A DNA stretch of 64,000 bases, taken from positions 2,294,001 to 2,358,000 of the forward strand of contig NZ_CP012418.1 of assembly GCF_001708405.1 (NCBI RefSeq), written 5' to 3'. Below are positions 1 through 64,000 of the stretch, piece after piece. Source of the DNA: Kangiella sediminilitoris (lineage in GTDB: Bacteria > Pseudomonadota > Gammaproteobacteria > Enterobacterales > Kangiellaceae). The notes below the pieces were generated by a model. The model did not search any database. It saw nothing but the letters and a program-made list of their open reading frames with translations, and was not told the DNA's origin. The translations under genes and the position numbers were made by a program. The stretch's first letter is position 1. Every line of letters starts with the position of its first letter.

Positions 1-440
1 CTTTCACCACTTAAGGTTAACCATATAACGCCTGCCATAGCCATCAAACAACCGACGATCAGACGACTGTTGAGCTTTTCTTTTAGGAAATAAAAAGCCG
101 CTACAGCAACGATGATTGGTTGTAGCGATGTCACCATGCCAGCTTCCGAAGCAGTGGTGTAGGTCAATGCATAGCTTTCAAAAATGAAGTAAAGGCATGG
201 TTCGCATAACGCCAGTAATAGCAGCAACCACCAGTCACCTTTTTGGTACTGCTGTTTTTTTGCCATAGGAGGCAAGAAGAAAATTAACACCGCAGCCGCT
301 AAAATCATTCGTAGAAATACTGTCAGAATAGGGCCAAACTCAGCAATGGCATACTTCATGGCAACAAATGAAGCTGCCCACAGGACGATGGCACAGATTA
401 AACCGATCATCGCGAAATGCTTCTGGATATTTTTGTACAT
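1..440 (-). CDS. EamA/DMT-family transporter, truncated by the window edge
   Basis: This is a drug/metabolite-type permease of the inner membrane; its substrate cannot be read from the sequence. The translation from the ATG at 438-440 is open to base 1, so only the first about 146 residues are present and the C-terminal half is missing. The visible part is a run of hydrophobic helices typical of one EamA repeat, including the FE(S/G)YALxYT-like segment followed by ASEAGMVTSLQPII, the usual EamA half-repeat signature. A GGAGG ribosome-binding site (446-450) lies just upstream of the ATG. The family call is firm and the function is unassigned. Confidence 0.8.
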   Translation of the reverse strand, partial: MYKNIQKHFAMIGLICAIVLWAASFVAMKYAIAEFGPILTVFLRMILAAAVLIFFLPPMAKKQQYQKGDWWLLLLLALCEPCLYFIFESYALTYTTASEAGMVTSLQPIIVAVAAFYFLKEKLNSRLIVGCLMAMAGVIWLTLSGE

Positions 441-527
441 GCCCTGCCTCCAAGGTTAAATTGATTAAAGAATGGCCATTGTAGGAGGCTATTTGAGATT
501 AGAAAAACGATCTTTTTTCATTGTTAT

Positions 528-576
528 GATTACTTTTAGTAATCCTCAAAACACATAGGGATTCATTTAGGATTAC
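528..576. promoter_or_regulatory. Inverted and direct GATTAC repeats upstream of the EamA gene
   Basis: A perfect 7-bp inverted repeat, GATTACT-TTT-AGTAATC (528-544), is followed by a further GGATTAC half-site at 570-576. The cluster lies in the 197-bp gap that serves as the upstream region of the EamA transporter gene. Three copies of the same half-site so close together suggest an operator for a dimeric regulator. The regulator is unknown and no T-tract follows, so it is not a terminator. Confidence 0.3.
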
Positions 577-637
577 AAAAGAGCCAATGCATCAATATTT
601 CAAGCTTATTGGCGTTATCGTATGAATAACCATGTAA

Positions 638-1351
638 TTACACTAGAGTGCCGGCTTCAGTTTCCCGCTCTAATCGGTATCCGTGCTGATAAACAGTTTT
701 AATCCTATAGCCATTATCTGCCCTGATTTTAAGCTTTTTTCGTAACGAGCTGACGTGGGCGTCAACTGTCCGTGTGCTTATGTCAGACTCAATACCCCAG
801 ATATGCTTTAGCAAATACTTGCGTGAAAACAGGCGACCAACATTTTTGAAAAGAATTACCGCTAACTCGTACTCTTTAGTAGTCAGCATTACGGGCTCAC
901 CATTAACCAGGACTCTTCGATTTGACTGATCAACCGTGAAGGATCCAACCTCAATTTTACCCCGGTCATCCAGCAGGCCTGCCTTGCGAATTAAAGCACT
1001 CAAGCGAGCCAGCAACTCCGAGCGCTTGAACGGTTTGACCATGTAGTCATCAGCTCCCTTTTCTAAAGCATCTACAATGTCCTGCTCTGAGTCACGATTC
1101 GTAACAAACAAAATAGGCCCTTTCCAGTTCATAAAGGAGCGAACTTGCTCTAAAGCCTTAATGCCAGACATGTCCGGCAGCTCCCAATCCATGATGAGCA
1201 GATCGAAGTCATCAGTTTTTAAGGCTTCCAAAAATGTTCCAGCATTTCTACAGTGAGTGCAGCCATAACCTGAGTCCTTCAGTATGGCGAGTAAATCATC
1301 AGCCTGATTCTGATCATCTTCGAGGTAGAGCAGCTTCAAATCATCTGACAT
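638..1351 (-). CDS. OmpR/PhoB-family response regulator, orphan
   Basis: This is a two-component DNA-binding response regulator of 237 residues. The N-terminal receiver domain (about 5-120) has the acidic pocket (EDD, 11-13), the phospho-acceptor Asp55 in LLIMDWELPD, Thr84 and Lys106 in the KPF motif. The C-terminal winged-helix effector domain (about 135-230) contains the recognition-helix segment RTVDAHVSSLRKKL. No sensor kinase gene lies beside it: the neighbours are an EamA transporter downstream and aroQ divergently upstream. Its targets therefore cannot be inferred. The intergenic region with aroQ contains two palindromes that might be its own or another regulator's sites. Confidence 0.9.
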   Translation of the reverse strand: MSDDLKLLYLEDDQNQADDLLAILKDSGYGCTHCRNAGTFLEALKTDDFDLLIMDWELPDMSGIKALEQVRSFMNWKGPILFVTNRDSEQDIVDALEKGADDYMVKPFKRSELLARLSALIRKAGLLDDRGKIEVGSFTVDQSNRRVLVNGEPVMLTTKEYELAVILFKNVGRLFSRKYLLKHIWGIESDISTRTVDAHVSSLRKKLKIRADNGYRIKTVYQHGYRLERETEAGTLV

Positions 1352-1697
1352 GGTGTCTCCTTTCTATCTTTCTTCTGGTTATTATTGTTTGCTCTATTAG
1401 TTTTTTTTCGTTCAGCTTAAGCTGATATCCCCCGCGTCTTATCTTGTTTAAAACTATCAGATTTTAAACAATTATAAAATGAGTACGATCACCTAGTTTT
1501 GAGTATTGTGAAAAAAAACCACTATCAAGTCCGACCAGGCTTGCAAAAAGTAGTTATTTGTTGGTAATTTACTGTAAAATGCGCGAACGTTTAAAGCAGA
1601 GCCAAGAAATGCTCATTTAAACCTTCAGAGAACAGTTTTGGGGAATAGCCCGGAGTTACGTTCTTTTAAATACACATTACTGACTTTTAGTGACTTT
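1352..1697. promoter_or_regulatory. Divergent intergenic region with two palindromes
   Basis: This 346-bp gap separates the divergent response regulator and aroQ genes. It contains a perfect 14-bp palindrome, TCAGCTTAAGCTGA, at 1412-1425, and a perfect 10-bp inverted repeat, TTGTTTAAAA and TTTTAAACAA, with an 8-nt spacer at 1444-1471. TAAAAT at 1575-1580, preceded by TG, resembles a -10 element for aroQ, but no good -35 box sits at the right distance. An in-frame extension upstream of aroQ begins at 1638, but the 60 extra bases encode nothing typical of the family. I see no gene or RNA in the gap. Confidence 0.45.
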
Positions 1698-2141
1698 ATG
1701 TCTAAAATTCTATTGCTGCACGGCCCAAATTTGAACCTTTTGGGACAGCGAGAAACCGACATTTATGGCGATCTCAGCTTAAATGACATCAATTCTTCTG
1801 CAAAAAAGCAGGTAGAAAAGGATGGTATCGATCTTGAAACAGAACAAAGTAACTCAGAAAGTGAACTAATTAACATTATTCATCAGGCAAAATCGAATAA
1901 TGTGTCACTAATTGTTATTAATCCAGCGGCTTACACTCATACCAGCGTCGCCATACGCGATGCCCTGTTAGCCGTGGAGATTCCCTTTATCGAGGTGCAT
2001 CTTTCTAACCCTCATCGGCGCGAACCCTTTCGCCATCACTCTTATTTCAGTGATGTTGCTGAAGCCGTCGTTGCAGGATTCGGAGCTGACAGTTACCGCT
2101 ATGCACTCGATGCAGCCATTAATATCATCAAAAAAAATTAA
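1698..2141 (+). CDS. aroQ: Type II 3-dehydroquinate dehydratase
   Basis: This enzyme converts 3-dehydroquinate to 3-dehydroshikimate in the shikimate pathway, in the cytosol. The 147-residue protein has the usual type II length and the conserved GPNLNLLG start, then Arg18 and Tyr23, the substrate-binding NPAAYTH segment (75-81), the catalytic-region His101 in EVHLSNP, and RREPFRH. I chose the ATG at 1698 because the protein then begins [16 protein letters not shown] like its homologues; the frame is open 20 codons further upstream. It precedes accB by 14 bp, the common aroQ-accB-accC arrangement in gammaproteobacteria, so the three genes are probably cotranscribed. Confidence 0.95.
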
Positions 2142-2155
2142 CGTAGGTAGAAATT

Positions 2156-2617
2156 ATGGATTTACGCAAAATTAAAAAGCTTATTGAGCTGGTTGAAGAC
2201 TCAGGTGTTGCAGAACTTGAAATTCAAGAGGGTGAAGAGTCCGTCCGTATCTCACGCTCTTCAAGCACTCCGGCACCAGCGCCAATTCATTATGCTGCGG
2301 CGCCAGCACCAGCAGCTCCTCAAGCACCTGCGGCAGCTGAAGCGGCTGCTCCAGAAGCAGCTCCTGCGGCTCCAGAAGTCAGCGGTCATCAAGTACGCTC
2401 GCCAATGGTAGGTACTTTCTATTCAGCACCATCGCCAGGCGCAAAAGATTTTGTTGAAGTCGGACAGCAGGTTAATGCTGGTGACGTCTTATGTATTGTC
2501 GAAGCGATGAAAATGATGAACCAAATTGAAGCCGACGTATCTGGCAAGGTAAAAGCAATTCTAGTCAAGAATGGCGAACCTGTTGAATACGACGAGCCTA
2601 TGTTCATCATTGAGTAA
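2156..2617 (+). CDS. accB: Biotin carboxyl carrier protein of acetyl-CoA carboxylase
   Basis: AccB carries the biotin that is carboxylated by AccC and then delivers the carboxyl group to acetyl-CoA, the first step of fatty acid synthesis. The 153-residue protein has an N-terminal helical segment, a flexible Pro/Ala-rich linker (about 38-75) and a C-terminal biotinyl domain with the EAMKMMN motif; Lys119 is the expected biotinylated residue. Its length matches the family. It lies 14 bp after aroQ and 24 bp before accC, which indicates an operon. Confidence 0.97.
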
Positions 2618-2641
2618 CCCCCAACCAGTAGGTATAGAGTT

Positions 2642-3991
2642 ATGTTAGAAAAAGTGGTCATAGCCAACCGTGGCGAGATCGCCTTGCGCATATTGCGAGC
2701 CTGTCGTGAGTTGGGAATTAAAACTGTCGCGGTTCACTCAACAGCCGACGAAGACTTAATGCACGTCCGTCTTGCCGATGAGTCTGTGTGCATTGGTCCA
2801 GCGGCAGCAGCAGAAAGCTATCTTAATATTCCAGCGATCATCTCAGCTGCCGAGATTACCGATGCCGTAGGTATTCACCCCGGCTACGGTTTCCTTGCCG
2901 AAAATGCTGACTTTGCAGAACAGGTAGAGAAAAGCGGTTTTACATTTATCGGCCCAAGCGCTGACGTTATCAACCTAATGGGCGATAAGGTTTCAGCTAT
3001 CGCAGCCATGAAAAAAGCAGGCGTGCCCTGTGTTCCAGGCTCTGATGGTCCTCTGGGCGATAATGAAAAAGATAACCTTGCGATGGCAAAGCGCATCGGC
3101 TACCCGGTAATCATTAAAGCTGCCGGTGGCGGCGGTGGACGTGGTATGCGCGTGGTTCGTAATGAAGGCGAGCTACTGAAAGCGATTTCCCTGACTAAGT
3201 CCGAAGCAGGTTCTGTATTTGGCAATGACATGGTGTACATGGAGAAATTCCTTGAAACACCGCGTCACGTCGAGATTCAGGTACTGGCCGACGGTCATGG
3301 TAACGCCATTCATTTAGGTGAGCGCGACTGCTCAATGCAGCGCCGTCACCAAAAAGTGGTGGAAGAGGCTCCAGCTCCGGGCATTACCGATCAAATGCGT
3401 AAGCATATTGGCGAGCGTTGTGTACAGGCCTGTATCCAGCTTGGCTATCGAGGCGCGGGAACTTTCGAGTTCCTATATGAAAAGGGCGAGTTCTACTTTA
3501 TCGAAATGAACACTCGTGTTCAGGTAGAGCATCCTGTTTCTGAGATGATCTCAGGTGTTGATATTATTAAAGAACAGCTTCGCATCGCCAGCAACCAGCC
3601 GCTATCCTTTAAACAGGAAGATATCCAGCTTAAAGGCCATGCCATTGAGTGTCGTATTAACGCTGAAGATCCGGATACCTTCATTCCATCTCCGGGTACG
3701 ATTAAGCGTTTTCATGCACCAGGTGGTCCGGGTATCCGTATCGATTCGCATATTTATGCTTCATACAAAGTACCGCCTTACTATGACTCAATGATTGGTA
3801 AGCTGATTACATATGGCGAGACTCGCGAAGTAGCCATCCAGCGCATGCAAATGGCGTTAGAAGAAATCGTTATCGACGGTATTAAAACCAATATACCATT
3901 ACAAAAACGAATTCTTGCTGACGCTAACTTCCAAAAAGGTGGAACCAACATCCACTATCTGGAAGAGCATATGTTTGGTGAACACGAATAG
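2642..3991 (+). CDS. accC: Biotin carboxylase subunit of acetyl-CoA carboxylase
   Basis: AccC uses ATP and bicarbonate to carboxylate the biotin on AccB. The 449-residue protein opens with the canonical [21 protein letters not shown] segment of the preATP-grasp fold and carries the Gly-rich ATP-grasp loop [12 protein letters not shown] (about 159-170), the [14 protein letters not shown] active-site segment and the C-terminal biotin carboxylase domain. Full family length and no frame problems. It is the last gene of the aroQ-accB-accC set, and a strong terminator follows 36 bp after the stop. Confidence 0.97.
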
Positions 3992-4027
3992 TTGGTAAAA
4001 GAGTCACTTGCTCTTAAAAGTAAGTTT

Positions 4028-4053
4028 AAGCCGGCATTTGCCGGCTTTTTTTT
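4028..4053 (+). terminator. Intrinsic terminator after accC
   Basis: A perfect 8-bp GC-rich stem, AAGCCGGC and GCCGGCTT, with an ATTT loop is followed by eight T residues (4046-4053). It ends the aroQ-accB-accC transcript. The ahcY terminator uses the same arms. Confidence 0.9.
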
Positions 4054-4081
4054 GAAAATACCTTTCTCAATCTATTAAACT

Positions 4082-4675
4082 TTAATTACCCTCTCCGTCC
4101 ATTCGCACACTAAATCTGATATTCTCAAAGTTGTTCTCAGAATCTGATATCCTGTTTTGCTCACTTAACATCCCTTCGGATTGTAACTTTATCGCGATAT
4201 CCAATATAAGATCGTTACGTAAATTTTCATTATTGTTAAGCGGTACAGCTGAATAAAAATCAATATCGCAGACAGCATCCTCACATTGTACATTATTCAC
4301 CTGCAAGTTTTTCTCCTCCATGAACTGCTCAAAGTCATCCTGCATAAAGCGTGTCAACAAATCATTTCTGTAGTCGCCGTCGTATTTAACTAGCGCTTCC
4401 TCGTTACCGTTACTCGCATGGTCAGGATTTTCTTCTTTCTTTTTATTTCCAGTATCCACGATTTGAAAGGTCTCTCCCCGCGCCTCACGCAGCTCCTTTT
4501 CTACCTCTATTGCTGTTTCTTGTTTAACTAACTCGGCCTTTAACATAGTCTTAATTTCACGTTCTGCTTCAGACCCAGAAGCACGATCACCACAATCTTT
4601 CTCAGGAAAAACTGCAAAGATAATCCCCACAACTAAAGCAACAAAAAGCAAACTCACTATTAATTTTTTGTACAA
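4082..4675 (-). CDS. Hypothetical single-pass membrane protein
   Basis: I do not recognise this protein. From a TTG at 4673-4675, which sits 8 nt after a good AAGGAG site (4684-4689), it begins with a short basic stretch (YKK) and one hydrophobic segment of about 18 residues. A long charged, Glu/Lys-rich region follows, probably periplasmic and partly helical. Two cysteines near the middle (VQCEDAVCDIDF) could form a disulfide. The frame is open upstream to a GTG at 4732, but that start has no ribosome-binding site and would hide the membrane segment inside the protein. It is transcribed alone, convergent to accC. Confidence 0.6.
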   Translation of the reverse strand: MYKKLIVSLLFVALVVGIIFAVFPEKDCGDRASGSEAEREIKTMLKAELVKQETAIEVEKELREARGETFQIVDTGNKKKEENPDHASNGNEEALVKYDGDYRNDLLTRFMQDDFEQFMEEKNLQVNNVQCEDAVCDIDFYSAVPLNNNENLRNDLILDIAIKLQSEGMLSEQNRISDSENNFENIRFSVRMDGEGN

Positions 4676-4871
4676 AACCAAAACTCCTTCTTTTTTTAGG
4701 TCTATTAGTCCGAGCAAACCATAGGATATCACTAGCTAATTACCCAAACCAATTGTTATGTTCCACAGCATCAGGCTTGGTCCACCTCTACGTAATGATG
4801 CATTATTTCCCCATTATATTGAGCCGCTTGATTTCAAAATATAGTGATCAAAATCGGGATGATTTTGATAA

Positions 4872-5015
4872 GAGTTTTCAGCACAAGGAGGTGCTGTAAA
4901 CTCTGGTACGTTAAGTATTTTGGAAGCAAAGCTGGAAGTCATTCTGCGAATGACCTCAATATAGGGGTGTGCTTCTCTTTGGTTCCTTTCTCTTACACAA
5001 ATAAGAGAAAGGAAC
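4872..5015. repeat. Cluster of three hairpins in a gene-poor gap
   Basis: The gap of about 440 bp between the hypothetical gene and prmA contains three inverted repeats in a row: 4872-4903 (13-bp arms with one mismatch, loop AAGGAG), 4938-4954 (GTCATT and AATGAC, loop CTGCG) and 4982-5015 (perfect 14-bp arms beginning GTTCCTTTC, loop CACAAA). None has a T-tract, so they are not intrinsic terminators. An open frame at 4844-5089 runs through all three but encodes nothing family-like. A TATAAT at 5085-5090, probably the prmA -10 box, follows. The cluster could be a structured RNA or a degenerate REP-like element. Confidence 0.5.
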
Positions 5016-5119
5016 TCGACGAGTGTCGAAAAATAGAATTACAATTAACCACTCCACAAATTAGTAGTTCTTCACCTTTCCCCTTATAATAGCCGCAAAT
5101 TTTATACGATTAGATTCCT

Positions 5120-6004
5120 ATGGCCTGGATTCAGCTCAAATTCGACTACAAACATTCCGATGCTGATTCGTTAAGTGACTACTTAATGGAACTCGGTGCA
5201 TTGGCGGTAACCTTTTTGGATGCTGAAGATAAGCCGATTCTGGAGCCCCTTCCCGGTGAAACTCCATTATGGGAGCATTTGATCGTTCTGGCACTGTTTG
5301 ATGCCGAAACAAACACTCAGGTTATTGATAACCTGTTAGCAGATAGCGACTATTCGCAACACGTTGGCGAAAGTTATGATTGGGAAATTATTCGTGACCA
5401 GGACTGGGAGCGTAGCTGGATGGATAATTTCAAACCCATGCAGTTTGGTAAAAGAGTGTGGATCGTCCCCAGCTGGTGCGAAGCGCCCGAGCCCCATGCT
5501 GTTAACATCAAACTGGATCCGGGGCTGGCTTTTGGCACCGGCACGCACCCCACCACTTCGCTCTGCCTACAGTGGCTCGATGGTGCGGACTTAAAAGGTA
5601 AGACAGTTATCGATTATGGCTGCGGCTCCGGCATTCTGGCTATTGCTGCTCTGCTTCTTGGGGCAGAAAAAGTTTACGCCACCGACATCGATCCTCAGGC
5701 CATCGAAGCCACCAAACAAAACTTAGAGCGTAATCAAATCAGCAGCGAACGACTGGTACTCGGGCTACCGGATGAGGTCGAGTTACCTCCTGCCGATATT
5801 TTACTGGCCAATATTTTAGCCGAACCCTTGCGCCAGTTGGCAGAATCCATTGCAAATGCCGTGCAACCAGGCGGAAATCTGGTATTATCGGGGCTTCTTG
5901 AGAGTCAGGCAAAAGAATTAAAAGAACTTTATAGCCAGTGGTTTGCTATGGATCCCGTCTCTACTGAAGAAGACTGGGCGAGGCTTTCAGGTAAAAAGCA
6001 TTGA
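5120..6004 (+). CDS. prmA: Ribosomal protein L11 methyltransferase
   Basis: PrmA trimethylates ribosomal protein L11 using SAM. The 294-residue protein has the N-terminal L11-recognition domain (about 1-60), the linker with WERSWMDNFKPMQFG, the GLAFGTGTHPTT segment, and a Rossmann methyltransferase core with the SAM-binding motif DYGCGSGILAIAA followed by ATDIDPQAI and the LANILAEPL motif near the catalytic site. Length and order of motifs fit the family. A TATAAT 30 bp upstream is a likely promoter element. The next gene, a zinc-ribbon protein, follows by 55 bp; this pairing is common. Confidence 0.96.
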   Translation: MAWIQLKFDYKHSDADSLSDYLMELGALAVTFLDAEDKPILEPLPGETPLWEHLIVLALFDAETNTQVIDNLLADSDYSQHVGESYDWEIIRDQDWERSWMDNFKPMQFGKRVWIVPSWCEAPEPHAVNIKLDPGLAFGTGTHPTTSLCLQWLDGADLKGKTVIDYGCGSGILAIAALLLGAEKVYATDIDPQAIEATKQNLERNQISSERLVLGLPDEVELPPADILLANILAEPLRQLAESIANAVQPGGNLVLSGLLESQAKELKELYSQWFAMDPVSTEEDWARLSGKKH

Positions 6005-6059
6005 TAACCAATGACAGCTTCTTATTGTTATGGCTTGATCTATTGATTGATAAATCCTT

Positions 6060-6839
6060 ATGAGCGAAACATTTTTAACCAACTGCCCGCATTGCAAGTC
6101 GGTATTTAAACTCCGTAAAGAACATCTTGAGGTTGCCTCAGGCCATGTTCGGTGTGGTAATTGCCATTCGCTATTCTTGGCAACGGACTCGTTGGTGTCC
6201 TTGGATAAGGAAAGTCAGAAAGCACAGATGTCTGATACTGTTGAGCAAGCAGAAGATAAAGTCGTTTCTCAAACGATACCTGAGCTGCATGAAATTGACC
6301 GTTCTGCCCATTACGAGCTGGATAGTATGGATGTTGATAGTGGACAAGCAAAATCCAGGAACCATTTATCAACATTAAAATGGGCATTCTATGGCTTTGC
6401 CACTTTGATTTTAATTTACTTGTCATTCTGGTTTTTCTATCTATGGCCCAATAAAGAGACGCTGGCACAGGACACTACATTACGACCGATATACCAGCTC
6501 TCATGCTCCATGTTTGGTTGTCAGCTGGCTCCCCGTCAAGATCTGGAACAGTATCGGGTCAATGCCATTGAGGTTAATATTACCCGTACAGGACAAAAAG
6601 AAGTCAGTATGGTGCTTAAAAATGTCGCTCAGTTTTCACAACCCTACCCACAAATTAAGGTCATATTGAGTGATATCAAAGGTAATCAGTTTGCCAGTCC
6701 GGTCTATAAACCGCAGCACTACTTACCAGAAGTGAATCACAACGATCTCATCAAGCCACAACAGTCGGTCCACATTGCCTTTACGTTTAATAATGAGATT
6801 ACCGATTACAGCGGATACCAGGTCGAACTAGTTAAATAA
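6060..6839 (+). CDS. Zinc-ribbon and DUF3426 membrane protein
   Basis: The function is unknown. The 259-residue protein starts with an MJ0042-type zinc ribbon (Cys9, Cys12, Cys32, Cys35; CPHC and CGNC knuckles), then a charged linker, a single transmembrane helix at about 107-129, and a C-terminal DUF3426-type domain that should lie in the periplasm, with LRPIYQLSCSMFGCQL and a domain about LKNVAQFSQPYPQIKVIL. The layout (cytosolic zinc ribbon, membrane anchor, periplasmic domain) is the usual one for proteins encoded downstream of prmA in Pseudomonas and relatives. It may be cotranscribed with prmA. Confidence 0.85.
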   Translation: MSETFLTNCPHCKSVFKLRKEHLEVASGHVRCGNCHSLFLATDSLVSLDKESQKAQMSDTVEQAEDKVVSQTIPELHEIDRSAHYELDSMDVDSGQAKSRNHLSTLKWAFYGFATLILIYLSFWFFYLWPNKETLAQDTTLRPIYQLSCSMFGCQLAPRQDLEQYRVNAIEVNITRTGQKEVSMVLKNVAQFSQPYPQIKVILSDIKGNQFASPVYKPQHYLPEVNHNDLIKPQQSVHIAFTFNNEITDYSGYQVELVK

Positions 6840-6915
6840 GCGTATTTATTGCTCCAATTAGCAGTTCGTAACCATTTGTCAAGCTAAAAATTGATGGTTT
6901 TTTAAACAATTTTCA

Positions 6916-6944
6916 TTCAAAAGCTGTGGCAAAAGGTGTATGAT
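6916..6944 (+). promoter_or_regulatory. Candidate dusB-fis promoter
   Basis: TATGAT (6939-6944) with TTCAAA 17 bp upstream (6916-6921) forms a plausible sigma-70 promoter, followed by the GC-rich stretch TGGCGACC. In E. coli the dusB-fis promoter is under stringent control through a GC-rich discriminator, so the resemblance is suggestive. It would give an untranslated leader of about 120 nt before dusB. Confidence 0.4.
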
Positions 6945-7070
6945 TGGCGACCTTAATTTGAACCCAATATTGTAGTACAGGAGTTCGCGGCTATTTGCGA
7001 AATGGATTGCAAAAGGTCGGTATGAAGAGGCTATGTCTTTTCCTCCTGAAGAAACGTAATTCAGCACTAT

Positions 7071-8051
7071 ATGCAAATCGCACAGTATCAATTGGACAAT
7101 CCTCTAATACTTGCACCCATGGCTGGTGTAACGGATCGTCCTTTCCGCTTATTGTGCAAAGAGCTTGGAGCTGGAATGACCGTTTCTGAGATGATTGCCT
7201 CCAACCCTAAGCTTTGGAACACAAAAAAAAGCTTAATGCGGAGTGACCATCGTGGGGAACCCGGTATTCGTTCGGTTCAAATAGCTGGTGCAGAACCTGA
7301 GATGATGGCTTTAGCTGCTCAACATAACGTTGAAAATGGCGCTGAGATCATCGATATCAACATGGGCTGCCCGGCAAAAAAGGTCTGTAAGAAAGCAGCA
7401 GGCTCAGCTTTATTACAGTATCCCGACCTGGTCGAGGATATCGTAAAAGCAGTAGTTGGTGCTGTAGACGTACCAGTGACACTAAAAATTAGAACAGGGT
7501 GGAACCCTGACAACCGCAATGGCGTCGAGATTGCAAAGATCGCAGAAGCCAATGGTATACAGGCTCTTGCCGTACATGGCAGAACACGTGCTTGCAAATA
7601 CCAGGGCTATGCAGAATACGACACTATTGCAGCAATCAAGCAGGCAATTTCAATTCCTCTGATTGCGAATGGGGATATCACCAGTCCGCAAAAAGCCAAG
7701 TACGTTCTTGAGCATACTGGCGCAGACGCATTGATGATTGGTCGAGGGGCGCAGGGGAACCCCTGGATATTCCGAGAAATTTGGCACTATTTGCAAACGG
7801 GCGAGATCCTTGAGCCGCCAACGATTGATGAAGTACAGGATGTGATGATACGTCACGTCAAAGGGCTACATCAGTTCTATGGCGATCATATGGGTCCTAA
7901 AATTGCACGAAAGCATGTTTCCTGGTATCTGCAGGAGCAGGCAGACGGCAAAACGTTCCGTAGCACCTTTAATCGTATAGATGACGGTGCTGAGCAAATA
8001 GACGTTTTAAACCGTTATTTTGAACAAAAGCAACAGGCTATAGCAGCATGA
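7071..8051 (+). CDS. dusB: tRNA-dihydrouridine synthase B
   Basis: This FMN-dependent enzyme reduces specific uridines in the tRNA D-loop to dihydrouridine. The 326-residue TIM-barrel protein has the FMN-binding start NPLILAPMAGVTDRPFR, the active-site motif DINMGCPAKKVCKKAAGSALL with Cys100, the VTLKIRTGW segment, and AVHGRTRACKYQG. Its stop overlaps the start of fis by four bases (ATGA), so dusB and fis are translationally coupled, as in E. coli. Confidence 0.95.
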   Translation: MQIAQYQLDNPLILAPMAGVTDRPFRLLCKELGAGMTVSEMIASNPKLWNTKKSLMRSDHRGEPGIRSVQIAGAEPEMMALAAQHNVENGAEIIDINMGCPAKKVCKKAAGSALLQYPDLVEDIVKAVVGAVDVPVTLKIRTGWNPDNRNGVEIAKIAEANGIQALAVHGRTRACKYQGYAEYDTIAAIKQAISIPLIANGDITSPQKAKYVLEHTGADALMIGRGAQGNPWIFREIWHYLQTGEILEPPTIDEVQDVMIRHVKGLHQFYGDHMGPKIARKHVSWYLQEQADGKTFRSTFNRIDDGAEQIDVLNRYFEQKQQAIAA

Positions 8052-8344
8052 CAATTTTTGACACGACAACTAACAACCAAACCAGCGTGCAGAACGACTC
8101 TGCCAGCTTCCAATCAAACCCTACTTTGCGTGAACACGTTGCAATTTCTATGCAACAGTACCTGAAGCAAATGCAAGGTCAGCCATTGAACGACGTTTAC
8201 GATTTGGTGTTAACTCAAGTCGAAGAACCTCTTCTGCGTGCCATTATGGAGCACACTCGTAACAACCAGACTAAAGCTGCAAAAGTACTTGGCCTTAACC
8301 GCGGTACTTTGCGTAAAAAGTTAAAACGTTACAACCTACTGTAA
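8048..8344 (+). CDS. fis: DNA-binding protein Fis
   Basis: Fis is a nucleoid-associated protein that bends DNA and activates rRNA, tRNA and many growth-phase genes. The 98-residue protein has the family length. Its conserved C-terminal half (about 50-98) ends in the helix-turn-helix NQTKAAKVLGLNRGTLRKKL, which closely resembles E. coli Fis. It overlaps dusB by four bases and is followed by a strong terminator. Confidence 0.96.
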   Translation: MTIFDTTTNNQTSVQNDSASFQSNPTLREHVAISMQQYLKQMQGQPLNDVYDLVLTQVEEPLLRAIMEHTRNNQTKAAKVLGLNRGTLRKKLKRYNLL

Positions 8345-8360
8345 ATCTTTCGAATTAAAA

Positions 8361-8391
8361 TAAGGGTTCTAACGAAGAACCCTTAATTTTT
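8361..8391 (+). terminator. Intrinsic terminator after fis
   Basis: A perfect 10-bp stem, TAAGGGTTCT and AGAACCCTTA, with loop AACGA is followed by a short T-tract (8387-8391). It separates dusB-fis from purH. Confidence 0.85.
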
Positions 8392-8404
8392 AAGGAGCTA
8401 CAAC

Positions 8405-9970
8405 ATGCCTAACTATCGTCCGGTGAAACGCGCCCTGATCAGCGTTTCAGACAAGACTGGAGTAGTTGAATTTGCCCAAACTCTATCGAGTAAAGGCATC
8501 GAAATCTTATCTACTGGTGGTACAGCCAAGCTATTGCGTGATAATGGCATCACTGTTACCGACGTTTCTGACTACACTGGTTTTCCTGAAATGATGGACG
8601 GTCGCGTCAAGACACTTCACCCAAAGGTTCATGGCGCTATTTTAGGACGTCGTGGAATGGATGACCAAGTGATGGAAGAACACGATATTATCGGTATCGA
8701 TATGGTCGTGGTTAACCTCTATCCCTTTGAGAGCACTATTGCACGTAAGGACTGTTCTTTAGAAGATGCTATCGAAAACATCGATATCGGTGGCCCAACG
8801 ATGGTTCGATCCTCAGCTAAAAACCATCAGGATGTGACTATCGTCGTTGAAAATGAAGACTTCGCACTGGTAGCAGAACAAATTGAATCGAACGGTGCGG
8901 TCGATAAAGATACCCGTTTCCGCTTAGCTGCTAAAGCTTTTGCACATACTGCACGTTATGACGCTGCCATCTCAAACTATCTCGGTGTTCAGGCAGCTGA
9001 AGATAAAAGTGACTTCCCGCCAACCTATTCAGTGCAATACAAAAAAGCACAGGATATGCGTTATGGCGAGAACCCACACCAGAATTCTGCATTCTACGTC
9101 GAGCATGATCCACAGGAAGCAAGCGTCTCGACGGCTAAGCAAATTCAAGGCAAAGAGCTATCGTACAATAATATTGCTGATACAGACGCTGCGCTTGAAT
9201 GTGTTAAGAGTTTTGATGAACCTGCGTGCGTTATTGTTAAGCATGCCAACCCTTGTGGCGTTGCAATCGCTGATACTATTGGTCAGGCATATGACCTGGC
9301 ATTTGCGACGGATCCAACCTCTGCTTTCGGCGGTATTATCGCCTTTAACCGTGAGCTGGATGCTGAAACAGCAAAAGCAATCGTCGATCGTCAATTCGTT
9401 GAAGTTATTATTGCACCAAGTATCAATGACGCTGCGAAATCTGTGGTTGCAGAGAAGAAAAACGTTCGCCTACTGGAATGCGGTCAGTGGGAACAAGCGG
9501 TTCCTTCATACGATTACAAGCGTGTTAACGGCGGTCTTCTTATTCAGGATCGTGATCTGGGCATGGTGTTTGAGGGTGATTTACGGATCGTTACTAAACG
9601 CCAACCGACTGAAGAAGAGATGCGAGACCTTTTGTTTAGCTGGAAAATCGCTAAATTTGTTAAGTCCAATGCAATTGTTTACTGTAAAAATGGCCAGACT
9701 ATCGGTGTCGGCGCGGGTCAGATGAGCCGTGTTTATAGCGCTAAAATTGCAGGAATTAAAGCTGCGGATGAAAACCTGGAAGTTCGTGGTTCAGTCATGG
9801 CCTCAGATGCTTTCTTCCCATTCCGTGATGGTATTGATGCAGCAGCTGAAGCTGGCATCACAGCTGTGATTCAGCCGGGAGGTTCTATTCGCGATGATGA
9901 AGTTATCGAAGCGGCTAATGAAAACGACATAGCCATGGTTTTCACCGGCATGCGTCATTTCCGTCATTAA
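8405..9970 (+). CDS. purH: Bifunctional AICAR transformylase / IMP cyclohydrolase
   Basis: PurH carries out the last two steps of IMP synthesis. The 521-residue protein has the N-terminal IMP cyclohydrolase (MGS-like) domain beginning [20 protein letters not shown], with the STGGTAKLL and [15 protein letters not shown] segments. The larger AICAR transformylase domain carries the catalytic-region KHANPCGVA and ends in the conserved FTGMRHFRH. The start has a good AAGGAG site (8392-8397). purD follows 25 bp later, and both are probably cotranscribed. Confidence 0.97.
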
Positions 9971-9995
9971 TTCTCAGGCGTAAGGAATAGAGATA

Positions 9996-11285
9996 ATGAA
10001 TGTTTTAATTATCGGTAGTGGCGGACGTGAACACGCACTTGCGTGGAAAGCCGCCCAATCAGATAACGTCAGTAAAGTTTTCGTTGCACCTGGCAATGCA
10101 GGTACAGCACTAGAAGATAAAGTGGAAAACATCGCGATCGGCGTTGAAGCAATCGATGAGCTAGTAGCTTTCGCTAAAGATAATAACGTTGAGCTGACGA
10201 TAGTTGGCCCTGAAGCTCCTCTCGTTATTGGCGTTGTAGACTCATTCAAGAATGCTGGTTTGAAGTGCTTTGGTCCTACCAAAGGTGCTGCTCAGCTGGA
10301 AGGGTCAAAAGCATTTACCAAAGACTTTTTGGCGCGACACAAGATCCCAACAGCGGCTTATCAGAATTTTACAGAAATTGAACCTGCTAAAGCTTACGTC
10401 CGTGAAATGGGCACACCAATCGTCATCAAGGCAGATGGTCTTGCCGCCGGTAAAGGCGTCATTATAGCGCAGAATGAAGCTGAAGCTGATGCCGCGATTG
10501 ACGATATGTTAGCCGGCAATAAATTCGGCGATGCTGGTCATCGTGTTGTGATTGAAGAGTTCTTACAGGGCGAAGAAGCCAGCTTTATCGTGATGGTCGA
10601 TGGCAAAAATATTCTTCCTCTTGCTTCCTCTCAGGACCACAAAGCTCGCGATAACGGCGACAAAGGTCCTAACACAGGGGGCATGGGAGCATACTCTCCA
10701 GCGCCCGTAGTGACTGCTGAGATGCACGACCGTATTATGGAGCAAGTTATCGTACCTACGGTTGAGGGCATGGCAGCAGAAGGTCATCCTTACACAGGTT
10801 TCCTTTATGCAGGTGTCATGATAGATAGTGATGGTGTTCCTAAAGTTCTTGAGTACAACTGTCGCTTCGGTGATCCAGAAACTCAACCTATCATGAGCCG
10901 TCTTAAGTCCGATTTGGTCGAGCTCTGCCTTACTGCTATTGATGGTAAATTGGATACGGCTACAGCTGACTGGGATCCGCGTGCTGCTATCGGCGTCGTC
11001 ATGGCTGCCGGTGGTTATCCAGAAAGCTACCCTAAAGGTGATGTGATTTCTGGGTTAGACTCAGTCAATGATATCAACACTATCGGTAAAGTATTTCATG
11101 CTGGTACGGCCGAGAAAGAAGGCAACATTGTCACTAGTGGCGGTCGCGTACTGTGTGTTGTTGCTCTGGGTAATAACGTTACAGAAGCACAGAAAAAAGC
11201 CTATCAGGCAGTTGAAAAAATCAACTGGGATAAGGTTTACTACCGCACAGACATTGGCCACCGCGCCATTGCTCGGGAACAGTAA
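9996..11285 (+). CDS. purD: Phosphoribosylamine-glycine ligase (GAR synthetase)
   Basis: PurD ligates glycine to phosphoribosylamine with ATP, the second step of purine synthesis. The 429-residue ATP-grasp protein begins MNVLIIGSGGREHALAWK, has VVGPEAPL-like and GPTKGAAQLEGSKAFTKDF segments, the ATP-binding VIKADGLAAGKGV loop, and EYNCRFGDPETQ in the catalytic region. It ends in a C-terminal GARS domain of the usual size. It follows purH in the same orientation and is closed by a UUCG-loop terminator. Confidence 0.97.
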   Translation: MNVLIIGSGGREHALAWKAAQSDNVSKVFVAPGNAGTALEDKVENIAIGVEAIDELVAFAKDNNVELTIVGPEAPLVIGVVDSFKNAGLKCFGPTKGAAQLEGSKAFTKDFLARHKIPTAAYQNFTEIEPAKAYVREMGTPIVIKADGLAAGKGVIIAQNEAEADAAIDDMLAGNKFGDAGHRVVIEEFLQGEEASFIVMVDGKNILPLASSQDHKARDNGDKGPNTGGMGAYSPAPVVTAEMHDRIMEQVIVPTVEGMAAEGHPYTGFLYAGVMIDSDGVPKVLEYNCRFGDPETQPIMSRLKSDLVELCLTAIDGKLDTATADWDPRAAIGVVMAAGGYPESYPKGDVISGLDSVNDINTIGKVFHAGTAEKEGNIVTSGGRVLCVVALGNNVTEAQKKAYQAVEKINWDKVYYRTDIGHRAIAREQ

Positions 11286-11319
11286 CATCACTAGCTACCG
11301 TCTTAGATTCGTAAGACAT

Positions 11320-11345
11320 AAAAAGGCGCTTCGGCGCCTTTTTTA
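11320..11345 (+). terminator. Intrinsic terminator after purD
   Basis: A 10-bp stem, AAAAAGGCGC and GCGCCTTTTT, is closed by a very stable TTCG tetraloop and ends in a T-tract. It separates purHD from the ydbH-like operon. Confidence 0.92.
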
Positions 11346-11443
11346 TTGCCAGCTTTACGGAAACCATTCATTACAGATTCAGTCTAATCCGCTACACTGT
11401 TCATGGTACACTTGTTTAGGATCACAAGGACTTGAGTTTTACC

Positions 11444-14098
11444 GTGTCTAAAAAAGTATTGTTAAAAAAAATAGCTAAAGTTTTACTATGGATACTTTGT
11501 ATTCTGGTCATTCTTTTCGCTATTGCTTACTGGACGGCACCATCATGGGTACCATCTCAGGTAAAACGTTTTCTGCCTCCTTCGATAGAGCTTCAGCAGC
11601 TTGAATTAAAACACCCCGGCCTGAGTTCAACCGAAATTGATCATCTGGTCCTACAGCTTGGTGAAAAGCAACAATACCGTCTAAAGCTTGAGCAAGTCAC
11701 GCTCGGTTATTCACTGTGGCAAAGAAAACTAACCTCTATCACGGCACAAAATGCGTTATTTTCTGTCTCGCAAAGCAAAGACTCCCCGGCTCAAAGTAAA
11801 CCTCTGTCTTCTATTGCTTTGCCTCACATTCCTGTTGCAGAAATGCGCCTTAATCAACTGCTAATCGAAGGGCTTACGCCACAGCCAATTCTGTCCAAAG
11901 CAATAGTGATTCGTGACTCAGGCTCATCAATTTCATTAAATAGCCAGGTTGAGTATCTGAAGAAGCAATTCCAACTTAATGTCGATGCCAAAAGAAATGA
12001 GGCAGCTCTTTCACGACCGGCTCTTTCAGGACTAAGCCTGACCGTTTCACACCAGCAGGATAAAATACACCTTGAAGCTACTCCAATAACCAGTCAGAAA
12101 TGGTCATTGCAAGGCGATGGACTGGTAGCTCCCGAAACACTTTATCCTCAACCTGGTATTGGTCCTGTTTCCTTTAAATTGAATGCCACGGCAGACTGGT
12201 CGCAAACACCTTTCACTTTTATTATTAATTCTGATAGCAATCTCCAGTCCACTATTAACAGCCATCATTTTAGTCTCAACGATCTTGCTACCGGTTTTTT
12301 ACAACAATACAAGCTCAAGACCAATATCGATCAATTTGAATCAGATATTGCGGTATCGGCGATGACAGACTCTGAGGTTGTTGTTAGTTATGCCCCTTCC
12401 ACATCTCTGCTTACAATCAAGCAGGGTCAGATTGCTTTATCACTGACTACCCCTGAGTATAATCTGGATGCTGTCCTAAAAAGCCTGGTCTATGACCTGT
12501 CAAAAAATCCTACTGACAAGTCTCAACAATTACTGCTCGATACCAAACTGGGACTAAGGGACTTACAGGTTAACTTTGATTCGCCCAAGCATAAGATAAA
12601 TAGCCGTATAAACACTCTTCAGCTAGAGTCCAAGGTCTCTATTAAGGATTCCGTTCTAAACCTCTCTACAGCTAAAGGTAAGTTAGGGCTGGACACAGTC
12701 AGCTACCAAGGTGATAACTCTCACGGTAAACTTATAGCTGGCGACTGGTCACTGGCGGGCTCATCAGTCATCAACTTTAATCAGGCTAAAGACAACACGC
12801 ACCAATGGCAGGTAAAGAACATAAAACCAGTTAACGGAAAATTAACTTTAAACGACGAAGAAATTTCTGCAGAAAACCTTGCAACAACTTTACAAATGTC
12901 CCTAAGTGAAGAGCAACCCAAAGGTGCTATCCAAGGCCAGTACACACTGGAAAAACTCAGTTTCAAAAAACAACCTTTAACTCTCAACCAACTCAAAGGA
13001 TCTTTAAAATATCTTTTGAGCGAGACACCCAGTGGCCAGCTTACGTTTGATAATGCTAAATATAACGGTCAGCAAATTGGTGTTTCTGATATTTCCGGAA
13101 AGTTGGACTGGACTAAACAACCCTCTAATCTCGTTGCTGCAGGCACTATAAAACACCAACAGTCTACCGTACCGTTTCGTTACAGTTTTAATCTAAAGTC
13201 GTCTCAGCACAACTTAAAAGTAAAGCAGTCATCTTTGCCGATCTCATCAATTTCTAGGTGGCTCACTATTCTCAAAAACTATCCTCAGCTAAGTTTTAAT
13301 TCGGGTCAGCTTGAAATCAACTCGCTGGATGGAGACCCCCTTGGCCTTTTATTCAATGGTAAGTTAAACGTTGATAACCTTAACCTTAATTACGACGAAT
13401 TTTATATAAAAAACTGGACTGTCGAGGATACGCTAACTCCAAACTCAAAACTTGGTGGCACATTAAAAAGTCATATTGAACAAATAGAACTGGCTACTGA
13501 CATATCGGTGACCAATATTACCTTCCTTATGCCCCACACAATTGATAGTTTGGTGGTTACAGATTTAAAGGGATCTTTACTTAAGGGTAATATTGATATT
13601 CCGCGACTGGCGGTTAATAAAGATGGCATCGAACCCTTCACGGTTAACCTTAAGGCCGTTGATATTGGCGCTCTTTTGAAAGCTTTAAATAGTGAAAAGC
13701 TCAATATAAAAGGCCTATTTGACTTTACATTGCCACTGAAAATTTCGGAGCAGGGTCAACAAATAGTGGATGGAAAATTTGCCGCTGTTTCGGAAGGTGT
13801 TATTCATATTAAATCCGAGCAGGGTAAAGATGCCAATATTGCATTCCAGGCTCTAGAAAACTTTCAATACAAGTCATTCTCTGGCACCTTAAATTATAAT
13901 AACCAGGGTCATTATGTCATTGAGCTTAATGTGCTTGGCTCCAACCCTGACCTCTACAATGGTTTCCCAATTAAGCTCGACCTGACCCTACGCGGAGAGT
14001 TGCCGAATTTGATTTACGCCATGTTGGTTAGTGGTGATATGACCAAGCCAATTCTGGACGATCTGGAACAAAAACAAATGCTCAACATTCAGCAATAA
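11444..14098 (+). CDS. ydbH: YdbH-like AsmA-superfamily intermembrane protein
   Basis: This is a long inner-membrane-anchored protein of about 884 residues with one N-terminal transmembrane helix (about 10-30) and a very large, beta-rich periplasmic region. That matches E. coli YdbH (about 879 residues), which bridges inner and outer membranes with YnbE and helps keep outer-membrane lipid homeostasis. The assignment rests mainly on architecture and on the two genes that follow. A GTG at 11444 is preferred: AAGGA (11426-11430) is one base from the alternative TTG at 11432, too close to serve it. The C-terminal GNPDLYNGFPIKLDLTLRG-type segment resembles YdbH-family ends. Confidence 0.85.
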   Translation: MSKKVLLKKIAKVLLWILCILVILFAIAYWTAPSWVPSQVKRFLPPSIELQQLELKHPGLSSTEIDHLVLQLGEKQQYRLKLEQVTLGYSLWQRKLTSITAQNALFSVSQSKDSPAQSKPLSSIALPHIPVAEMRLNQLLIEGLTPQPILSKAIVIRDSGSSISLNSQVEYLKKQFQLNVDAKRNEAALSRPALSGLSLTVSHQQDKIHLEATPITSQKWSLQGDGLVAPETLYPQPGIGPVSFKLNATADWSQTPFTFIINSDSNLQSTINSHHFSLNDLATGFLQQYKLKTNIDQFESDIAVSAMTDSEVVVSYAPSTSLLTIKQGQIALSLTTPEYNLDAVLKSLVYDLSKNPTDKSQQLLLDTKLGLRDLQVNFDSPKHKINSRINTLQLESKVSIKDSVLNLSTAKGKLGLDTVSYQGDNSHGKLIAGDWSLAGSSVINFNQAKDNTHQWQVKNIKPVNGKLTLNDEEISAENLATTLQMSLSEEQPKGAIQGQYTLEKLSFKKQPLTLNQLKGSLKYLLSETPSGQLTFDNAKYNGQQIGVSDISGKLDWTKQPSNLVAAGTIKHQQSTVPFRYSFNLKSSQHNLKVKQSSLPISSISRWLTILKNYPQLSFNSGQLEINSLDGDPLGLLFNGKLNVDNLNLNYDEFYIKNWTVEDTLTPNSKLGGTLKSHIEQIELATDISVTNITFLMPHTIDSLVVTDLKGSLLKGNIDIPRLAVNKDGIEPFTVNLKAVDIGALLKALNSEKLNIKGLFDFTLPLKISEQGQQIVDGKFAAVSEGVIHIKSEQGKDANIAFQALENFQYKSFSGTLNYNNQGHYVIELNVLGSNPDLYNGFPIKLDLTLRGELPNLIYAMLVSGDMTKPILDDLEQKQMLNIQQ

Positions 14099-14151
14099 TT
14101 CATGTTATTGTTTTACACTGTAAGTTATCGCAAATTAACTAAGGAATTGGT

Positions 14152-14346
14152 ATGACCGTAGCCAAGCTCAGCACACTAGTCGTGCTATCTAGCGCTCTTT
14201 TTATTGCTTCCGGCTGTACAGTAAAACTGGAAGCTCCTGAAAAGCCAATTCATATTATTGGTGATTTTACCATTAAGCATGAAATTGTGGTTAAAGTAGA
14301 GAAAGCGCTGGATCAAGCCCTAACTGAAGAATCGGGACTGTTTTAG
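14152..14346 (+). CDS. ynbE: YnbE-like outer-membrane lipoprotein
   Basis: This 64-residue lipoprotein has a signal peptide ending in the lipobox IASGC (Cys23). Its mature part contains the KPIHIIGDFTIKHEIVVKVE stretch, closely similar in pattern to E. coli YnbE (PITINMNVKIEHEI), including the SGLF-like C-terminal end. In E. coli YnbE is an outer-membrane lipoprotein that stacks onto the end of YdbH. It lies between the ydbH-like and ydbL-like genes in the same order as in E. coli, with an AAGGAA site 7 bp before the ATG. Confidence 0.88.
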   Translation: MTVAKLSTLVVLSSALFIASGCTVKLEAPEKPIHIIGDFTIKHEIVVKVEKALDQALTEESGLF

Positions 14347-14370
14347 GTTACCCATAGGAGAGAGGTTCAT

Positions 14371-14706
14371 ATGAAAACTCTGACAAAATTTTTACTAACG
14401 GCAGGTGCCGCTTTGTTATTGGCAGCACAAGTATTTGCAGCAAACTTAGGTCAGCTGAAGGATCAAGGACTTGTTGGCGAATTAGATACTGGGTACGTTG
14501 GTATCGTCAAGCCGGCACAGGCCACACCTGAGATTAGAGCTTTAGTTGAAAACGTTAACGATCAGCGTCGTGACATCTATGCTGAGCAGGCTAAGAAAAA
14601 CAATAAAACTTTAGCTGAAATTGAAGCCATTGCGGCACGAAGAAATATCGATCGCACCCAGTCGGGGCATTACGTCAAAATTGGTGGTGCCTGGCAGAAG
14701 AAATAA
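14371..14706 (+). CDS. ydbL: YdbL-like periplasmic protein (DUF1318)
   Basis: This 111-residue secreted protein has a cleavable signal peptide (about 1-23, ending VFA). The mature part has the DUF1318 pattern: LKDQGLVGELDTGYVGIV, then ALVENVNDQRRDIYAEQAKKN and a C-terminal GHYVKIGGAWQKK. E. coli YdbL has almost the same length and modulates the YdbH-YnbE bridge. It lies 24 bp after the ynbE-like gene with a GGAGAGAGG-type ribosome-binding site, and is the third gene of the operon. Confidence 0.88.
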   Translation: MKTLTKFLLTAGAALLLAAQVFAANLGQLKDQGLVGELDTGYVGIVKPAQATPEIRALVENVNDQRRDIYAEQAKKNNKTLAEIEAIAARRNIDRTQSGHYVKIGGAWQKK

Positions 14707-14732
14707 ACTGCCAAGCTGGATTTCAGAAGTGT

Positions 14733-15329
14733 TTATTTAGGAGCCGTTTGAGCAACGCTTGAACGGCTTTGTTGCTCATCAAACCACATCTGTAATTTCG
14801 TGAACTTATCCATCACTCGTAATTCCGGGTGACGGAACTCTAAATAATCAACAAGCGCTACCGTATTAATTGCCAGTATTTCAAAACGCTTGGGATAGCT
14901 TGCCAAATGAGTTTGTAAATACTTAAGACCTCTATCTAAGGCTCCAGTAAATCTTTCCTGCCAAAAGTCAGACTGACCCTCGCCTCGCATTTTGTCTTGT
15001 TGCAAAGCAACCGCCGTATCCAGCAGACCACGGGTCAATGAATACAGTGTCTTTAATTGCCAGCTATTATCGACCTCTTTGAATAGGCGTGACGTTTCAT
15101 CAGAAAACTGATCCAGATATTCACAAATGACCTGGCTATCAAATATCGCCATTCCCTTATCATCAATCAGGCACGGAACCTTACACAACGGATTTGCCTC
15201 AATAAGCTCTTTGGGATTATCAAATGGATGCTGCTCAATTTCTTCAACACTCTTAGTTAAACCTATTTCTCGCAATGCGATTCTTGCAGTTCGCGCATAA
15301 GGTGAAGCAGTTGAATAAATTAATTTCAC
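14733..15329 (-). CDS. Glutathione S-transferase family protein
   Basis: This 198-residue cytosolic GST-like protein has an N-terminal thioredoxin fold (KLIYSTASPYARTARIALREIGL, NPLCKVPCLIDDKGMAIFDSQVICEYLD) and an all-helical C-terminal domain. The substrate is unknown. The GTG at 15327-15329 is preferred because an AGGAG site precedes it by 7 nt; the frame is open to a TTG at 15344 that overlaps the upstream ATPase stop. It is cotranscribed with and just downstream of the Ycf46-like ATPase. Confidence 0.88.
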   Translation of the reverse strand: MKLIYSTASPYARTARIALREIGLTKSVEEIEQHPFDNPKELIEANPLCKVPCLIDDKGMAIFDSQVICEYLDQFSDETSRLFKEVDNSWQLKTLYSLTRGLLDTAVALQQDKMRGEGQSDFWQERFTGALDRGLKYLQTHLASYPKRFEILAINTVALVDYLEFRHPELRVMDKFTKLQMWFDEQQSRSSVAQTAPK

Positions 15330-15340
15330 GTCAATTCTCC

Positions 15341-16840
15341 TCAATTCGCCTTTACGGCACGTTGATTAGCCCAGGAGCGTAATGCTGAAATTTTCTCTGC
15401 CATGACCACCGATAGTGGTTTGGTTTGTTCTATTTCGGCTAATATCATGTCGGTCGATAATTCGGATTCTTGATAATGAGCAGCATATAATCCAGCTACA
15501 ACGGCCTGCTCTATTTCAGCACCACTAAACCCTTCTGTACTTTGAGCTAATAAGACTAAATCAAAGTTCAAGCCGGACTGTTTTCTTTTTTCCAGATGAA
15601 TTCTAAAGATCTCCTGTCTTGCAGGTGCCTCAGGCAGATCCACAAAAAACAGTTCATCGAATCGACCTTTACGAATTAATTCAGGTGGCAGAGCACTAAT
15701 GTCATTTGCCGTTGCCACAAAAAATACTGGCGCTTTATTTTCCTGCATGAAGGTCAATAGAGTACCCAGCATTCGCTTTGAAGTGCCACCATCATTATCC
15801 GATGTACTCAACCCTTTCTCAATTTCATCCAACCATAACACACAGGGGGACATAACCTGTGAAAGCTTTAACGCTTCACGGAGGTTCTTCTCACTTTCAC
15901 CATGCCATTTGTTATAGAGAGCGCCGAAATCAAGTCTCAGCAGTGGTATCTGCCACATTCCGGCCACGGCTTTCGCTGCCAACGACTTTCCACTACCCTG
16001 AACGCCCATCAAAAGAATCCCTTTCGGCCGATCGAGACCTGTATCTGTTTCGCTTAAAAATACCTTACGGCGCAATTCCAACCAACGTTTCAGACTGTCC
16101 ATCCCGCCGACTTCTGCAAAATGCGCTGTTTCATATTCGTAGTGCACAGCACCATCCAAATCCAGAAGTTTATAACGGGCTTCATTAACCTGCTCAACTT
16201 CTGTCTCGGTAATAGCACCGTCATCGTATATCAGATTACGCACCACCTGCGCGGCATCACCACGAGTCAGGCCCGTTAGATTTCTGATCAGCCTTTGCAT
16301 CACCTTTTTGTCTGTACGGACTTTTCGTCCTGGGTTCTCAACACCCCAGCGAGCCGCTTCCTTACGAATAATAGATTCCAGCTCTTCCGCGTTGGGTAAA
16401 CTCAATGTGAAATTCCGAGAGAGCTTCTTTAGCTCTTCAGGTAATTTAATACCATGACTGATTAAGATGATAGTTTGGTGATCTTTAGCATAATCCAGTG
16501 CTATATCACGCAACAAACGCGTGGTTTCGGGGTGTTCCCTTCCAATAAAGGGATGGAAGTCGCACAACACATAAATACCACGTCTTTGCATTCGCTTGAT
16601 GTGACGTAAACACTTAGCTGGCTCGGCAGTATCTTTCAAAGGTGAAAAATGTTCTCCATCCACCTCAAAGCGGCGTAACCCTTCGGTTAAATGCCAGCCA
16701 AACACCGGCTGATTTAACTTCATTGCAACCTGATTTATCAGGTTAATGGCTCGCAACTCTTCATGCGTTTCGATTACCAGAATTGGGTTCTTTGATTCAA
16801 TCAGAATTTTTAAATCATTCTGCTCAGTTTTGCTTCCCAT
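15341..16840 (-). CDS. Ycf46-like AAA+ ATPase
   Basis: This 499-residue AAA+ protein has the two-part layout of the Ycf46 family. The N-terminal half (about 8-150) resembles a degenerate P-loop domain beginning LKILIESKNPILVIETHEE. The C-terminal half is an active AAA+ module with Walker A GVQGSGKS (279-286), Walker B LWLDEIE (335-341), a sensor region VFFVATANDISALPPELIRKGRFDE with the likely Arg finger, and the C-terminal lid. Ycf46 proteins of cyanobacteria and chloroplasts are linked to inorganic carbon use, but their role in proteobacteria is not established. The 3' end is immediately followed by the GST gene. Confidence 0.9.
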   Translation of the reverse strand: MGSKTEQNDLKILIESKNPILVIETHEELRAINLINQVAMKLNQPVFGWHLTEGLRRFEVDGEHFSPLKDTAEPAKCLRHIKRMQRRGIYVLCDFHPFIGREHPETTRLLRDIALDYAKDHQTIILISHGIKLPEELKKLSRNFTLSLPNAEELESIIRKEAARWGVENPGRKVRTDKKVMQRLIRNLTGLTRGDAAQVVRNLIYDDGAITETEVEQVNEARYKLLDLDGAVHYEYETAHFAEVGGMDSLKRWLELRRKVFLSETDTGLDRPKGILLMGVQGSGKSLAAKAVAGMWQIPLLRLDFGALYNKWHGESEKNLREALKLSQVMSPCVLWLDEIEKGLSTSDNDGGTSKRMLGTLLTFMQENKAPVFFVATANDISALPPELIRKGRFDELFFVDLPEAPARQEIFRIHLEKRKQSGLNFDLVLLAQSTEGFSGAEIEQAVVAGLYAAHYQESELSTDMILAEIEQTKPLSVVMAEKISALRSWANQRAVKAN

Positions 16841-16919
16841 ATAATGCGCAGTGGCTCCATTATTTCTATTTTTATCAATTAACGCTAAAATAGTACCAAA
16901 CGTAATCAGGTAACTTTTT

Positions 16920-17558
16920 ATGCGCCAGTATAGCTTCTTCGACCGACTATGTATGGTAGCGGATTCAGCTTTAAAAACAACTCAGGGCATCTATGACGCG
17001 AAGCCTCGTCCCAACCCTGCACAGGATATAGCCGAGCAGGACATGACGGATGAAGAGAAGAAGCATGCCGCGAGTCTGATGCGTATTAACCACACTGGAG
17101 AAGTATGTGCTCAGGCGCTTTATCAAGGCCAGGCCCTAACCGCGAAGCTACCAGACGTCCGTCAGGAGATGGAACAGGCCGCTCAGGAAGAAGTAGATCA
17201 TCTAGCATGGTGTAGCGAGCGTATTCATGAGTTTCATAGCCACGAAAGTTACTTAAACCCCTTCTGGTATGCCAGTTCTTTCGCCATTGGCGCTACTGCT
17301 GGTTTAGTCGGCGATAAATGGAGCCTGGGCTTTGTTGCAGAAACCGAAAATCAGGTTTGCAAACATCTCGAAAGTCATCTGGAAAAGCTTCCTGAGCAGG
17401 ACTACAAGAGCAAGGCCATACTCTCACAGATGCATGTTGAAGAACTAAAGCATGCAACCACGGCCATCGACAATGGTGCAGCAGAGCTACCCAAACCCAT
17501 AAAATTCGGCATGACCATAATGTCAAAGGTCATGACGAGCACCGTTTACTACGTCTAG
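16920..17558 (+). CDS. coq7: 2-polyprenyl-3-methyl-6-methoxy-1,4-benzoquinone monooxygenase
   Basis: Coq7 is the di-iron hydroxylase of ubiquinone synthesis. The 212-residue ferritin-like protein has the carboxylate and histidine ligands in four helices: ASLMRINHTGEVCAQALY, AAQEEVDHLAWCSERI, FVAETENQVCKHLESH and MHVEELKHATTA. It lacks transmembrane helices, as expected for a peripheral membrane enzyme. It is divergent from the Ycf46-like ATPase with a 79-bp gap. Confidence 0.95.
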   Translation: MRQYSFFDRLCMVADSALKTTQGIYDAKPRPNPAQDIAEQDMTDEEKKHAASLMRINHTGEVCAQALYQGQALTAKLPDVRQEMEQAAQEEVDHLAWCSERIHEFHSHESYLNPFWYASSFAIGATAGLVGDKWSLGFVAETENQVCKHLESHLEKLPEQDYKSKAILSQMHVEELKHATTAIDNGAAELPKPIKFGMTIMSKVMTSTVYYV

Positions 17559-17643
17559 ATAAATAATTTTGATCGAAGTCATGTTGCACGGACGGCAACC
17601 CTGCTTAAAATGTTAATGATTCTTATTTCCAAAAGGATAATCC

Positions 17644-18015
17644 ATGAAATTGATTAAGTTTGTAATAACACTCGCCGTTTTGTTTGCTGCGTCTCAGGTT
17701 AACGCTGCAGAAGTCCGTCATTACAAAGGTGAGGACGTTAACACTGTAGAAGAAGCCATAAAGGTTTTACAGACATATAATTCTCAGCTTGAAGCACTTT
17801 TAAAGGCTGAAGAATTAAAGCCTCAGGATATGGCTAAAATTCACCAGATGACCTACAGCATGGAAAATGCGCTGAAAATTCTCGAAGGGCATCTCAACAT
17901 TACTCAACGTAACCTGGAAGAACTCCACCTTTCTTCAGAGCGTATGGAAATGGATAAGGCCAAAGTCTATGGCCAACTATATTTAGATGGTGTGTCTTTT
18001 TATACCGAGCAATAA
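17644..18015 (+). CDS. Small secreted alpha-helical protein (DUF6746-like)
   Basis: This 123-residue protein has a clear signal peptide (about 1-22, ending VNA) and a helical mature part. The mature N-terminus EVRHYKGEDVNTVEEAIKVL and the amphipathic helices after it resemble the DUF6746 family as I remember it, but this is a weak call. The predicted location is periplasmic and the function is unknown. A good AAGGA site lies 8 bp before the ATG. It is convergent with the potassium channel gene, leaving 29 bp between stops. Confidence 0.7.
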   Translation: MKLIKFVITLAVLFAASQVNAAEVRHYKGEDVNTVEEAIKVLQTYNSQLEALLKAEELKPQDMAKIHQMTYSMENALKILEGHLNITQRNLEELHLSSERMEMDKAKVYGQLYLDGVSFYTEQ

Positions 18016-18044
18016 ATCAAAAGCTCTGAAATCCGTCAACGGTT

Positions 18045-18911
18045 TTAAAGCTCAGCCCCACATTTCTTGCAATACTCCGCGTCTGCATCATGACCTTCAT
18101 AGGCGCACACTGGACAGGCATTATTAGTGACTTCTTTCGTTTTATGATCGCTAATTGCCTGCCTGGTTATTTCAGCGCTATAAATCCCGGTCGGAACAGC
18201 GATTAGGCCGTAGCCCATTATCATGATGCAGGAAGCGATGAACTGTCCCAGTGGCGACTGCGGTGAAATATCGCCATAGCCAACGGTGGTCAGAGTCACG
18301 ATCGCCCAGTAGATCGATTTTGGAATGCTGGTAAAGCCGTTTTCAGCTCCTTCAATAACATAGATCAGTGAACCAAAAATCACCACCAGAAGAATCACGG
18401 TATAGAGAAACACGCTGATTTTGGCCTGACTATTTTTCAGCGCCTTCATCATCATGCTGGCTTCGCCAAGATAACTGGCGAGTTTAAAAATACGGAAGAC
18501 ACGCAGCACCCGCAGAATACGAATCACCAGGAAGTACTTAGCATCAGTCAAGAACAGAGCTAAATATGTCGGTATAACCGAGAGCAGGTCAACGATGCCG
18601 TAAAAGCTACGGGCATAAAGCATGGGACGTCTGACGCAGATGAGTCGGAGAATGTATTCGACAGTAAATAAAATCGTAAAGCTCCACTCGGCGGCCCACA
18701 GAATTTTACCGTATTGAGCAGAGATGGTATCGACACTATCCAGCATCACGGCAATGACACTGGCAAAGATACTGATGATCAGTACCACATCAAAAGCTTT
18801 ACCCCATCCAGTATCCGCCTCAAAAATGATTTCGTGTATCTTCTCGCGCCAGGGAGCGAGCGGCTCACCTTCATCAAATTTATGTTTCTTATGTGCTGGT
18901 ACTCTACCCAT
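18045..18911 (-). CDS. Voltage-gated-type potassium channel with C-terminal zinc ribbon
   Basis: This 288-residue protein has the six-helix layout of Kv-like channels: hydrophobic segments from about 38, an S4 helix with regularly spaced arginines (Arg131, 134, 137, 140; RILRVLRVFRIFK), a pore loop with the selectivity filter TVGYGD (209-214), and S6. It belongs to the ion-transport superfamily and probably conducts K+. The C-terminus carries a four-cysteine zinc ribbon (Cys266, Cys269, Cys281, Cys284), not a standard RCK domain. It is divergent from metK. Confidence 0.93.
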   Translation of the reverse strand: MGRVPAHKKHKFDEGEPLAPWREKIHEIIFEADTGWGKAFDVVLIISIFASVIAVMLDSVDTISAQYGKILWAAEWSFTILFTVEYILRLICVRRPMLYARSFYGIVDLLSVIPTYLALFLTDAKYFLVIRILRVLRVFRIFKLASYLGEASMMMKALKNSQAKISVFLYTVILLVVIFGSLIYVIEGAENGFTSIPKSIYWAIVTLTTVGYGDISPQSPLGQFIASCIMIMGYGLIAVPTGIYSAEITRQAISDHKTKEVTNNACPVCAYEGHDADAEYCKKCGAEL

Positions 18912-19040
18912 GAATCGAATGAAATCCTGTCATTAATTTGGAATTTATACTTTAAAGCATCATAAACCGTTACTTGTAATATTAAAACTATGACCTAATT
19001 ATTTATATTCATGTGTTTTTCACACCGAAAGATGTAAAAA

Positions 19041-19072
19041 TAGATGTTTTAGACGTCCAAAACATGTAAAAT
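19041..19072 (+). promoter_or_regulatory. 28-bp near-palindrome over a candidate metK promoter
   Basis: Positions 19041-19068 form an inverted repeat with 12 of 14 base pairs symmetrical. Its centre is AGACGTCC (19051-19058), 7 of 8 bases of the E. coli met box AGACGTCT. A TAAAAT (19067-19072) next to it resembles a -10 element, so the site would overlap the promoter. A MetJ-type or other SAM-responsive repressor is the obvious suspect; the flanking 8-mers are not good met boxes, so the regulator remains open. Confidence 0.5.
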
Positions 19073-19085
19073 TCGATTAAATTTT

Positions 19086-19110
19086 GACCGTCACGGGAAA
19101 CCTGACGGTC
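19086..19110 (+). promoter_or_regulatory. Hairpin in the metK leader
   Basis: A perfect 8-bp stem, GACCGTCA and TGACGGTC, with loop CGGGAAACC lies 45 bp before metK. No T-tract follows, so it is not a terminator. It may stabilise the leader or form part of a regulatory RNA. I could not fit it to a known SAM or SAH riboswitch. Confidence 0.4.
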
Positions 19111-19154
19111 TATGTTTAAGTGTATATCACACAATTGAAGGTACTAGTGAGATA

Positions 19155-20315
19155 ATGAGCAATTATTCAGTTTTTACTTCTGAGTCTGTATCAGAAGGCC
19201 ATCCAGATAAAATCGCTGATCAAATTTCCGATGCTGTGTTAGACGCTATCCTCGAACAGGATACCAATGCGCGTGTGGCGGTAGAAACTTTGGTAAAAAC
19301 CGGCATGGTATTGATCGCTGGTGAAGTCGCGACAAAAGCATGGGTTGATATCGAAGATATCGCTCGTAAAACCATCGAAGAAATTGGCTATACAGGCTCT
19401 GACATGGGATTCGACTTCAGTTCCTGTGCCGTATTAAATGCTATCGGCAAACAAAGTCCTGATATTGCTCAAGGCGTTGACCGCGAAGATCCGGAAGCTC
19501 AGGGTGCGGGTGACCAGGGCTTAATGTTTGGTTATGCCAGTAACGAAACTGATGTGTTGATGCCAGCACCGGTGACTTACGCACACAGATTAGTAGAACG
19601 CCAGGCTCACCTACGCAAAAACGGTACCTTAAGCTGGTTACGTCCAGATGCGAAAAGTCAGCTGACGTTCCGCTATGAGAACGATAAGCCAGTGGGTATT
19701 GAAGCGGTTGTTTTATCAACTCAGCATACTCCTGACATCAGCCAAGATGTTCTAAAAGAAGCGGTCATCGAAGAAATCATCAAGCCAGTTCTTCCGACAG
19801 AATGGGTCACAGGCGATACCAAGTTCTTCGTTAACCCAACCGGCAAGTTTGTTATCGGTGGTCCTATGGGCGACTGCGGATTGACAGGTCGTAAGATTAT
19901 CGTTGATACCTATGGTGGTATGGCGCGTCATGGTGGCGGAGCCTTCTCTGGTAAAGACCCATCAAAGGTCGACCGTAGTGCCGCTTATGCTGGCCGTTAT
20001 GTTGCGAAAAATATCGTCGCGGCAGGTCTGGCGGATCGATGCGAGATTCAGATCTCTTATGCTATCGGTGTTGCCGAGCCAACGTCTATCAGCGTCAACA
20101 CATTCGGTACCGGCAAGATCAGTGAAGACCGTCTGGTTCAACTGGTTCGTGAGCACTTCGATCTACGCCCTCGCGGCCTGATCAAGATGCTTGATTTGCT
20201 ACACCCTATTTACAAAGCCACAGCAGCGTATGGCCACTTCGGTCGTACAGAAGATACTTTCACCTGGGAGCGCACTGATAAAGCTGATGCTCTACGTGAT
20301 GCCGCTGGGCTGTAA
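19155..20315 (+). CDS. metK: S-adenosylmethionine synthetase
   Basis: MetK makes SAM from methionine and ATP. The 386-residue protein has the canonical [17 protein letters not shown] start, the [12 protein letters not shown] motif, and the metal and phosphate-binding segments [20 protein letters not shown] and [10 protein letters not shown]. Length matches the family. ahcY follows 68 bp later in the same direction, so the two SAM-cycle genes are probably expressed together under the palindrome-containing promoter. Confidence 0.97.
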
Positions 20316-20383
20316 CTGTTTCATCGATTGAAACAGCAAGAATTTTATCATTACATTCATCGTAACCAATTATTGGGAACAAC

Positions 20384-21781
20384 ATGACAGATTACATCGT
20401 AAAAGATATTAACCTCGCTTCATGGGGTCACAAAGAAATCGAAATGGCCAAGAGCGAAATGCCTGGTCTGATCCAGATTCGCGAAGAGTACGAAGGCGAA
20501 CAGCCGCTAAAGGGCGCGCGTATCGCTGGCTCATTGCACATGACGATCCAGACAGCCATGCTTATGGAAACGCTCATTGCGCTAGGCGCTGAAGTTCGTT
20601 GGGTATCATGTAACATTTACTCAACGCAGGATCACGCGGCAGCAGCTATGGCCGACCAGGGTATTCCAGTTTTCGCATACAAAGGCGAAACGCTGGACGA
20701 GTACTGGGACTACACGCATCGCATCATGACATGGGGTGACGGCGGTTCTCCAAACATGATCCTGGATGACGGCGGCGACGCGACTATGCTGTTGATCTTG
20801 GGTAGCCGTGCTGAAAAAGACATCAGCGTTTTGGATAACCCGGGCAGCGAAGAGGAAATCGCTCTATTCAAATCAATCAAAGCAAAACTAGCTGAAGACG
20901 ATACTTTCTACTCGCGCACTCTGGCTGAGATTCAGGGCGTGACTGAAGAAACGACAACGGGTGTTGCTCGTTTGTATCAGATGAAGAAAAACGGTGAACT
21001 ACCATTCCCAGCGATTAACGTAAACGACTCTGTAACTAAATCTAAGTTCGATAACCTGTATGGTTGTCGTGAATCGCTAGTTGACGGCATCAAGCGTGCA
21101 ACTGACGTTATGATCGCCGGTAAAGTCGCTATCGTTTGTGGTTACGGCGACGTCGGTAAAGGTTCTGCACAATCACTTCGCGGTCTAGGCGCAACAGTAT
21201 GGGTAACAGAAATCGATCCTATCTGTGCACTACAGGCAGCGATGGAAGGTTACCGTGTGGTTGACCTTGAAGATCCAAACATCGTTGAACAGGCTGATAT
21301 TTTCGTTACTGCAACCGGTAACTACGACATCATCCGCCATGAGCACATGGAGCGCATGAAAGATCAGGCTATCGTCTGTAACATCGGCCACTTCGATAAC
21401 GAAATTAATATTGCCAGCCTGGAAAACTACGAATGGATCAACATTAAAGATCAAGTTGACCAGGTGGTATTCCCAGACGGGAAGCGTATTACACTATTAG
21501 CCAAAGGTCGTTTGGTTAACCTTGGTTGCGCGACTGGCCACCCAAGCTTCGTGATGTCGAACTCGTTCACTAACCAGGTTCTAGCGCAAATCGAACTTTG
21601 GAAGAACGGCGACAAGTACGATAACGACGTTTACATCCTACCGAAACACCTGGATGAAAAAGTGGCTAAGCTACACCTTGAGCGTATCGGCGCACGCCTA
21701 ACAACACTTTCGGACAAGCAAGCAGCTTACATCAACGTAGAAGTTGAAGGCCCTTATAAGCCTGAACACTATCGTTACTAG
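20384..21781 (+). CDS. ahcY: Adenosylhomocysteinase
   Basis: This NAD-dependent enzyme hydrolyses S-adenosylhomocysteine to adenosine and homocysteine, recycling the product of SAM-dependent methylation. The 465-residue protein has the substrate-binding HMTIQTA segment, the NAD-binding [13 protein letters not shown] motif in the central Rossmann domain, and the family's C-terminal KPEHYRY. The gene replaces the Pfs/LuxS route used in many enterics. A strong terminator follows. Confidence 0.97.
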
Positions 21782-21815
21782 TCACAGTTCTGTGATATAA
21801 GAAACGTGATTTAAG

Positions 21816-21842
21816 AAAGCCGGCTTTTGCCGGCTTTTTTAA
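21816..21842 (+). terminator. Intrinsic terminator after ahcY
   Basis: AAGCCGGC and GCCGGCTT form an 8-bp stem with a TTTT loop, followed by further T residues. It has the same arms as the accC terminator at 4028. Confidence 0.9.
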
Positions 21843-22011
21843 TGTATCTTTAAACCTTACACTTTAAATAACACATGAATCCAGGTGCCAATTTTACCCA
21901 AATGATCTTTGTGGCGATTTAAGCTTAACACTTGTAAAGAAAGACTCACGACACTAAAGTCTTATATAGACGTTTATATAATTACAATTAATGTTTGAAA
22001 GGAGTCATCAT

Positions 22012-22980
22012 TTGTTTTCCAAAATTTATATCTGTCTTATCGTTATATTATTTTCTCTGCACTCGAACTCTAGTATGGCAGAGTCAAAAAGTACCTACTC
22101 TATTGTCGCTAACTGGCCTGATATGCCAGCTCAAATTTCTATGGGTCAAGCAACAGGTGTTGCTGTCGACTCCCATAATCACGTATTTATTTTCCACCGT
22201 GCAAACCGCAAATGGATAGAGCCTTTTCCTGCCGATAAAATTAGTGAAGATACCGTCCTAATGTTTGATGGCTCTACAGGAAAGCTTATAAATAGCTGGG
22301 GAGGAAATCTTTTTATTATGCCACATGGGCTTTCAGTAGATAAAAACAACAATGTTTGGGTCACAGATGTTGGGTCTCAACAGATTCATAAGCTATCACA
22401 TGATGGTGAATTAATTTTCAGTATTGGCGAAGCTGGTGTGACTGGGAAGGATCAGTCTCATTTCGCCCTTCCTTCTGATCTGAGTGTTCTTGAAGACGGA
22501 AGTGTTTACGTCAGCGATGGCTACGATAATACACGAATAATTAAATTCGATTCATCAGGTGCATTTCAAATGCAGTGGGGAAGTCCAGGAAATAAAGCAG
22601 GAGAATTTAATCGTCCTCATGGTATTTCCATTGGCAACGATCGCGTTTATGTCGCCGACAGGGGAAATTCCAGGGTACAAATTTTCGATCTCACGGGCAA
22701 ATATATTACAGAATGGAACACTGAACTTGTTGGCCGCCCCTACGGCATTGCTATATCAAGGGATGAACAGATATTTATTATTGATGGCGGAGATCAGCCC
22801 AATAATACTCGATCAAGAGTTTTAATACTCGATACTGACGGTAATATGATTAATAGCTTTAATTCTGAAGAAGATGCGGACTTAAAAAACCTTGGTCATG
22901 ACATCGCCTTAGGAGCAGATGGAGCGGTGTACGTTGTTGATGCCTGGGCGCGCAGTGTTAGGAAATACAAAATAAATTAA
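22012..22980 (+). CDS. Secreted NHL-repeat, peptidyl-alpha-hydroxyglycine lyase-like protein
   Basis: This is a predicted exported beta-propeller of about 322 residues. A signal peptide (about 1-23) precedes NHL-type repeats with GVAVDSHNHVFIFHR, HGLSVDKNNNVWVTD, DLSVLEDGSVYVSDG, HGISIGNDRVYVADRGNSRVQIFD and a final GHDIALGADGAVYVVD. This pattern resembles the PAL domain that cleaves hydroxyglycine-extended peptides in animal peptide amidation. No hydroxylating partner is encoded nearby, so the substrate is unknown. A TTG at 22012 is preferred over the ATG at 21991 because AAGGAG (7-nt spacing) precedes it and the signal peptide then starts cleanly. Confidence 0.8.
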   Translation: MFSKIYICLIVILFSLHSNSSMAESKSTYSIVANWPDMPAQISMGQATGVAVDSHNHVFIFHRANRKWIEPFPADKISEDTVLMFDGSTGKLINSWGGNLFIMPHGLSVDKNNNVWVTDVGSQQIHKLSHDGELIFSIGEAGVTGKDQSHFALPSDLSVLEDGSVYVSDGYDNTRIIKFDSSGAFQMQWGSPGNKAGEFNRPHGISIGNDRVYVADRGNSRVQIFDLTGKYITEWNTELVGRPYGIAISRDEQIFIIDGGDQPNNTRSRVLILDTDGNMINSFNSEEDADLKNLGHDIALGADGAVYVVDAWARSVRKYKIN

Positions 22981-23009
22981 TCTATTCGACAACAAAGGAT
23001 AGCTAGCTT

Positions 23010-23031
23010 ATGGTGCGTTGTAACGCACCAT
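23010..23031. repeat. Palindromic GGTGCGTT...AACGCACC element
   Basis: Perfect 10-bp arms, ATGGTGCGTT and AACGCACCAT, with a two-base centre. Short palindromes with this GGTGCGTT core are dispersed in many proteobacterial genomes as I remember them. It lies 30 bp after the NHL-repeat gene and could stop or protect its transcript, although the following T content is weak. The rest of the gap to bioA shows nothing clear. Confidence 0.5.
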
Positions 23032-23198
23032 TTAAAGCTTTTATATTTTCTAGTACCAACCGAGGGACAGCCTCTGCGTCAAGACGCACTCTAACCTACA
23101 GGATTTGCCTCCAACATATCTTACACAACCACCCTTTGAGACTTCCCCTCAAATACGCGATAATGACGCCACGATTGATTCAATCACAAGATTTAACT

Positions 23199-24548
23199 AT
23201 GAATAACGCAAGTCTGAAAGAGCGCGATCTGGCCGTTTTATGGCACCCATGTAGTCAAATGAAGGACTACGAAAAATACCCGATGACGCCGATTAAGAAA
23301 GGTGATGGGGTTTATCTCGAAGACTTTGACGGTAATCGCTACATCGATGCCGTAAGTTCCTGGTGGGTTAATTTATTTGGTCATGCCAACCCAACCATTG
23401 CTCAGGCGATGAAAGATCAGGTCGATCAGCTGGAACACGTTATTTTCTCTGGCTTTACCCATGAACCTGCCATCGAACTGGCCGAAAATCTGGTTAAGAT
23501 TACTCCAGAGGGCTTAGATCGTGTTTTCTACGGTGAAAACGGTTCTTCGGCAGTCGAAATTGCACTCAAGATGAGCATTCATTACTGGCAGCTGAAAGGT
23601 AAACCGGAAAAGACTCAGTTTGTCACTCTGGAAAACGGGTATCACGGCGAAACCACCGGTGCGTTGGCGGTGTCAGACGTCGGGCTATACAAAGAGCCTT
23701 ACGAAACCATGATGTTTGACGTTATGACGGTGCCATCGCCTGACTGCTATTACCGCGAAGAGGGCGAAAGCTGGGAAGACTATTCCCGCCGCCAGTTTGT
23801 GCATATGCGCAAGCTAATCGAAGAGAAACATGAAACCGTTGCCGCCGTAATTCTAGAGCCATTAGTGCAATGTGCTACCGGTATGCGTATGTATCACCCG
23901 GTTTACTTAACCGAACTGCGTAAATTATGTGACGAATACGGCGTTCATTTAATTGCCGATGAAATTGCGGTCGGTTTTGGTCGAACCGGTACTTTATTCG
24001 CCTGTGAACAGGCAGATATCAGTCCTGACTTTATGTGTATGTCGAAAGGCCTGACGGCTGGTTTCTTGCCATTGTCGGTGATGATGACGCGTGAAGAGAT
24101 TTTCGAAGCCTTTTATGATGACTACGAAACCTTGAAAGCCTTCCTTCATTCGCACAGCTATACCGGCTACGCGACCGGTTGTGCCGTTGCTAATGCGACG
24201 CTGAAAATCTTCCGTGAACAGCCAATTATCGAAAACAACCGCGTATTGGCTGATCATATGGCGCAAGCAACCGCTCACTTCGCGGATCACCCTAATGTCG
24301 CCGAAGTGCGTCAGACCGGTATGATCCTCGCCGCAGAAATGGTTCAGGATAAAAAGACTCGCAAAGGTTACGACTGGAAAGAACGTCGCGGTATGCGCGT
24401 TTATGAATACGCACTGTCTCGTGGCGCCCTGTTGCGACCATTAGGTAATGTCGTCTACTTCATGCCGCCGTACGTTATTACTCCGGAAGAGATAGATAAG
24501 CTAGCAGATATTGCCTGGAAAGGCATTCAACTGGCGGTTAAGGACTAA
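23199..24548 (+). CDS. bioA: Adenosylmethionine-8-amino-7-oxononanoate aminotransferase
   Basis: BioA makes 7,8-diaminopelargonate in biotin synthesis, using SAM as amino donor. The protein of about 449 residues is a class-III PLP aminotransferase with LWHPCSQMKDYE near the N-terminus (BioA-typical), FYGENGSSAVEIALKM, IADEIAVGFGRTGTLFACE, the PLP-lysine motif MSKGLTAG, and a C-terminal LRPLGNVVYFMPPYVIT. The ATG at 23199 is chosen by comparison with family length; the frame is open 63 codons further upstream without homology. No other bio gene is in the window. The rsmE gene starts 3 bp after its stop. Confidence 0.94.
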   Translation: MNNASLKERDLAVLWHPCSQMKDYEKYPMTPIKKGDGVYLEDFDGNRYIDAVSSWWVNLFGHANPTIAQAMKDQVDQLEHVIFSGFTHEPAIELAENLVKITPEGLDRVFYGENGSSAVEIALKMSIHYWQLKGKPEKTQFVTLENGYHGETTGALAVSDVGLYKEPYETMMFDVMTVPSPDCYYREEGESWEDYSRRQFVHMRKLIEEKHETVAAVILEPLVQCATGMRMYHPVYLTELRKLCDEYGVHLIADEIAVGFGRTGTLFACEQADISPDFMCMSKGLTAGFLPLSVMMTREEIFEAFYDDYETLKAFLHSHSYTGYATGCAVANATLKIFREQPIIENNRVLADHMAQATAHFADHPNVAEVRQTGMILAAEMVQDKKTRKGYDWKERRGMRVYEYALSRGALLRPLGNVVYFMPPYVITPEEIDKLADIAWKGIQLAVKD

Positions 24549-24551
24549 ACG

Positions 24552-25286
24552 ATGCGCATTAGCCGCATATACACGCCGCACGCCGAGTTACGAGTTGGCC
24601 AGGTGGTTACTCTGGGTCGAGAGCCCAGTAACCACCTCAGTCGCGTTCTTCGGCTTAAAGTCGGTAATGAAGTTGTTCTGTTTAATGGTAACGGCTCAGA
24701 CTTTCCCTCAGAAATCGTTGAGATAGAACGTAACTCTGTGTCCGTTCATGTTAAGGACGAACTAACGGTCAATGTCGAATCGCCTCTGCATATTCACCTC
24801 TATCAGGGTGTCTCTCGTGGCGATAAAATGGATTTGACCCTGCAGAAAGGTGTAGAGCTTGGAATCAAAGAATTTACTCCTCTAATAACCGAACGCTGCG
24901 GAGTAAAACTCGATGCCAAGCGTTGGCAGAAGAAGCTCGACCATTGGCAAAAGGTTATCGAAAGTGCCTGCGAACAGTGTGGCCGCTCAACGTTGCCCAA
25001 ACTCAATGAAGTCATCAGTTTTAACGAGGCTATCCCTACCCTGGATAGTCAAAGTTTTTTTCTACACCCTGAGGCTGCCAAACCTTTTAATGAGATTTCA
25101 AACCTAGATGTAACAAAACCCATCTCACTTTGGGTAGGGCCTGAAGGTGGTTTCAGTGATATCGAAATTGAGCAGGTGAAGAGGAATGGTTGTCAGCCAG
25201 TACAGCTAGGACCTCGCGTCCTTCGTACTGAAACCGCTGCTCTATCTGCGGTTTCTGTTATGAACGTACTTTGGGGTGACTTCTAA
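24552..25286 (+). CDS. rsmE: 16S rRNA (uracil-1498-N3)-methyltransferase
   Basis: RsmE methylates U1498 of 16S rRNA. The 244-residue SPOUT-class protein has an N-terminal PUA-like domain (RISRIYTPHAELRVGQVVTL) and the knotted C-terminal domain with WVGPEGGFSDIEIE and LGPRVLRTETAALSAV, which form the SAM-binding trefoil knot. It starts 3 bp after bioA and is probably translated from the same message. Confidence 0.95.
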   Translation: MRISRIYTPHAELRVGQVVTLGREPSNHLSRVLRLKVGNEVVLFNGNGSDFPSEIVEIERNSVSVHVKDELTVNVESPLHIHLYQGVSRGDKMDLTLQKGVELGIKEFTPLITERCGVKLDAKRWQKKLDHWQKVIESACEQCGRSTLPKLNEVISFNEAIPTLDSQSFFLHPEAAKPFNEISNLDVTKPISLWVGPEGGFSDIEIEQVKRNGCQPVQLGPRVLRTETAALSAVSVMNVLWGDF

Positions 25287-25290
25287 CGAA

Positions 25291-25316
25291 AAAAGAGCTG
25301 TAAAAACAGCTCTTTT
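25291..25316. terminator. Bidirectional terminator between rsmE and chpC
   Basis: Perfect 11-bp arms, AAAAGAGCTGT and ACAGCTCTTTT, with an AAAA loop. The A/T tails serve both strands, and the flanking genes converge. Confidence 0.85.
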
Positions 25317-25344
25317 CCTTCTTTAAATTTTTGTATCTAGAAGA

Positions 25345-25806
25345 CTAGCCAAGATTACTTTCTATGTAATCCAGATCAGGTACCACGGCCTGATGCCCTT
25401 CAACCGATAACCAAGCTTTCACTCCGTCTTTTAACGGTTTTTGATCTTCCGAAACAAACTCACTATTGTCATCATCCACTGGAACCAATCGTGGAATACC
25501 CCGTACCATGAAAGCGACAAAAGGGATCTCTTCATTACCATTGAGTGTGTAGACAATGGCGATACGCGAACGTCTCACATCACCCAAATCCTGGTGACCC
25601 TGAATACGCTCCATGGATACTACCGGAATGTTCATATTACGCCACATCACGCTACCAACTTTCCACTCATTGCTTTCTTCAGCACCTTCATCAAGGGCAA
25701 CATTCATAAAAGGTACAATTTCAGCCACAATGGTATTCGGCAGAATCAAGCTGTCTTCAAGCATTGGAATTAAAAAGCTGTAAACGTCTTTTGCTGTTTC
25801 AGTCAT
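25345..25806 (-). CDS. chpC: ChpC, CheW-like adaptor of the Pil-Chp system
   Basis: This is a single CheW-like domain of about 153 residues: SFLIPMLEDSLILPNTIVAEIVPF at the start, then VMWRNMNIPVVSME and RIAIVYTLNG segments and a C-terminal IPRLVPVDDD. CheW-like adaptors couple chemoreceptors to the histidine kinase; here ChpC is the second adaptor besides PilI. It is the last gene of the operon. The ATG at 25804-25806 follows GAGAG by 5 nt; a GTG at 25816-25818 overlapping the chpB stop (GTGA) is an alternative. Confidence 0.88.
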   Translation of the reverse strand: MTETAKDVYSFLIPMLEDSLILPNTIVAEIVPFMNVALDEGAEESNEWKVGSVMWRNMNIPVVSMERIQGHQDLGDVRRSRIAIVYTLNGNEEIPFVAFMVRGIPRLVPVDDDNSEFVSEDQKPLKDGVKAWLSVEGHQAVVPDLDYIESNLG

Positions 25807-25814
25807 ACAAACTC

Positions 25815-26408
25815 TCACGCATATTGGTCAACGGAATTTCGACTATCTAAATAATCGGCCAGCTGTGTCGCCAGTCCCTTCGGGTTATCTTTATAAATTA
25901 CTTTTCCAGTCCGCATCATGCTTAACGGCATTGAGGCTTGAACACAGCTCTCCAGGGTCTGGCACCAGATTTCGACTTCTTTAGAATCCAATAACTCAGC
26001 ACTTGCAGAGCCATCATCATCCATCCCACTGAATATGATTGCCAGCTTTTCAAACTTTTCCATATCAAGCGCTGACTCGAACATCTGATTTATATTCGGT
26101 GCATAAGGCGCACGCCACGGTTCATCAACGACATAGATACGCCCTTCTGGATTGAAGCAGATTCTGTGCTCTATTGGCGCTATATATAACTTTCCAGGCA
26201 TTATCGTTTTATTGCCATCGATAATTTCCGCACTGACATGCGGATGGTCGTCCAGCATGTTTTGCAGGTTTGGCAAAAACTCATGGCTTATATGGTTTGC
26301 CAGTACAAAACATACAGGCAAAGGCCTCTCGGGCAAAGCATCAATAAACTCTTTTACCGCTGCAGGCCCACCAGTTGAACCGCCAAGAAGAACTAACAAT
26401 GTACTCAT
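25815..26408 (-). CDS. chpB: ChpB, methylesterase of the Pil-Chp system without a receiver domain
   Basis: ChpB should demethylate glutamyl residues of the PilJ receptor. The 197-residue protein contains only the CheB catalytic domain: the Ser loop GGSTGG (Ser11), His39 in VLANHIS, and the Asp-containing FSGMDDDG (Asp132) form the expected triad. Standard CheB proteins carry an N-terminal receiver, and Pseudomonas ChpB is longer as I remember it. No upstream frame restores such a domain, so activity is probably not controlled by phosphorylation here. It lies 11 bp after chpA. Confidence 0.88.
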   Translation of the reverse strand: MSTLLVLLGGSTGGPAAVKEFIDALPERPLPVCFVLANHISHEFLPNLQNMLDDHPHVSAEIIDGNKTIMPGKLYIAPIEHRICFNPEGRIYVVDEPWRAPYAPNINQMFESALDMEKFEKLAIIFSGMDDDGSASAELLDSKEVEIWCQTLESCVQASMPLSMMRTGKVIYKDNPKGLATQLADYLDSRNSVDQYA

Positions 26409-26419
26409 GAGGGTTTTCC

Positions 26420-29400
26420 TTAATCCTCAAGCTCTAGCATCTCTTTAATGGTCGCCAATAGCTTTTCTTCATTATAAGGCTTACCCAGATACTCATTGAC
26501 ACCAATCTCTTCTGCTCGCTCTCGGTGCTTCTCACCAGTACGAGACGTAATCATGATGATTGGCACATTTTTCAAGCGCTCATCATGTCGCATGATGGTT
26601 GCTAACTCGAAACCATCCATACGTGGCATTTCAATATCCAGCAACATGACATCTGGTACATCATCGTGTAACTGAGTAATTGCATCGACACCATCTTTAG
26701 CAGCCATAACCTGGTATTGATGACGCTGTAATAAACGGGCTGTAACTTTTCGAACCGTAATCGAATCATCCACAACCATAACAGTTGGAACACGATCTTC
26801 CTCGACAAACTCTTCAATAAGCCCCGCTTCATGCGCGAAGTCCCATTCGTGGAAACGATCCACCAAGGTCTGCATATCAAGAATTAATACCACCGTACCG
26901 TCACCAGTAATCGACGCTCCGGAAATGCCCGGAACTGTTGAAATCTGACGACCAACATTCTTAACGATAATTTCACGAGAGCCCAGTAACTCGTCTACAT
27001 GAACCGCTATCGGTTTACCTTCACCCTGAATGATTAATACGGGTACATAATCATCTACCGGAGGAACAATTTCGGAATTTCTATCTAGAATCTGTCCCAA
27101 GTAACGCAATTCAAACTCTTCACCCAGATGAGTAAAGGTTTCATCCTTACTCTGATAAATTTTAAGGAGTTCTTCTGCATTCACACGAGCTACAGTTGTA
27201 ATGTTGGACAGAGGAATCGCATATGGCTCGCCTCTGACTTTAACCATCAACGCCTGGTTAGACGACAGCGTAAAGGGCAGACGAACCGTCATCGTGGTGC
27301 CCTTACCGTCTTCTGAGTTAACGTTGAGCGATCCACCCAGCTGTAGAATTTCACTGTGAACCACGTCCATACCAACACCACGACCCGAAATTTGTGTTAC
27401 CTTTTCGGCCGTTGAAAAACCTGGCTGTAAAATTAAACGATAGAGCTCTCGATCTGAAGGCTGATATGACTCATCAATCATGCCCTGAGATACAGCACGC
27501 GCTTTTACCTTTTCTTTACGGATACCGGCGCCGTCGTCCGCTATTTCAATGTAAACCTCATTACCGCGGCGAGTCAGGCTTAAGTTAATCTGACCTTTGG
27601 CTGGTTTTCCTACACGCTTACGCTCTTCCTTACTCTCGATACCATGGTCAATAGCATTACGTAACATATGATCCAATGGTGCAACCATACGCTCAATTAC
27701 CGTGCGGTCCATTTCGCCTTCGGACGTCAGGTTGAGGTCGACGTCTTTATTCAACTCACTGCATATCTGACGAACCATACGACGTAAACGACTTTCAATA
27801 CTGTTGAACGGTACCATTCGTGTACGAATCAAACGGTCCTGAAGTTCTGTGTTTACTCGACCTTGCGCCAGTAATGTTGCTTCAGCATCACCGACCTTGG
27901 TATCTAATGTTTCCTGAATAGACAGCAAGTCACTTGCAGCCTCAAGTAAGCTTCGCGTCAACTCCTGCTGACGAGTATATCGGTCCATTTCCAGGGGATC
28001 GAAGTCATCAAATTCACCGGAAATCTCACGGCGATACAAGACCTGTGCTTCGGTCTCGATTTCTAGATTTCTTAACTGATCACGAAGACGATCAACCGTC
28101 GAGGCCATTTCGTTCAAGTTGAAGTTCAAGTCTGCAACCTGCTGCTCTAAACGTGAACGGAAAATTGAACTCTCACCCGAGAGGTTAACCAGGTTATCTA
28201 GAATTTCTGAACGAACACGAATAACATCTCTGCTCGCTGCTTCTTTTGCCGCCTGCTCTTTCTCTTTCTGGCGATCTGTCAGCGATATGATTTTTACTTC
28301 TGCCTGCTCATCGGACTCGGCAAGATCGCGTTTATCTAACTGATCAAGCTGTGCAAGAATGGCATCATTCTCATTAGATAAACGACGTTCAAAGTCAAAC
28401 GGTACCGTTGGCATTTTGCCTGCTTTAACAGCCTCAACCATATCATTTAGGTTGTCATGACCAGCGGTCAACACTTCAACCCAACGCTGTTTTCCTGCCC
28501 GTGCATCTTTTGTTAATAACTTAACGGTATGCTCTAGCTCAGAAGATAAATTTGCAATCGGTTTAATCAACGCAAGCTTTGCGCCGCCTTTGAGTGTATG
28601 CAGGCTTCTCAGCGCCTCATCCAAAGGCTCGGTTTTAGAGAAATCTTTTGCCCAGAATGAAACTGCTGTGGTGTAATTTCCTAATAACTCAGGCGCTTCT
28701 CCGAGGAACAAGTCCACCAGCTCCTGTTCCCAGACATCGTCTTTCTCTTCTGGGACCACTGGCTGCTCAGTTTTTACTTCTTCCGCAGCTTTAGCCGGCT
28801 TCTCTTCAGCAACAGTCTCAATGTCTTTCTCTTCGACTGCTTCTTGTGGTTTCTCTTCTGCTTTAACTTTCGCTTTACCACCGGATTTTTCAATCTCAAT
28901 AAAGGATTGAATTTCATCTACCATCGTTTGTGGTGATGGAATCTTATCCGGAGTAGATCGAGCACCAAAGATTGAAATCAACTTATCTTCTGCTTTGGTT
29001 GCTAGTTTAATTGCTTCTGAAGATGGCTTTATTCGTTTTTCTATTATCGCTGTGTATAGATCTTCCAGACAGTGAGCTAAATCACCAATAGGCGTAAAGC
29101 CAGCCATACGCGCACTACCTTTCAAGGTATGCAGGTTCCGCTGCAACTCACCAATTGGAGACAGGTCGGAAGGTGAGCTACTCCATTGAGCTAATAATTG
29201 CGCATCACTGTCAAATAACTCTTCTGCTTCTTCAGTGAAGATGTCCAGGAGCTCATCATCCATTTCCATATCTAAACTGACGGTGTCAGCAGAAGCTGCC
29301 ACATCATCAGCTATTGGCTCTTTAGCTTCAACCGCAGGCTCTTCACCTTGCTCACTCTCTTTTAGCGGCTCTTCTGCTTCTATCTCTGCTGTATCAGCTT

Positions 29401-32400
29401 CATCTGTTAACTCAAGAGCATCTTCTTCATCGGGAACGTTCGACTCTTCTGCCCCGGCTTTCGAATCTTCTTCATCTGCTTCAGACTTGCTTCCAAGCAT
29501 ATCGTTAATGGAAGTTTCAAAGTCTTCATCAAGCATATCTTCATTGAAGACAGACTGATCATCACCTTCTATTTCAACGGATTCACTTTCGTCAACTTCT
29601 GCTGCCAGCTCATCGAGTTCTGCTGCCAGTTCATCTGTTGCCGCCTCATCATCCATTAAGTCTTCGCCAGTTGTTTCTTCTGGCTTTTCAGATGGTATTG
29701 GCGCTTCTTCCTCGTCGGCAATGCCCTCGAGATTTAAATCCCATTCCAAGTCTGTTGCATGACTGTCAGCTACTGATTCTTTCTTCTCTTCTTCGTCTCC
29801 ACCAGTCGAGAGATCGACCAGTTCGAGACCACTCAAATCTGAGTCACCTGTAGTCTCTTCTTCAGGCTCTTTTCCTTCCTGACTGTCATCAGATGGTTCA
29901 ACGGACTGTTTACTTTCCTCAGATGCCTCTTCGGATGTGTCCATGTCCTCTAGCTCTAAATCAAGGAAATCAAACTCAGAAGATGACTCTGACTGCTCAG
30001 GTTCCCATGTATCAAGAGCCTGAGTTAGATCTTTTGCGGTAGGAATTGATAAATTTGCCGCAAGACAGTCAAACTGGTTTTCTAATTGAGTATAAGATTC
30101 TGTGATCAGAGCACCCAATGAAGTATCAACTTCACTGGCTTTCATATTTCGTTGCAATGCGCCATTTAGGCTATCAACTACAGACTGTATTTCATCGATT
30201 TCAACCTCTGCCAATATGGCAGACAGGCGATCAATGGATGCAATTAAATCTGATATTGCCTCAGTTCGTTTTTCTTTGGCTGTTTCTTGTAGATTAGTTG
30301 CATCAATATCTGATAGAACATCTGCCGCAATATTGAAGACGTCTTTTAATAATTCTGGGTCGCGTTTTTCACTACCGCTATCAGCATGTAGTTCTTTCGC
30401 TTTTTCCAGCTGTTCCATTAATGCTTTTTCATGAGCTGAAATAACGGAGTCGTCTTCTGGATTATCAATGATGTATTGTAGTAAGTCTTTAGTGTGTGCG
30501 ACTAAAGACATGTCCTCTGTCTCTGCTCTTAAACCCTGTGCGTTAAGCTCCTGGAAGTAATTTTCCACCGGCCCGATGATCTTAGCCAAGGATTTCAGAT
30601 CGGCAATGTGAGCTACACCCTTTAAGGTATGTAACGATCTTAGTAAGTTATCACTGATATGGCTCTGTGTAATTCCTTGATCAATTTGGCTGGAGAACGC
30701 TTCAAGGTTAGCAATATGGTCGTCTGCTTCTTGCTTAAATACCTCAAATAATTCTTGTTCAGGGGTTTTATCATCTTCAACAGTTTCTACCTGCTCTTCG
30801 CCGGTCGGCTCTGGTGCGGATGTAGATGCCTCATCGCCAGTCTCTTCTTTTTCAGGAACAAATTCACCTTTGGTGATTTTATCGGCACGGTCGGCCAGAC
30901 TCTGTGGGAAGTCCGCACTTTTCCCTGTAGCAAAGTCTTTGACCATCTGTGGTAGTAGTTGCGCCGCTGACTCTACAGTTTCCATCAACTCAGGGCTAAA
31001 CTCGATGCTGTTATCTATGAGGCGATTAAGCATGTTTTCAATGGCCCAACTTAACTCCCCGACTTCAGTAGCACCAACCATACGGCCGCTACCTTTAAGC
31101 GTGTGGAAGTTTCGGCGGATCGTGGTTAAGGCGTCTTCATTGCCTTGATCTTTCTTCCATTCTGGTAACAGACTATGCATCTCTTCAAGCACTTCGTCTG
31201 CCTCTTCGATGAATATTTCACGAACTTCATCGTCAATCAGATCATCATCGTCTTCTGACGCATATTCGGCCGTCTCTACGGTTTCAGCGCCTTCATCGGC
31301 TTCTTCATAATCATCATGGATCAGGTCTTCTTCAGGTTCTTCCTGACCGACCATTTCCATGTCAGGCATGTCTAATGAATCTTCCAAGACTGGCAGTGAG
31401 TCTTTTTCAAGGCTTCCATAATGAGATTCAAGCTCATGAATACTATCTACCGCACGTTTGAGTACGATAGGTAATCCGTGTAAGCCAGAAGACATTAATC
31501 CCTCAAGATAATAATCTACCGAACTTAACGCATCAGCCAATGTTGCAACTTCGCTCTCACTCAACACAACTTTTTCAGTAATCAGGTACTGGCCGATAAA
31601 GCGATTCGTTTTTTGGACGACTTCCAGCAAGTTGTCTAATTGTGCAAAGTTTAAAGCACCTTCTACTTCACTCAGAAGTTCAGGGACTTTCTCTAAACGC
31701 TTAATGTTGTGACTTTCATCAAGATAATCTGTAATCGCGTCTTTCACTTTATACAGGTTGCCGCGACTTTCCTGGACTAACTGATAACGAGCGTTAACCA
31801 CTTGCAGAGAGTCTGCAATATCAGCGCCCTTTGTTTCTCTGGCTAGCTGGCTGCTGTCCATCGACATAGCCATTTGGATATAATCTTCAAGCTTCAGTAC
31901 AGTTTCAGCGATTGAAACCAGTCCCTGCTGACGATCGGATTCAGTTCCATCAATCAAGTCTGATACAGCTTTCATCTTCTTTTCAACGATTTCTCTGGAT
32001 TCCATTAAACCCAGCATAGAAAGCGTATCTGATATTTTTTGCATCACTGGTAACATTTCTTCCAGTGGCTCATCGTCTTGAGATTTGGTTCGTATATACA
32101 GATCTAACGACTCTTTCATGTCAGCTAGATCCTGGCTTATAACGCCAAGCGCAATGCGTAAACTATCAGTTCCCGGACCTTCCAGCCCCTCAGTTTCTGC
32201 TTCTAAATCACCAATAGATTCGAGTAACTTATTCAGCTTAAATTTGTCCTGAACCTCTTTTACATCACTGTCATCTTTATCCATTTGAGCAATATAGAAC
32301 AGCAGGTTCGCAAGAATCTTCTTTTCGCCTTCATTATTAACATTTTGGTCGATTAATTCACGAAGACGACGATCTAACTGACTGAACAGACCTTTAACGG

Positions 32401-33094
32401 AATTCTTCTGCTCTTTTAAAAGAGTATCTGCATGCCCAAAAAATACGGTCGCAACCCACCATAGAGTGTTGTATGGTACCCGCTCTCCCAAGCCCCATAG
32501 GGTCTTGGTAATAGCTTGCATCTGTTTTAGGTTTTTTTCTGAATCAACTTCTCGCATGACCCCCAGCAAGGCCTGCTGAAATTTCATACGTAAGCTTTTT
32601 ACTTCAGCAACTATGTCGCCTTTTAACTCTGTTTTCTCTGGTGCATCTGGAGCTGAGACGCCTTCTACTTCAATGCTAATTAAATCGCCGGCACCAAGAG
32701 GCTCTACTTTGCGACACACTCTAATGGCGTTAATTGTTGATAGTAGTAATACGGGCAGATCAGCTTTACCTTCGCTGTAACGAGCAAGGTAACTACGTAA
32801 CCTTAAAACGGCTGATAAAAATTCTTCGTATGCAGAATCATTTGACTCAACAGCGTCATCGCCAATGGCTTCTGCTAATTTTTCCATTTCCTGAGCCAGT
32901 AGCGAAGCTCCAGAAAACTCCAGAATCTGCATGGTTCCACTAATCTGATGCATACAGTTTGCACAGAAGTGAATTTGGGTTTTATCAGACTCATCATCAG
33001 CATAAGCACTGATGGCTTGTTGCGCCTGCTCCAAAGTCGTTTCGACTTCTTCTTTTACCCAGTTAAAAGCTACTTTTGTTTGATTTTCTTTCAT
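26420..33094 (-). CDS. chpA: ChpA, multidomain chemosensory histidine kinase of type IV pili
   Basis: This CheA-type kinase of about 2,224 residues phosphorylates PilG and PilH to control pilus extension and retraction. Four canonical Hpt motifs (HTLKG) lie at about residues 662, 821, 1321 and 1498. Helical, degenerate Hpt-like segments fill the N-terminal third. An acidic, disordered-looking linker (about 1030-1290) precedes the third Hpt. Then come dimerisation and HATPase domains (LRNAIDHG about 1813, GRGVGMDVV), a CheW-like domain (about 1955) and a C-terminal receiver with Asp in DIEMPRMDG (about 2153) and KPY. Pseudomonas ChpA has eight phosphotransfer domains. The ATG at 33094 is chosen because the upstream frame extends into pilK. 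Confidence 0.96.
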   Translation of the reverse strand: MKENQTKVAFNWVKEEVETTLEQAQQAISAYADDESDKTQIHFCANCMHQISGTMQILEFSGASLLAQEMEKLAEAIGDDAVESNDSAYEEFLSAVLRLRSYLARYSEGKADLPVLLLSTINAIRVCRKVEPLGAGDLISIEVEGVSAPDAPEKTELKGDIVAEVKSLRMKFQQALLGVMREVDSEKNLKQMQAITKTLWGLGERVPYNTLWWVATVFFGHADTLLKEQKNSVKGLFSQLDRRLRELIDQNVNNEGEKKILANLLFYIAQMDKDDSDVKEVQDKFKLNKLLESIGDLEAETEGLEGPGTDSLRIALGVISQDLADMKESLDLYIRTKSQDDEPLEEMLPVMQKISDTLSMLGLMESREIVEKKMKAVSDLIDGTESDRQQGLVSIAETVLKLEDYIQMAMSMDSSQLARETKGADIADSLQVVNARYQLVQESRGNLYKVKDAITDYLDESHNIKRLEKVPELLSEVEGALNFAQLDNLLEVVQKTNRFIGQYLITEKVVLSESEVATLADALSSVDYYLEGLMSSGLHGLPIVLKRAVDSIHELESHYGSLEKDSLPVLEDSLDMPDMEMVGQEEPEEDLIHDDYEEADEGAETVETAEYASEDDDDLIDDEVREIFIEEADEVLEEMHSLLPEWKKDQGNEDALTTIRRNFHTLKGSGRMVGATEVGELSWAIENMLNRLIDNSIEFSPELMETVESAAQLLPQMVKDFATGKSADFPQSLADRADKITKGEFVPEKEETGDEASTSAPEPTGEEQVETVEDDKTPEQELFEVFKQEADDHIANLEAFSSQIDQGITQSHISDNLLRSLHTLKGVAHIADLKSLAKIIGPVENYFQELNAQGLRAETEDMSLVAHTKDLLQYIIDNPEDDSVISAHEKALMEQLEKAKELHADSGSEKRDPELLKDVFNIAADVLSDIDATNLQETAKEKRTEAISDLIASIDRLSAILAEVEIDEIQSVVDSLNGALQRNMKASEVDTSLGALITESYTQLENQFDCLAANLSIPTAKDLTQALDTWEPEQSESSSEFDFLDLELEDMDTSEEASEESKQSVEPSDDSQEGKEPEEETTGDSDLSGLELVDLSTGGDEEEKKESVADSHATDLEWDLNLEGIADEEEAPIPSEKPEETTGEDLMDDEAATDELAAELDELAAEVDESESVEIEGDDQSVFNEDMLDEDFETSINDMLGSKSEADEEDSKAGAEESNVPDEEDALELTDEADTAEIEAEEPLKESEQGEEPAVEAKEPIADDVAASADTVSLDMEMDDELLDIFTEEAEELFDSDAQLLAQWSSSPSDLSPIGELQRNLHTLKGSARMAGFTPIGDLAHCLEDLYTAIIEKRIKPSSEAIKLATKAEDKLISIFGARSTPDKIPSPQTMVDEIQSFIEIEKSGGKAKVKAEEKPQEAVEEKDIETVAEEKPAKAAEEVKTEQPVVPEEKDDVWEQELVDLFLGEAPELLGNYTTAVSFWAKDFSKTEPLDEALRSLHTLKGGAKLALIKPIANLSSELEHTVKLLTKDARAGKQRWVEVLTAGHDNLNDMVEAVKAGKMPTVPFDFERRLSNENDAILAQLDQLDKRDLAESDEQAEVKIISLTDRQKEKEQAAKEAASRDVIRVRSEILDNLVNLSGESSIFRSRLEQQVADLNFNLNEMASTVDRLRDQLRNLEIETEAQVLYRREISGEFDDFDPLEMDRYTRQQELTRSLLEAASDLLSIQETLDTKVGDAEATLLAQGRVNTELQDRLIRTRMVPFNSIESRLRRMVRQICSELNKDVDLNLTSEGEMDRTVIERMVAPLDHMLRNAIDHGIESKEERKRVGKPAKGQINLSLTRRGNEVYIEIADDGAGIRKEKVKARAVSQGMIDESYQPSDRELYRLILQPGFSTAEKVTQISGRGVGMDVVHSEILQLGGSLNVNSEDGKGTTMTVRLPFTLSSNQALMVKVRGEPYAIPLSNITTVARVNAEELLKIYQSKDETFTHLGEEFELRYLGQILDRNSEIVPPVDDYVPVLIIQGEGKPIAVHVDELLGSREIIVKNVGRQISTVPGISGASITGDGTVVLILDMQTLVDRFHEWDFAHEAGLIEEFVEEDRVPTVMVVDDSITVRKVTARLLQRHQYQVMAAKDGVDAITQLHDDVPDVMLLDIEMPRMDGFELATIMRHDERLKNVPIIMITSRTGEKHRERAEEIGVNEYLGKPYNEEKLLATIKEMLELED

Positions 33095-33114
33095 GCCTAC
33101 ACCGTTTTTTGTAG

Positions 33115-33990
33115 CTATAATTGTCGCTGAAATGCCAAACAATTCTTTTCATCAATTCGAACCAGTTCGGGATGTTGCCAGTTAATAATTTCCCCGACTC
33201 CCAGAATTAATACGCCCCCCGGTATTAATCTTTCAACTAATTCGTTTAATATCTCAACCCGGTCTTCAGGTCTAAAATATATCAATACATTTTGGCAATA
33301 AATAACGTCGTAATTACGTTTTGGTGCCTTTGCTAACTGACTTAAATTACTTTGTAAGAACAGTACTCGGTTAGCAATTTTTTCTTTTATCCGCCAATGG
33401 TTCGAATCATGACGATTAAAGTAACGCTCACGAATTTCAGGGGCAATCATATGTATCTTGCGTTCATCATATATGGCTTTTCTGGCCACTGTTAACGCTG
33501 GATAACTAATATCTATACCCGTTATCCCGTAGAAAAATCGTAATCCTTTTTCATTAAGACTGCCCAGGGACAATTCTTCTAAAGCGATAGCTAAGCTATA
33601 AGGCTCTTCGCCTGTCGAGCAACCCACACTCCAGATTTGGATATTACAATCACTGTTCGCGTTTGCTGATTGTATTATTTTTTGCTGACAAACATGTTGA
33701 ACTAGGTCGAAAGACTCTTTATGTCTGAAAAAACTGGTTTCGTGAACCGTTAACGTATCAATTAATTGAAACCATTCCAGCGAGGCCCAGTTTTTGTCTT
33801 GTAACTTCTGGTAGTACTCTTCATAGTCCGAAAGATCTAAAGCACGAATTCTTCTTAACAAGCTTGTTTTTAAGAAAAGTGCTCTATTCGTCGGAATCCA
33901 TATCCCTGAATACTGTCTAATCAGAGTCTGCCAGCGCTTAAAACTGCCAGACTCCATATCAGGAACATGAGTAAGAGAATTATGCCTCAA
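33115..33990 (-). CDS. pilK: PilK, CheR-type receptor methyltransferase
   Basis: PilK is the SAM-dependent methyltransferase of the Pil-Chp pathway and should methylate PilJ. The 291-residue protein has the helical N-terminal CheR domain (FKRWQTLIRQYSGIWIP) and the methyltransferase core, with IWSVGCSTGEEPYSLAIALEE as SAM-binding motif, GIDISYPAL, and the YDVIYCQNVLIYF segment. The longest frame starts at a TTG (33990), which follows pilJ by 11 bp; an ATG at 33957 gives a protein starting MESGSFKRWQ and is also possible. Confidence 0.93.
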   Translation of the reverse strand: MRHNSLTHVPDMESGSFKRWQTLIRQYSGIWIPTNRALFLKTSLLRRIRALDLSDYEEYYQKLQDKNWASLEWFQLIDTLTVHETSFFRHKESFDLVQHVCQQKIIQSANANSDCNIQIWSVGCSTGEEPYSLAIALEELSLGSLNEKGLRFFYGITGIDISYPALTVARKAIYDERKIHMIAPEIRERYFNRHDSNHWRIKEKIANRVLFLQSNLSQLAKAPKRNYDVIYCQNVLIYFRPEDRVEILNELVERLIPGGVLILGVGEIINWQHPELVRIDEKNCLAFQRQL

Positions 33991-34001
33991 GAGCCAATAC
34001 C

Positions 34002-36371
34002 TTATTCAGAACGAGTCTTATCGTCATCCTTGTTTTTATTGTCTTCGTCCTCGTCATCAAAGCCTTCTAATGTTTCATCAATTTCTTTTAAGAAATCGTC
34101 CTCGTCATCAAGGTCCATCATTTCGCTGTTATCATCAGAGAAAGATGTCATCTCATCCGTTGACTCATCATCACCTTGCTCAAGGAATTCTTCTAGAGTG
34201 GTATCGTCATTTTCACCTGACTCTTCCGGCTCGTCATATGCAGAGCTATCTGATTGTTCGATCATAGTATCGAAGTCACCCATATCAGAACTGTCATCAC
34301 CAAAGATATCTTCGTTTGTTGAATCAAGTTTGAAACCGGCAACTGAGCGACGCAGCTCATCCGATAGCACGGTTAACTGACCAATCGACTTGGCTGTTTC
34401 CTGCGTACCTTCTGACGTCTGTGTCGTAATTTCCTGAATTACGGTCATCGTATTCGATACATGACCCGCAGAAGCGGCCTGCTGACGTGCAGCGTTCGAA
34501 ATCGACTGAATCAAGTCGGCCAGGTTGGTAGATACCGACTCAATTTCTTCCAGCGCAACACCCGCATCCTGTGCCAGGCGAGCACCACGGACAACCTCAG
34601 ATGTTGTATCCTCCATCGAGATTACCGCTTCGTTTGTATCCGTCTGAATCGTTTTTACCAGAGCCTCAATCTGCTTGGTAGCGTTACCAGAACGTTCCGC
34701 CAGTCGCTGTACCTCATCCGCAACAACCGCGAAACCACGACCGGCTTCACCTGCTGCCGATGCCTGAATCGCTGCGTTCAATGCCAGAATGTTCGTTTGG
34801 TCGGCAATATCGTTAATCAAGGATACGATGTTACCAATTTCCTGTGACGACTCACCCAGACGCTTAATACGTTTCGATGTTTCCTGAATCTGCTCACGAA
34901 TCGTGTCCATGCCTCGAATGGTATTACGTACAACCTCACCACCCTTCTTAGCGATTTCCACCGATTTTTCCGCAACCTGAGATGACTCAGATGCGTTTGC
35001 AGATACCTGCTCAATAGACACGGCCATTTCGTTAATCGCCGCAGAAGCACCTGTAATTTCCTGAGCCTGCTGACGCGATGCGTCTGCCAGTGCTGTCGAA
35101 GTCTGCTGTGTTTCTTCTGCAGATTTCGATACTTGGTCTACCGCTTCGTTAATCGCACTTACCACACCACGCAACTGGTCAATGGTTAAGTTGAAGGAGT
35201 CGGCAATCGCACCCGTGAAGTCCTCGGTTACTGTTGCTTTTACCGTCAAGTCACCATCTGCCAAGCTATCAATCTCATCCAGTAGTCGGATAATCGCTTC
35301 CTGGTTCTGTGCGTTTTCTTCTTTTTCTCGCTCTGCAGAAATCACTGATTCCTGTAAACGCTGTTTCTCAGCTTTACGCTGCGATAAATACATCGCAATC
35401 AATAATAAGATAATTACTATGAACAGAGCTGCAGAAATATACTCACTACCTAAGTCAGTAAAACTTGTCGACAGGCCTGCAAACGCTTCTTCTACCGCAC
35501 TGGTACTTGCCAGTAGCGCCTGTGCATTTGCATAAACATTATCCGATGCGTCCTGTACATCGAAAAGCTTTTCAGAACTGAATACAATGTAGTCTACCTT
35601 CTCTTCAACTTCCTGGAAGTCGTCAACGATAGACTCAAGAGCAGCTCTTGCTTCAGGGTTAGTAACCTGACGAATTTCTAATAACGCATCGCCATTTAAC
35701 TGACCTTCCAGATAGACACCGAACGTACTTACGTCCTGACTAAAGTCCTCAGCAGAGATTTTTGCTTCTTCACCACCACGCAGCACTTTCTGCATGCCTG
35801 ATGAAATACGCTCAGCCAACCATTTCTGACGAGTCGCCTGATGCAGCTCAGCAGCATTAGCCTGGTTATCAAGAAGAATATCTATCACACTGTCATACTT
35901 GCTTTGCATCTCGGGAATTAATAAAGCAAGTTCGTCGGCGTTGGTAAACATTCGTCTTACCACTTCCTGGTTTGACAGAATGACCTTGGTTCGCGGCTCA
36001 ACGTTATCCCAGTTTTCTTCGAGTGATTTTAGTTCATTATTTCGAATCCCGGCTGGAGCAGGAGGCAAGTTACTCACTGTTTCGCCGTCGATCAGGTCTC
36101 GCAGGTTACCTGCAAACTGTTTAGACGCGGCATCGAGGTCACCGAAGGCGCTTTGTGTACCCTGCGCTGACTCAGAGGCGTTCGTTGCAATCTGCTGCGA
36201 CAATACCTTCATGTCCGACGCTAGCTCAATACGTTTAGACTGGTTTTGGGCTTGCAAGAAGCCATAACCAGCATTAACCGCTAGCGCAATCAAAATTACG
36301 ACCAATAGAAACGCATAGATACCGATTCCTGAACGGCCTGCTTTTTTCCTGTTATTAGTGGTCTCACTCAT
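34002..36371 (-). CDS. pilJ: PilJ, methyl-accepting receptor of type IV pili with an acidic tail
   Basis: PilJ senses a surface or pilin-linked signal and drives ChpA. The 789-residue protein has an N-terminal transmembrane helix (about 17-37), a periplasmic PilJ-type domain, a second helix (about 308-328), a HAMP-like region and the cytoplasmic signalling hairpin with the conserved tip about IADQTNILALNAAIQASAAG (about 519-560). After the coiled coil, residues about 680-789 form a tail that is roughly 45% Asp/Glu by my count, with no recognisable fold. Pseudomonas PilJ (682 residues as I recall) ends near the start of this tail. Confidence 0.95.
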   Translation of the reverse strand: MSETTNNRKKAGRSGIGIYAFLLVVILIALAVNAGYGFLQAQNQSKRIELASDMKVLSQQIATNASESAQGTQSAFGDLDAASKQFAGNLRDLIDGETVSNLPPAPAGIRNNELKSLEENWDNVEPRTKVILSNQEVVRRMFTNADELALLIPEMQSKYDSVIDILLDNQANAAELHQATRQKWLAERISSGMQKVLRGGEEAKISAEDFSQDVSTFGVYLEGQLNGDALLEIRQVTNPEARAALESIVDDFQEVEEKVDYIVFSSEKLFDVQDASDNVYANAQALLASTSAVEEAFAGLSTSFTDLGSEYISAALFIVIILLLIAMYLSQRKAEKQRLQESVISAEREKEENAQNQEAIIRLLDEIDSLADGDLTVKATVTEDFTGAIADSFNLTIDQLRGVVSAINEAVDQVSKSAEETQQTSTALADASRQQAQEITGASAAINEMAVSIEQVSANASESSQVAEKSVEIAKKGGEVVRNTIRGMDTIREQIQETSKRIKRLGESSQEIGNIVSLINDIADQTNILALNAAIQASAAGEAGRGFAVVADEVQRLAERSGNATKQIEALVKTIQTDTNEAVISMEDTTSEVVRGARLAQDAGVALEEIESVSTNLADLIQSISNAARQQAASAGHVSNTMTVIQEITTQTSEGTQETAKSIGQLTVLSDELRRSVAGFKLDSTNEDIFGDDSSDMGDFDTMIEQSDSSAYDEPEESGENDDTTLEEFLEQGDDESTDEMTSFSDDNSEMMDLDDEDDFLKEIDETLEGFDDEDEDNKNKDDDKTRSE

Positions 36372-36418
36372 AGGTTGCTCCCGAGACTTTAGACTTCATA
36401 TTTGTTGTAAAAATAAAC

Positions 36419-36967
36419 TTAAACAGCGACCTGATGGAATTCGGGACTTTCAAACAGTTCCTTGATTCCAAAAACTCGCCATAATTCCCCATCGCGCTCA
36501 AATCCACCGATAATATATGGTGCAAGCACCGCATCCGCAGATAAATCTGATGTTACCTGCTCTTCTTCTTCAAAGTGATGAAGGCCACGAATTTCATCTA
36601 CGATCAAACCAAGATAGGAACCATCCTGATCTATGACCAATACCCTTTGCTTTAAGATGCTACGTGAGCTTGAACGCCCAAGATATTCTTGCAAATCCAC
36701 CAGCGATAATAGTACACCCCGAAGATTTGCTACCCCTTTATGCCAGCCTTTGGTGCCCGGCACTTTTGTTGTGTGTGGGACTGGGATTAGTTCCACTACC
36801 TCATCAATCGGAACGATGTAGTTCACACCGCTCAAACTGAATCCAATCCCACTCCAAAAAGCTTCGCCTCGAACATCACGCTGAGGCAATGAGTCCTTAT
36901 GTTCCTGTCCGCGTTGACGAATATCGTCGAGAAGCTGGACAACACTGCTCGTGTGAGTTTCAGGCAT
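36419..36967 (-). CDS. pilI: PilI, CheW-like adaptor of the Pil-Chp system
   Basis: PilI links the PilJ receptor to ChpA. The 182-residue protein has a helical N-terminal stretch and a CheW domain: GIGFSLSGVNYIVPIDEVVELI, KGVANLRGVLLSLVDLQEYLG and VLVIDQDGSYLGLIVDEIRG. It lies between pilH and pilJ, the usual order. Confidence 0.93.
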   Translation of the reverse strand: MPETHTSSVVQLLDDIRQRGQEHKDSLPQRDVRGEAFWSGIGFSLSGVNYIVPIDEVVELIPVPHTTKVPGTKGWHKGVANLRGVLLSLVDLQEYLGRSSSRSILKQRVLVIDQDGSYLGLIVDEIRGLHHFEEEEQVTSDLSADAVLAPYIIGGFERDGELWRVFGIKELFESPEFHQVAV

Positions 36968-36973
36968 AGCTCA

Positions 36974-37339
36974 TTAAGATCCTAGTACGTTATTGATAGA
37001 CTCTACTAAAGCCGACTCATCCACAGGCTTAGTGATATAATCATTGGCACCCTGACGCATACCCCAAACACGGTCTGTAGCTTGCGACTTGGTGGAAACG
37101 ATAATAATTGGAATAGCCGAAGTGCTAGAGTCTTTCTTTAACTGACGAGTTGCCTGGAAACCATTCAGACCTGGCATCACCACATCCATTAAAATCAAAT
37201 CAGGCGTGTTGGCCTTGGCAGACGCAATACCCGACTCTCCATCTGGAGCGGTTATTACCTGGTGACCATTTTTTTCTAACATTTTTGTTAGGCTATGCGC
37301 TTCTGCTGGAGAATCGTCGACTATCAGTACACGCGCCAT
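36974..37339 (-). CDS. pilH: PilH, CheY-like response regulator
   Basis: This 121-residue single-domain receiver has the acidic pair in IVDDSPAE, phospho-acceptor Asp in ILMDVVMPGLNG, and the KPVDE lysine. In Pseudomonas PilH takes phosphate from ChpA and favours pilus retraction, mainly through PilT. It lies 40 bp after pilG and 6 bp before pilI. Confidence 0.93.
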   Translation of the reverse strand: MARVLIVDDSPAEAHSLTKMLEKNGHQVITAPDGESGIASAKANTPDLILMDVVMPGLNGFQATRQLKKDSSTSAIPIIIVSTKSQATDRVWGMRQGANDYITKPVDESALVESINNVLGS

Positions 37340-37379
37340 TTTTATCTACCTCTCTAAAATTTAAATATCACGCAAAACT

Positions 37380-37781
37380 TTAAACAGCTGTTGCTGCTTT
37401 ACCGTCTAATTGCGTGGAAATAGCATTTAATAGTTCATCTCGGCTGAAAGGTTTTGTTAAATAATTATCCGAACCTACGACCCGGCCTTTAGCCTTATCA
37501 AAAACTCCATCTTTACTCGATAGCATTATAATAGGAGTCTTTTTAAAGTCTTTGTTACTTTTGACCAAGGCACAGGTCTGGTAGCCGTCCAGCCTTGGCA
37601 TCATTATATCAATAAATATGATATCAGGCTTGTAATCTGCAATTTTGGATAGTGCATCATAGCCATCTACCCCAGTTACTACATCACAACCCTGTTTCTT
37701 TAAAAGTGTTTCGGCGGTGCGTCTAATAGTTTTACTGTCATCCACCACCATCACTTTTAAGCCGTTAAATAAATCACTCAT
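37380..37781 (-). CDS. pilG: PilG, CheY-like response regulator
   Basis: This 133-residue receiver has the VVDDSKTIRRTAE acidic start, the phospho-acceptor in IIFIDIMMPRLDGYQ, and Lys in TKPFSRDEL. In Pseudomonas PilG promotes pilus extension, mainly through PilB, and cAMP signalling. It is the first gene of the minus-strand pilGHIJK-chpABC operon; its promoter must lie in the 241-bp divergent gap with gshB. Confidence 0.93.
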   Translation of the reverse strand: MSDLFNGLKVMVVDDSKTIRRTAETLLKKQGCDVVTGVDGYDALSKIADYKPDIIFIDIMMPRLDGYQTCALVKSNKDFKKTPIIMLSSKDGVFDKAKGRVVGSDNYLTKPFSRDELLNAISTQLDGKAATAV

Positions 37782-38022
37782 CTACTGGTTACCTGCGAAT
37801 AGTGAAAACCCACTATTTAATAATAAGTTAGCAACTTTTCTTCAACTATTTTTTAAGTTTAAAGTTACCTTTTACCACAAAAGTCTCGAAGTCGCAAAGC
37901 AGATCACAATTCCAGACTAAAGGCCTTGTGTTTTGCTTGCAAGCATTTTCTATCAATATTATGTATTCAGCTTATTACAATAACATGGTACTTTAACAGC
38001 AAATGATAATATCTAAACAACT

Positions 38023-38979
38023 ATGTCACATTCCGTGTTAATTGTTATGGACCCAATCGAGTCCATTAAGACCCAGAAAGATACGACTTTCGGTTTAATG
38101 CTAGAAGCACAACGTCGCGGCTGGACTCTTCATTATTGTCAACCGCAGGATCTTTACCTTGAAAAAGACCAGGTCTTCGCGGCCAACCAAAGAGTCAGCG
38201 TTGAGGATAACCCTCAAAACTGGTTCCAATATCAAGATGCTGAGCAGGTTTTAACAGAGTGCGGTGATTTCTCAGCCATTTTGATGAGAAAAGATCCGCC
38301 GTTCGATATGAACTATATCTACAGCACTTATCTCCTGGAACTGGCGCAACAGCAGGGAGCCCTGGTAGTTAACGATCCGGCCAGTTTACGTGACTGTAAC
38401 GAAAAGCTGTTTACTGCGTGGTTCCCTGAGCACACACCGAGCACCTTGGTTAGTGCCAACGCGGCTCGGCTTAAAGCATTTGCAGCAGAACACCAGGATA
38501 TTATCTTAAAACCTCTTGATGGCATGGGTGGCGCTTCAATTTTCCGTGCAAAAAAGGGTGACCCTAACCTATCAGTGATCATAGAAACCCTGACGTCTCA
38601 TGGTAAAAACCTGGCCATGGCACAGCAGTTCATTCCTGAAATTACTGATGGTGACAAGCGGGTGCTGGTGGTTAACGGCGAAGTGATTCCTTACACACTT
38701 GCTCGCATCCCAAGGGAGGGCGAAACTCGTGGTAACCTCGCTGCTGGTGGTAGCGGTGTTCCGATGCCCATTACAGATAACGAAAAACGAATAGCAGAAG
38801 CAATAGCCCCAGAACTGATGAGGCGAGGACTTTTGTTTGTTGGACTGGATATCATTGGCAGCTTTGTGACAGAAATAAACGTCACCAGCCCAACCTGTAT
38901 GCGAGAATTGGAGAACGAGTATCAGATTAATATTGCTGGCCAACTATTTAGCGCATTAGAAGATCAGCTTAAACAGTAA
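38023..38979 (+). CDS. gshB: Glutathione synthetase
   Basis: GshB joins glycine to gamma-glutamylcysteine in an ATP-dependent reaction. The 318-residue ATP-grasp protein begins SVLIVMDPIESIKTQKDTTF, has LMRKDPPFDMNYIYSTYLLE, the ATP-binding KPLDGMGGASIFR and the conserved VTSPTCMRELE. It is divergent from pilG and starts the gshB-tonB-yqgE-ruvX run, an order also found in Pseudomonas. Confidence 0.96.
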   Translation: MSHSVLIVMDPIESIKTQKDTTFGLMLEAQRRGWTLHYCQPQDLYLEKDQVFAANQRVSVEDNPQNWFQYQDAEQVLTECGDFSAILMRKDPPFDMNYIYSTYLLELAQQQGALVVNDPASLRDCNEKLFTAWFPEHTPSTLVSANAARLKAFAAEHQDIILKPLDGMGGASIFRAKKGDPNLSVIIETLTSHGKNLAMAQQFIPEITDGDKRVLVVNGEVIPYTLARIPREGETRGNLAAGGSGVPMPITDNEKRIAEAIAPELMRRGLLFVGLDIIGSFVTEINVTSPTCMRELENEYQINIAGQLFSALEDQLKQ

Positions 38980-39023
38980 CCGAATAATAAATAGAAACCC
39001 TAATCAGTTAGTAAAATTTAATA

Positions 39024-39929
39024 ATGAGTAGCCAAGCCATTCCAAATCAAACCGGGCAAGGGAACAAGGCAACCCCTCCCCGCACCCGGGTGAAAGCCAA
39101 AGATCGCCTGAAATTCACCATTTTCATGGCCGTATGCATACACCTGATTATTATCTTGGGTATTCGCTTTACTCTGCCTGAAACCAAGCCTAGCCAGATC
39201 CCACTTTCTCTCGATGTTACGCTGGCACAACGGGAAAGCCTTCAAGCCCCTGAAAAAGCCGATTTTATCGGGCAAAAAAATCAGGAAGGAGCTGGAGACG
39301 CTAGTGAAGCCAACCGTCCCACCACCAAGCTAGAACACTTTAAAAATACCGAAGGTGAAACCACCACTCCATCAATGGAAGTCATGCCAAAGCCAAATGA
39401 AAATGAGCAGGAGCTAGACTTCATGACCAGCACGGACTCAGATCGTGTTGCCCAAATTAGCGACGATCCTAATGAATCGCCAACCGAAAAAGAACAGCAG
39501 ACCATTATTAGCCCAGATCCTGAAGAATTGAAGAAAAGGAATCTTGAGCAAGATGCTAAGGATCAACTGCAAACTCGGGGTCTACGTAAGCGGCAAATAT
39601 CAGCAGCCGTTAAACAGTCGCCAACAGATGCTGCGTATCTCGAGTCATGGCGCCGTAAGGTAGAAGAAGTTGGTAACCTACACTATCCCGAACAAGCCAG
39701 CCGCCTTGGTATATATGGTAACCTAAAACTGAAAGTAGCCATTGATAAGGACGGGCAATTGGTCGGTGTGGAGATTCTTGAATCATCTGGGCAGGACATG
39801 CTTGATCAGGCAGCGCTGCAGATTGTTAGACTGGCAGCACCATTTGATCCCCTTCCAGAGTCAATTCGTCAGACCACAGACATTTTAGAAATTGTACGAA
39901 GCTGGAAATTTGAGAAGTCGCCCCAATAA
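39024..39929 (+). CDS. TonB-family energy-transducer protein (TonB3-like)
   Basis: This 301-residue protein has a short cytosolic N-terminus, one transmembrane helix (about 31-49), a charged periplasmic linker (about 60-195) and a C-terminal TonB domain (about 205-300; YPEQASRLGIYGNLKLKV and VRSWKFEK). No exbB or exbD genes lie nearby. Its position next to the pilGHIJK-chp cluster and gshB equals that of tonB3 (PA0406) of Pseudomonas aeruginosa, which is needed for twitching motility. A pilus role is therefore likely but unproved. The linker lacks the long Pro repeats of TonB1. Confidence 0.88.
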   Translation: MSSQAIPNQTGQGNKATPPRTRVKAKDRLKFTIFMAVCIHLIIILGIRFTLPETKPSQIPLSLDVTLAQRESLQAPEKADFIGQKNQEGAGDASEANRPTTKLEHFKNTEGETTTPSMEVMPKPNENEQELDFMTSTDSDRVAQISDDPNESPTEKEQQTIISPDPEELKKRNLEQDAKDQLQTRGLRKRQISAAVKQSPTDAAYLESWRRKVEEVGNLHYPEQASRLGIYGNLKLKVAIDKDGQLVGVEILESSGQDMLDQAALQIVRLAAPFDPLPESIRQTTDILEIVRSWKFEKSPQ

Positions 39930-39963
39930 TTACAATAAGTACCGAGATTGATATAATTATCTT

Positions 39964-40527
39964 ATGGAATCGATTAATTCATTGGCCAATCATCTATTGA
40001 TTGCAATGCCAACACTACAGGACTCTTTCTTTTCTCGCAGTGTAACTTATATCTGTGAGCATACTGAAGATGGTGCTCTAGGGATAATGTTGAGCCAACC
40101 CCTGGAAGCAACCTATCATGAGTTATTTGATCACCTCAAAATATCCAGCACAAATCAGGACGTGCTAGATAACTCACTTTTGGCGGGTGGACCGGTCGAT
40201 AAAGAACGTGGCTTTATCTTACATAGCCCTCTGGGGAACTGGGACTCCACATTGACCATCAGCGATGATATCGCCCTCTCGACTTCGGAAGACATATTAA
40301 CAGCCATTGCTAACAAGGAAGGTCCGGAAGAAGCAGTCATAGCACTTGGCTACTCCGGCTGGGATAAAGGGCAGCTGGAGCGGGAAATCGAAGAAAACTC
40401 ATGGCTTATTGTCCCCGCTGATAAGAATATTATTTTCCACACAACTCCCCAACAGCGCTGGCAACAGGCTACCAAACTATTGGGCATTGATTGGACGCAA
40501 CTGACTGAGTCAAGCGGCCATGCCTGA
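39964..40527 (+). CDS. yqgE: YqgE/AlgH family protein
   Basis: The function is not settled; a role in transcriptional regulation was proposed in Pseudomonas (AlgH). The 187-residue protein has the family pattern: LANHLLIAMPTLQDSFFSRSVTYICEH, GALGIMLSQPL, LAGGPVDKERGFILH, and the C-terminal GYSGWDKGQLEREI. Its 3' end overlaps ruvX by eight bases, which is common for this gene pair. Confidence 0.93.
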   Translation: MESINSLANHLLIAMPTLQDSFFSRSVTYICEHTEDGALGIMLSQPLEATYHELFDHLKISSTNQDVLDNSLLAGGPVDKERGFILHSPLGNWDSTLTISDDIALSTSEDILTAIANKEGPEEAVIALGYSGWDKGQLEREIEENSWLIVPADKNIIFHTTPQQRWQQATKLLGIDWTQLTESSGHA

Positions 40528-40951
40528 AAACAAACAACCTGCGCGCTTCCTGGGATTTGACTTCGGTGAAAAACGCATAGGTGTTGCTACCGGACAGCAA
40601 ACGATGGGTACAACACAGGCACTTTGCGTACTTAAAGCTGAAAACAATCAACCCAACTGGCAACAGGTAGAAAACCTGATCAAAGAGTGGCAGGTAGAGG
40701 CTTTTGTAGTAGGCCTGCCATTGAATATGGATGGCACCGAGCAACCCGTAACACAAATGGCCAAAAAGTTTGCTAAGAGGCTTCACGGCAGATTTGGCTT
40801 ACCCACCTTTACCCACGACGAACGCCTCAGTACGGCAGAAGTTAGAGAATACCTTTTCGAGCTCGGAGGCTACAAAAAAATTAAAGATTCGGACTTTGAC
40901 GCCTATGCCGCTGAACTCATTCTAAAAAGTTACTTTGAATCAGAACAGTAA
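40520..40951 (+). CDS. ruvX: Holliday junction resolvase-like RNase YqgF/RuvX
   Basis: The 143-residue RNase-H-fold protein belongs to the YqgF family, linked to pre-16S rRNA 5'-end processing. It has the DFGEKRIGVATG motif with the first catalytic Asp, GLPLNMDG, the THDERLSTAEV loop and a C-terminal DAYAAELIL with the last acidic residue. It overlaps yqgE and is followed by a bidirectional terminator shared with pilU. Confidence 0.94.
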   Translation: MPENKQPARFLGFDFGEKRIGVATGQQTMGTTQALCVLKAENNQPNWQQVENLIKEWQVEAFVVGLPLNMDGTEQPVTQMAKKFAKRLHGRFGLPTFTHDERLSTAEVREYLFELGGYKKIKDSDFDAYAAELILKSYFESEQ

Positions 40952-40963
40952 AATCACGAAATA

Positions 40964-40989
40964 AAAAACCCGGCAGATGCCGGGTTTTT
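40964..40989. terminator. Bidirectional terminator between ruvX and pilU
   Basis: AAAAACCCGGC and GCCGGGTTTTT form an 11-bp stem with an AGAT loop. Both flanking genes converge on it. Confidence 0.88.
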
Positions 40990-41006
40990 ACTGTTAAATT
41001 TAAAAC

Positions 41007-42152
41007 TTAAAACATATTGCTTGAGCGGTCATCATCCATCTGTACCTGTAAACCTTCGGTGCCACTGGTCAGGGAGTCTGCATCTTTCTCATGCAACTTG
41101 ATTTTCAGTCGTAAGTCGTTCGCCGAATCCGCGTGTAATAGTGCATCATCATAAGTGATTTCGCCATTCACGTAGAGATCAAACAGAGCCTGGTCAAAGG
41201 TTTGCATGCCAAGCTCAGTAGAGCGAGCCATCAACTCTTTAATCAAGTGAACTTCACCTTTGCGAATATGATCCGAAATTAGCGGTGAATTAATCATAAT
41301 CTCAACTGCAGCGCGTCGACCCTTACCATCTACTGTTGGCACCAACTGCTGTGCAACAATAGCCCTTAAGTTCATCGATAAGTCCATCAAAATACGCGTA
41401 TGCTCTTCTTTTGGGAAGAAGTGCAAAATACGATCCAGAGCCTGGTTAGCATTGTTGGCGTGAAGTGTACACAAACATAAGTGACCTGTTTCCGCGAAGG
41501 TAATGGCCTGGGACATGGTTTCCTGTGAACGAACCTCACCGATAAGAATCACGTCAGGTGCCTGCCGCAGAGTATTTTTCAACGCAACTTCAAAAGACTC
41601 GGTATCAATACCTACCTCACGCTGAGTAATAATACATTTATCGTGACGGTGAACATACTCAATCGGATCCTCAATACTAATAATGTGGCCCGCAGAGTTT
41701 CTATTTCGGTAACCTATCATGGCTGCCAGCGAGGTAGACTTACCCGTACCGGTAGCACCTACGAAAATAATAATGCCACGCTTTTTCATTACCAGGTCGT
41801 TTAGAATATTTGGTATCTGTAATTCGTCGGTAGTCGGTATTTTGGTTTCAATACGACGAACAACCAAGCCTGGCTGGTTGCGTTGATAAAAAGCACTGGC
41901 ACGGAAACGCCCAACATTCTCAATACTAATTGCGTACTGGCACTCTTTGTTGTCCGCAAATTCCTGCTTTTGCTTTTCTGACATCGAAGAATGAATCAGC
42001 TCTTCAACCTGTGCAGGTGTCAGCATGCTTTTAGTCACAGGACGAATTTGACCATGCATTTTAATACACGGTGGCCTATGTACGGTTACAAATAAGTCCG
42101 ACCCCTTATTTTCCATTAACGCTTTTAGTAATGGAGTGATGTCCATAGCCAT
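41007..42152 (-). CDS. pilU: PilU, type IV pilus retraction ATPase accessory
   Basis: PilU is a PilT-like AAA hexamer that acts with PilT in pilus retraction. The 381-residue protein has a PAS-like N-terminal domain, Walker A GATGTGKST (132-140), an Asp box, Walker B in VILIGEVRSQETM, and the His box in TGHLCLCTLHANNAN. It is longer than PilT by a C-terminal extension (about 345-381) rich in charged residues. It is the second gene of pilT-pilU, with an 18-bp gap. Confidence 0.94.
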   Translation of the reverse strand: MAMDITPLLKALMENKGSDLFVTVHRPPCIKMHGQIRPVTKSMLTPAQVEELIHSSMSEKQKQEFADNKECQYAISIENVGRFRASAFYQRNQPGLVVRRIETKIPTTDELQIPNILNDLVMKKRGIIIFVGATGTGKSTSLAAMIGYRNRNSAGHIISIEDPIEYVHRHDKCIITQREVGIDTESFEVALKNTLRQAPDVILIGEVRSQETMSQAITFAETGHLCLCTLHANNANQALDRILHFFPKEEHTRILMDLSMNLRAIVAQQLVPTVDGKGRRAAVEIMINSPLISDHIRKGEVHLIKELMARSTELGMQTFDQALFDLYVNGEITYDDALLHADSANDLRLKIKLHEKDADSLTSGTEGLQVQMDDDRSSNMF

Positions 42153-42170
42153 AAAAAATTCCCCGCCTCT

Positions 42171-43205
42171 CTAAAACTCTTCTTTATTAACTGCTTTCAT
42201 GCGTGCATCGGTTCGCGATACCACACCTTTACTAACCAGCTGCTTTAAGCTGTGATCCAGTGTCTGCATACCCAGTGACATACCAGTCTGCATGGCTGAA
42301 TACATTTGTGCAACTTTGGCTTCACGGATTAAGTTACGTATCGCAGGGGTACCAATGAGAATTTCATGTGCCGCCACACGTCCACCACCATTACGCTTGA
42401 GAAGCGTCTGTGCGATAACTGCCTGCAATGATTCCGATAGCATCGAACGTACCATCGACTTTTCGCCTTCAGGGAATACGTCAATAACACGGTCAATGGT
42501 TTTTGCTGCAGAGGTCGTATGCAGTGTGCCGAAAACCAGGTGACCTGTTTCTGCCGCTGTCAGTGCCAAACGGATGGTTTCAAGGTCACGCATCTCACCG
42601 ACCAGAATGATATCGGGGTCTTCACGAAGTGCAGAACGTAGTGCATTGGAGAAGCTGTGGGTGTCACGATGAACCTCACGCTGGTTAACCAGACACTTCT
42701 TACTCTCGTGTACAAACTCAATCGGATCCTCAATCGTCAGGATGTGATCATGCTTGTTATCGTTAACATAATCTACCATGCCAGCCAGTGTTGTCGATTT
42801 ACCTGAACCCGTTGGCCCTGTTACAAGAACCAGACCACGTGGCTGCATGGAAATATCCTGGAATACTTTAGGAGCCTTAAGATCTTCAAGCGTTAAAACG
42901 CGAGAAGGAATGGTACGAAATACAGCAGCTCGCCCTCGATTCTGTACGAAGGCATTCACACGGAAACGTGCCAGATCCTGAAGCTCAAAAGAGAAATCCG
43001 CTTCTAGAAACTCTTCGTAGTCTTTTCGCTGCTTATCGTTCATAATGTCGTAAATCAGCGAGTGGACTTCTTTGTCTTCTAGCGGTGGAACATTAATTCG
43101 ACGAATTTCGCCGTCCACACGTATAAGTGGTGGCATTCCAGCGGAAATGTGTAAATCCGATGCGTTATTCTTTACACTAAACGCTAAAAGTTCTGTAATA
43201 TCCAT
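42171..43205 (-). CDS. pilT: PilT, type IV pilus retraction ATPase
   Basis: PilT powers pilus depolymerisation, which produces twitching. The 344-residue protein has MDITELLAFSVKNNASDLHIS at its start, Walker A GPTGSGKST (130-138), Walker B IILVGEMRDLET, the AETGHLVFGTLHT His box, and the AIRNLIREAKVAQM (AIRNLIRE) retraction motif conserved in PilT. It is divergent from yggS. No pilin or assembly genes are in this window; only the motor and sensory parts are. Confidence 0.96.
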   Translation of the reverse strand: MDITELLAFSVKNNASDLHISAGMPPLIRVDGEIRRINVPPLEDKEVHSLIYDIMNDKQRKDYEEFLEADFSFELQDLARFRVNAFVQNRGRAAVFRTIPSRVLTLEDLKAPKVFQDISMQPRGLVLVTGPTGSGKSTTLAGMVDYVNDNKHDHILTIEDPIEFVHESKKCLVNQREVHRDTHSFSNALRSALREDPDIILVGEMRDLETIRLALTAAETGHLVFGTLHTTSAAKTIDRVIDVFPEGEKSMVRSMLSESLQAVIAQTLLKRNGGGRVAAHEILIGTPAIRNLIREAKVAQMYSAMQTGMSLGMQTLDHSLKQLVSKGVVSRTDARMKAVNKEEF

Positions 43206-43240
43206 AGGTTAGACCCCAATATTGATATTTATTCTTACTA

Positions 43241-43927
43241 ATGACAACTAGCATAGCCTCTCAACTAGAACTTCTGCAACTAGAAATCGCAAAAAGCCGC
43301 GAGAAACACCCGAATTTTAAGGATAATGTGCGCCTGGTCGCTGTTAGTAAGCGCCAACCCCTTGATAAAATTGAAGAAGCTTACCAAGCTGGTCATCGAG
43401 ATTTTGGTGAAAATTTCGTCCAGGAAGGGGTCGAAAAGATTCAAAATCTGAATAAAAGTGACGTCCAATGGCATATGCTTGGCGCGATCCAGAGCCGCAA
43501 GTGTAAAGATATCGCGGAATACTTCGACTGGGTACAAAGTGTCGACCGAATAAAAGTTATCAATAAGTTAAACCGGGCAAGGGAAGGAAAGCCCCCTCTG
43601 AATGTCTGCATACAAGTTAATTTATTCGGCGAAGAGCAAAAGGCGGGCGTTGTCGGCGAGGCCATTTTTGAGCTGGCCAACAGGGTAGAAGAGGCTCAAA
43701 ATCTAAAGTTGCGCGGAATCATGGCGCTTCCGCCAAAACAAACCGAATATGCCAGGCAGGTACAACAGTTTGAGAAAATTGCCGAACTTTATCAGCAATT
43801 GACCGCAAAATATCCACATATAGATACCTTATCCATGGGTATGTCTGGAGACTTTGAAGCGGCGATTGCTGCCGGTAGCAATATGATTCGCATCGGTACC
43901 GCCATTTTTGGGCAGAGGGATGCTTAA
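43241..43927 (+). CDS. yggS: YggS-family PLP homeostasis protein
   Basis: This 228-residue alanine-racemase-fold protein binds pyridoxal phosphate without known catalytic activity and keeps vitamin B6 and amino acid pools balanced. Lys37 in VAVSKRQPL is the PLP-binding residue. The family's GENFVQEG, WHMLGAIQSRK, LRGIMALPP and SMGMSGDFEAAIAAGSNMIRIGTAIFG segments are present. The gene is divergent from pilT with a 35-bp gap and precedes proC, as in many gammaproteobacteria. Confidence 0.95.
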   Translation: MTTSIASQLELLQLEIAKSREKHPNFKDNVRLVAVSKRQPLDKIEEAYQAGHRDFGENFVQEGVEKIQNLNKSDVQWHMLGAIQSRKCKDIAEYFDWVQSVDRIKVINKLNRAREGKPPLNVCIQVNLFGEEQKAGVVGEAIFELANRVEEAQNLKLRGIMALPPKQTEYARQVQQFEKIAELYQQLTAKYPHIDTLSMGMSGDFEAAIAAGSNMIRIGTAIFGQRDA

Positions 43928-44057
43928 AATATCATTGGCTTATTATCGATAAGGCATTGAATTTAAAACTTTTACCCTCATGACTAGAAGTCTAAACGAC
44001 AGATATTCATTCACAGTTCTTGCATGGCGCAAGTAAAGACAATCTAAACAGGCAGTT

Positions 44058-44906
44058 ATGACTGATTCAATTGAATTACTAAAGAACGCAAAAGTTGGTT
44101 TTATTGGTGCTGGCAACATGGCCGCAAGTATTTTGGGTGGGCTAATTCAGTCCGGCCTTCCCGCGGAGAGTATTTTTGTCAGCAATCCAAGCGCTGGCAA
44201 GCTTGAGGCGCTTAAAGAGAAACATCCTACCCTTAATACCACGCACGACAATGCTGAAGTGGCAAACAATGTAGATTACCTGTTATTAGCAGTTAAGCCA
44301 CAAAAAATGGCATTGGCCTGTGATGACTTCAAGGACATGGATCTCAGCAAAACATGCGCGATCTCAGTAGCTGCAGGTGTTACTTGTGAGACGCTGACTA
44401 ACCTTCTTGGTGACGATACACCGGTGGTTCGCAGCATGCCAAATACCCCTAGTTTAATTGGTTATGGAGCGACAGGTCTTTTTGCTAACGATAAAGTCAC
44501 CGCCGAACAGCGTGAAGCAACCAGCGCCATTTTCGACGCCGTAGGTAAGAGTATCTGGGTCGAAGATGAAGATCTTATGGACGTTGTTACAGCAGTATCT
44601 GGAAGCGGTCCTGCACATTACTTCCTCTTTATGGAATCAGTGGTACAGGGTGGCATTGAACTTGGTCTTCCGGAACACACGGCAAGAGAACTTGCAGCTC
44701 AAACAGCACTGGGCGCAGCTGCCATGGTACAACAGAATGGAGATATGGAAATTGGTCAGCTTCGCCGTAATGTTACCTCACCAGGCGGCACTACAGCAGC
44801 AGCTTTGGACACCTTAAATGATAACCACCTTCCAGACATAGTTAAAAAAGCCCTGCAGGCTTCTGTAAAGCGTGGTAAAGAACTGGCTGAAATTGCCAAT
44901 AAATAA
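44058..44906 (+). CDS. proC: Pyrroline-5-carboxylate reductase
   Basis: ProC reduces pyrroline-5-carboxylate to proline with NAD(P)H. The 282-residue protein has the Rossmann start VGFIGAGNMAASILGGLIQSG, LLAVKPQKM, VRSMPNTPSLIGYGATG, the AVSGSGPAHYFLFMES segment, and RRNVTSPGGTTAAALD in the C-terminal dimerisation domain. Length and order fit the family. Confidence 0.96.
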   Translation: MTDSIELLKNAKVGFIGAGNMAASILGGLIQSGLPAESIFVSNPSAGKLEALKEKHPTLNTTHDNAEVANNVDYLLLAVKPQKMALACDDFKDMDLSKTCAISVAAGVTCETLTNLLGDDTPVVRSMPNTPSLIGYGATGLFANDKVTAEQREATSAIFDAVGKSIWVEDEDLMDVVTAVSGSGPAHYFLFMESVVQGGIELGLPEHTARELAAQTALGAAAMVQQNGDMEIGQLRRNVTSPGGTTAAALDTLNDNHLPDIVKKALQASVKRGKELAEIANK

Positions 44907-44941
44907 TCCTTGCTCCTATTTTTTACGAAACGGTTAACGAC

Positions 44942-45529
44942 ATGAATAATGTAACTTTCTTTTTACTTGAACACATTTCCAACCTTCTGGTAATGATGTT
45001 CTTAATACGACTGATGCTGCAACTGGGACAGGCGGACTTCCATAACCCCATATCTCAGTTTGTGCATAAATTTACAGCGCCTGTGGTTAACCCGCTTCGT
45101 AAAATAATTCCGGATATGGGCCGATTCAGTACAGCGAGCTTTGTCGTTGCTGTTGCGATAATCCTGGTTAAATTTTTAATCATCTCGACCGTCTTCATTC
45201 AGCTACCCGGTGAGGCTTTAGCTCTGGGCGTAACCGTGGGACTTATGATGAAGGCTGCTCCAGCGATGGGTGGCCTGGTTATGATTTTCACTAACATGAT
45301 GTTAATCCTTTTTCTTGGGCTTATGATCGCCAGCTTTATGAGTGGTGGACGCTATCATCCCGGAGTAGCTTTTCTGTATCAGGTGACACGCCCTATTTTG
45401 CGTCCTATACAGAAGATTATTCCACCAATAGCCGGCACAATAGACCTTTCGCCACTGATTGTGTTATTCGCTCTATGGTTTATCCAAGACGCTCTCTATA
45501 GCTTAGGCGTAAAATTAATTACTGGTTAA
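44942..45529 (+). CDS. yggT: YggT-family membrane protein
   Basis: This 195-residue integral inner-membrane protein has two YGGT repeats, each a helix pair with a conserved (F/S)NP(I/V)...PxxRPIRxxIP-type loop: FHNPISQFVHKFTAPVVNPLRKIIP and VTRPILRPIQKIIPPIAG. It follows proC by 35 bp. The family function is poorly known; roles in osmotic or cell-division contexts have been suggested. Confidence 0.92.
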   Translation: MNNVTFFLLEHISNLLVMMFLIRLMLQLGQADFHNPISQFVHKFTAPVVNPLRKIIPDMGRFSTASFVVAVAIILVKFLIISTVFIQLPGEALALGVTVGLMMKAAPAMGGLVMIFTNMMLILFLGLMIASFMSGGRYHPGVAFLYQVTRPILRPIQKIIPPIAGTIDLSPLIVLFALWFIQDALYSLGVKLITG

Positions 45530-45619
45530 ATATTACACATATAATCACTGAAACCTTAGCGGCTTTTTGCTATCTTAAATAGTAAGACCTTAATAAGGTA
45601 AAGGGAGTAGGAGAACGCT

Positions 45620-46072
45620 ATGAGACATACGACACAACTGATAACAACGGCTATTGTAGGGTTTGTTTTAACCTGCGTAAGTTACAGCAGTAGCGCTGGT
45701 GAAAAGCGGGTGGATGACTATATTATCCATTACAACGCTTTCAATAGTTCCTTTATCCAGCCAGAAACCGCTGTCCAGTATAAAATTCAACGCAGTAAGT
45801 ACACTGGTCTGCTGAATGTATCGGTGCACAAAGTTGTTGAAGGGGGTAAAGATAAAGCCCTGAAAGTCGCGTTATATGGTAAAGCGACCAACAACCTTTC
45901 TCAGTACCAGGAATTAGGCTTTAAAGAAATCATTGAAGGTGATGCAGTTTATTATCTTGCAGACTTTCAATTTCGAGACGAAGAAAGCATGGATCTTGAG
46001 TTTACCATTAATATTCCTGGCCGAGATAAACCCGTCACTATCCAGCTTGACCAAAAGTTTTACGCTGATTAA
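45620..46072 (+). CDS. DUF4426 periplasmic protein
   Basis: This 150-residue protein has a signal peptide (about 1-26, ending SAG) and a beta-rich DUF4426 domain: KRVDDYIIHYNAFNSSFIQ near the start and VTIQLDQKFYAD at the end. Function unknown. In Pseudomonas the same family member lies between metW and rdgB; metW and metX are absent here. A GGGAGTAGGAG-type site precedes the ATG. Confidence 0.88.
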   Translation: MRHTTQLITTAIVGFVLTCVSYSSSAGEKRVDDYIIHYNAFNSSFIQPETAVQYKIQRSKYTGLLNVSVHKVVEGGKDKALKVALYGKATNNLSQYQELGFKEIIEGDAVYYLADFQFRDEESMDLEFTINIPGRDKPVTIQLDQKFYAD

Positions 46073-46085
46073 GACTGTTTCAACG

Positions 46086-46128
46086 CAGCCACTTAGAGGC
46101 GATATCAATATCGTTTCAGTGGCTGTTT
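46086..46128 (+). terminator. Possible terminator hairpin before rdgB
   Basis: CAGCCACT (46086-46093) and AGTGGCTG (46118-46125) form an outer stem that encloses an inner CGATAT-CA-ATATCG stem, followed by only three T residues. It lies between the DUF4426 gene and rdgB. TATAAT at 46132-46137 behind it is a likely rdgB -10 box. Confidence 0.4.
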
Positions 46129-46169
46129 CGTTATAATGTACACCCGATTCAACTCGTAGCTATTTCCTG

Positions 46170-46769
46170 ATGAATAATATTGTCCTTGCTTCTGGCAATC
46201 GTAAAAAGGTTGCTGAACTAACACAGCTTTTAGCTCAGTTTCAGTATCAAGTTATCCCACAGACAGAACTGAACGTTAGTGACGTCCCTGAAACCGGCAC
46301 AACCTTTGTAGAAAATGCCATCATAAAGGCTCGCCATGCGGCTGAAGTTACAGGATTACCTGCCATTGCTGATGACTCAGGAATTGAAGTTGATTATCTT
46401 AAAGGCCAGCCAGGAATATACTCAGCAAGATTCTGTGGCGAGCACGGAAACGATCAAGCCAACAATGATCTGCTTTTGGAAAAATTAAATGGCATACCCC
46501 CCGAAGAAAGAACCGCCCGATACCAGTGTGTACTCGTGTTTATGAAGCACGCCAGTGATCCGACTCCTATCATCTGTCAGGGAACCTGGGAGGGTAGCAT
46601 TATGACATCAGAGGTTGGCAACGGTGGTTTCGGCTATGACCCTTTATTCTGGTGCGAGCAACACCAATGTTCAGCCGCCCAGTTAACGCCACAACAAAAA
46701 GCAGCCATTAGTCATCGTGGCAAGGCTTTGTACCAGCTGATGCAGGCCTTGCAGTCTGAACTGCAGTAG
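46170..46769 (+). CDS. rdgB: dITP/XTP pyrophosphatase
   Basis: This house-cleaning nucleotidase removes dITP and XTP. The 199-residue Ham1-family protein starts IVLASGNRKKVAELTQLL, with the substrate-binding FVENAIIKARHAA, IADDSGIEVDYLKGQPGIYSARF, and GGFGYDPLF near the active site. hemW follows 15 bp later; the two are commonly adjacent. Confidence 0.96.
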   Translation: MNNIVLASGNRKKVAELTQLLAQFQYQVIPQTELNVSDVPETGTTFVENAIIKARHAAEVTGLPAIADDSGIEVDYLKGQPGIYSARFCGEHGNDQANNDLLLEKLNGIPPEERTARYQCVLVFMKHASDPTPIICQGTWEGSIMTSEVGNGGFGYDPLFWCEQHQCSAAQLTPQQKAAISHRGKALYQLMQALQSELQ

Positions 46770-46784
46770 CCAAGTCTATTTATC

Positions 46785-48008
46785 ATGCTGATCAACCCCC
46801 CTCTATCACTCTATATCCACGTACCCTGGTGTGTGCGAAAGTGTCCTTATTGTGACTTTAACTCCCATGCTATTAAGAATGTAAAGTCAGATCAGCAGAC
46901 TGAATTTGAACTGCCCGAAACAGAATATATTGATCGCTTGTTATTCGATCTTGAGCAGGAGTTACCGCAAGTCTGGGGGCGTCGACTCCACAGCATATTT
47001 ATTGGTGGCGGAACGCCGAGCGTACTTAGCCCGGAGTCCTATGACCGGTTGATTAGCGGGATTCGTGCACGACTTCCTTTTGAAGGCGATATCGAAATTA
47101 CCATGGAAGCCAATCCCGGTACTTTTGAGGCTGAAAAGTTTCGAGGTTTCAGGGAAGCAGGCATTAATCGCCTATCAATCGGTGTTCAAAGCTTCAATGC
47201 AGACCACCTGAGACAACTGGGTAGAATTCATAATCCTCAGCAGGCTATCGAGGCCGCCAGCTTCGCCCACGAGGCGGGCTTTGACTCTTTTAACCTGGAC
47301 TTGATGCATGGCCTCCCAGATCAGTCTGTTGAGCAGGCACTCAATGACCTGAAACAAGCGCTCGAATTAAAGCCACATCATATTTCATGGTATCAGCTAA
47401 CACTGGAACCCAACACATTATTCTACCAGCAGCCTCCCCAGCTCCCCCATGATGAAATCCTGTGGGATATTCAGGAAGCCGGTCAGGCGTTACTAGCCAA
47501 GCATGGCTATGAACAGTACGAAACCTCAGCCTATGCCAGATCCGCCCCCCTTCGTGCCAAACATAACCTTAATTACTGGCAGTTCGGTGACTACCTGGGT
47601 ATTGGCGCTGGAGCACATGGCAAAATCACTCGGCTCGATCTGGGGCAAATTCATCGCACCACTAAAAAGCGACACCCCAAAGATTACCTTCAGTTGAACT
47701 GGAATCAAGTCAGTCAGCAAACGACCATCCCGGCTCATGAACTGCCTTTTGAATTTATGTTGAATGCGCTACGCTTAATCGACGGCGTTCCGATCAAACT
47801 CTTTAGCCAACGAACCGGAATTTCCATGAACTTGGTCGAACCCATTATCCGACAAGCTATTGAAGACGGTCTGCTAGAAGACTCTTCTCTATATCTCAAG
47901 CCTACACAAAAAGGCGCTTTGTTCCTTAATGAACTGCTCCAACGTTTTATTCCTGAAGAACATTCAAAGCCAGATGATTCAGGAACCATACAGGTCACTC
48001 AGCTATAA
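46785..48008 (+). CDS. hemW: HemW, radical SAM heme chaperone
   Basis: HemW inserts heme into respiratory enzymes and was formerly annotated as a coproporphyrinogen oxidase. The 407-residue radical SAM protein has the CxxxCxxC cluster motif (Cys16, Cys20, Cys23; CVRKCPYC), then GGGTPSVLSPE, TMEANPGTFE, and NRLSIGVQSFNADHLRQLGR. It lacks the fourth cysteine pattern of true HemN, which supports HemW. It is cotranscribed with rdgB. Confidence 0.94.
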   Translation: MLINPPLSLYIHVPWCVRKCPYCDFNSHAIKNVKSDQQTEFELPETEYIDRLLFDLEQELPQVWGRRLHSIFIGGGTPSVLSPESYDRLISGIRARLPFEGDIEITMEANPGTFEAEKFRGFREAGINRLSIGVQSFNADHLRQLGRIHNPQQAIEAASFAHEAGFDSFNLDLMHGLPDQSVEQALNDLKQALELKPHHISWYQLTLEPNTLFYQQPPQLPHDEILWDIQEAGQALLAKHGYEQYETSAYARSAPLRAKHNLNYWQFGDYLGIGAGAHGKITRLDLGQIHRTTKKRHPKDYLQLNWNQVSQQTTIPAHELPFEFMLNALRLIDGVPIKLFSQRTGISMNLVEPIIRQAIEDGLLEDSSLYLKPTQKGALFLNELLQRFIPEEHSKPDDSGTIQVTQL

Positions 48009-48111
48009 TCTTTTTAAAGCGTTAACCAGGTTATCATCTTGTAGCGTTAATATGGCAAGATGTTATTAACGCACAGACTTTTTGACTTGTATAAACCCAT
48101 AGGACAACGCC

Positions 48112-49203
48112 ATGAGATACGTTTTAGCCACTATCCTAAGCATCTTGACCTTAACGGGACTGAGCGCCTGTAAAAAAGAAGTTGCCGACTCCTCTGCCCA
48201 GGCACAATCTATAAAAGTTTCTGCCACGCTGATGTATCGCGAGAGAATGCTGGCACCCAATGGCAGTAGCTTAACAGTGACGATTCAGGATGTTTCGATT
48301 GCCGACAAGCCGGCTGAAATTATCAGTGAAGAGATCATTGGGCTGAGTGATGGTATCCAGCTGCCGCTAAAAATTGCGCTGGAAGCGAATAGAAAAGATC
48401 TTAAATCTAACCATACCTATACACTGCATGCCAAGGTAAGAGATCCCGAGGGTCGACTTATGTGGATAACCACACAGAATCACCGGATCAATACCGAGAA
48501 TAGTTCTGTCGAGCTGGGTGAAATTATGATGCAAAGAGTACAGTCAGGTACTGTCAGCGCTGAGACCAATGATCGTTTATATCCGATACCCTACCGGGCG
48601 CTTGGCAATGAGCCGGGCTGGATAGCATACATCAGCCAGGAATCTATAAAGATTGATACCAGCTATGGTCAAAAAACAGTGACAACCCCAAGACCACAGC
48701 CACAACCCTATAAAGGCGGATATAAATATCACGCACAGACGGAATCTCATGTTGCGATTATCGATATTCGCCGCAAACTTTGTTATGACGGTATGTCTGG
48801 ACGCCCTTTCCCGAATAGAGTAGTCCTGACACTGGACGGTAAAGTTTTTGAAGGCTGTGGTGGCGATCCCAAATCGTTACTCACTGGTCATGAATGGGTA
48901 GTGGAAGATTTAGCAGATGAAGGTGTCATTGATAATTCTAGAATCACCATCAATTTCAATGAAGAGGGTCGTGTATCAGGCTCAACATCCTGTAATAGCT
49001 ACAGCGTGGCCTACGAAATGACGGGGGAAAATCTGACATTTAAAACGCCAGTGAATACTATGAAAGCCTGTATCCCAGCCCTCATGTCGCAGGAACAAAA
49101 GTTCCTGACCATGCTGTCTGAAGTCAATAGATATGACATCGATGGGAAAGGAGCATTGATTCTAACGACAAAGGATGGCAAGAGAATTATCGCAAGGCAT
49201 TAG
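48112..49203 (+). CDS. Three-domain lipoprotein: YbaY-like, COG3650-like and META/HslJ domains
   Basis: This 363-residue lipoprotein has a signal peptide with a lipobox (LSAC, Cys20). Three domains can be seen by pattern: a YbaY-like beta domain (about 35-135), a middle part (about 160-260) like the COG3650 lipoproteins with YRALGNEPGW and KLCYDGMSGRPFPN, and a C-terminal META/HslJ-like domain (about 262-360) with LTGHEWVVEDL and SGSTSCNSYSVAYE. Each domain occurs in stand-alone envelope proteins of uncertain function, often stress related. It is convergent with trmB. Confidence 0.82.
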   Translation: MRYVLATILSILTLTGLSACKKEVADSSAQAQSIKVSATLMYRERMLAPNGSSLTVTIQDVSIADKPAEIISEEIIGLSDGIQLPLKIALEANRKDLKSNHTYTLHAKVRDPEGRLMWITTQNHRINTENSSVELGEIMMQRVQSGTVSAETNDRLYPIPYRALGNEPGWIAYISQESIKIDTSYGQKTVTTPRPQPQPYKGGYKYHAQTESHVAIIDIRRKLCYDGMSGRPFPNRVVLTLDGKVFEGCGGDPKSLLTGHEWVVEDLADEGVIDNSRITINFNEEGRVSGSTSCNSYSVAYEMTGENLTFKTPVNTMKACIPALMSQEQKFLTMLSEVNRYDIDGKGALILTTKDGKRIIARH

Positions 49204-49286
49204 TCTTACTTTTTTACTCATTAGATTCTTTGAATTTCGAGACTATCACGCTATGAGTAGCAAGCACCCTCTTAGTAATGAAAATA

Positions 49287-49317
49287 TTTTTCCGAGAATG
49301 CGGCATTCTCGGAAAAA
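49287..49317. repeat. Long inverted repeat between the lipoprotein gene and trmB
   Basis: Two perfect 15-bp arms about one central base (TTTTTCCGAGAATGC and its complement). The T-tract is on the 5' side and the A-tract on the 3' side on both strands, so no terminating U-tract follows the stem. It may protect 3' ends of the convergent messages or bind a protein. Confidence 0.5.
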
Positions 49318-49328
49318 TAGGCCATTAT

Positions 49329-50018
49329 CTATTTAGCTGAAAACATCATATCCCAAACACCGTGCCCCAAATTCTGCCCTCTGACCTCAAATTTAGTCAG
49401 TGGACGCGAATCCGGCCTTGGTACATAGTCGCCCGTTTCTGACAAGTTCTTAAACTCAGGCATGGGATTCAATACTTCGAGCATATGCTCAGCATAGTTT
49501 TCCCAGTCAGTAGCCAGATGTAATATGCCACCGGGCTTGAGTTTTTTATGTAATTTTTGGCAGAATTCAGTCTGTACGATACGGCGCTTGTGATGACGTT
49601 TTTTATGCCATGGATCGGGGAAGAAAATTTGTATACGGTCGAGGCTATGATCTGGGATACAGTTTTCGATAACCTCTACAGCATCATGGTTGATTACACG
49701 AATATTTTCCAGGTCATACTCTTCTGCCAGCACCAGACAAGCCCCAACACCGGGGTTGTGAACCTCAATACCAATAAAGTCGCTATCACGATTATCGCGA
49801 GCCTGCTCCGCCAGCGATTTTCCCATGCCAAAACCTATTTCCAGCACCAAGGGAGCCTGACGACCAAAGATTGCCTCAAAGTCGTATAATTCTTGCTGAT
49901 AATCCAGACCCAATCTCGGGTAATGCAGGTCCATAGCTCGCTGTTGGCCCTTAGTTAAACGGCCCTTACGCAACACGAAGCTACGAATCTTACGTTTTGG
50001 TTTTTCTTCAGAATTCAA
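49329..50018 (-). CDS. trmB: tRNA (guanine-N7-)-methyltransferase
   Basis: TrmB methylates G46 of tRNA. The 229-residue protein has the SAM-binding [32 protein letters not shown], the catalytic-region [16 protein letters not shown], and [14 protein letters not shown]. It starts from TTG (50016-50018); no ATG gives the full N-terminus, and the basic start with [13 protein letters not shown] is typical of the family. Confidence 0.95.
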
Positions 50019-50202
50019 GGGGATAGCTCTCTATATTATCCAACAATCATCTCTTGGAGGCGATTTTACCATAATGTAAAAGTTTGAGGTAAATTATGTT
50101 CTGTCAGGCATAAAGACGTTGCCAAAAACGAGGCAAATCAGTAAGGTGGTTCATTCGGGTTTGTAGAAAATTAATAAGAAAGTTCAGGAGTTAGGAATAG
50201 GA

Positions 50203-52032
50203 ATGCCATTTCCGGATCTACCGAATGGGCACGCGCTTTTTGTGCTGTTGCTGACGGTCTTTGCCTTATACTTGTTCCGCCGCGATGACATACCGCTAGA
50301 GACTTCTTGCGTTATCGTGCTGCTGGTTCTTACCATGGGCTTTACCTTTGCACCATTCCATAACTTTAACGGCTACCTTGAACCGATGGAGTTTTTCAGC
50401 GGTTTCGGGCATGAAGCACTGGTCGCCGTATGTGCACTTATGGTTGCTGGGCAAGGCCTGGTACGAACAGGTGCACTCGAACCCATTGGGCGATTTCTGG
50501 CTAGAATCTGGAAAATAGCGCCCTTATTTTCTCTCTTGATCACTTTAATCATTGCCGGCGTTTTAAGCGCATTTGTCAACAATACGCCGATTGTTGTCTT
50601 ACTTTTACCTATTTTGATCAGTGTTGCCGTGCGCTCTAACCGCAACCCTTCTGGTCTTTTGCTACCGATGGGCTTTGCTACTATTGTCGGCGGCATGGCC
50701 ACAACAATTGGTACTTCGACTAACTTACTGGTGGTTTCGGTCGCAGCCGACCTTGGACTTGAACGTTTCGGCATGTTCGACTTTATGTTGCCTGCGGCCA
50801 TGGCGGGCGCAATAGCAGTTCTTTATTTATGGCTGGTGGCACCAAAAATAACGCCAGAACGTCAGGCCATCATGAAAAATACCTCACCACGTATTTTCAC
50901 AGCTCAACTACACATCAACGAAAACTCATTTGCTGATGGTAAGACGCTGGCAGACGTTATCGGCAAAACTGATGGCATGATGAAAGTGACCCGAATTCAC
51001 CGCGGCTCGGAAGCAACCATTATGCCGATGCCCGATGCCATCGTTCGCGCAGGAGACAAACTCCGTGTCACTGACACTCCGAATCGATTAAAAGAATATG
51101 AACAGGTTCTTGGTGCACGTCTTTATAAGGCGGGCCAGGAAGTTAGTGACGACCATCCTCTGACCGCTGAAAATCAACAGCTGTCTGAACTGGTGGTAAC
51201 GCCGGGGTCCCCTCTCGCTGGTCGCTCGTTAAAAGACGTTAGCTTCATGAATCAGTACGGACTGGTTGCTATTGCACTTCATCGCAATGATCGAGTGGTT
51301 GATATGCATAACAAAGGTCTGGGCAAAGTGACCCTGCACGTTGGTGACGTCGTATTGGTTCAGGGCGGACAAAAAGAAATTTCAGAATTCAAAAAGCGAG
51401 GCGATATTCTAGTGCTTGACGCTACTACCGATTTGCCCCGCTCCCATCGTGCTCCCAGAGCCCTCATTATTATGGGGTTGGTTATTTTCTTTGCCGCAGT
51501 AGGACTGTTACCCATTTCTGTCAGTGCCCTCGCCGGTGCGCTCTTAATGATACTGACCCACTGCATTACCTGGCGCGATGCCATGAACGCTTTAAGCGCA
51601 CCTGTCGTTTTAATTGTCGCAGCCAGTTTGGCGCTCGGTATCGGTATGACCGAAACCGGAGCCGCAGAATATCTGGCGCAGGCCTTCGTATCGGTGCTTC
51701 ATGGAGCTCCACCCGCAGTACTGCTTAGTGGCCTGATGCTGCTGCTAGCGATACTAACCAACGTTGTCTCCAATAACGCTGCGGCGGTAATCGGAACGCC
51801 GATTGCAGTCAGTGTTGCTACCCAGCTTAACTTACCCCCCGAACCATTCGTTATCGCGGTTCTGTTCGGTGCTAACATGAGTTTTGCTACACCAATGGCT
51901 TATAAGACTAACTTGCTGGTGATGAATGCTGGTGGCTACAAGTTCTCCGACTTCGTTAAAGTCGGTGTACCGCTGGTGGTATTGATGTGGATTTCATTGT
52001 CGATTATCCTGCCTATCCTCTACGACTTCTAA
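50203..52032 (+). CDS. SLC13/DASS-type permease with two central TrkA-C domains
   Basis: This 609-residue inner-membrane permease has an N-terminal set of hydrophobic helices (about 1-210) with the FVNNTPIVVLLLPI motif, two TrkA-C/RCK-C-like soluble domains (about 225-305 and 325-400), and a second helical half with LTNVVSNNAAAVIGTPIAVS and FATPMAYKTNLLVMNAGGYKFSDF. The paired SNNA/NNTP-type motifs identify the divalent-anion symporter superfamily. Substrate unknown; dicarboxylates or sulfate are typical. It separates trmB from mutY, which are direct neighbours in E. coli. Confidence 0.9.
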   Translation: MPFPDLPNGHALFVLLLTVFALYLFRRDDIPLETSCVIVLLVLTMGFTFAPFHNFNGYLEPMEFFSGFGHEALVAVCALMVAGQGLVRTGALEPIGRFLARIWKIAPLFSLLITLIIAGVLSAFVNNTPIVVLLLPILISVAVRSNRNPSGLLLPMGFATIVGGMATTIGTSTNLLVVSVAADLGLERFGMFDFMLPAAMAGAIAVLYLWLVAPKITPERQAIMKNTSPRIFTAQLHINENSFADGKTLADVIGKTDGMMKVTRIHRGSEATIMPMPDAIVRAGDKLRVTDTPNRLKEYEQVLGARLYKAGQEVSDDHPLTAENQQLSELVVTPGSPLAGRSLKDVSFMNQYGLVAIALHRNDRVVDMHNKGLGKVTLHVGDVVLVQGGQKEISEFKKRGDILVLDATTDLPRSHRAPRALIIMGLVIFFAAVGLLPISVSALAGALLMILTHCITWRDAMNALSAPVVLIVAASLALGIGMTETGAAEYLAQAFVSVLHGAPPAVLLSGLMLLLAILTNVVSNNAAAVIGTPIAVSVATQLNLPPEPFVIAVLFGANMSFATPMAYKTNLLVMNAGGYKFSDFVKVGVPLVVLMWISLSIILPILYDF

Positions 52033-52047
52033 GCCCGAGTAACAGCC

Positions 52048-53064
52048 ATGTGGCAACCCAAAGACTTTCAGCACAAGGTCATCGAATATTATCGCAAGCA
52101 TGGGCGAAAACACCTGCCGTGGCAAGGGACCAAAGACGCCTACCGTATCTGGCTATCAGAAATTATGCTGCAGCAGACACAGGTCTCCACTGTTATTCCT
52201 TATTACGAAAACTTCCTTCAACGCTTTCCGACCATCGTTGATCTTGCCAAAGCCAGTGAAGATGAAGTCATGCACCTGTGGAGCGGTCTTGGCTATTATA
52301 GTCGTGCCCGTAACCTGCATAAAGCCGCTAAAAAAGTTGCCGATGAATTTAATGGGGACTTCCCTAAAACACAAGAAGAGATTGAAGCACTTCCAGGCGT
52401 CGGTCGCTCAACCGCTGGCGCAGTCGCCGCGTTCGCTTTCGATCAGTCCACGGCTATACTGGATGGCAACGTCAAGCGTGTACTTGCTCGCTGCTATGGC
52501 ATTGAGGGCTGGGCCGGTAAAGCATCCGTATTAAACTCCCTATGGCAGCGCGCTGAAGCCAACACGCCAGACACTCATACGGCACAATACAATCAGGCGA
52601 TGATGGATCTGGGCGCGGTAGTTTGTACTCGCACCAAGCCCAAGTGCGATACCTGTCCTCTATCAGACAAGTGCTACGCCCTTAAACACGATATGATTTC
52701 AGCACTGCCTGGCAAAAAGCCCAAAAAGGCACGCCCCAAACGTGCGGTGTACTGGCTGGTTTGTTTACAAAACGACCAGGTTGTTTTGCACAAACGCCCC
52801 CCATCAGGTATCTGGGGAGGGCTCTGGTGCTTCCCAGAAATTGAGCAATCACAGAGCGAACCTGAGCATCAGCAAAAACTAGACTCTTTTCTTCATAAAT
52901 TTAGTCACTATGACCTCGAAGTTCAGCCGTTACTAGTGAAAAATATCGCTGACACGGGTATCATGGAGCCCAATCAAATAGACACCTTTGCACTCAATGA
53001 GATTGCTGAAATTGGCTTACCGACACCAGTCAGCAAATTACTGCAAACATTAGCGGAGAATTAA
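52048..53064 (+). CDS. mutY: A/G-specific adenine glycosylase
   Basis: MutY removes adenine mispaired with 8-oxoguanine. The 338-residue protein has the helix-hairpin-helix LPGVGRSTAGAV, catalytic Glu38 in SEIMLQQTQV and Asp139 in LDGNVKRVLAR, and the 4Fe-4S ligands Cys193, Cys200, Cys203 and Cys209. The C-terminal NUDIX-like domain (about 230-338) reads 8-oxoG. yggX follows directly after the stop. Confidence 0.96.
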   Translation: MWQPKDFQHKVIEYYRKHGRKHLPWQGTKDAYRIWLSEIMLQQTQVSTVIPYYENFLQRFPTIVDLAKASEDEVMHLWSGLGYYSRARNLHKAAKKVADEFNGDFPKTQEEIEALPGVGRSTAGAVAAFAFDQSTAILDGNVKRVLARCYGIEGWAGKASVLNSLWQRAEANTPDTHTAQYNQAMMDLGAVVCTRTKPKCDTCPLSDKCYALKHDMISALPGKKPKKARPKRAVYWLVCLQNDQVVLHKRPPSGIWGGLWCFPEIEQSQSEPEHQQKLDSFLHKFSHYDLEVQPLLVKNIADTGIMEPNQIDTFALNEIAEIGLPTPVSKLLQTLAEN

Positions 53065-53340
53065 ATGTCACGTACTGTTTTTTGTAAGAAACTACAGAAA
53101 GACGCGGAAGGGATCGGCTTTAAACCATTCCCAGGCGAACTCGGCGAACGTATTTACGACAATATTTCACAAGAAGCCTGGCAGATGTGGCTGGAGCATC
53201 AAACCATGCTGATTAACGAAAAACGCCTGAGTCTGGTAGATCAGGATACGCAGAAATATCTTGCCGAACAGATGGAAAAATTCCTTTTTGGTGGCGACTA
53301 CGACGAAGCCGAAGGCTACGTACCTGAAGATAAGAAATAA
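53065..53340 (+). CDS. yggX: YggX, Fe-S cluster oxidative-damage protection protein
   Basis: This 91-residue protein belongs to a small family implicated in Fe(II) trafficking and protection of Fe-S clusters. It starts SRTVFCKKLQKDAEGIGFKPFPGELG, like E. coli YggX, with the single conserved cysteine at position 6. Its ATG directly follows the mutY stop codon, so the two are coupled; MutY itself is an Fe-S protein. Confidence 0.95.
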   Translation: MSRTVFCKKLQKDAEGIGFKPFPGELGERIYDNISQEAWQMWLEHQTMLINEKRLSLVDQDTQKYLAEQMEKFLFGGDYDEAEGYVPEDKK

Positions 53341-53353
53341 TTTAAATTTGGGC

Positions 53354-53382
53354 TTGACTTAAAACCGAAGAATCGGTTTAAT
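53354..53382 (+). promoter_or_regulatory. tRNA-Phe promoter
   Basis: TTGACT (53354-53359) and TTTAAT (53377-53382) are separated by 17 bp, a near-consensus sigma-70 promoter. The GC-rich discriminator ACGCGTCC before the tRNA is typical of stringently controlled stable-RNA genes. Confidence 0.8.
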
Positions 53383-53393
53383 ACGCGTCCGTT

Positions 53394-53469
53394 GGCCTGG
53401 TAGCTCAGTTGGTAGAGCGGAGGATTGAAAATCCTTGTGTCGGCAGTTCAATTCTGCCCCGGGCCACCA
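53394..53469 (+). tRNA. tRNA-Phe (anticodon GAA)
   Basis: The 76-nt cloverleaf folds cleanly: acceptor GGCCTGG with CCGGGCC (one T-G pair), D-arm TAGCTCAGTTGGTAGAGC, anticodon stem GAGGA/TCCTT with loop TTGAAAA giving GAA, variable GTGTC, T-arm GGCAG/CTGCC with loop TTCAATT. CCA is encoded at the 3' end (53467-53469). Confidence 0.98.
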
Positions 53470-53476
53470 TCATTCT

Positions 53477-53508
53477 AAAAGCCTGACTAGAAATAGTCGG
53501 GCTTTTTT
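53477..53508 (+). terminator. Intrinsic terminator after tRNA-Phe
   Basis: AAAAGCCTGACTA and TAGTCGGGCTTTT pair, with one T-G wobble, around a GAAA loop and run into six T residues. It ends the tRNA transcript 8 bp after the CCA. Confidence 0.9.
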
Positions 53509-53680
53509 CGTTTTAGGCTCAATTTTTTCTTTTCTTCTGATTAACTTTTGACCTTAACCAAATTTCAAAAAGCCTTGTCTTTTTCTTGCTCTGTACACTT
53601 TGTAATCTATTACTAATCGCGCTACATTAGTACTGAGCTTTTCGAGCCATTCAGGACTCAGCTTAATAGAGGGATTTTCT

Positions 53681-55084
53681 ATGAAGCAGGTTATCGGTTT
53701 TTGCCTTTTTTTAGCGCTGTTACTATCAGCGTCACCCGCTCTTTGTGCCGAAGAATCCACCCCGAAAGAATCTAAGAAGGCCATGCTGTTGGTGCTGGAC
53801 GGTTCAGTGAATCCGGGGACTGCACATTATCTAGTTTCTAATATTCAGTCAGCGCCCGAGCAGGGATACGATTTAATTATCATCCAGATGAATACCCCTG
53901 GCGGACTTGATCTGGCCATGCGCGATATCATCCGTGAAATTATCAACTCGCCTATCCCAGTAGCCAGTTACGTTTATCCTCCGGGTTCCCGGGCTGCCAG
54001 TGCAGGTACTTATATCCTTTACGCCAGCCATATTTCAGCCATGGCACCAGCGACTAATTTGGGTGCAGCCACTCCAGTTTCTATTGGCGGTATGCCGAGC
54101 CCTTCCGAGCCTGACAAAACTCAGGAGAAAAAAGAAGGCGAAGAAGAGCAAAAGCCTGCTGCAACTTCTGGCAATAAGTCTGCTATGGAAAAGAAAGTCA
54201 TTAACGATGCCGAGGCTTATCTACGTGGGCTGGCGGCCTACCATAATCGCAATATTGATTGGGTAAAAAATGCTGTCCGAGAAGGAGAGAGTCTGACCTC
54301 GGAAGAAGCGCTCGATATTGGTGTTATCGATCTAATCGCCAACGATCCCCAGCAGCTTTTAACCGCCATCAATAATAAAACAGTGCGTCTACCTTCCGGC
54401 AAAACGAATCTGGTCACCGATAACATGGTCATCACCAATGTTGAGCCTGACTGGAAGACCGAGCTGTTGAGTATTATCAGCGATCCCAATATTGCCTATA
54501 TTCTATTACTACTCGGTATCTACGGTCTTATTTTCGAGGGTTATAACCCAGGTGGATTAGTTCCCGGTGTCATTGGTGCTATCTGCTTATTACTCGCTAT
54601 GTATGCCTTACAGATTCTTCCGGTGAACTATGTTGCCGCTGGTTTATTGTTGCTTGGCATCGCCTTACTGGTAGTCGAGGCTTTTGCGCCAAGTTTCGGC
54701 ATACTGGGGATAGGTGGCATCATATCGTTCCTTATCGGCTCCTTCCTGCTATTCAACGAACCTGAAACAGGCATCGCCATTGCAGTGCCTATTTTAGTTA
54801 CTGTTACCGTCATTAGTGTCGCTCTCCTCAGTTTTGTTCTTAGCCTCGCCTTAAGAGCAAGATCGAGACCCATTGTTAGCGGACGAGAAGAGCTGCTACA
54901 GGAGATTGGCGAGGTGACTCAGGATTTTGAAGGTGAAGGCTGGGTTCGGCTTCATGGAGAAATATGGAAAAGCCATAGCAAAACGCCCCTGAAAACAGGG
55001 CAGCATGTCAAAGTTATCGCTGTCGATGATCTCGAGCTTACGGTCGAGCCGGTATCGACGGATTCAATTCAACAATCAGAATAG
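53681..55084 (+). CDS. NfeD-family membrane-bound serine protease (ClpP class)
   Basis: This 467-residue protein has a signal peptide (about 1-23), a ClpP-like protease domain (about 33-240) with [24 protein letters not shown], and the catalytic Ser107 in [11 protein letters not shown]; a lysine about residue 171 in the [11 protein letters not shown] segment is the likely partner. Several membrane helices (about 265-390) and a C-terminal OB-fold NfeD domain follow. A low-complexity charged insert (about 140-165, [10 protein letters not shown]) interrupts the protease. It forms an operon with the slipin gene 11 bp downstream, the usual partner that it may cleave. Confidence 0.93.
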
Positions 55085-55095
55085 AAGGACTTAGT

Positions 55096-55836
55096 ATGAA
55101 TATTTTCTATCCCATAATTCTGGCAGTGGTGGTACTACTGCTGGCCAGTATGTTTAAGATTCTTCGGGAATATGAACGCGGTGTTATTTTTATGCTGGGC
55201 CGCTTCTGGAAAGTGAAAGGCCCCGGCCTGATCGTTTTGATCCCGTTTGTCCAACAAATTGTCCGTGTCGATTTACGTACCGTAGTTATGGACGTTCCTA
55301 CTCAGGATGTTATTTCTCGCGATAACGTTTCTGTCGAAGTGAACGCCGTCGTATATTTCCGCGTCATTGATCCACAAAAAGCGATCATCAATGTTGAGCA
55401 TTATTTTGATGCTACCAGTCAGCTGGCACAAACCACACTTCGCTCGGTACTGGGTCAGCACGAGCTGGATGAAATGCTGGCTTCACGCGAGCAGCTTAAT
55501 GCCGACATTCAAGAAATTTTAGATGCACAGACCGATGCCTGGGGAATCAAAGTTGCCAATGTCGAAATTAAACACGTTGATCTGAACGAGAGCATGATCC
55601 GGGCAATCGCACAGCAGGCGGAAGCAGAACGTGCACGTCGCGCCAAAGTAATTCATGCTAAAGGTGAAATGGAAGCGTCTGAAAAACTTCTTCAAGCGGC
55701 CAAAGTGTTATCCGAGCAGGAAGAAGCCATTCAGCTTCGTTACCTGCAAACACTGTCTAGCCTGGCTGGAGAACATAATAGTACGATTGTCTTCCCGTTA
55801 CCCATCGACTTCCTTAAAAACTTTATGAAAAAGTAG
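55096..55836 (+). CDS. Slipin / SPFH-domain membrane scaffold protein
   Basis: This 246-residue stomatin-like protein has an N-terminal membrane helix (about 3-20), an SPFH domain with [21 protein letters not shown] and [28 protein letters not shown], and a C-terminal coiled coil with the [20 protein letters not shown] segment. It organises inner-membrane microdomains. It is encoded with NfeD, as in many bacteria and archaea. Confidence 0.94.
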
Positions 55837-55853
55837 TGTGGGAAAGTTTTGAG

Positions 55854-55884
55854 AAAAGTCTGGCTCAAAAGCCAGACTTTTTTT
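55854..55884. terminator. Terminator after the slipin gene, shared with pirin
   Basis: AAAAGTCTGGCT and AGCCAGACTTTT form a 12-bp stem with loop CAAA, followed by T residues on the plus strand and A/T-rich sequence for the minus strand. It overlaps the pirin stop codon. Confidence 0.88.
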
Positions 55885-56746
55885 AGGACAGTCGATTACC
55901 AAACTTTCCTGCCTTGAAGTCATTGAACGCCTGAATGATCTCTTCCTCACTGTTCATGACGAATGGTCCTGCACCCACAATCGGCTCATTTAAGGGCTCG
56001 CCGCTGAGAATTAACAAGGTGCTATCTTCTTTTGCCTTGATACTGATATCAGTTCCAGAATTATCGAATACAACCGTATCTTCCAGCGAAGCCTGGTGAC
56101 CATTAATATCAATAGCACCTTTCAGCACCACCACTATCGCATTCCAACCTTCTGGAATACTCAGGGACTGCTCAGCATTTTCCTGCATGACCAGATCCCA
56201 GACATTCACTGGTGAAAAGGTTTTTGCCGGTCCTTTAGCTGACTGATACTCTCCAGCTATGACACGTAGCAAACCACCTTCCAGCTCAATATTTGGAATA
56301 TCATCGGCCTTGATCGCCTGATAGCCTGGCTTAGTCATTTTATGCTTCTTAGGAAGATTAACCCATAGCTGCGCCATTTCCATCATACCGCCACGCTCAG
56401 TAAACTCTTTTGAGTGGAACTCATCATGAAGTATGCCGCCTCCAGCGGTCATCCACTGCACATCTCCAGGATAAATGGTCCCGCCTTTTCCAGTTGAGTC
56501 TCTGTGCGATACTTCGCCCTGGTACACAATGGTGACTGTTTCAAATCCTCTATGTGGGTGTTCTCCCACCCCTCTTGGCGTATCACTGGCATCAAAGTTC
56601 GCTGGCCCCGCATGATCGAGAAGCAGAAACGGGCTGATCTGCTGCCCCTTATTGTTATAGGCAAACAGTGAACGAACTGGAAAACCATCACCAACCCAGT
56701 GCCCGGCAGGTGCACGATAAATGCCGGCAATTGACTTAATACTCAT
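55883..56746 (-). CDS. Pirin-family cupin protein
   Basis: This 287-residue bicupin has the metal ligands of pirins in the N-terminal cupin: His63 and His65 in EHPHRGFETVTIVYQG and His107 with Glu109 in GGGILHDEF. Bacterial pirins act as quercetin-dioxygenase-like enzymes or as regulators; the substrate here is not known. It is divergent from the LysR gene, and that pair is a common arrangement, so the LysR protein probably controls it. Confidence 0.92.
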   Translation of the reverse strand: MSIKSIAGIYRAPAGHWVGDGFPVRSLFAYNNKGQQISPFLLLDHAGPANFDASDTPRGVGEHPHRGFETVTIVYQGEVSHRDSTGKGGTIYPGDVQWMTAGGGILHDEFHSKEFTERGGMMEMAQLWVNLPKKHKMTKPGYQAIKADDIPNIELEGGLLRVIAGEYQSAKGPAKTFSPVNVWDLVMQENAEQSLSIPEGWNAIVVVLKGAIDINGHQASLEDTVVFDNSGTDISIKAKEDSTLLILSGEPLNEPIVGAGPFVMNSEEEIIQAFNDFKAGKFGNRLS

Positions 56747-56858
56747 GGTGTAAACTCCCGCTTTTGGGCTGTTTCATTGATACCTTTGATTATATTGGCA
56801 TGACAATCATTCAACCAGAGGCTAAAATGACACAAACCGTTCTATTTATAGGACAATC

Positions 56859-57764
56859 ATGCAGGATCTCAATGATCTGTATTATTTTGCCCTGGTCGTC
56901 GACCATGAAGGGTTTGCCGCTGCCGAACGAGCTACCGGTATTCCTAAATCCAAGCTAAGCCGTCGTGTAGCTGATCTTGAGGAAAGGCTGGGGGTTCGAT
57001 TACTTCATCGTACTACCCGCCATATTTCTGTTACCGATATTGGCAATCTTTACTACCAGCATTGTCAGGCTATCCTGATAGAAGCGCAGGCAGCAGAAGA
57101 TGCCATTGAGCAAACCCGAAGTGAACCCTGTGGTTTAATACGCGTAAGCTGCCCTATCGCCTTATTACAAATCAGCATCAGTCAAATTGTTGCTCGCTTT
57201 ATGCAACAGAACCCAAATGTGGAAATAGAACTGCATGCAACCAATCGTGCCATCGATCTCGTGGAAGAAGGAATTGATGTCGCAATTCGGGTCAGGCCGC
57301 CGCCTCTGGCAGACAGTGACTTAGTTCTAAAAGTTTTAGGGCAAAGGACCCAGTGTCTTGTCGCAAGCCCGGACTTACTGTCCAGATATGAGACAATAAA
57401 CACGCCAGCCGATCTTACAGCTATACCAAGCCTTGGGCTGGGAGCCCAACAACACCACCATCAGTGGCATCTTTTTCATCACAGTGGCGAAGAAACTATC
57501 ATTAGTCATAACCCCCGCCTGCGATGCGGTGACATGGTTGCGCTACGTGAAGCAGCTGTTGGTGCTGTGGGTATCGTACAGCTGCCAACCCTGATGATTG
57601 AACAACAGCTTAGAGATCAATCGCTGGTACAGGTTTTACCAAATTGGACACCACGCCCGGAAATTGCTCATGCCGTATTTCCCTCTCGCCGAGGGCTTAT
57701 GCCTTCCATTCGACAGTTTCTAGACTATCTGGGCAATGAATTTCGTGAACTGGAGCAGGATTAA
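56859..57764 (+). CDS. LysR-family transcriptional regulator
   Basis: This 301-residue regulator has an N-terminal winged helix-turn-helix (about 1-60; LNDLYYFALVVDHEGFAAAERATGIPKSKLSRRVADLEERLGVRLLHRTTR, read in part) and a C-terminal periplasmic-binding-like effector domain. It resembles the group that includes YafC and relatives. Divergent transcription from pirin across a 112-bp gap suggests it controls pirin. Confidence 0.92.
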   Translation: MQDLNDLYYFALVVDHEGFAAAERATGIPKSKLSRRVADLEERLGVRLLHRTTRHISVTDIGNLYYQHCQAILIEAQAAEDAIEQTRSEPCGLIRVSCPIALLQISISQIVARFMQQNPNVEIELHATNRAIDLVEEGIDVAIRVRPPPLADSDLVLKVLGQRTQCLVASPDLLSRYETINTPADLTAIPSLGLGAQQHHHQWHLFHHSGEETIISHNPRLRCGDMVALREAAVGAVGIVQLPTLMIEQQLRDQSLVQVLPNWTPRPEIAHAVFPSRRGLMPSIRQFLDYLGNEFRELEQD

Positions 57765-57782
57765 AAACAAATGGACAAAGAC

Positions 57783-57824
57783 AAATGAGAATCGTTTGCA
57801 TTTAAATTATTTTCAATGTATGAT
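57783..57824 (+). promoter_or_regulatory. Fur-box-like site over a sigma-70 promoter
   Basis: TGAGAAT-C-GTTTGCA (57786-57800) resembles the 7-1-7 Fur motif TGATAATNATTATCA; the left half matches in 6 of 7 positions, the right in 4 of 7. It overlaps a -35-like TTTGCA (57795-57800), with TATGAT 18 bp further (57819-57824), one mismatch from the -10 consensus. Repression by iron-loaded Fur would be the expected mode. Confidence 0.5.
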
Positions 57825-57830
57825 TCTTTC

Positions 57831-57975
57831 CATGCTTCGGTAATCGTTTAATTAGATAAGTTGGTGAACGGTTACTTACTAGTATAAGCCTTAACAGGTT
57901 GACAAAGAATTCCAATAATAATAATTGCTATCATAGGTCTCTTCACGCTATACCGCCCTGGTGGGCGGTTTTTTT
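57831..57975 (+). ncRNA. Candidate Fur-regulated small RNA
   Basis: From the predicted start near 57831 to the terminator at 57952-57975 there is about 145 nt with no convincing open reading frame: the only early ATG is stopped after three codons. The 5' part can fold as a 9-bp stem, GTAATCGTT and AACGGTTAC (one wobble), at 57840-57875, followed by an A/U-rich single-stranded stretch with AATAATAATAATT (57914-57926), the kind of site Hfq can bind. The layout (Fur box, promoter, short non-coding body, strong terminator) equals that of RyhB and PrrF genes. I cannot show sequence homology to either. Confidence 0.5.
57952..57975 (+). terminator. Intrinsic terminator of the candidate small RNA
   Basis: A perfect 7-bp GC-rich stem, ACCGCCC and GGGCGGT, with loop TGGT is followed by seven T residues. 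No annotated plus-strand gene ends here, which is why it points to a non-coding transcript. The minus-strand reading has no U-tract, so it does not serve the aspartoacylase gene. Confidence 0.9.
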
Positions 57976-57996
57976 ATTCTGAAAGACCGACTATCA

Positions 57997-58893
57997 TCAG
58001 CCAATATGGAATCGCTCTTTGCGAGACATGGCAAAAGCTTTTTTCTGATCATAGTAAGCGGCTTCGTTGACAAAGCTGATGTAACAGTCCTCACCTTCAT
58101 AAGCCACATCGTCACCATTCAACATTTTAAAAATCAGCTCACCATTTCGTAACAGTGTAAAATCTCGATCCTGAATATTTTTATGCACCATTCCAGCTAT
58201 TTCGCCCGATTCATCTACTGGCAAAAAAGTAAAATCGAAGTATCGGAAAATATCGATTGATTCTGAGGGTTGGGGCAATTCGTGGCGATTATATTGCTCA
58301 ATAAAATCCAAAATTAAGCGGACAGCCATATCAGTTTGATCAAACACGTCCTGACGCAGCTGCCCCTGTGGTACTGCCCCTACTTCTACCAAAACATGGC
58401 GCGGCGCTACTGTCATTAAAAAATGGTGATCCTTCATATCCTCAAGCGTAATATTAACGTTATCCATCCGCTGCTGGACATAATCAACCAACATCAGATG
58501 AAACGTATCGGTCTGGGTCAGCACCAGGTTGACTCCCATCGGTGCGGTAGAGGTATGCAAATCTATGATCATATCAGTTCTACTGTTGCCCTTAGGCCCC
58601 AGAGCCTGATTTATCTCTTTCGCTCGACGGTTCTCATAACCATCAAGTTCTTCATCATTTAAATCAGCCAGTCTGAAGCTACGGTTCAGATCATTATCAA
58701 TATATCGACGATTTGCTTCGAACGCTCTCAGGTTAGCATCGTATAAGTCGAGGTCGAAATTGTACTCACCGACACCACCCTGAATCTTGCGATATTTATC
58801 TAATAAATAGATACCAGTAAATTCGTTACCATGGGTGCCACCGACTAATGTCACATGGCCAACTTTATCTTTCCTCATACCTAAGATCTCCAT
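57997..58893 (-). CDS. Aspartoacylase-type M14 deacylase
   Basis: This zinc-dependent amidohydrolase of 298 residues should cleave N-acylated amino acids such as N-acetylaspartate. Zinc ligands His21 and Glu24 lie in GGTHGNE and His113 in DLHTS. Arg63, Asn70 and Arg71 lie in NRRYIDNDLNRSF, and the catalytic glutamate is Glu170 in VEVGAVPQG. These fit the human ASPA positions 21, 24, 116, 63, 70, 71 and 178 as I recall them, closer than they fit AstE. The ATG directly follows the nuclease stop codon (TAAATG), so translation is coupled. Confidence 0.9.
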   Translation of the reverse strand: MEILGMRKDKVGHVTLVGGTHGNEFTGIYLLDKYRKIQGGVGEYNFDLDLYDANLRAFEANRRYIDNDLNRSFRLADLNDEELDGYENRRAKEINQALGPKGNSRTDMIIDLHTSTAPMGVNLVLTQTDTFHLMLVDYVQQRMDNVNITLEDMKDHHFLMTVAPRHVLVEVGAVPQGQLRQDVFDQTDMAVRLILDFIEQYNRHELPQPSESIDIFRYFDFTFLPVDESGEIAGMVHKNIQDRDFTLLRNGELIFKMLNGDDVAYEGEDCYISFVNEAAYYDQKKAFAMSRKERFHIG

Positions 58894-59391
58894 TTATTTA
58901 CGCGAGTGGCTTTGTCGCCATAGCCAAGGATCCTGTATCTCTGACTCGGGCAACGACCACAGACCTCGCTTTTGCTCCCGGGCTTCTTCCTGAAGTTTCT
59001 TTAGTCCTCGGTTCTTACTGAAGCGCCAGACCCAGGCGGCTCCTGTTTCTACCATTCTAGCATTAATATTGATGCCATTAACCTCGATTACAGCCAATCG
59101 TCTGCCATATTTATCAAACTTTGCTCCCAGCAGGGTCAGGGATTTTTTATCCAGTAAATCGTGCAGCTGTTGCTTAGAATTTTCAGCATAAGGCTGGTAT
59201 CGCTCCGGTGCATCTATATCCAATAAACGGACCGTAAATTTATTCCCTATTTCACAGCACAAAACCACACTGTCGCCGTCCTGTACATAAACAAGATAAT
59301 AACTATCCGTCTCTTTACTAGACGAGTCACAAGCTATTAATGCGATTAAAACGATCGCGAATTGTAGCCCTCTTAAAATAACTTTATTCAT
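58894..59391 (-). CDS. Lipoprotein thermonuclease-like protein (SNase fold)
   Basis: This 165-residue protein has a signal peptide ending in the lipobox LIAC (Cys21) and a staphylococcal-nuclease fold. Arg55, Asp60 and Glu63 in VRLLDIDAPE have the spacing of the catalytic Arg35, Asp40 and Glu43 of the staphylococcal enzyme, and Arg97 or Arg98 in KYGRRLAV stands for Arg87. It is predicted to be anchored to the envelope and to cut nucleic acids outside the cytosol. It overlaps the exporter gene by eight bases and directly precedes the aspartoacylase. Confidence 0.9.
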   Translation of the reverse strand: MNKVILRGLQFAIVLIALIACDSSSKETDSYYLVYVQDGDSVVLCCEIGNKFTVRLLDIDAPERYQPYAENSKQQLHDLLDKKSLTLLGAKFDKYGRRLAVIEVNGININARMVETGAAWVWRFSKNRGLKKLQEEAREQKRGLWSLPESEIQDPWLWRQSHSRK

Positions 59392-60697
59392 TATCTTCTG
59401 GCCCTACCGTTGTTTCTGTTTTAATTGCTGGTTTGGGCAAGGTCGCAATAGACGATACCAGTAGACCTGTAATCAGTGAGACACCAACAATCATCATATT
59501 AAAGGCCGTTTCCAGACCACCAATAATGTTATGTTCGAGTAACTCAGTAAGACTTTTAAAGCCAACACTTCCCGGAACCAGAATAATAAATCCAGGCATC
59601 ATAATCGCTGCCGTTGGAACCTGCTTTATACGATAAGCCAGATTCGAAAACACACCAACCGTTAAGGCACCAAAGAAAGCACCTGTGGCAACACCCATAT
59701 AGCTTCCTGCCCACCGTGAGATAAAAAATGATAAGCAGATGGTCACCACTATCCAGGGCAAATGCTTACTGCGACTCTGGAACAGCATCATCAACGCCCA
59801 GGAACTGATTGTGATTGCAAGCCAGACCGTCCACTCCGGCAACTGATGATCAATGCTTGTGGTAATACTGGCCTGCCCAAAAATTAATGATGCTACCTGG
59901 GTTCCGATTGCCACACCTAAAGTCATCTGAATAAAGATAACTCCAGCTCCCAATAGACGCGCCGTTCCAGATACCAGGTTCTGAGTTGCAAGCTCGGCCA
60001 TGGCAATGGTTAGCATCATTCCGGGTATCAACACCATGATGCCGGAAACCACCGGGATATAAGTTGAGCTCAACCCAAGCCAATAATTAAAACCAAATGA
60101 AATTACCGTCGCTATAAAAGCCGACAGGGCGGGCATCAGATTAGAAACGGTTTCTGAACGGAGGCCACCGATATTGACGAAGGTCCCCACCACCAGGCCG
60201 GTTACCGAAGCCGTAATAATTTCTTCTACACCGCCACCAAAAATTCTGGAGATGCATATCGAAACAATCATAAAGCAGAAAATCATCCAGAATTTATTAT
60301 GCAACGGTGCTGAATTAGCAATCTCTGTTAACTCTTTGGCACCTTCCTCAGTAGACATCTCACCGTTAATAACGGCATGCGCCACATCAGTAGTTCGGCT
60401 CAATTTATCAACATTTACTTCACCCGCATTCGAACGAATTACGTAGGTTCTCGGTTTATCTTCGTCCTGTATAAAGGTCATGGTGATGCTGGTAGGCACA
60501 GCTGTGGTTTGAAGACCATAGCCTAGCTGATCGGCGACATTAGTCATCAATCGCTCCAGTTCATAGCTGGGAACCCCATAAGTATGTAACGCTTTTACCA
60601 ATCGAAGCATGAATCCCACAGGCTCATGACGATCGGGATAATGAGGGACGTTATCAAGACGTCTCTCAGCAATGGAGACTGGCAATTCTTCAGCCAT
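59384..60697 (-). CDS. Threonine/serine exporter family protein (ThrE-like fusion)
   Basis: This 437-residue inner-membrane protein has a soluble N-terminal part (about 1-125) with the DUF1212 pattern (FMLRLVKALHTYGVPSYELE) and about ten membrane helices. The second half matches the DUF3815 part, including PTAAIMMPGFIILVPGSVGFKSL. ThrE of Corynebacterium, and YjjP-YjjB as split proteins in E. coli, export threonine, serine or succinate. The actual substrate here is not known. It is the first gene of the exporter-nuclease-aspartoacylase operon. Confidence 0.9.
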   Translation of the reverse strand: MAEELPVSIAERRLDNVPHYPDRHEPVGFMLRLVKALHTYGVPSYELERLMTNVADQLGYGLQTTAVPTSITMTFIQDEDKPRTYVIRSNAGEVNVDKLSRTTDVAHAVINGEMSTEEGAKELTEIANSAPLHNKFWMIFCFMIVSICISRIFGGGVEEIITASVTGLVVGTFVNIGGLRSETVSNLMPALSAFIATVISFGFNYWLGLSSTYIPVVSGIMVLIPGMMLTIAMAELATQNLVSGTARLLGAGVIFIQMTLGVAIGTQVASLIFGQASITTSIDHQLPEWTVWLAITISSWALMMLFQSRSKHLPWIVVTICLSFFISRWAGSYMGVATGAFFGALTVGVFSNLAYRIKQVPTAAIMMPGFIILVPGSVGFKSLTELLEHNIIGGLETAFNMMIVGVSLITGLLVSSIATLPKPAIKTETTVGPEDNE

Positions 60698-60731
60698 AGC
60701 AGGTATTCCTTGGACTTTAGCAGTATTGGGC

Positions 60732-60750
60732 TTGTGATATCTCGTTACAA
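60732..60750. promoter_or_regulatory. Inverted repeat between the exporter and the zinc-receptor locus
   Basis: TTGTGATATCTCGTTACAA has TTGT and ACAA ends about 11 bases and a partly symmetric middle, loosely like a Zur site. It lies in the divergent gap between the ThrE-like gene and the small secreted protein that precedes the ZnuD-like receptor. The match is weak. Confidence 0.3.
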
Positions 60751-60848
60751 ATATCCCCTGGGATCTGTTTGCATATTACTTTCTTATGGAATAGCATTGC
60801 AAACTTGAAGTGAAAACTTCGAACTTGAATCCATTGCGTGGACCCGAT

Positions 60849-61133
60849 ATGAATAAGTTATTACGACAAGCTATTATTCTTAGCGCCCTGTTAAGTATGG
60901 CGTTGCTTGGCGTGGCGCACGCAAATTCACCGATTCATGAGCAGGCGAAAGACTTCCAGGAATGTACCTTCTGTTTACATCATGCTGGAACACAGCTTCA
61001 TACAACGCCAGATCAGATCCATGTTCCACAACCTGTAGAAGTCAACGTTCAATCTGAACTCGTTTCTGACAGCGAGGTGTTTGTTCGTCCTATTCGCCCA
61101 TTCAACGGCCGCGCCCCACCTCAATTCGTATAA
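60849..61133 (+). CDS. Small secreted Cys/His-containing protein
   Basis: This 94-residue protein has a signal peptide (about 1-25, ending AHA) and a short mature part with CTFCLHHAGTQLH (two cysteines and several histidines) and a Pro-rich C-terminus. The pattern slightly resembles the DUF2946 family, but this is not a firm match. The ATG at 60849 is chosen since it starts the signal peptide; the frame is open to a GTG at 60810. It lies 81 bp before the TonB-dependent receptor, which suggests a metal-related role. Confidence 0.6.
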   Translation: MNKLLRQAIILSALLSMALLGVAHANSPIHEQAKDFQECTFCLHHAGTQLHTTPDQIHVPQPVEVNVQSELVSDSEVFVRPIRPFNGRAPPQFV

Positions 61134-61160
61134 CTCTCTAAAACTATTTAGATTTCTCCT

Positions 61161-61176
61161 GCTCTAAAGTTAGAGC
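61161..61176 (+). promoter_or_regulatory. Inverted repeat before the TonB-dependent receptor
   Basis: A perfect 7-bp inverted repeat, GCTCTAA-AG-TTAGAGC, lies 38 bp upstream of the receptor. There is no T-tract, so it may be an operator or an mRNA hairpin. Confidence 0.35.
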
Positions 61177-61214
61177 CTGGGGAAAGTATCCGTGTATTTT
61201 ACGATTGAGGAATC

Positions 61215-63581
61215 ATGACAATGAAACCGACTAAATTAAGCTTACTAGTACTCAGTGTCCTGGCTACGAATAGTGCGCTAGCCGCAGAAAAGAATCTTAC
61301 AGGTATTATTACCGATGATAATGACCAGCCGATGGCCGGTATCGAAGTTAATGTACGTGCTCTAAACCTTACAGCCACCACGAACGAATCCGGTAGGTTC
61401 GTGTTTGATAACCTGGAAGAAGGACGCTACGTCCTTGATATCGAAGCGGGCCCTGACGGCCACATCAATCGCTCCATTCAGCATGATGGTAGCGAGCACA
61501 GTATCGAAATTACTCCAGATAATGCTGAAGTTATGGTCATAACGGGTAATCCACTTGAGCACTCCAGCCTCGAAATGGCTTCTCCCTCAGTAATTATCAG
61601 CGGCGAAGAACTGATTAAAAATCGCGGCGCCAATATAGGAGAAACCCTGGCACAAACCCCGGGCATCAATTTATCCAGTTTCGGTTCAGGCGCTGGTCGC
61701 CCGGTTATTCGAGGCCAACAGGGTAATCGCGTAACGGTTTTAAGCAACAACACCTCGACTCAGGATGCCTCAAACTCAAGTCCGGATCACTGGATTGCCG
61801 CAGAGCCGTTACTGGCTGATCGTGTAGAAGTATTAAAGGGTCCGGCTACATTACTTTACGGTGGAGGTGCAGTAGGCGGTGCAGTCAATGTGGTTGACCA
61901 TCGCATTCCGAAGCATCTCACAGATGGCATCGAAGGTGGCTTTGAGGCCCGCATCGCTGATGCTACTACAGGTGAGCGCACAACCGTCGGCACCGTTACC
62001 ACCTCGTCAGGTAATTTTGCGTTTAATCTAGACGCTTTTAAATCTAAAACTGATGATTATGAAATTCCTGGCTATGCTGAATCTTCTTATCTGCGTGAGC
62101 AGGAAGAAGCCGAGCATGCAGGAGAAACGGCGGAAGAGCATGCTGAGCATGAAGAAGAATTTGGCGGTACTTTGAACAATACCAATACCGATACTAAAGG
62201 CGGCAGCTTTGGTCTGTCTTATATCGGTGACGATGGTTATATCGGTGCCTCCTACACAGAGTATGATCGCTCCTACGGTCTACCTGGTCATGCTCACGAA
62301 GAGCCTATCCACGAGGGTGAAACGCCTGAAGAGCACGCCGAGCATGCCGAAGAAGAAAGCGTCATGATCGATGTTAAGCAAAAACGTTATGACCTCAAAG
62401 GGCAACTTGACGATCCGTTCGCAGGCTTTCAGAACCTTAAATTCAGCTATGCCAAGACCGACTATGAGCATATGGAAGTTGAAGGTGAAGCGATCAGCAC
62501 TCAGTTCACTAACGACGCACAGGAGCTTAGAGTTGAAGCCGTTCATAAAGCATGGCATGGATGGCAAGGGGCTTTCGGCCTCCAGCTGAGCGACAGTGAC
62601 TTTGCTGCCATCGGTGCAGAGACATTTATCCCCGGCTCTAATACTAAAAACTACGGTTTATTCTGGCTGGAAGAAGTGGATAAAGGTGACTGGCATACCG
62701 AGCTTGGTCTGCGAGTAGATAAGCAGGAAATTGATGTCGCTTCTGATGGCGCTTTTGCCGGTGCGAAACGCAACGACAATGCCTTCAGTTTTGCAGCGGG
62801 TACCGTCTGGCACATTGATGATAACTGGTCTTTACCAATTAACGCAGCATACGCACAGCGTCTACCGTCAGTTGAAGAGCTCTACTCGAATGCAGGAAAA
62901 GATGAAAGCACTTATGTACCACACTTAGCAACTCTGACAATTGAAGTGGGCAACCCAGAGCTCGATGAAGAAACTGCTAATAATTTGGATCTTGGTTTGC
63001 GTTACCATACCGATGACATTCATGCTTCGATCTCACTATTCCATAACCAGGTCTCAGACTACATTTATCTGGAACATGCTGAACATGAAGCTGATGGGCA
63101 TGATGGCGTTCACGAGGATCTTCCAATCTTGGAATATACCCAGAACGACGCAACCTTTACCGGACTCGAAGCAGAAATCGACTGGACCTTTGGTTATCAG
63201 GGCGATAAGTACTGGAAAGCAGGTCTATTCGCTGATTATACCCGTGCGACCTTAGATCAGGGCGGTTACCTGCCACGCACACCGGCTAAACGTTTCGGTG
63301 GTAATTTTGGCTTTGTCGATGGCGGTTTCAGTGCAGACTTCAGCGCAATCAAGGTCACCGATCAAACTCAGCTGGCGGAAGACGAATTACCAACAGATGG
63401 CTACACGCTAATCAATATGAACTTCGGCTATAGCATCTTCTTTGATAACTCTGATCTACTGCTATTCCTGAAAGGGGAGAATATGGCGAATGAAGAAATT
63501 CGTGACCATGCATCATTCTTAAAGGATAGAACGACCCGAGCAGGAAGAACTTTGTCAGCAGGGTTCCGTCTGACATTCTAG
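61215..63581 (+). CDS. ZnuD-like TonB-dependent receptor with His/Glu-rich loops
   Basis: This outer-membrane beta-barrel receptor of 788 residues probably imports zinc. After the signal peptide (ending LAA) a carboxypeptidase-regulatory-like domain (about 28-105) precedes the plug (SPSVIISGEELIKNRGANIGETLAQTPGI, VLKGPATLLYGGGAVGGAVNV). The barrel ends in Phe (GFRLTF). Loops contain His/Glu clusters: EEAEHAGETAEEHAEHEEE (about 295-313), AHEEPIHEGETPEEHAEHAEE (about 360-380, in parts), and HAEHEADGHDGVHED (about 624-638). These resemble zinc-binding loops of ZnuD. The second ATG (61221), 8 nt after GAGGAA, may be the true start. Confidence 0.9.
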   Translation: MTMKPTKLSLLVLSVLATNSALAAEKNLTGIITDDNDQPMAGIEVNVRALNLTATTNESGRFVFDNLEEGRYVLDIEAGPDGHINRSIQHDGSEHSIEITPDNAEVMVITGNPLEHSSLEMASPSVIISGEELIKNRGANIGETLAQTPGINLSSFGSGAGRPVIRGQQGNRVTVLSNNTSTQDASNSSPDHWIAAEPLLADRVEVLKGPATLLYGGGAVGGAVNVVDHRIPKHLTDGIEGGFEARIADATTGERTTVGTVTTSSGNFAFNLDAFKSKTDDYEIPGYAESSYLREQEEAEHAGETAEEHAEHEEEFGGTLNNTNTDTKGGSFGLSYIGDDGYIGASYTEYDRSYGLPGHAHEEPIHEGETPEEHAEHAEEESVMIDVKQKRYDLKGQLDDPFAGFQNLKFSYAKTDYEHMEVEGEAISTQFTNDAQELRVEAVHKAWHGWQGAFGLQLSDSDFAAIGAETFIPGSNTKNYGLFWLEEVDKGDWHTELGLRVDKQEIDVASDGAFAGAKRNDNAFSFAAGTVWHIDDNWSLPINAAYAQRLPSVEELYSNAGKDESTYVPHLATLTIEVGNPELDEETANNLDLGLRYHTDDIHASISLFHNQVSDYIYLEHAEHEADGHDGVHEDLPILEYTQNDATFTGLEAEIDWTFGYQGDKYWKAGLFADYTRATLDQGGYLPRTPAKRFGGNFGFVDGGFSADFSAIKVTDQTQLAEDELPTDGYTLINMNFGYSIFFDNSDLLLFLKGENMANEEIRDHASFLKDRTTRAGRTLSAGFRLTF

Positions 63582-63600
63582 CCTTGTTCTTCAACATTTT

Positions 63601-63630
63601 GCGAGCAGTTTCCATCAGGTGACTGCTCGC
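63601..63630. terminator. Hairpin after the TonB-dependent receptor
   Basis: GCGAGCAGT and ACTGCTCGC form a perfect 9-bp stem with a 12-nt loop, 19 bp after the receptor stop. Only a weak T content (CTTCTCG) follows, so it may act as a mild terminator between the convergent genes. Confidence 0.45.
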
Positions 63631-63650
63631 CTTCTCGTATTAAAAGACCG

Positions 63651-64000
63651 TTATAATGGGAAAAACCACGGTATCACCACCGTGGCCACAATCGCAAAAA
63701 GTAAATTTAATGGTACGCCAACCTTAAGGAAATCGTTAAATTTGTAGCCTCCAGCGACATAAATAAATGTATTCGTCTGGTAACCAATCGGCGTAGCAAA
63801 ACTCGCGCTGGCAGCGAACATGACAGCCATAATAAAAGGTCTCGGATCCAGCCCAAGCTGCTGAGCCAGTGCAATCACAATTGGACCGATTAAAACGGCT
63901 ACGGCGTTATTACTCACCATCTGTGTTAACAATGCTGTTACCAGATAGACCGCAAACAAGATGCCATGAGGGCCGACATCACTACTGATTGTAACAATAC
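63651..64000 (-). CDS. SLC13/DASS-type permease, C-terminal part at the window edge
   Basis: The minus-strand frame runs from beyond base 64000 to a TAA at 63651-63653, about 115 residues. It carries the C-terminal signature of this superfamily: [18 protein letters not shown], then [32 protein letters not shown], and a last helix ending FFPL. It is closely related to the end of the permease at 50203-52032, so the genome has at least two such proteins here. Its start and substrate lie outside the window. Confidence 0.88.

Follow-up and report, generated by a model that had tools for sequence, protein, structure and literature searches.

The closest described counterparts of the locus reported here are RyhB of E. 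coli, PrrF of Pseudomonas, NrrF of Neisseria and HrrF of Haemophilus, which are Fur-controlled, stand-alone RNAs that end at a terminator and have similar iron-gene targets. NrrF reportedly acts on sdhA and sdhC. RyhB-like sRNAs are described in a review as having little or no sequence in common, yet as controlling similar transcripts (PMC9294342). BrrF of Burkholderia cenocepacia, an sRNA of iron starvation whose targets include sdhC and sodB, is reported to have no sequence similarity to known Fur-regulated sRNAs; it is located in the 3' end of the Fur-controlled haem-uptake gene hemP, is described as having no Fur box of its own and is apparently cut from the hemP mRNA (PMC7377471).

No paper on Kangiella small RNAs or on Kangiella Fur was found in literature searches. 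This study concerns a stretch of 64,000 nucleotides of Kangiella sediminilitoris (NZ_CP012418.1, positions 2,294,001 to 2,358,000), hereafter the window, in which the segment 57784-57975 can be read with considerable confidence as a Fur-repressed gene for a trans-acting sRNA of Kangiella, pairing with iron-protein mRNAs and sparing iron. That the candidate is a genuine small-RNA gene is very probable. Its product looks like a lineage-specific functional analogue of RyhB, PrrF, NrrF and BrrF, and is a separate family by sequence. Like RyhB, PrrF, NrrF and HrrF, it is stand-alone, terminator-ended and predicted to be Fur-controlled, with similar predicted iron-gene targets; unlike in those RNAs, Rnf and LeuC are prominent among the predicted targets.

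At gathering thresholds, the Rfam search over the window returned only a tRNA. When the gap alone was searched at E up to 10, 11 weak matches appeared, the best of them GcvB (19.3 bits, where the gathering score is 42), and these were taken as chance; RyhB, PrrF, NrrF and HrrF were not among them. Membership of a known RyhB, PrrF or NrrF family, for which an initial annotation of this DNA had proposed such a search, was therefore not found even at that relaxed threshold. The RyhB/PrrF-type organisation that the same annotation had suggested is nevertheless supported by the conservation of box and terminator and by the iron-protein genes that lead the predicted targets.

Layout of the candidate unit

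The unit lies in a 232-bp gap between a LysR-family gene and a convergent aspartoacylase gene (Table 1). The initial annotation, made from the letters of the DNA, had described a Fur-box-like site over a promoter with TATGAT, about 145 nt lacking a usable frame and a closing terminator, and each of these was found as described, with no convincing gene in the body. Its statement that no plus-strand gene ends there was wrong, as the LysR-family gene stops at 57764 on that strand, so that in the window the terminator could serve another client; in four of the seven genomes carrying the unit, however, the upstream neighbour is a divergent pirin gene, and no plus-strand gene comes directly before the unit.

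Table 1. Features of the candidate unit and its neighbours, as positions in the window.
Feature	Position	Strand	Remarks
LysR-family gene	56859-57764	+	stops about 190 nt ahead of the terminator
Fur-type box AATGAGAATCGTTTGCATTT	57784-57803	+	overlaps the -35; identical at 17 of its 20 positions across 7 genomes
Promoter	57795-57824	+	-35 TTTGCA at 57795-57800, 18-nt spacer, -10 TATGAT at 57819-57824
Predicted small RNA, about 145 nt	57831-57975	+	5' end inferred from the -10; unit conserved in 7 of 20 genus genomes
Predicted hairpin at the 5' end of the body	57832-57885	+	sequence variable between species
AAN repeat AATAATAATAAT	57914-57925	+	candidate Hfq distal-face site; AAY repeats here in 7 of 7 genomes
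Seed linker AUAGGUCUCUUCACGCUAUA	57933-57952	+	inside 30 invariant nt; complementary to predicted targets
Linker part for rnfA	57933-57945		
Linker part for sdhC	57934-57943		
Linker part for leuC	57936-57947		
Linker part for sodB	57942-57952		
Intrinsic terminator	57952-57975	+	7-bp stem (57952-57969) and U tract, T residues up to 57975; in 7 of 7 genomes
Aspartoacylase gene	57997-58893	-	convergent with the candidate unit

Two observations on the neighbourhood may be recorded. The LysR gene sits between pirin and aspartoacylase (55883-57764 in the window) in G000 and G021 and is missing from that place in the other five unit-bearing genomes, which represents a local gene gain or loss. Further downstream, at 61215-63581, there is a TonB-dependent receptor closest to ZnuD (NF038289, 463.7 bits against a cut-off of 950, and thus not a member by that rule); the initial annotation had counted this ZnuD-like neighbour in favour of metal control, and no tie between it and the candidate unit was found.

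As single-sequence evidence, the box, promoter and terminator are not above chance. The window box agrees with the classical 19-bp GATAAT consensus at 12 of 19 positions, and 83 plus-strand places of the window score at least 12/19 against the same consensus. Between 57000 and 59000 there are three promoter-like sites where 4.1 are expected, and three terminator-like sites where 1.4 are expected. It is conservation that raises the candidate above the level of chance, since seven of the 20 genus genomes retain the box, the promoter and the 3' third, with freely variable DNA in between. In the alignment of the seven units, GTATGAT and the promoter spacing are invariant, as is AATGA-AA-C-TTTGCATTT of the box region, and 30 contiguous nucleotides (TGCTATCATAGGTCTCTTCACGCTATACCG) are identical throughout. 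Of the features that mark the class of iron-sparing sRNAs, the Fur box overlapping a promoter is present by sequence alone and with a weak consensus match; an independent short transcription unit with a terminator is indicated both by sequence and by conservation.

The predicted RNAs of the seven genomes range from roughly 145 to 200 nt, their bodies differing in sequence and length, and no common reading frame is apparent among them (the ATG near the 5' end is not kept in four of the seven). A 5' hairpin occurs in the minimum-energy fold of each. The fold of the window RNA has a z of -1.80, with 11 of 200 shuffles folding equally well; in consensus folding, the promoter-to-terminator alignment yielded 32 pairs, of which only two have both sides changed. 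The covariation term was +0.57, and the structure thus has little support from covariation. Features related to Hfq, namely the AAN repeat and a U tract, are present, the repeat being a possible site for the distal face of Hfq. Where the initial annotation had pointed to an A/U-rich stretch for Hfq there is this repeat, a candidate site that the present reading does not need. In stretches amounting to about one third of the genome, neither hfq nor fur was seen.

Distribution of the stand-alone unit

Conservation in close relatives had been set beforehand as a test, and both box and terminator are kept: the full unit is present in seven of the 20 genus genomes (G000, G017, G019, G021, G032, G033 and G034). 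A DNA search of 40 family genomes revealed two separate conserved blocks, one comprising box and promoter, the other linker and terminator. Matches at E up to 0.1 were obtained in 23 of the 40, from which seven long ones were kept; the others, mostly short chance matches, were dropped. The family model search matched 29 of the 40 at E up to 1. Fifteen weaker model or DNA matches beyond the seven, G028 and G026 (including G030, E 0.003) were checked in context, and none had box plus core.

An order-wide search with a model of the 3' part, at an E limit of 0.01, matched 12 of 394 genomes, eight of them in the genus. Of the four outside it (E 5.5e-4 to 8.5e-3), three were examined in context and are seemingly unrelated, and nothing convincing outside the genus emerged from this model among the 394 genomes of the order. 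Scanning 84,980 species genomes for a core 18-mer yielded six records, five from Kangiella and one from a Niastella MAG, the latter taken as a chance match.

Within the genus, the core was not found in ten of the 20 genomes (G016, G018, G020, G022, G024, G025, G027, G029, G030 and G031), among which G022, at 55% completeness, also lacks a match to the aspartoacylase neighbour. The sRNA was also sought in ten genomes by means of TCTCTTNACGC, which occurs at 29 places; all were examined and none was convincing. For the decamer TTACGCTCAC, with 72 places in five genomes, 30 loci and four of 20 further ones (those with a run of T residues no more than 50 nt away) were examined, none of them sRNA-like; three of the remaining 22 places lie in sodB leaders. 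The 72 occurrences of this decamer in G016, G018, G020, G025 and G027 compare with 11 for its reversed letters, and come partly from shared orthologous genes. On a midpoint-rooted tree of two proteins, aspartoacylase and SodB, core-bearing genomes lie on both sides of the root, and the core is therefore probably ancestral in the genus.

Predicted targets

Perfect matches to the linker were compared with two backgrounds of gene starts. The first, of 370 starts from -60 to +30, gave a single run of 10, none of 11, and did not take in the rnfA site, which begins at -65; after that site had been seen the background was widened to 745 starts from -100 to +40 (858 kb, 34% of the genome). Among these 745, the longest matches are to rnfA/rsxA (13 nt at -65), leuC (12 nt at -26, with GAGG as the adjoining ribosome-binding site) and sodB (11 nt at -27), followed by one run of 10 and two of 9. 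The top two carry the NCBIfam names RsxA/RnfA and LeuC above cut-off, and a second RnfA-like frame, as expected for rnfE, occurs about 4.5 kb downstream in four relatives. LeuC belongs to the Fe-S enzymes, and the operon that begins with rnfA includes genes for Fe-S subunits. The SodB protein is an Fe-type superoxide dismutase (NF007832, 351.4 bits, cut-off 348). The gene with the run of 10 is weakly like a mycosin-type serine protease, below the model cut-off, and those with runs of 9 encode a rhombosortase and an unnamed protein.

When 300 shuffled linkers were run against the 745 starts, the real count was reached by 215 for runs of at least 9 (real count 6), by 42 for at least 10 (4), by 7 for at least 11 (3), by 3 for 12 (2) and by 12 for 13 (1), so that in number the long matches stand out only moderately. 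The stronger point is that the top three matches are all genes of iron metabolism. The initial annotation had called for target prediction among Fe-S and haem genes, and the best predicted targets are indeed iron-protein genes. Complementarity to iron-protein mRNAs extends to sdhC (GTGATTAAAAAGAGACCTAAA), which is outside the 745-start sample and shows, at codons 4-7, complementarity over 10 nt with UAGGUCUCUU. In terms of duplex energy, one of the 370 starts is as good as or better than sodB, and 83 of the 370 as good as or better than sdhC, which is unremarkable. An 8-nt linker match (AAGAGACC) was also observed near the start of rlmD (L251:10608-11954, minus strand), which presumably encodes an Fe-S methyltransferase; it is weak and possibly marks a further target.

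The sodB leader of G000, TATAGCGTGAATAATCAGGAGATTAACATG, contains TATAGCGTGAA, the exact complement over 11 nt of UUCACGCUAUA, just 5' of the ribosome-binding site. Comparison between genomes shows that the sRNA end and the sodB site differ together between two clades, with CGCUAUA and TATAGCG in one as against CGCUAAUC and GATTAGCG in clade 2. Clade-1 sRNAs match clade-1 sodB leaders over 11 nt in six of seven cases (8 in G032) and clade-2 leaders over 6. The three clade-2 sRNAs, which end in CGCUAAUC, match their own sodB leaders (GATTAGCGT) over 9 nt and clade-1 leaders equally, over 9 nt (8 in G032). Position by position, two neighbouring pairs are altered on both sides and a third is gained; this amounts to one event on the tree, which supports the pairing without proving it.

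Runs at sdhC measure 10 in four and 8 in three clade-1 genomes and 7 in three clade-2 genomes, in two of the latter at a different place, and the core of G023 has lost the sdhC-pairing half. The leuC and rnfA sites were compared in four core-bearing relatives each, reached by synteny. That of leuC reads CGTGAAGAGACC in G034 (run of 12) and GTGAAGAGACC in G019 (run of 11), while in G017 and G033 an A replaces a G, cutting the runs to 5 and 6; at rnfA a GAGACCT core is present in all four relatives, with runs of 7 to 10. Neither gene was present in nine stretches of the core-less G018, and the comparison of these two sites thus covers core-bearing genomes alone. In genomes with no detected sRNA core, sodB still has its GCGT core and sdhC its AGACC, and some of the matching may therefore come from a different cause. 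The GCGT of such sodB leaders, as seen across the 20 genus genomes, is a hint of an undetected sRNA or of another regulator of sodB.

A second form near yqcC

In three of the 20 genomes the core is located near yqcC (G026, G023 and G028, in the last 364 nt from the yqcC match), and the core 16-mer AGGTCTCTTCACGCTA is exact in G026 and G028 and has two differences in G023. In G026 a box (AATAACGATTATCATTTGCATTT), TTTGCA, 18 nt and TATACT stand directly ahead of a predicted RNA of about 100 nt beside yqcC. In G028 and G023, core and terminator form the 3'UTR of a gene for a TonB-dependent receptor of haem/haemoglobin type (loci L277 and L278, respectively). The best model for the G028 receptor is TIGR01786, with 219 bits over the C-terminal 306 residues, the full-length cut-off of 323.75 not being reached; the G023 protein is 73% identical to it. 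Ahead of the receptor gene there is a Fur-type box (AATGATAATGATTTGCATTT in G028, AATGAGAATGATTTGCATTT in G023), each time with TTTGCA, 18 nt and TATAGT. The receptor is absent in G026, where the box comes directly before the core. Consensus scores are 14/19 for the G026 box and 13/19 for the receptor-gene boxes, all with TTTGCA as the -35.

The nearest precedent for the 3'UTR form is, by analogy, BrrF. The Kangiella RNA resembles it in the predicted sdhC and sodB targets and in the position of the core in the 3' end of a haem-uptake gene in G028 and G023, and differs from it in the unit's own promoter and box, in the window and in seven of the 20 genus genomes. The BrrF arrangement as a whole, lacking its own promoter and placed in the 3' part of a haem-uptake gene, is not that of the window, and its location recurs only in G028 and G023. 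Tentatively, the core may have begun as, or may be able to become, the 3'UTR of a Fur-driven haem-receptor mRNA, to be freed as a stand-alone, Fur-driven sRNA on loss of the receptor frame between promoter and core. If so, both states would coexist in Kangiella, in one clade close to yqcC in either case, and RyhB analogues would arise from the tails of iron-uptake messages, which would explain shared function and Fur control without shared sequence.

Alternative explanations

The conserved segment might be only the 3'UTR and terminator of LysR, or a terminator for the convergent genes, with no independent RNA. This fits G000 and G021, where LysR precedes the unit in the same orientation (with its end at 57764 in the window), but the same unit stands behind a divergent pirin gene in four of the seven genomes, so that no plus-strand gene directly precedes it there, and behind an SPFH gene in one, with aspartoacylase as the convergent neighbour in all seven. 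Given these three kinds of upstream neighbour, the unit is independent of LysR; moreover, a terminator needs neither 30 invariant nucleotides before its stem nor a conserved promoter, and the explanation is extremely doubtful.

It is very unlikely that a Fur-controlled sRNA with some other job, as a sponge, a regulator of uptake genes or the message for a small peptide, matches iron genes by chance. The best three of the 745 matches, all in iron-metabolism genes, use different overlapping parts of the linker; between clades the sRNA end differs in step with sodB; and for a peptide there is no apparent shared frame, as the ATG near the 5' end is not kept in four of the seven genomes. These points are set against the moderate excess of long matches over shuffled linkers and the persistence of GCGT in sodB and AGACC in sdhC in genomes with no found sRNA. 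That the box is not a Fur site, the RNA being under another regulator or none, is improbable. The 12/19 agreement of the window box, not rare in the window, would allow it, yet 17 of the 20 box positions are invariant in seven genomes, and the higher-scoring boxes of G026 (14/19) and of the haem-receptor genes (13/19) share TTTGCA as the -35.

Proposed role and significance

What the computation shows is a conserved unit, its complementarity to target genes and a coordinated sRNA/sodB difference between two species groups; that the unit is transcribed, that Fur binds it and that control by the RNA runs towards repression, we infer. Iron-loaded Fur on the box would block the overlapping -35, and when iron is scarce Fur would leave the box and the RNA would be made. 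The AAN repeat and U tail may hold Hfq. The linker would then pair just upstream of the ribosome-binding sites of leuC and sodB, at early codons of sdhC and further up the leader of rnfA. Pairing with these four messages, and probably with others, would block translation and speed decay, and the lower synthesis of iron-using enzymes would spare iron.

New here are the family as such, Rnf and LeuC as predicted targets, and the occurrence within a single genus of one core in both a stand-alone and a receptor-3'UTR form. If the RNA is real, Kangiella gains a counterpart of RyhB of unrelated sequence, with Rnf and LeuC among its strongest predicted targets beside SodB and SdhC. The free-standing and 3'UTR forms within a single genus would then offer a concrete system for how unrelated bacteria re-invent iron-sparing RNA.
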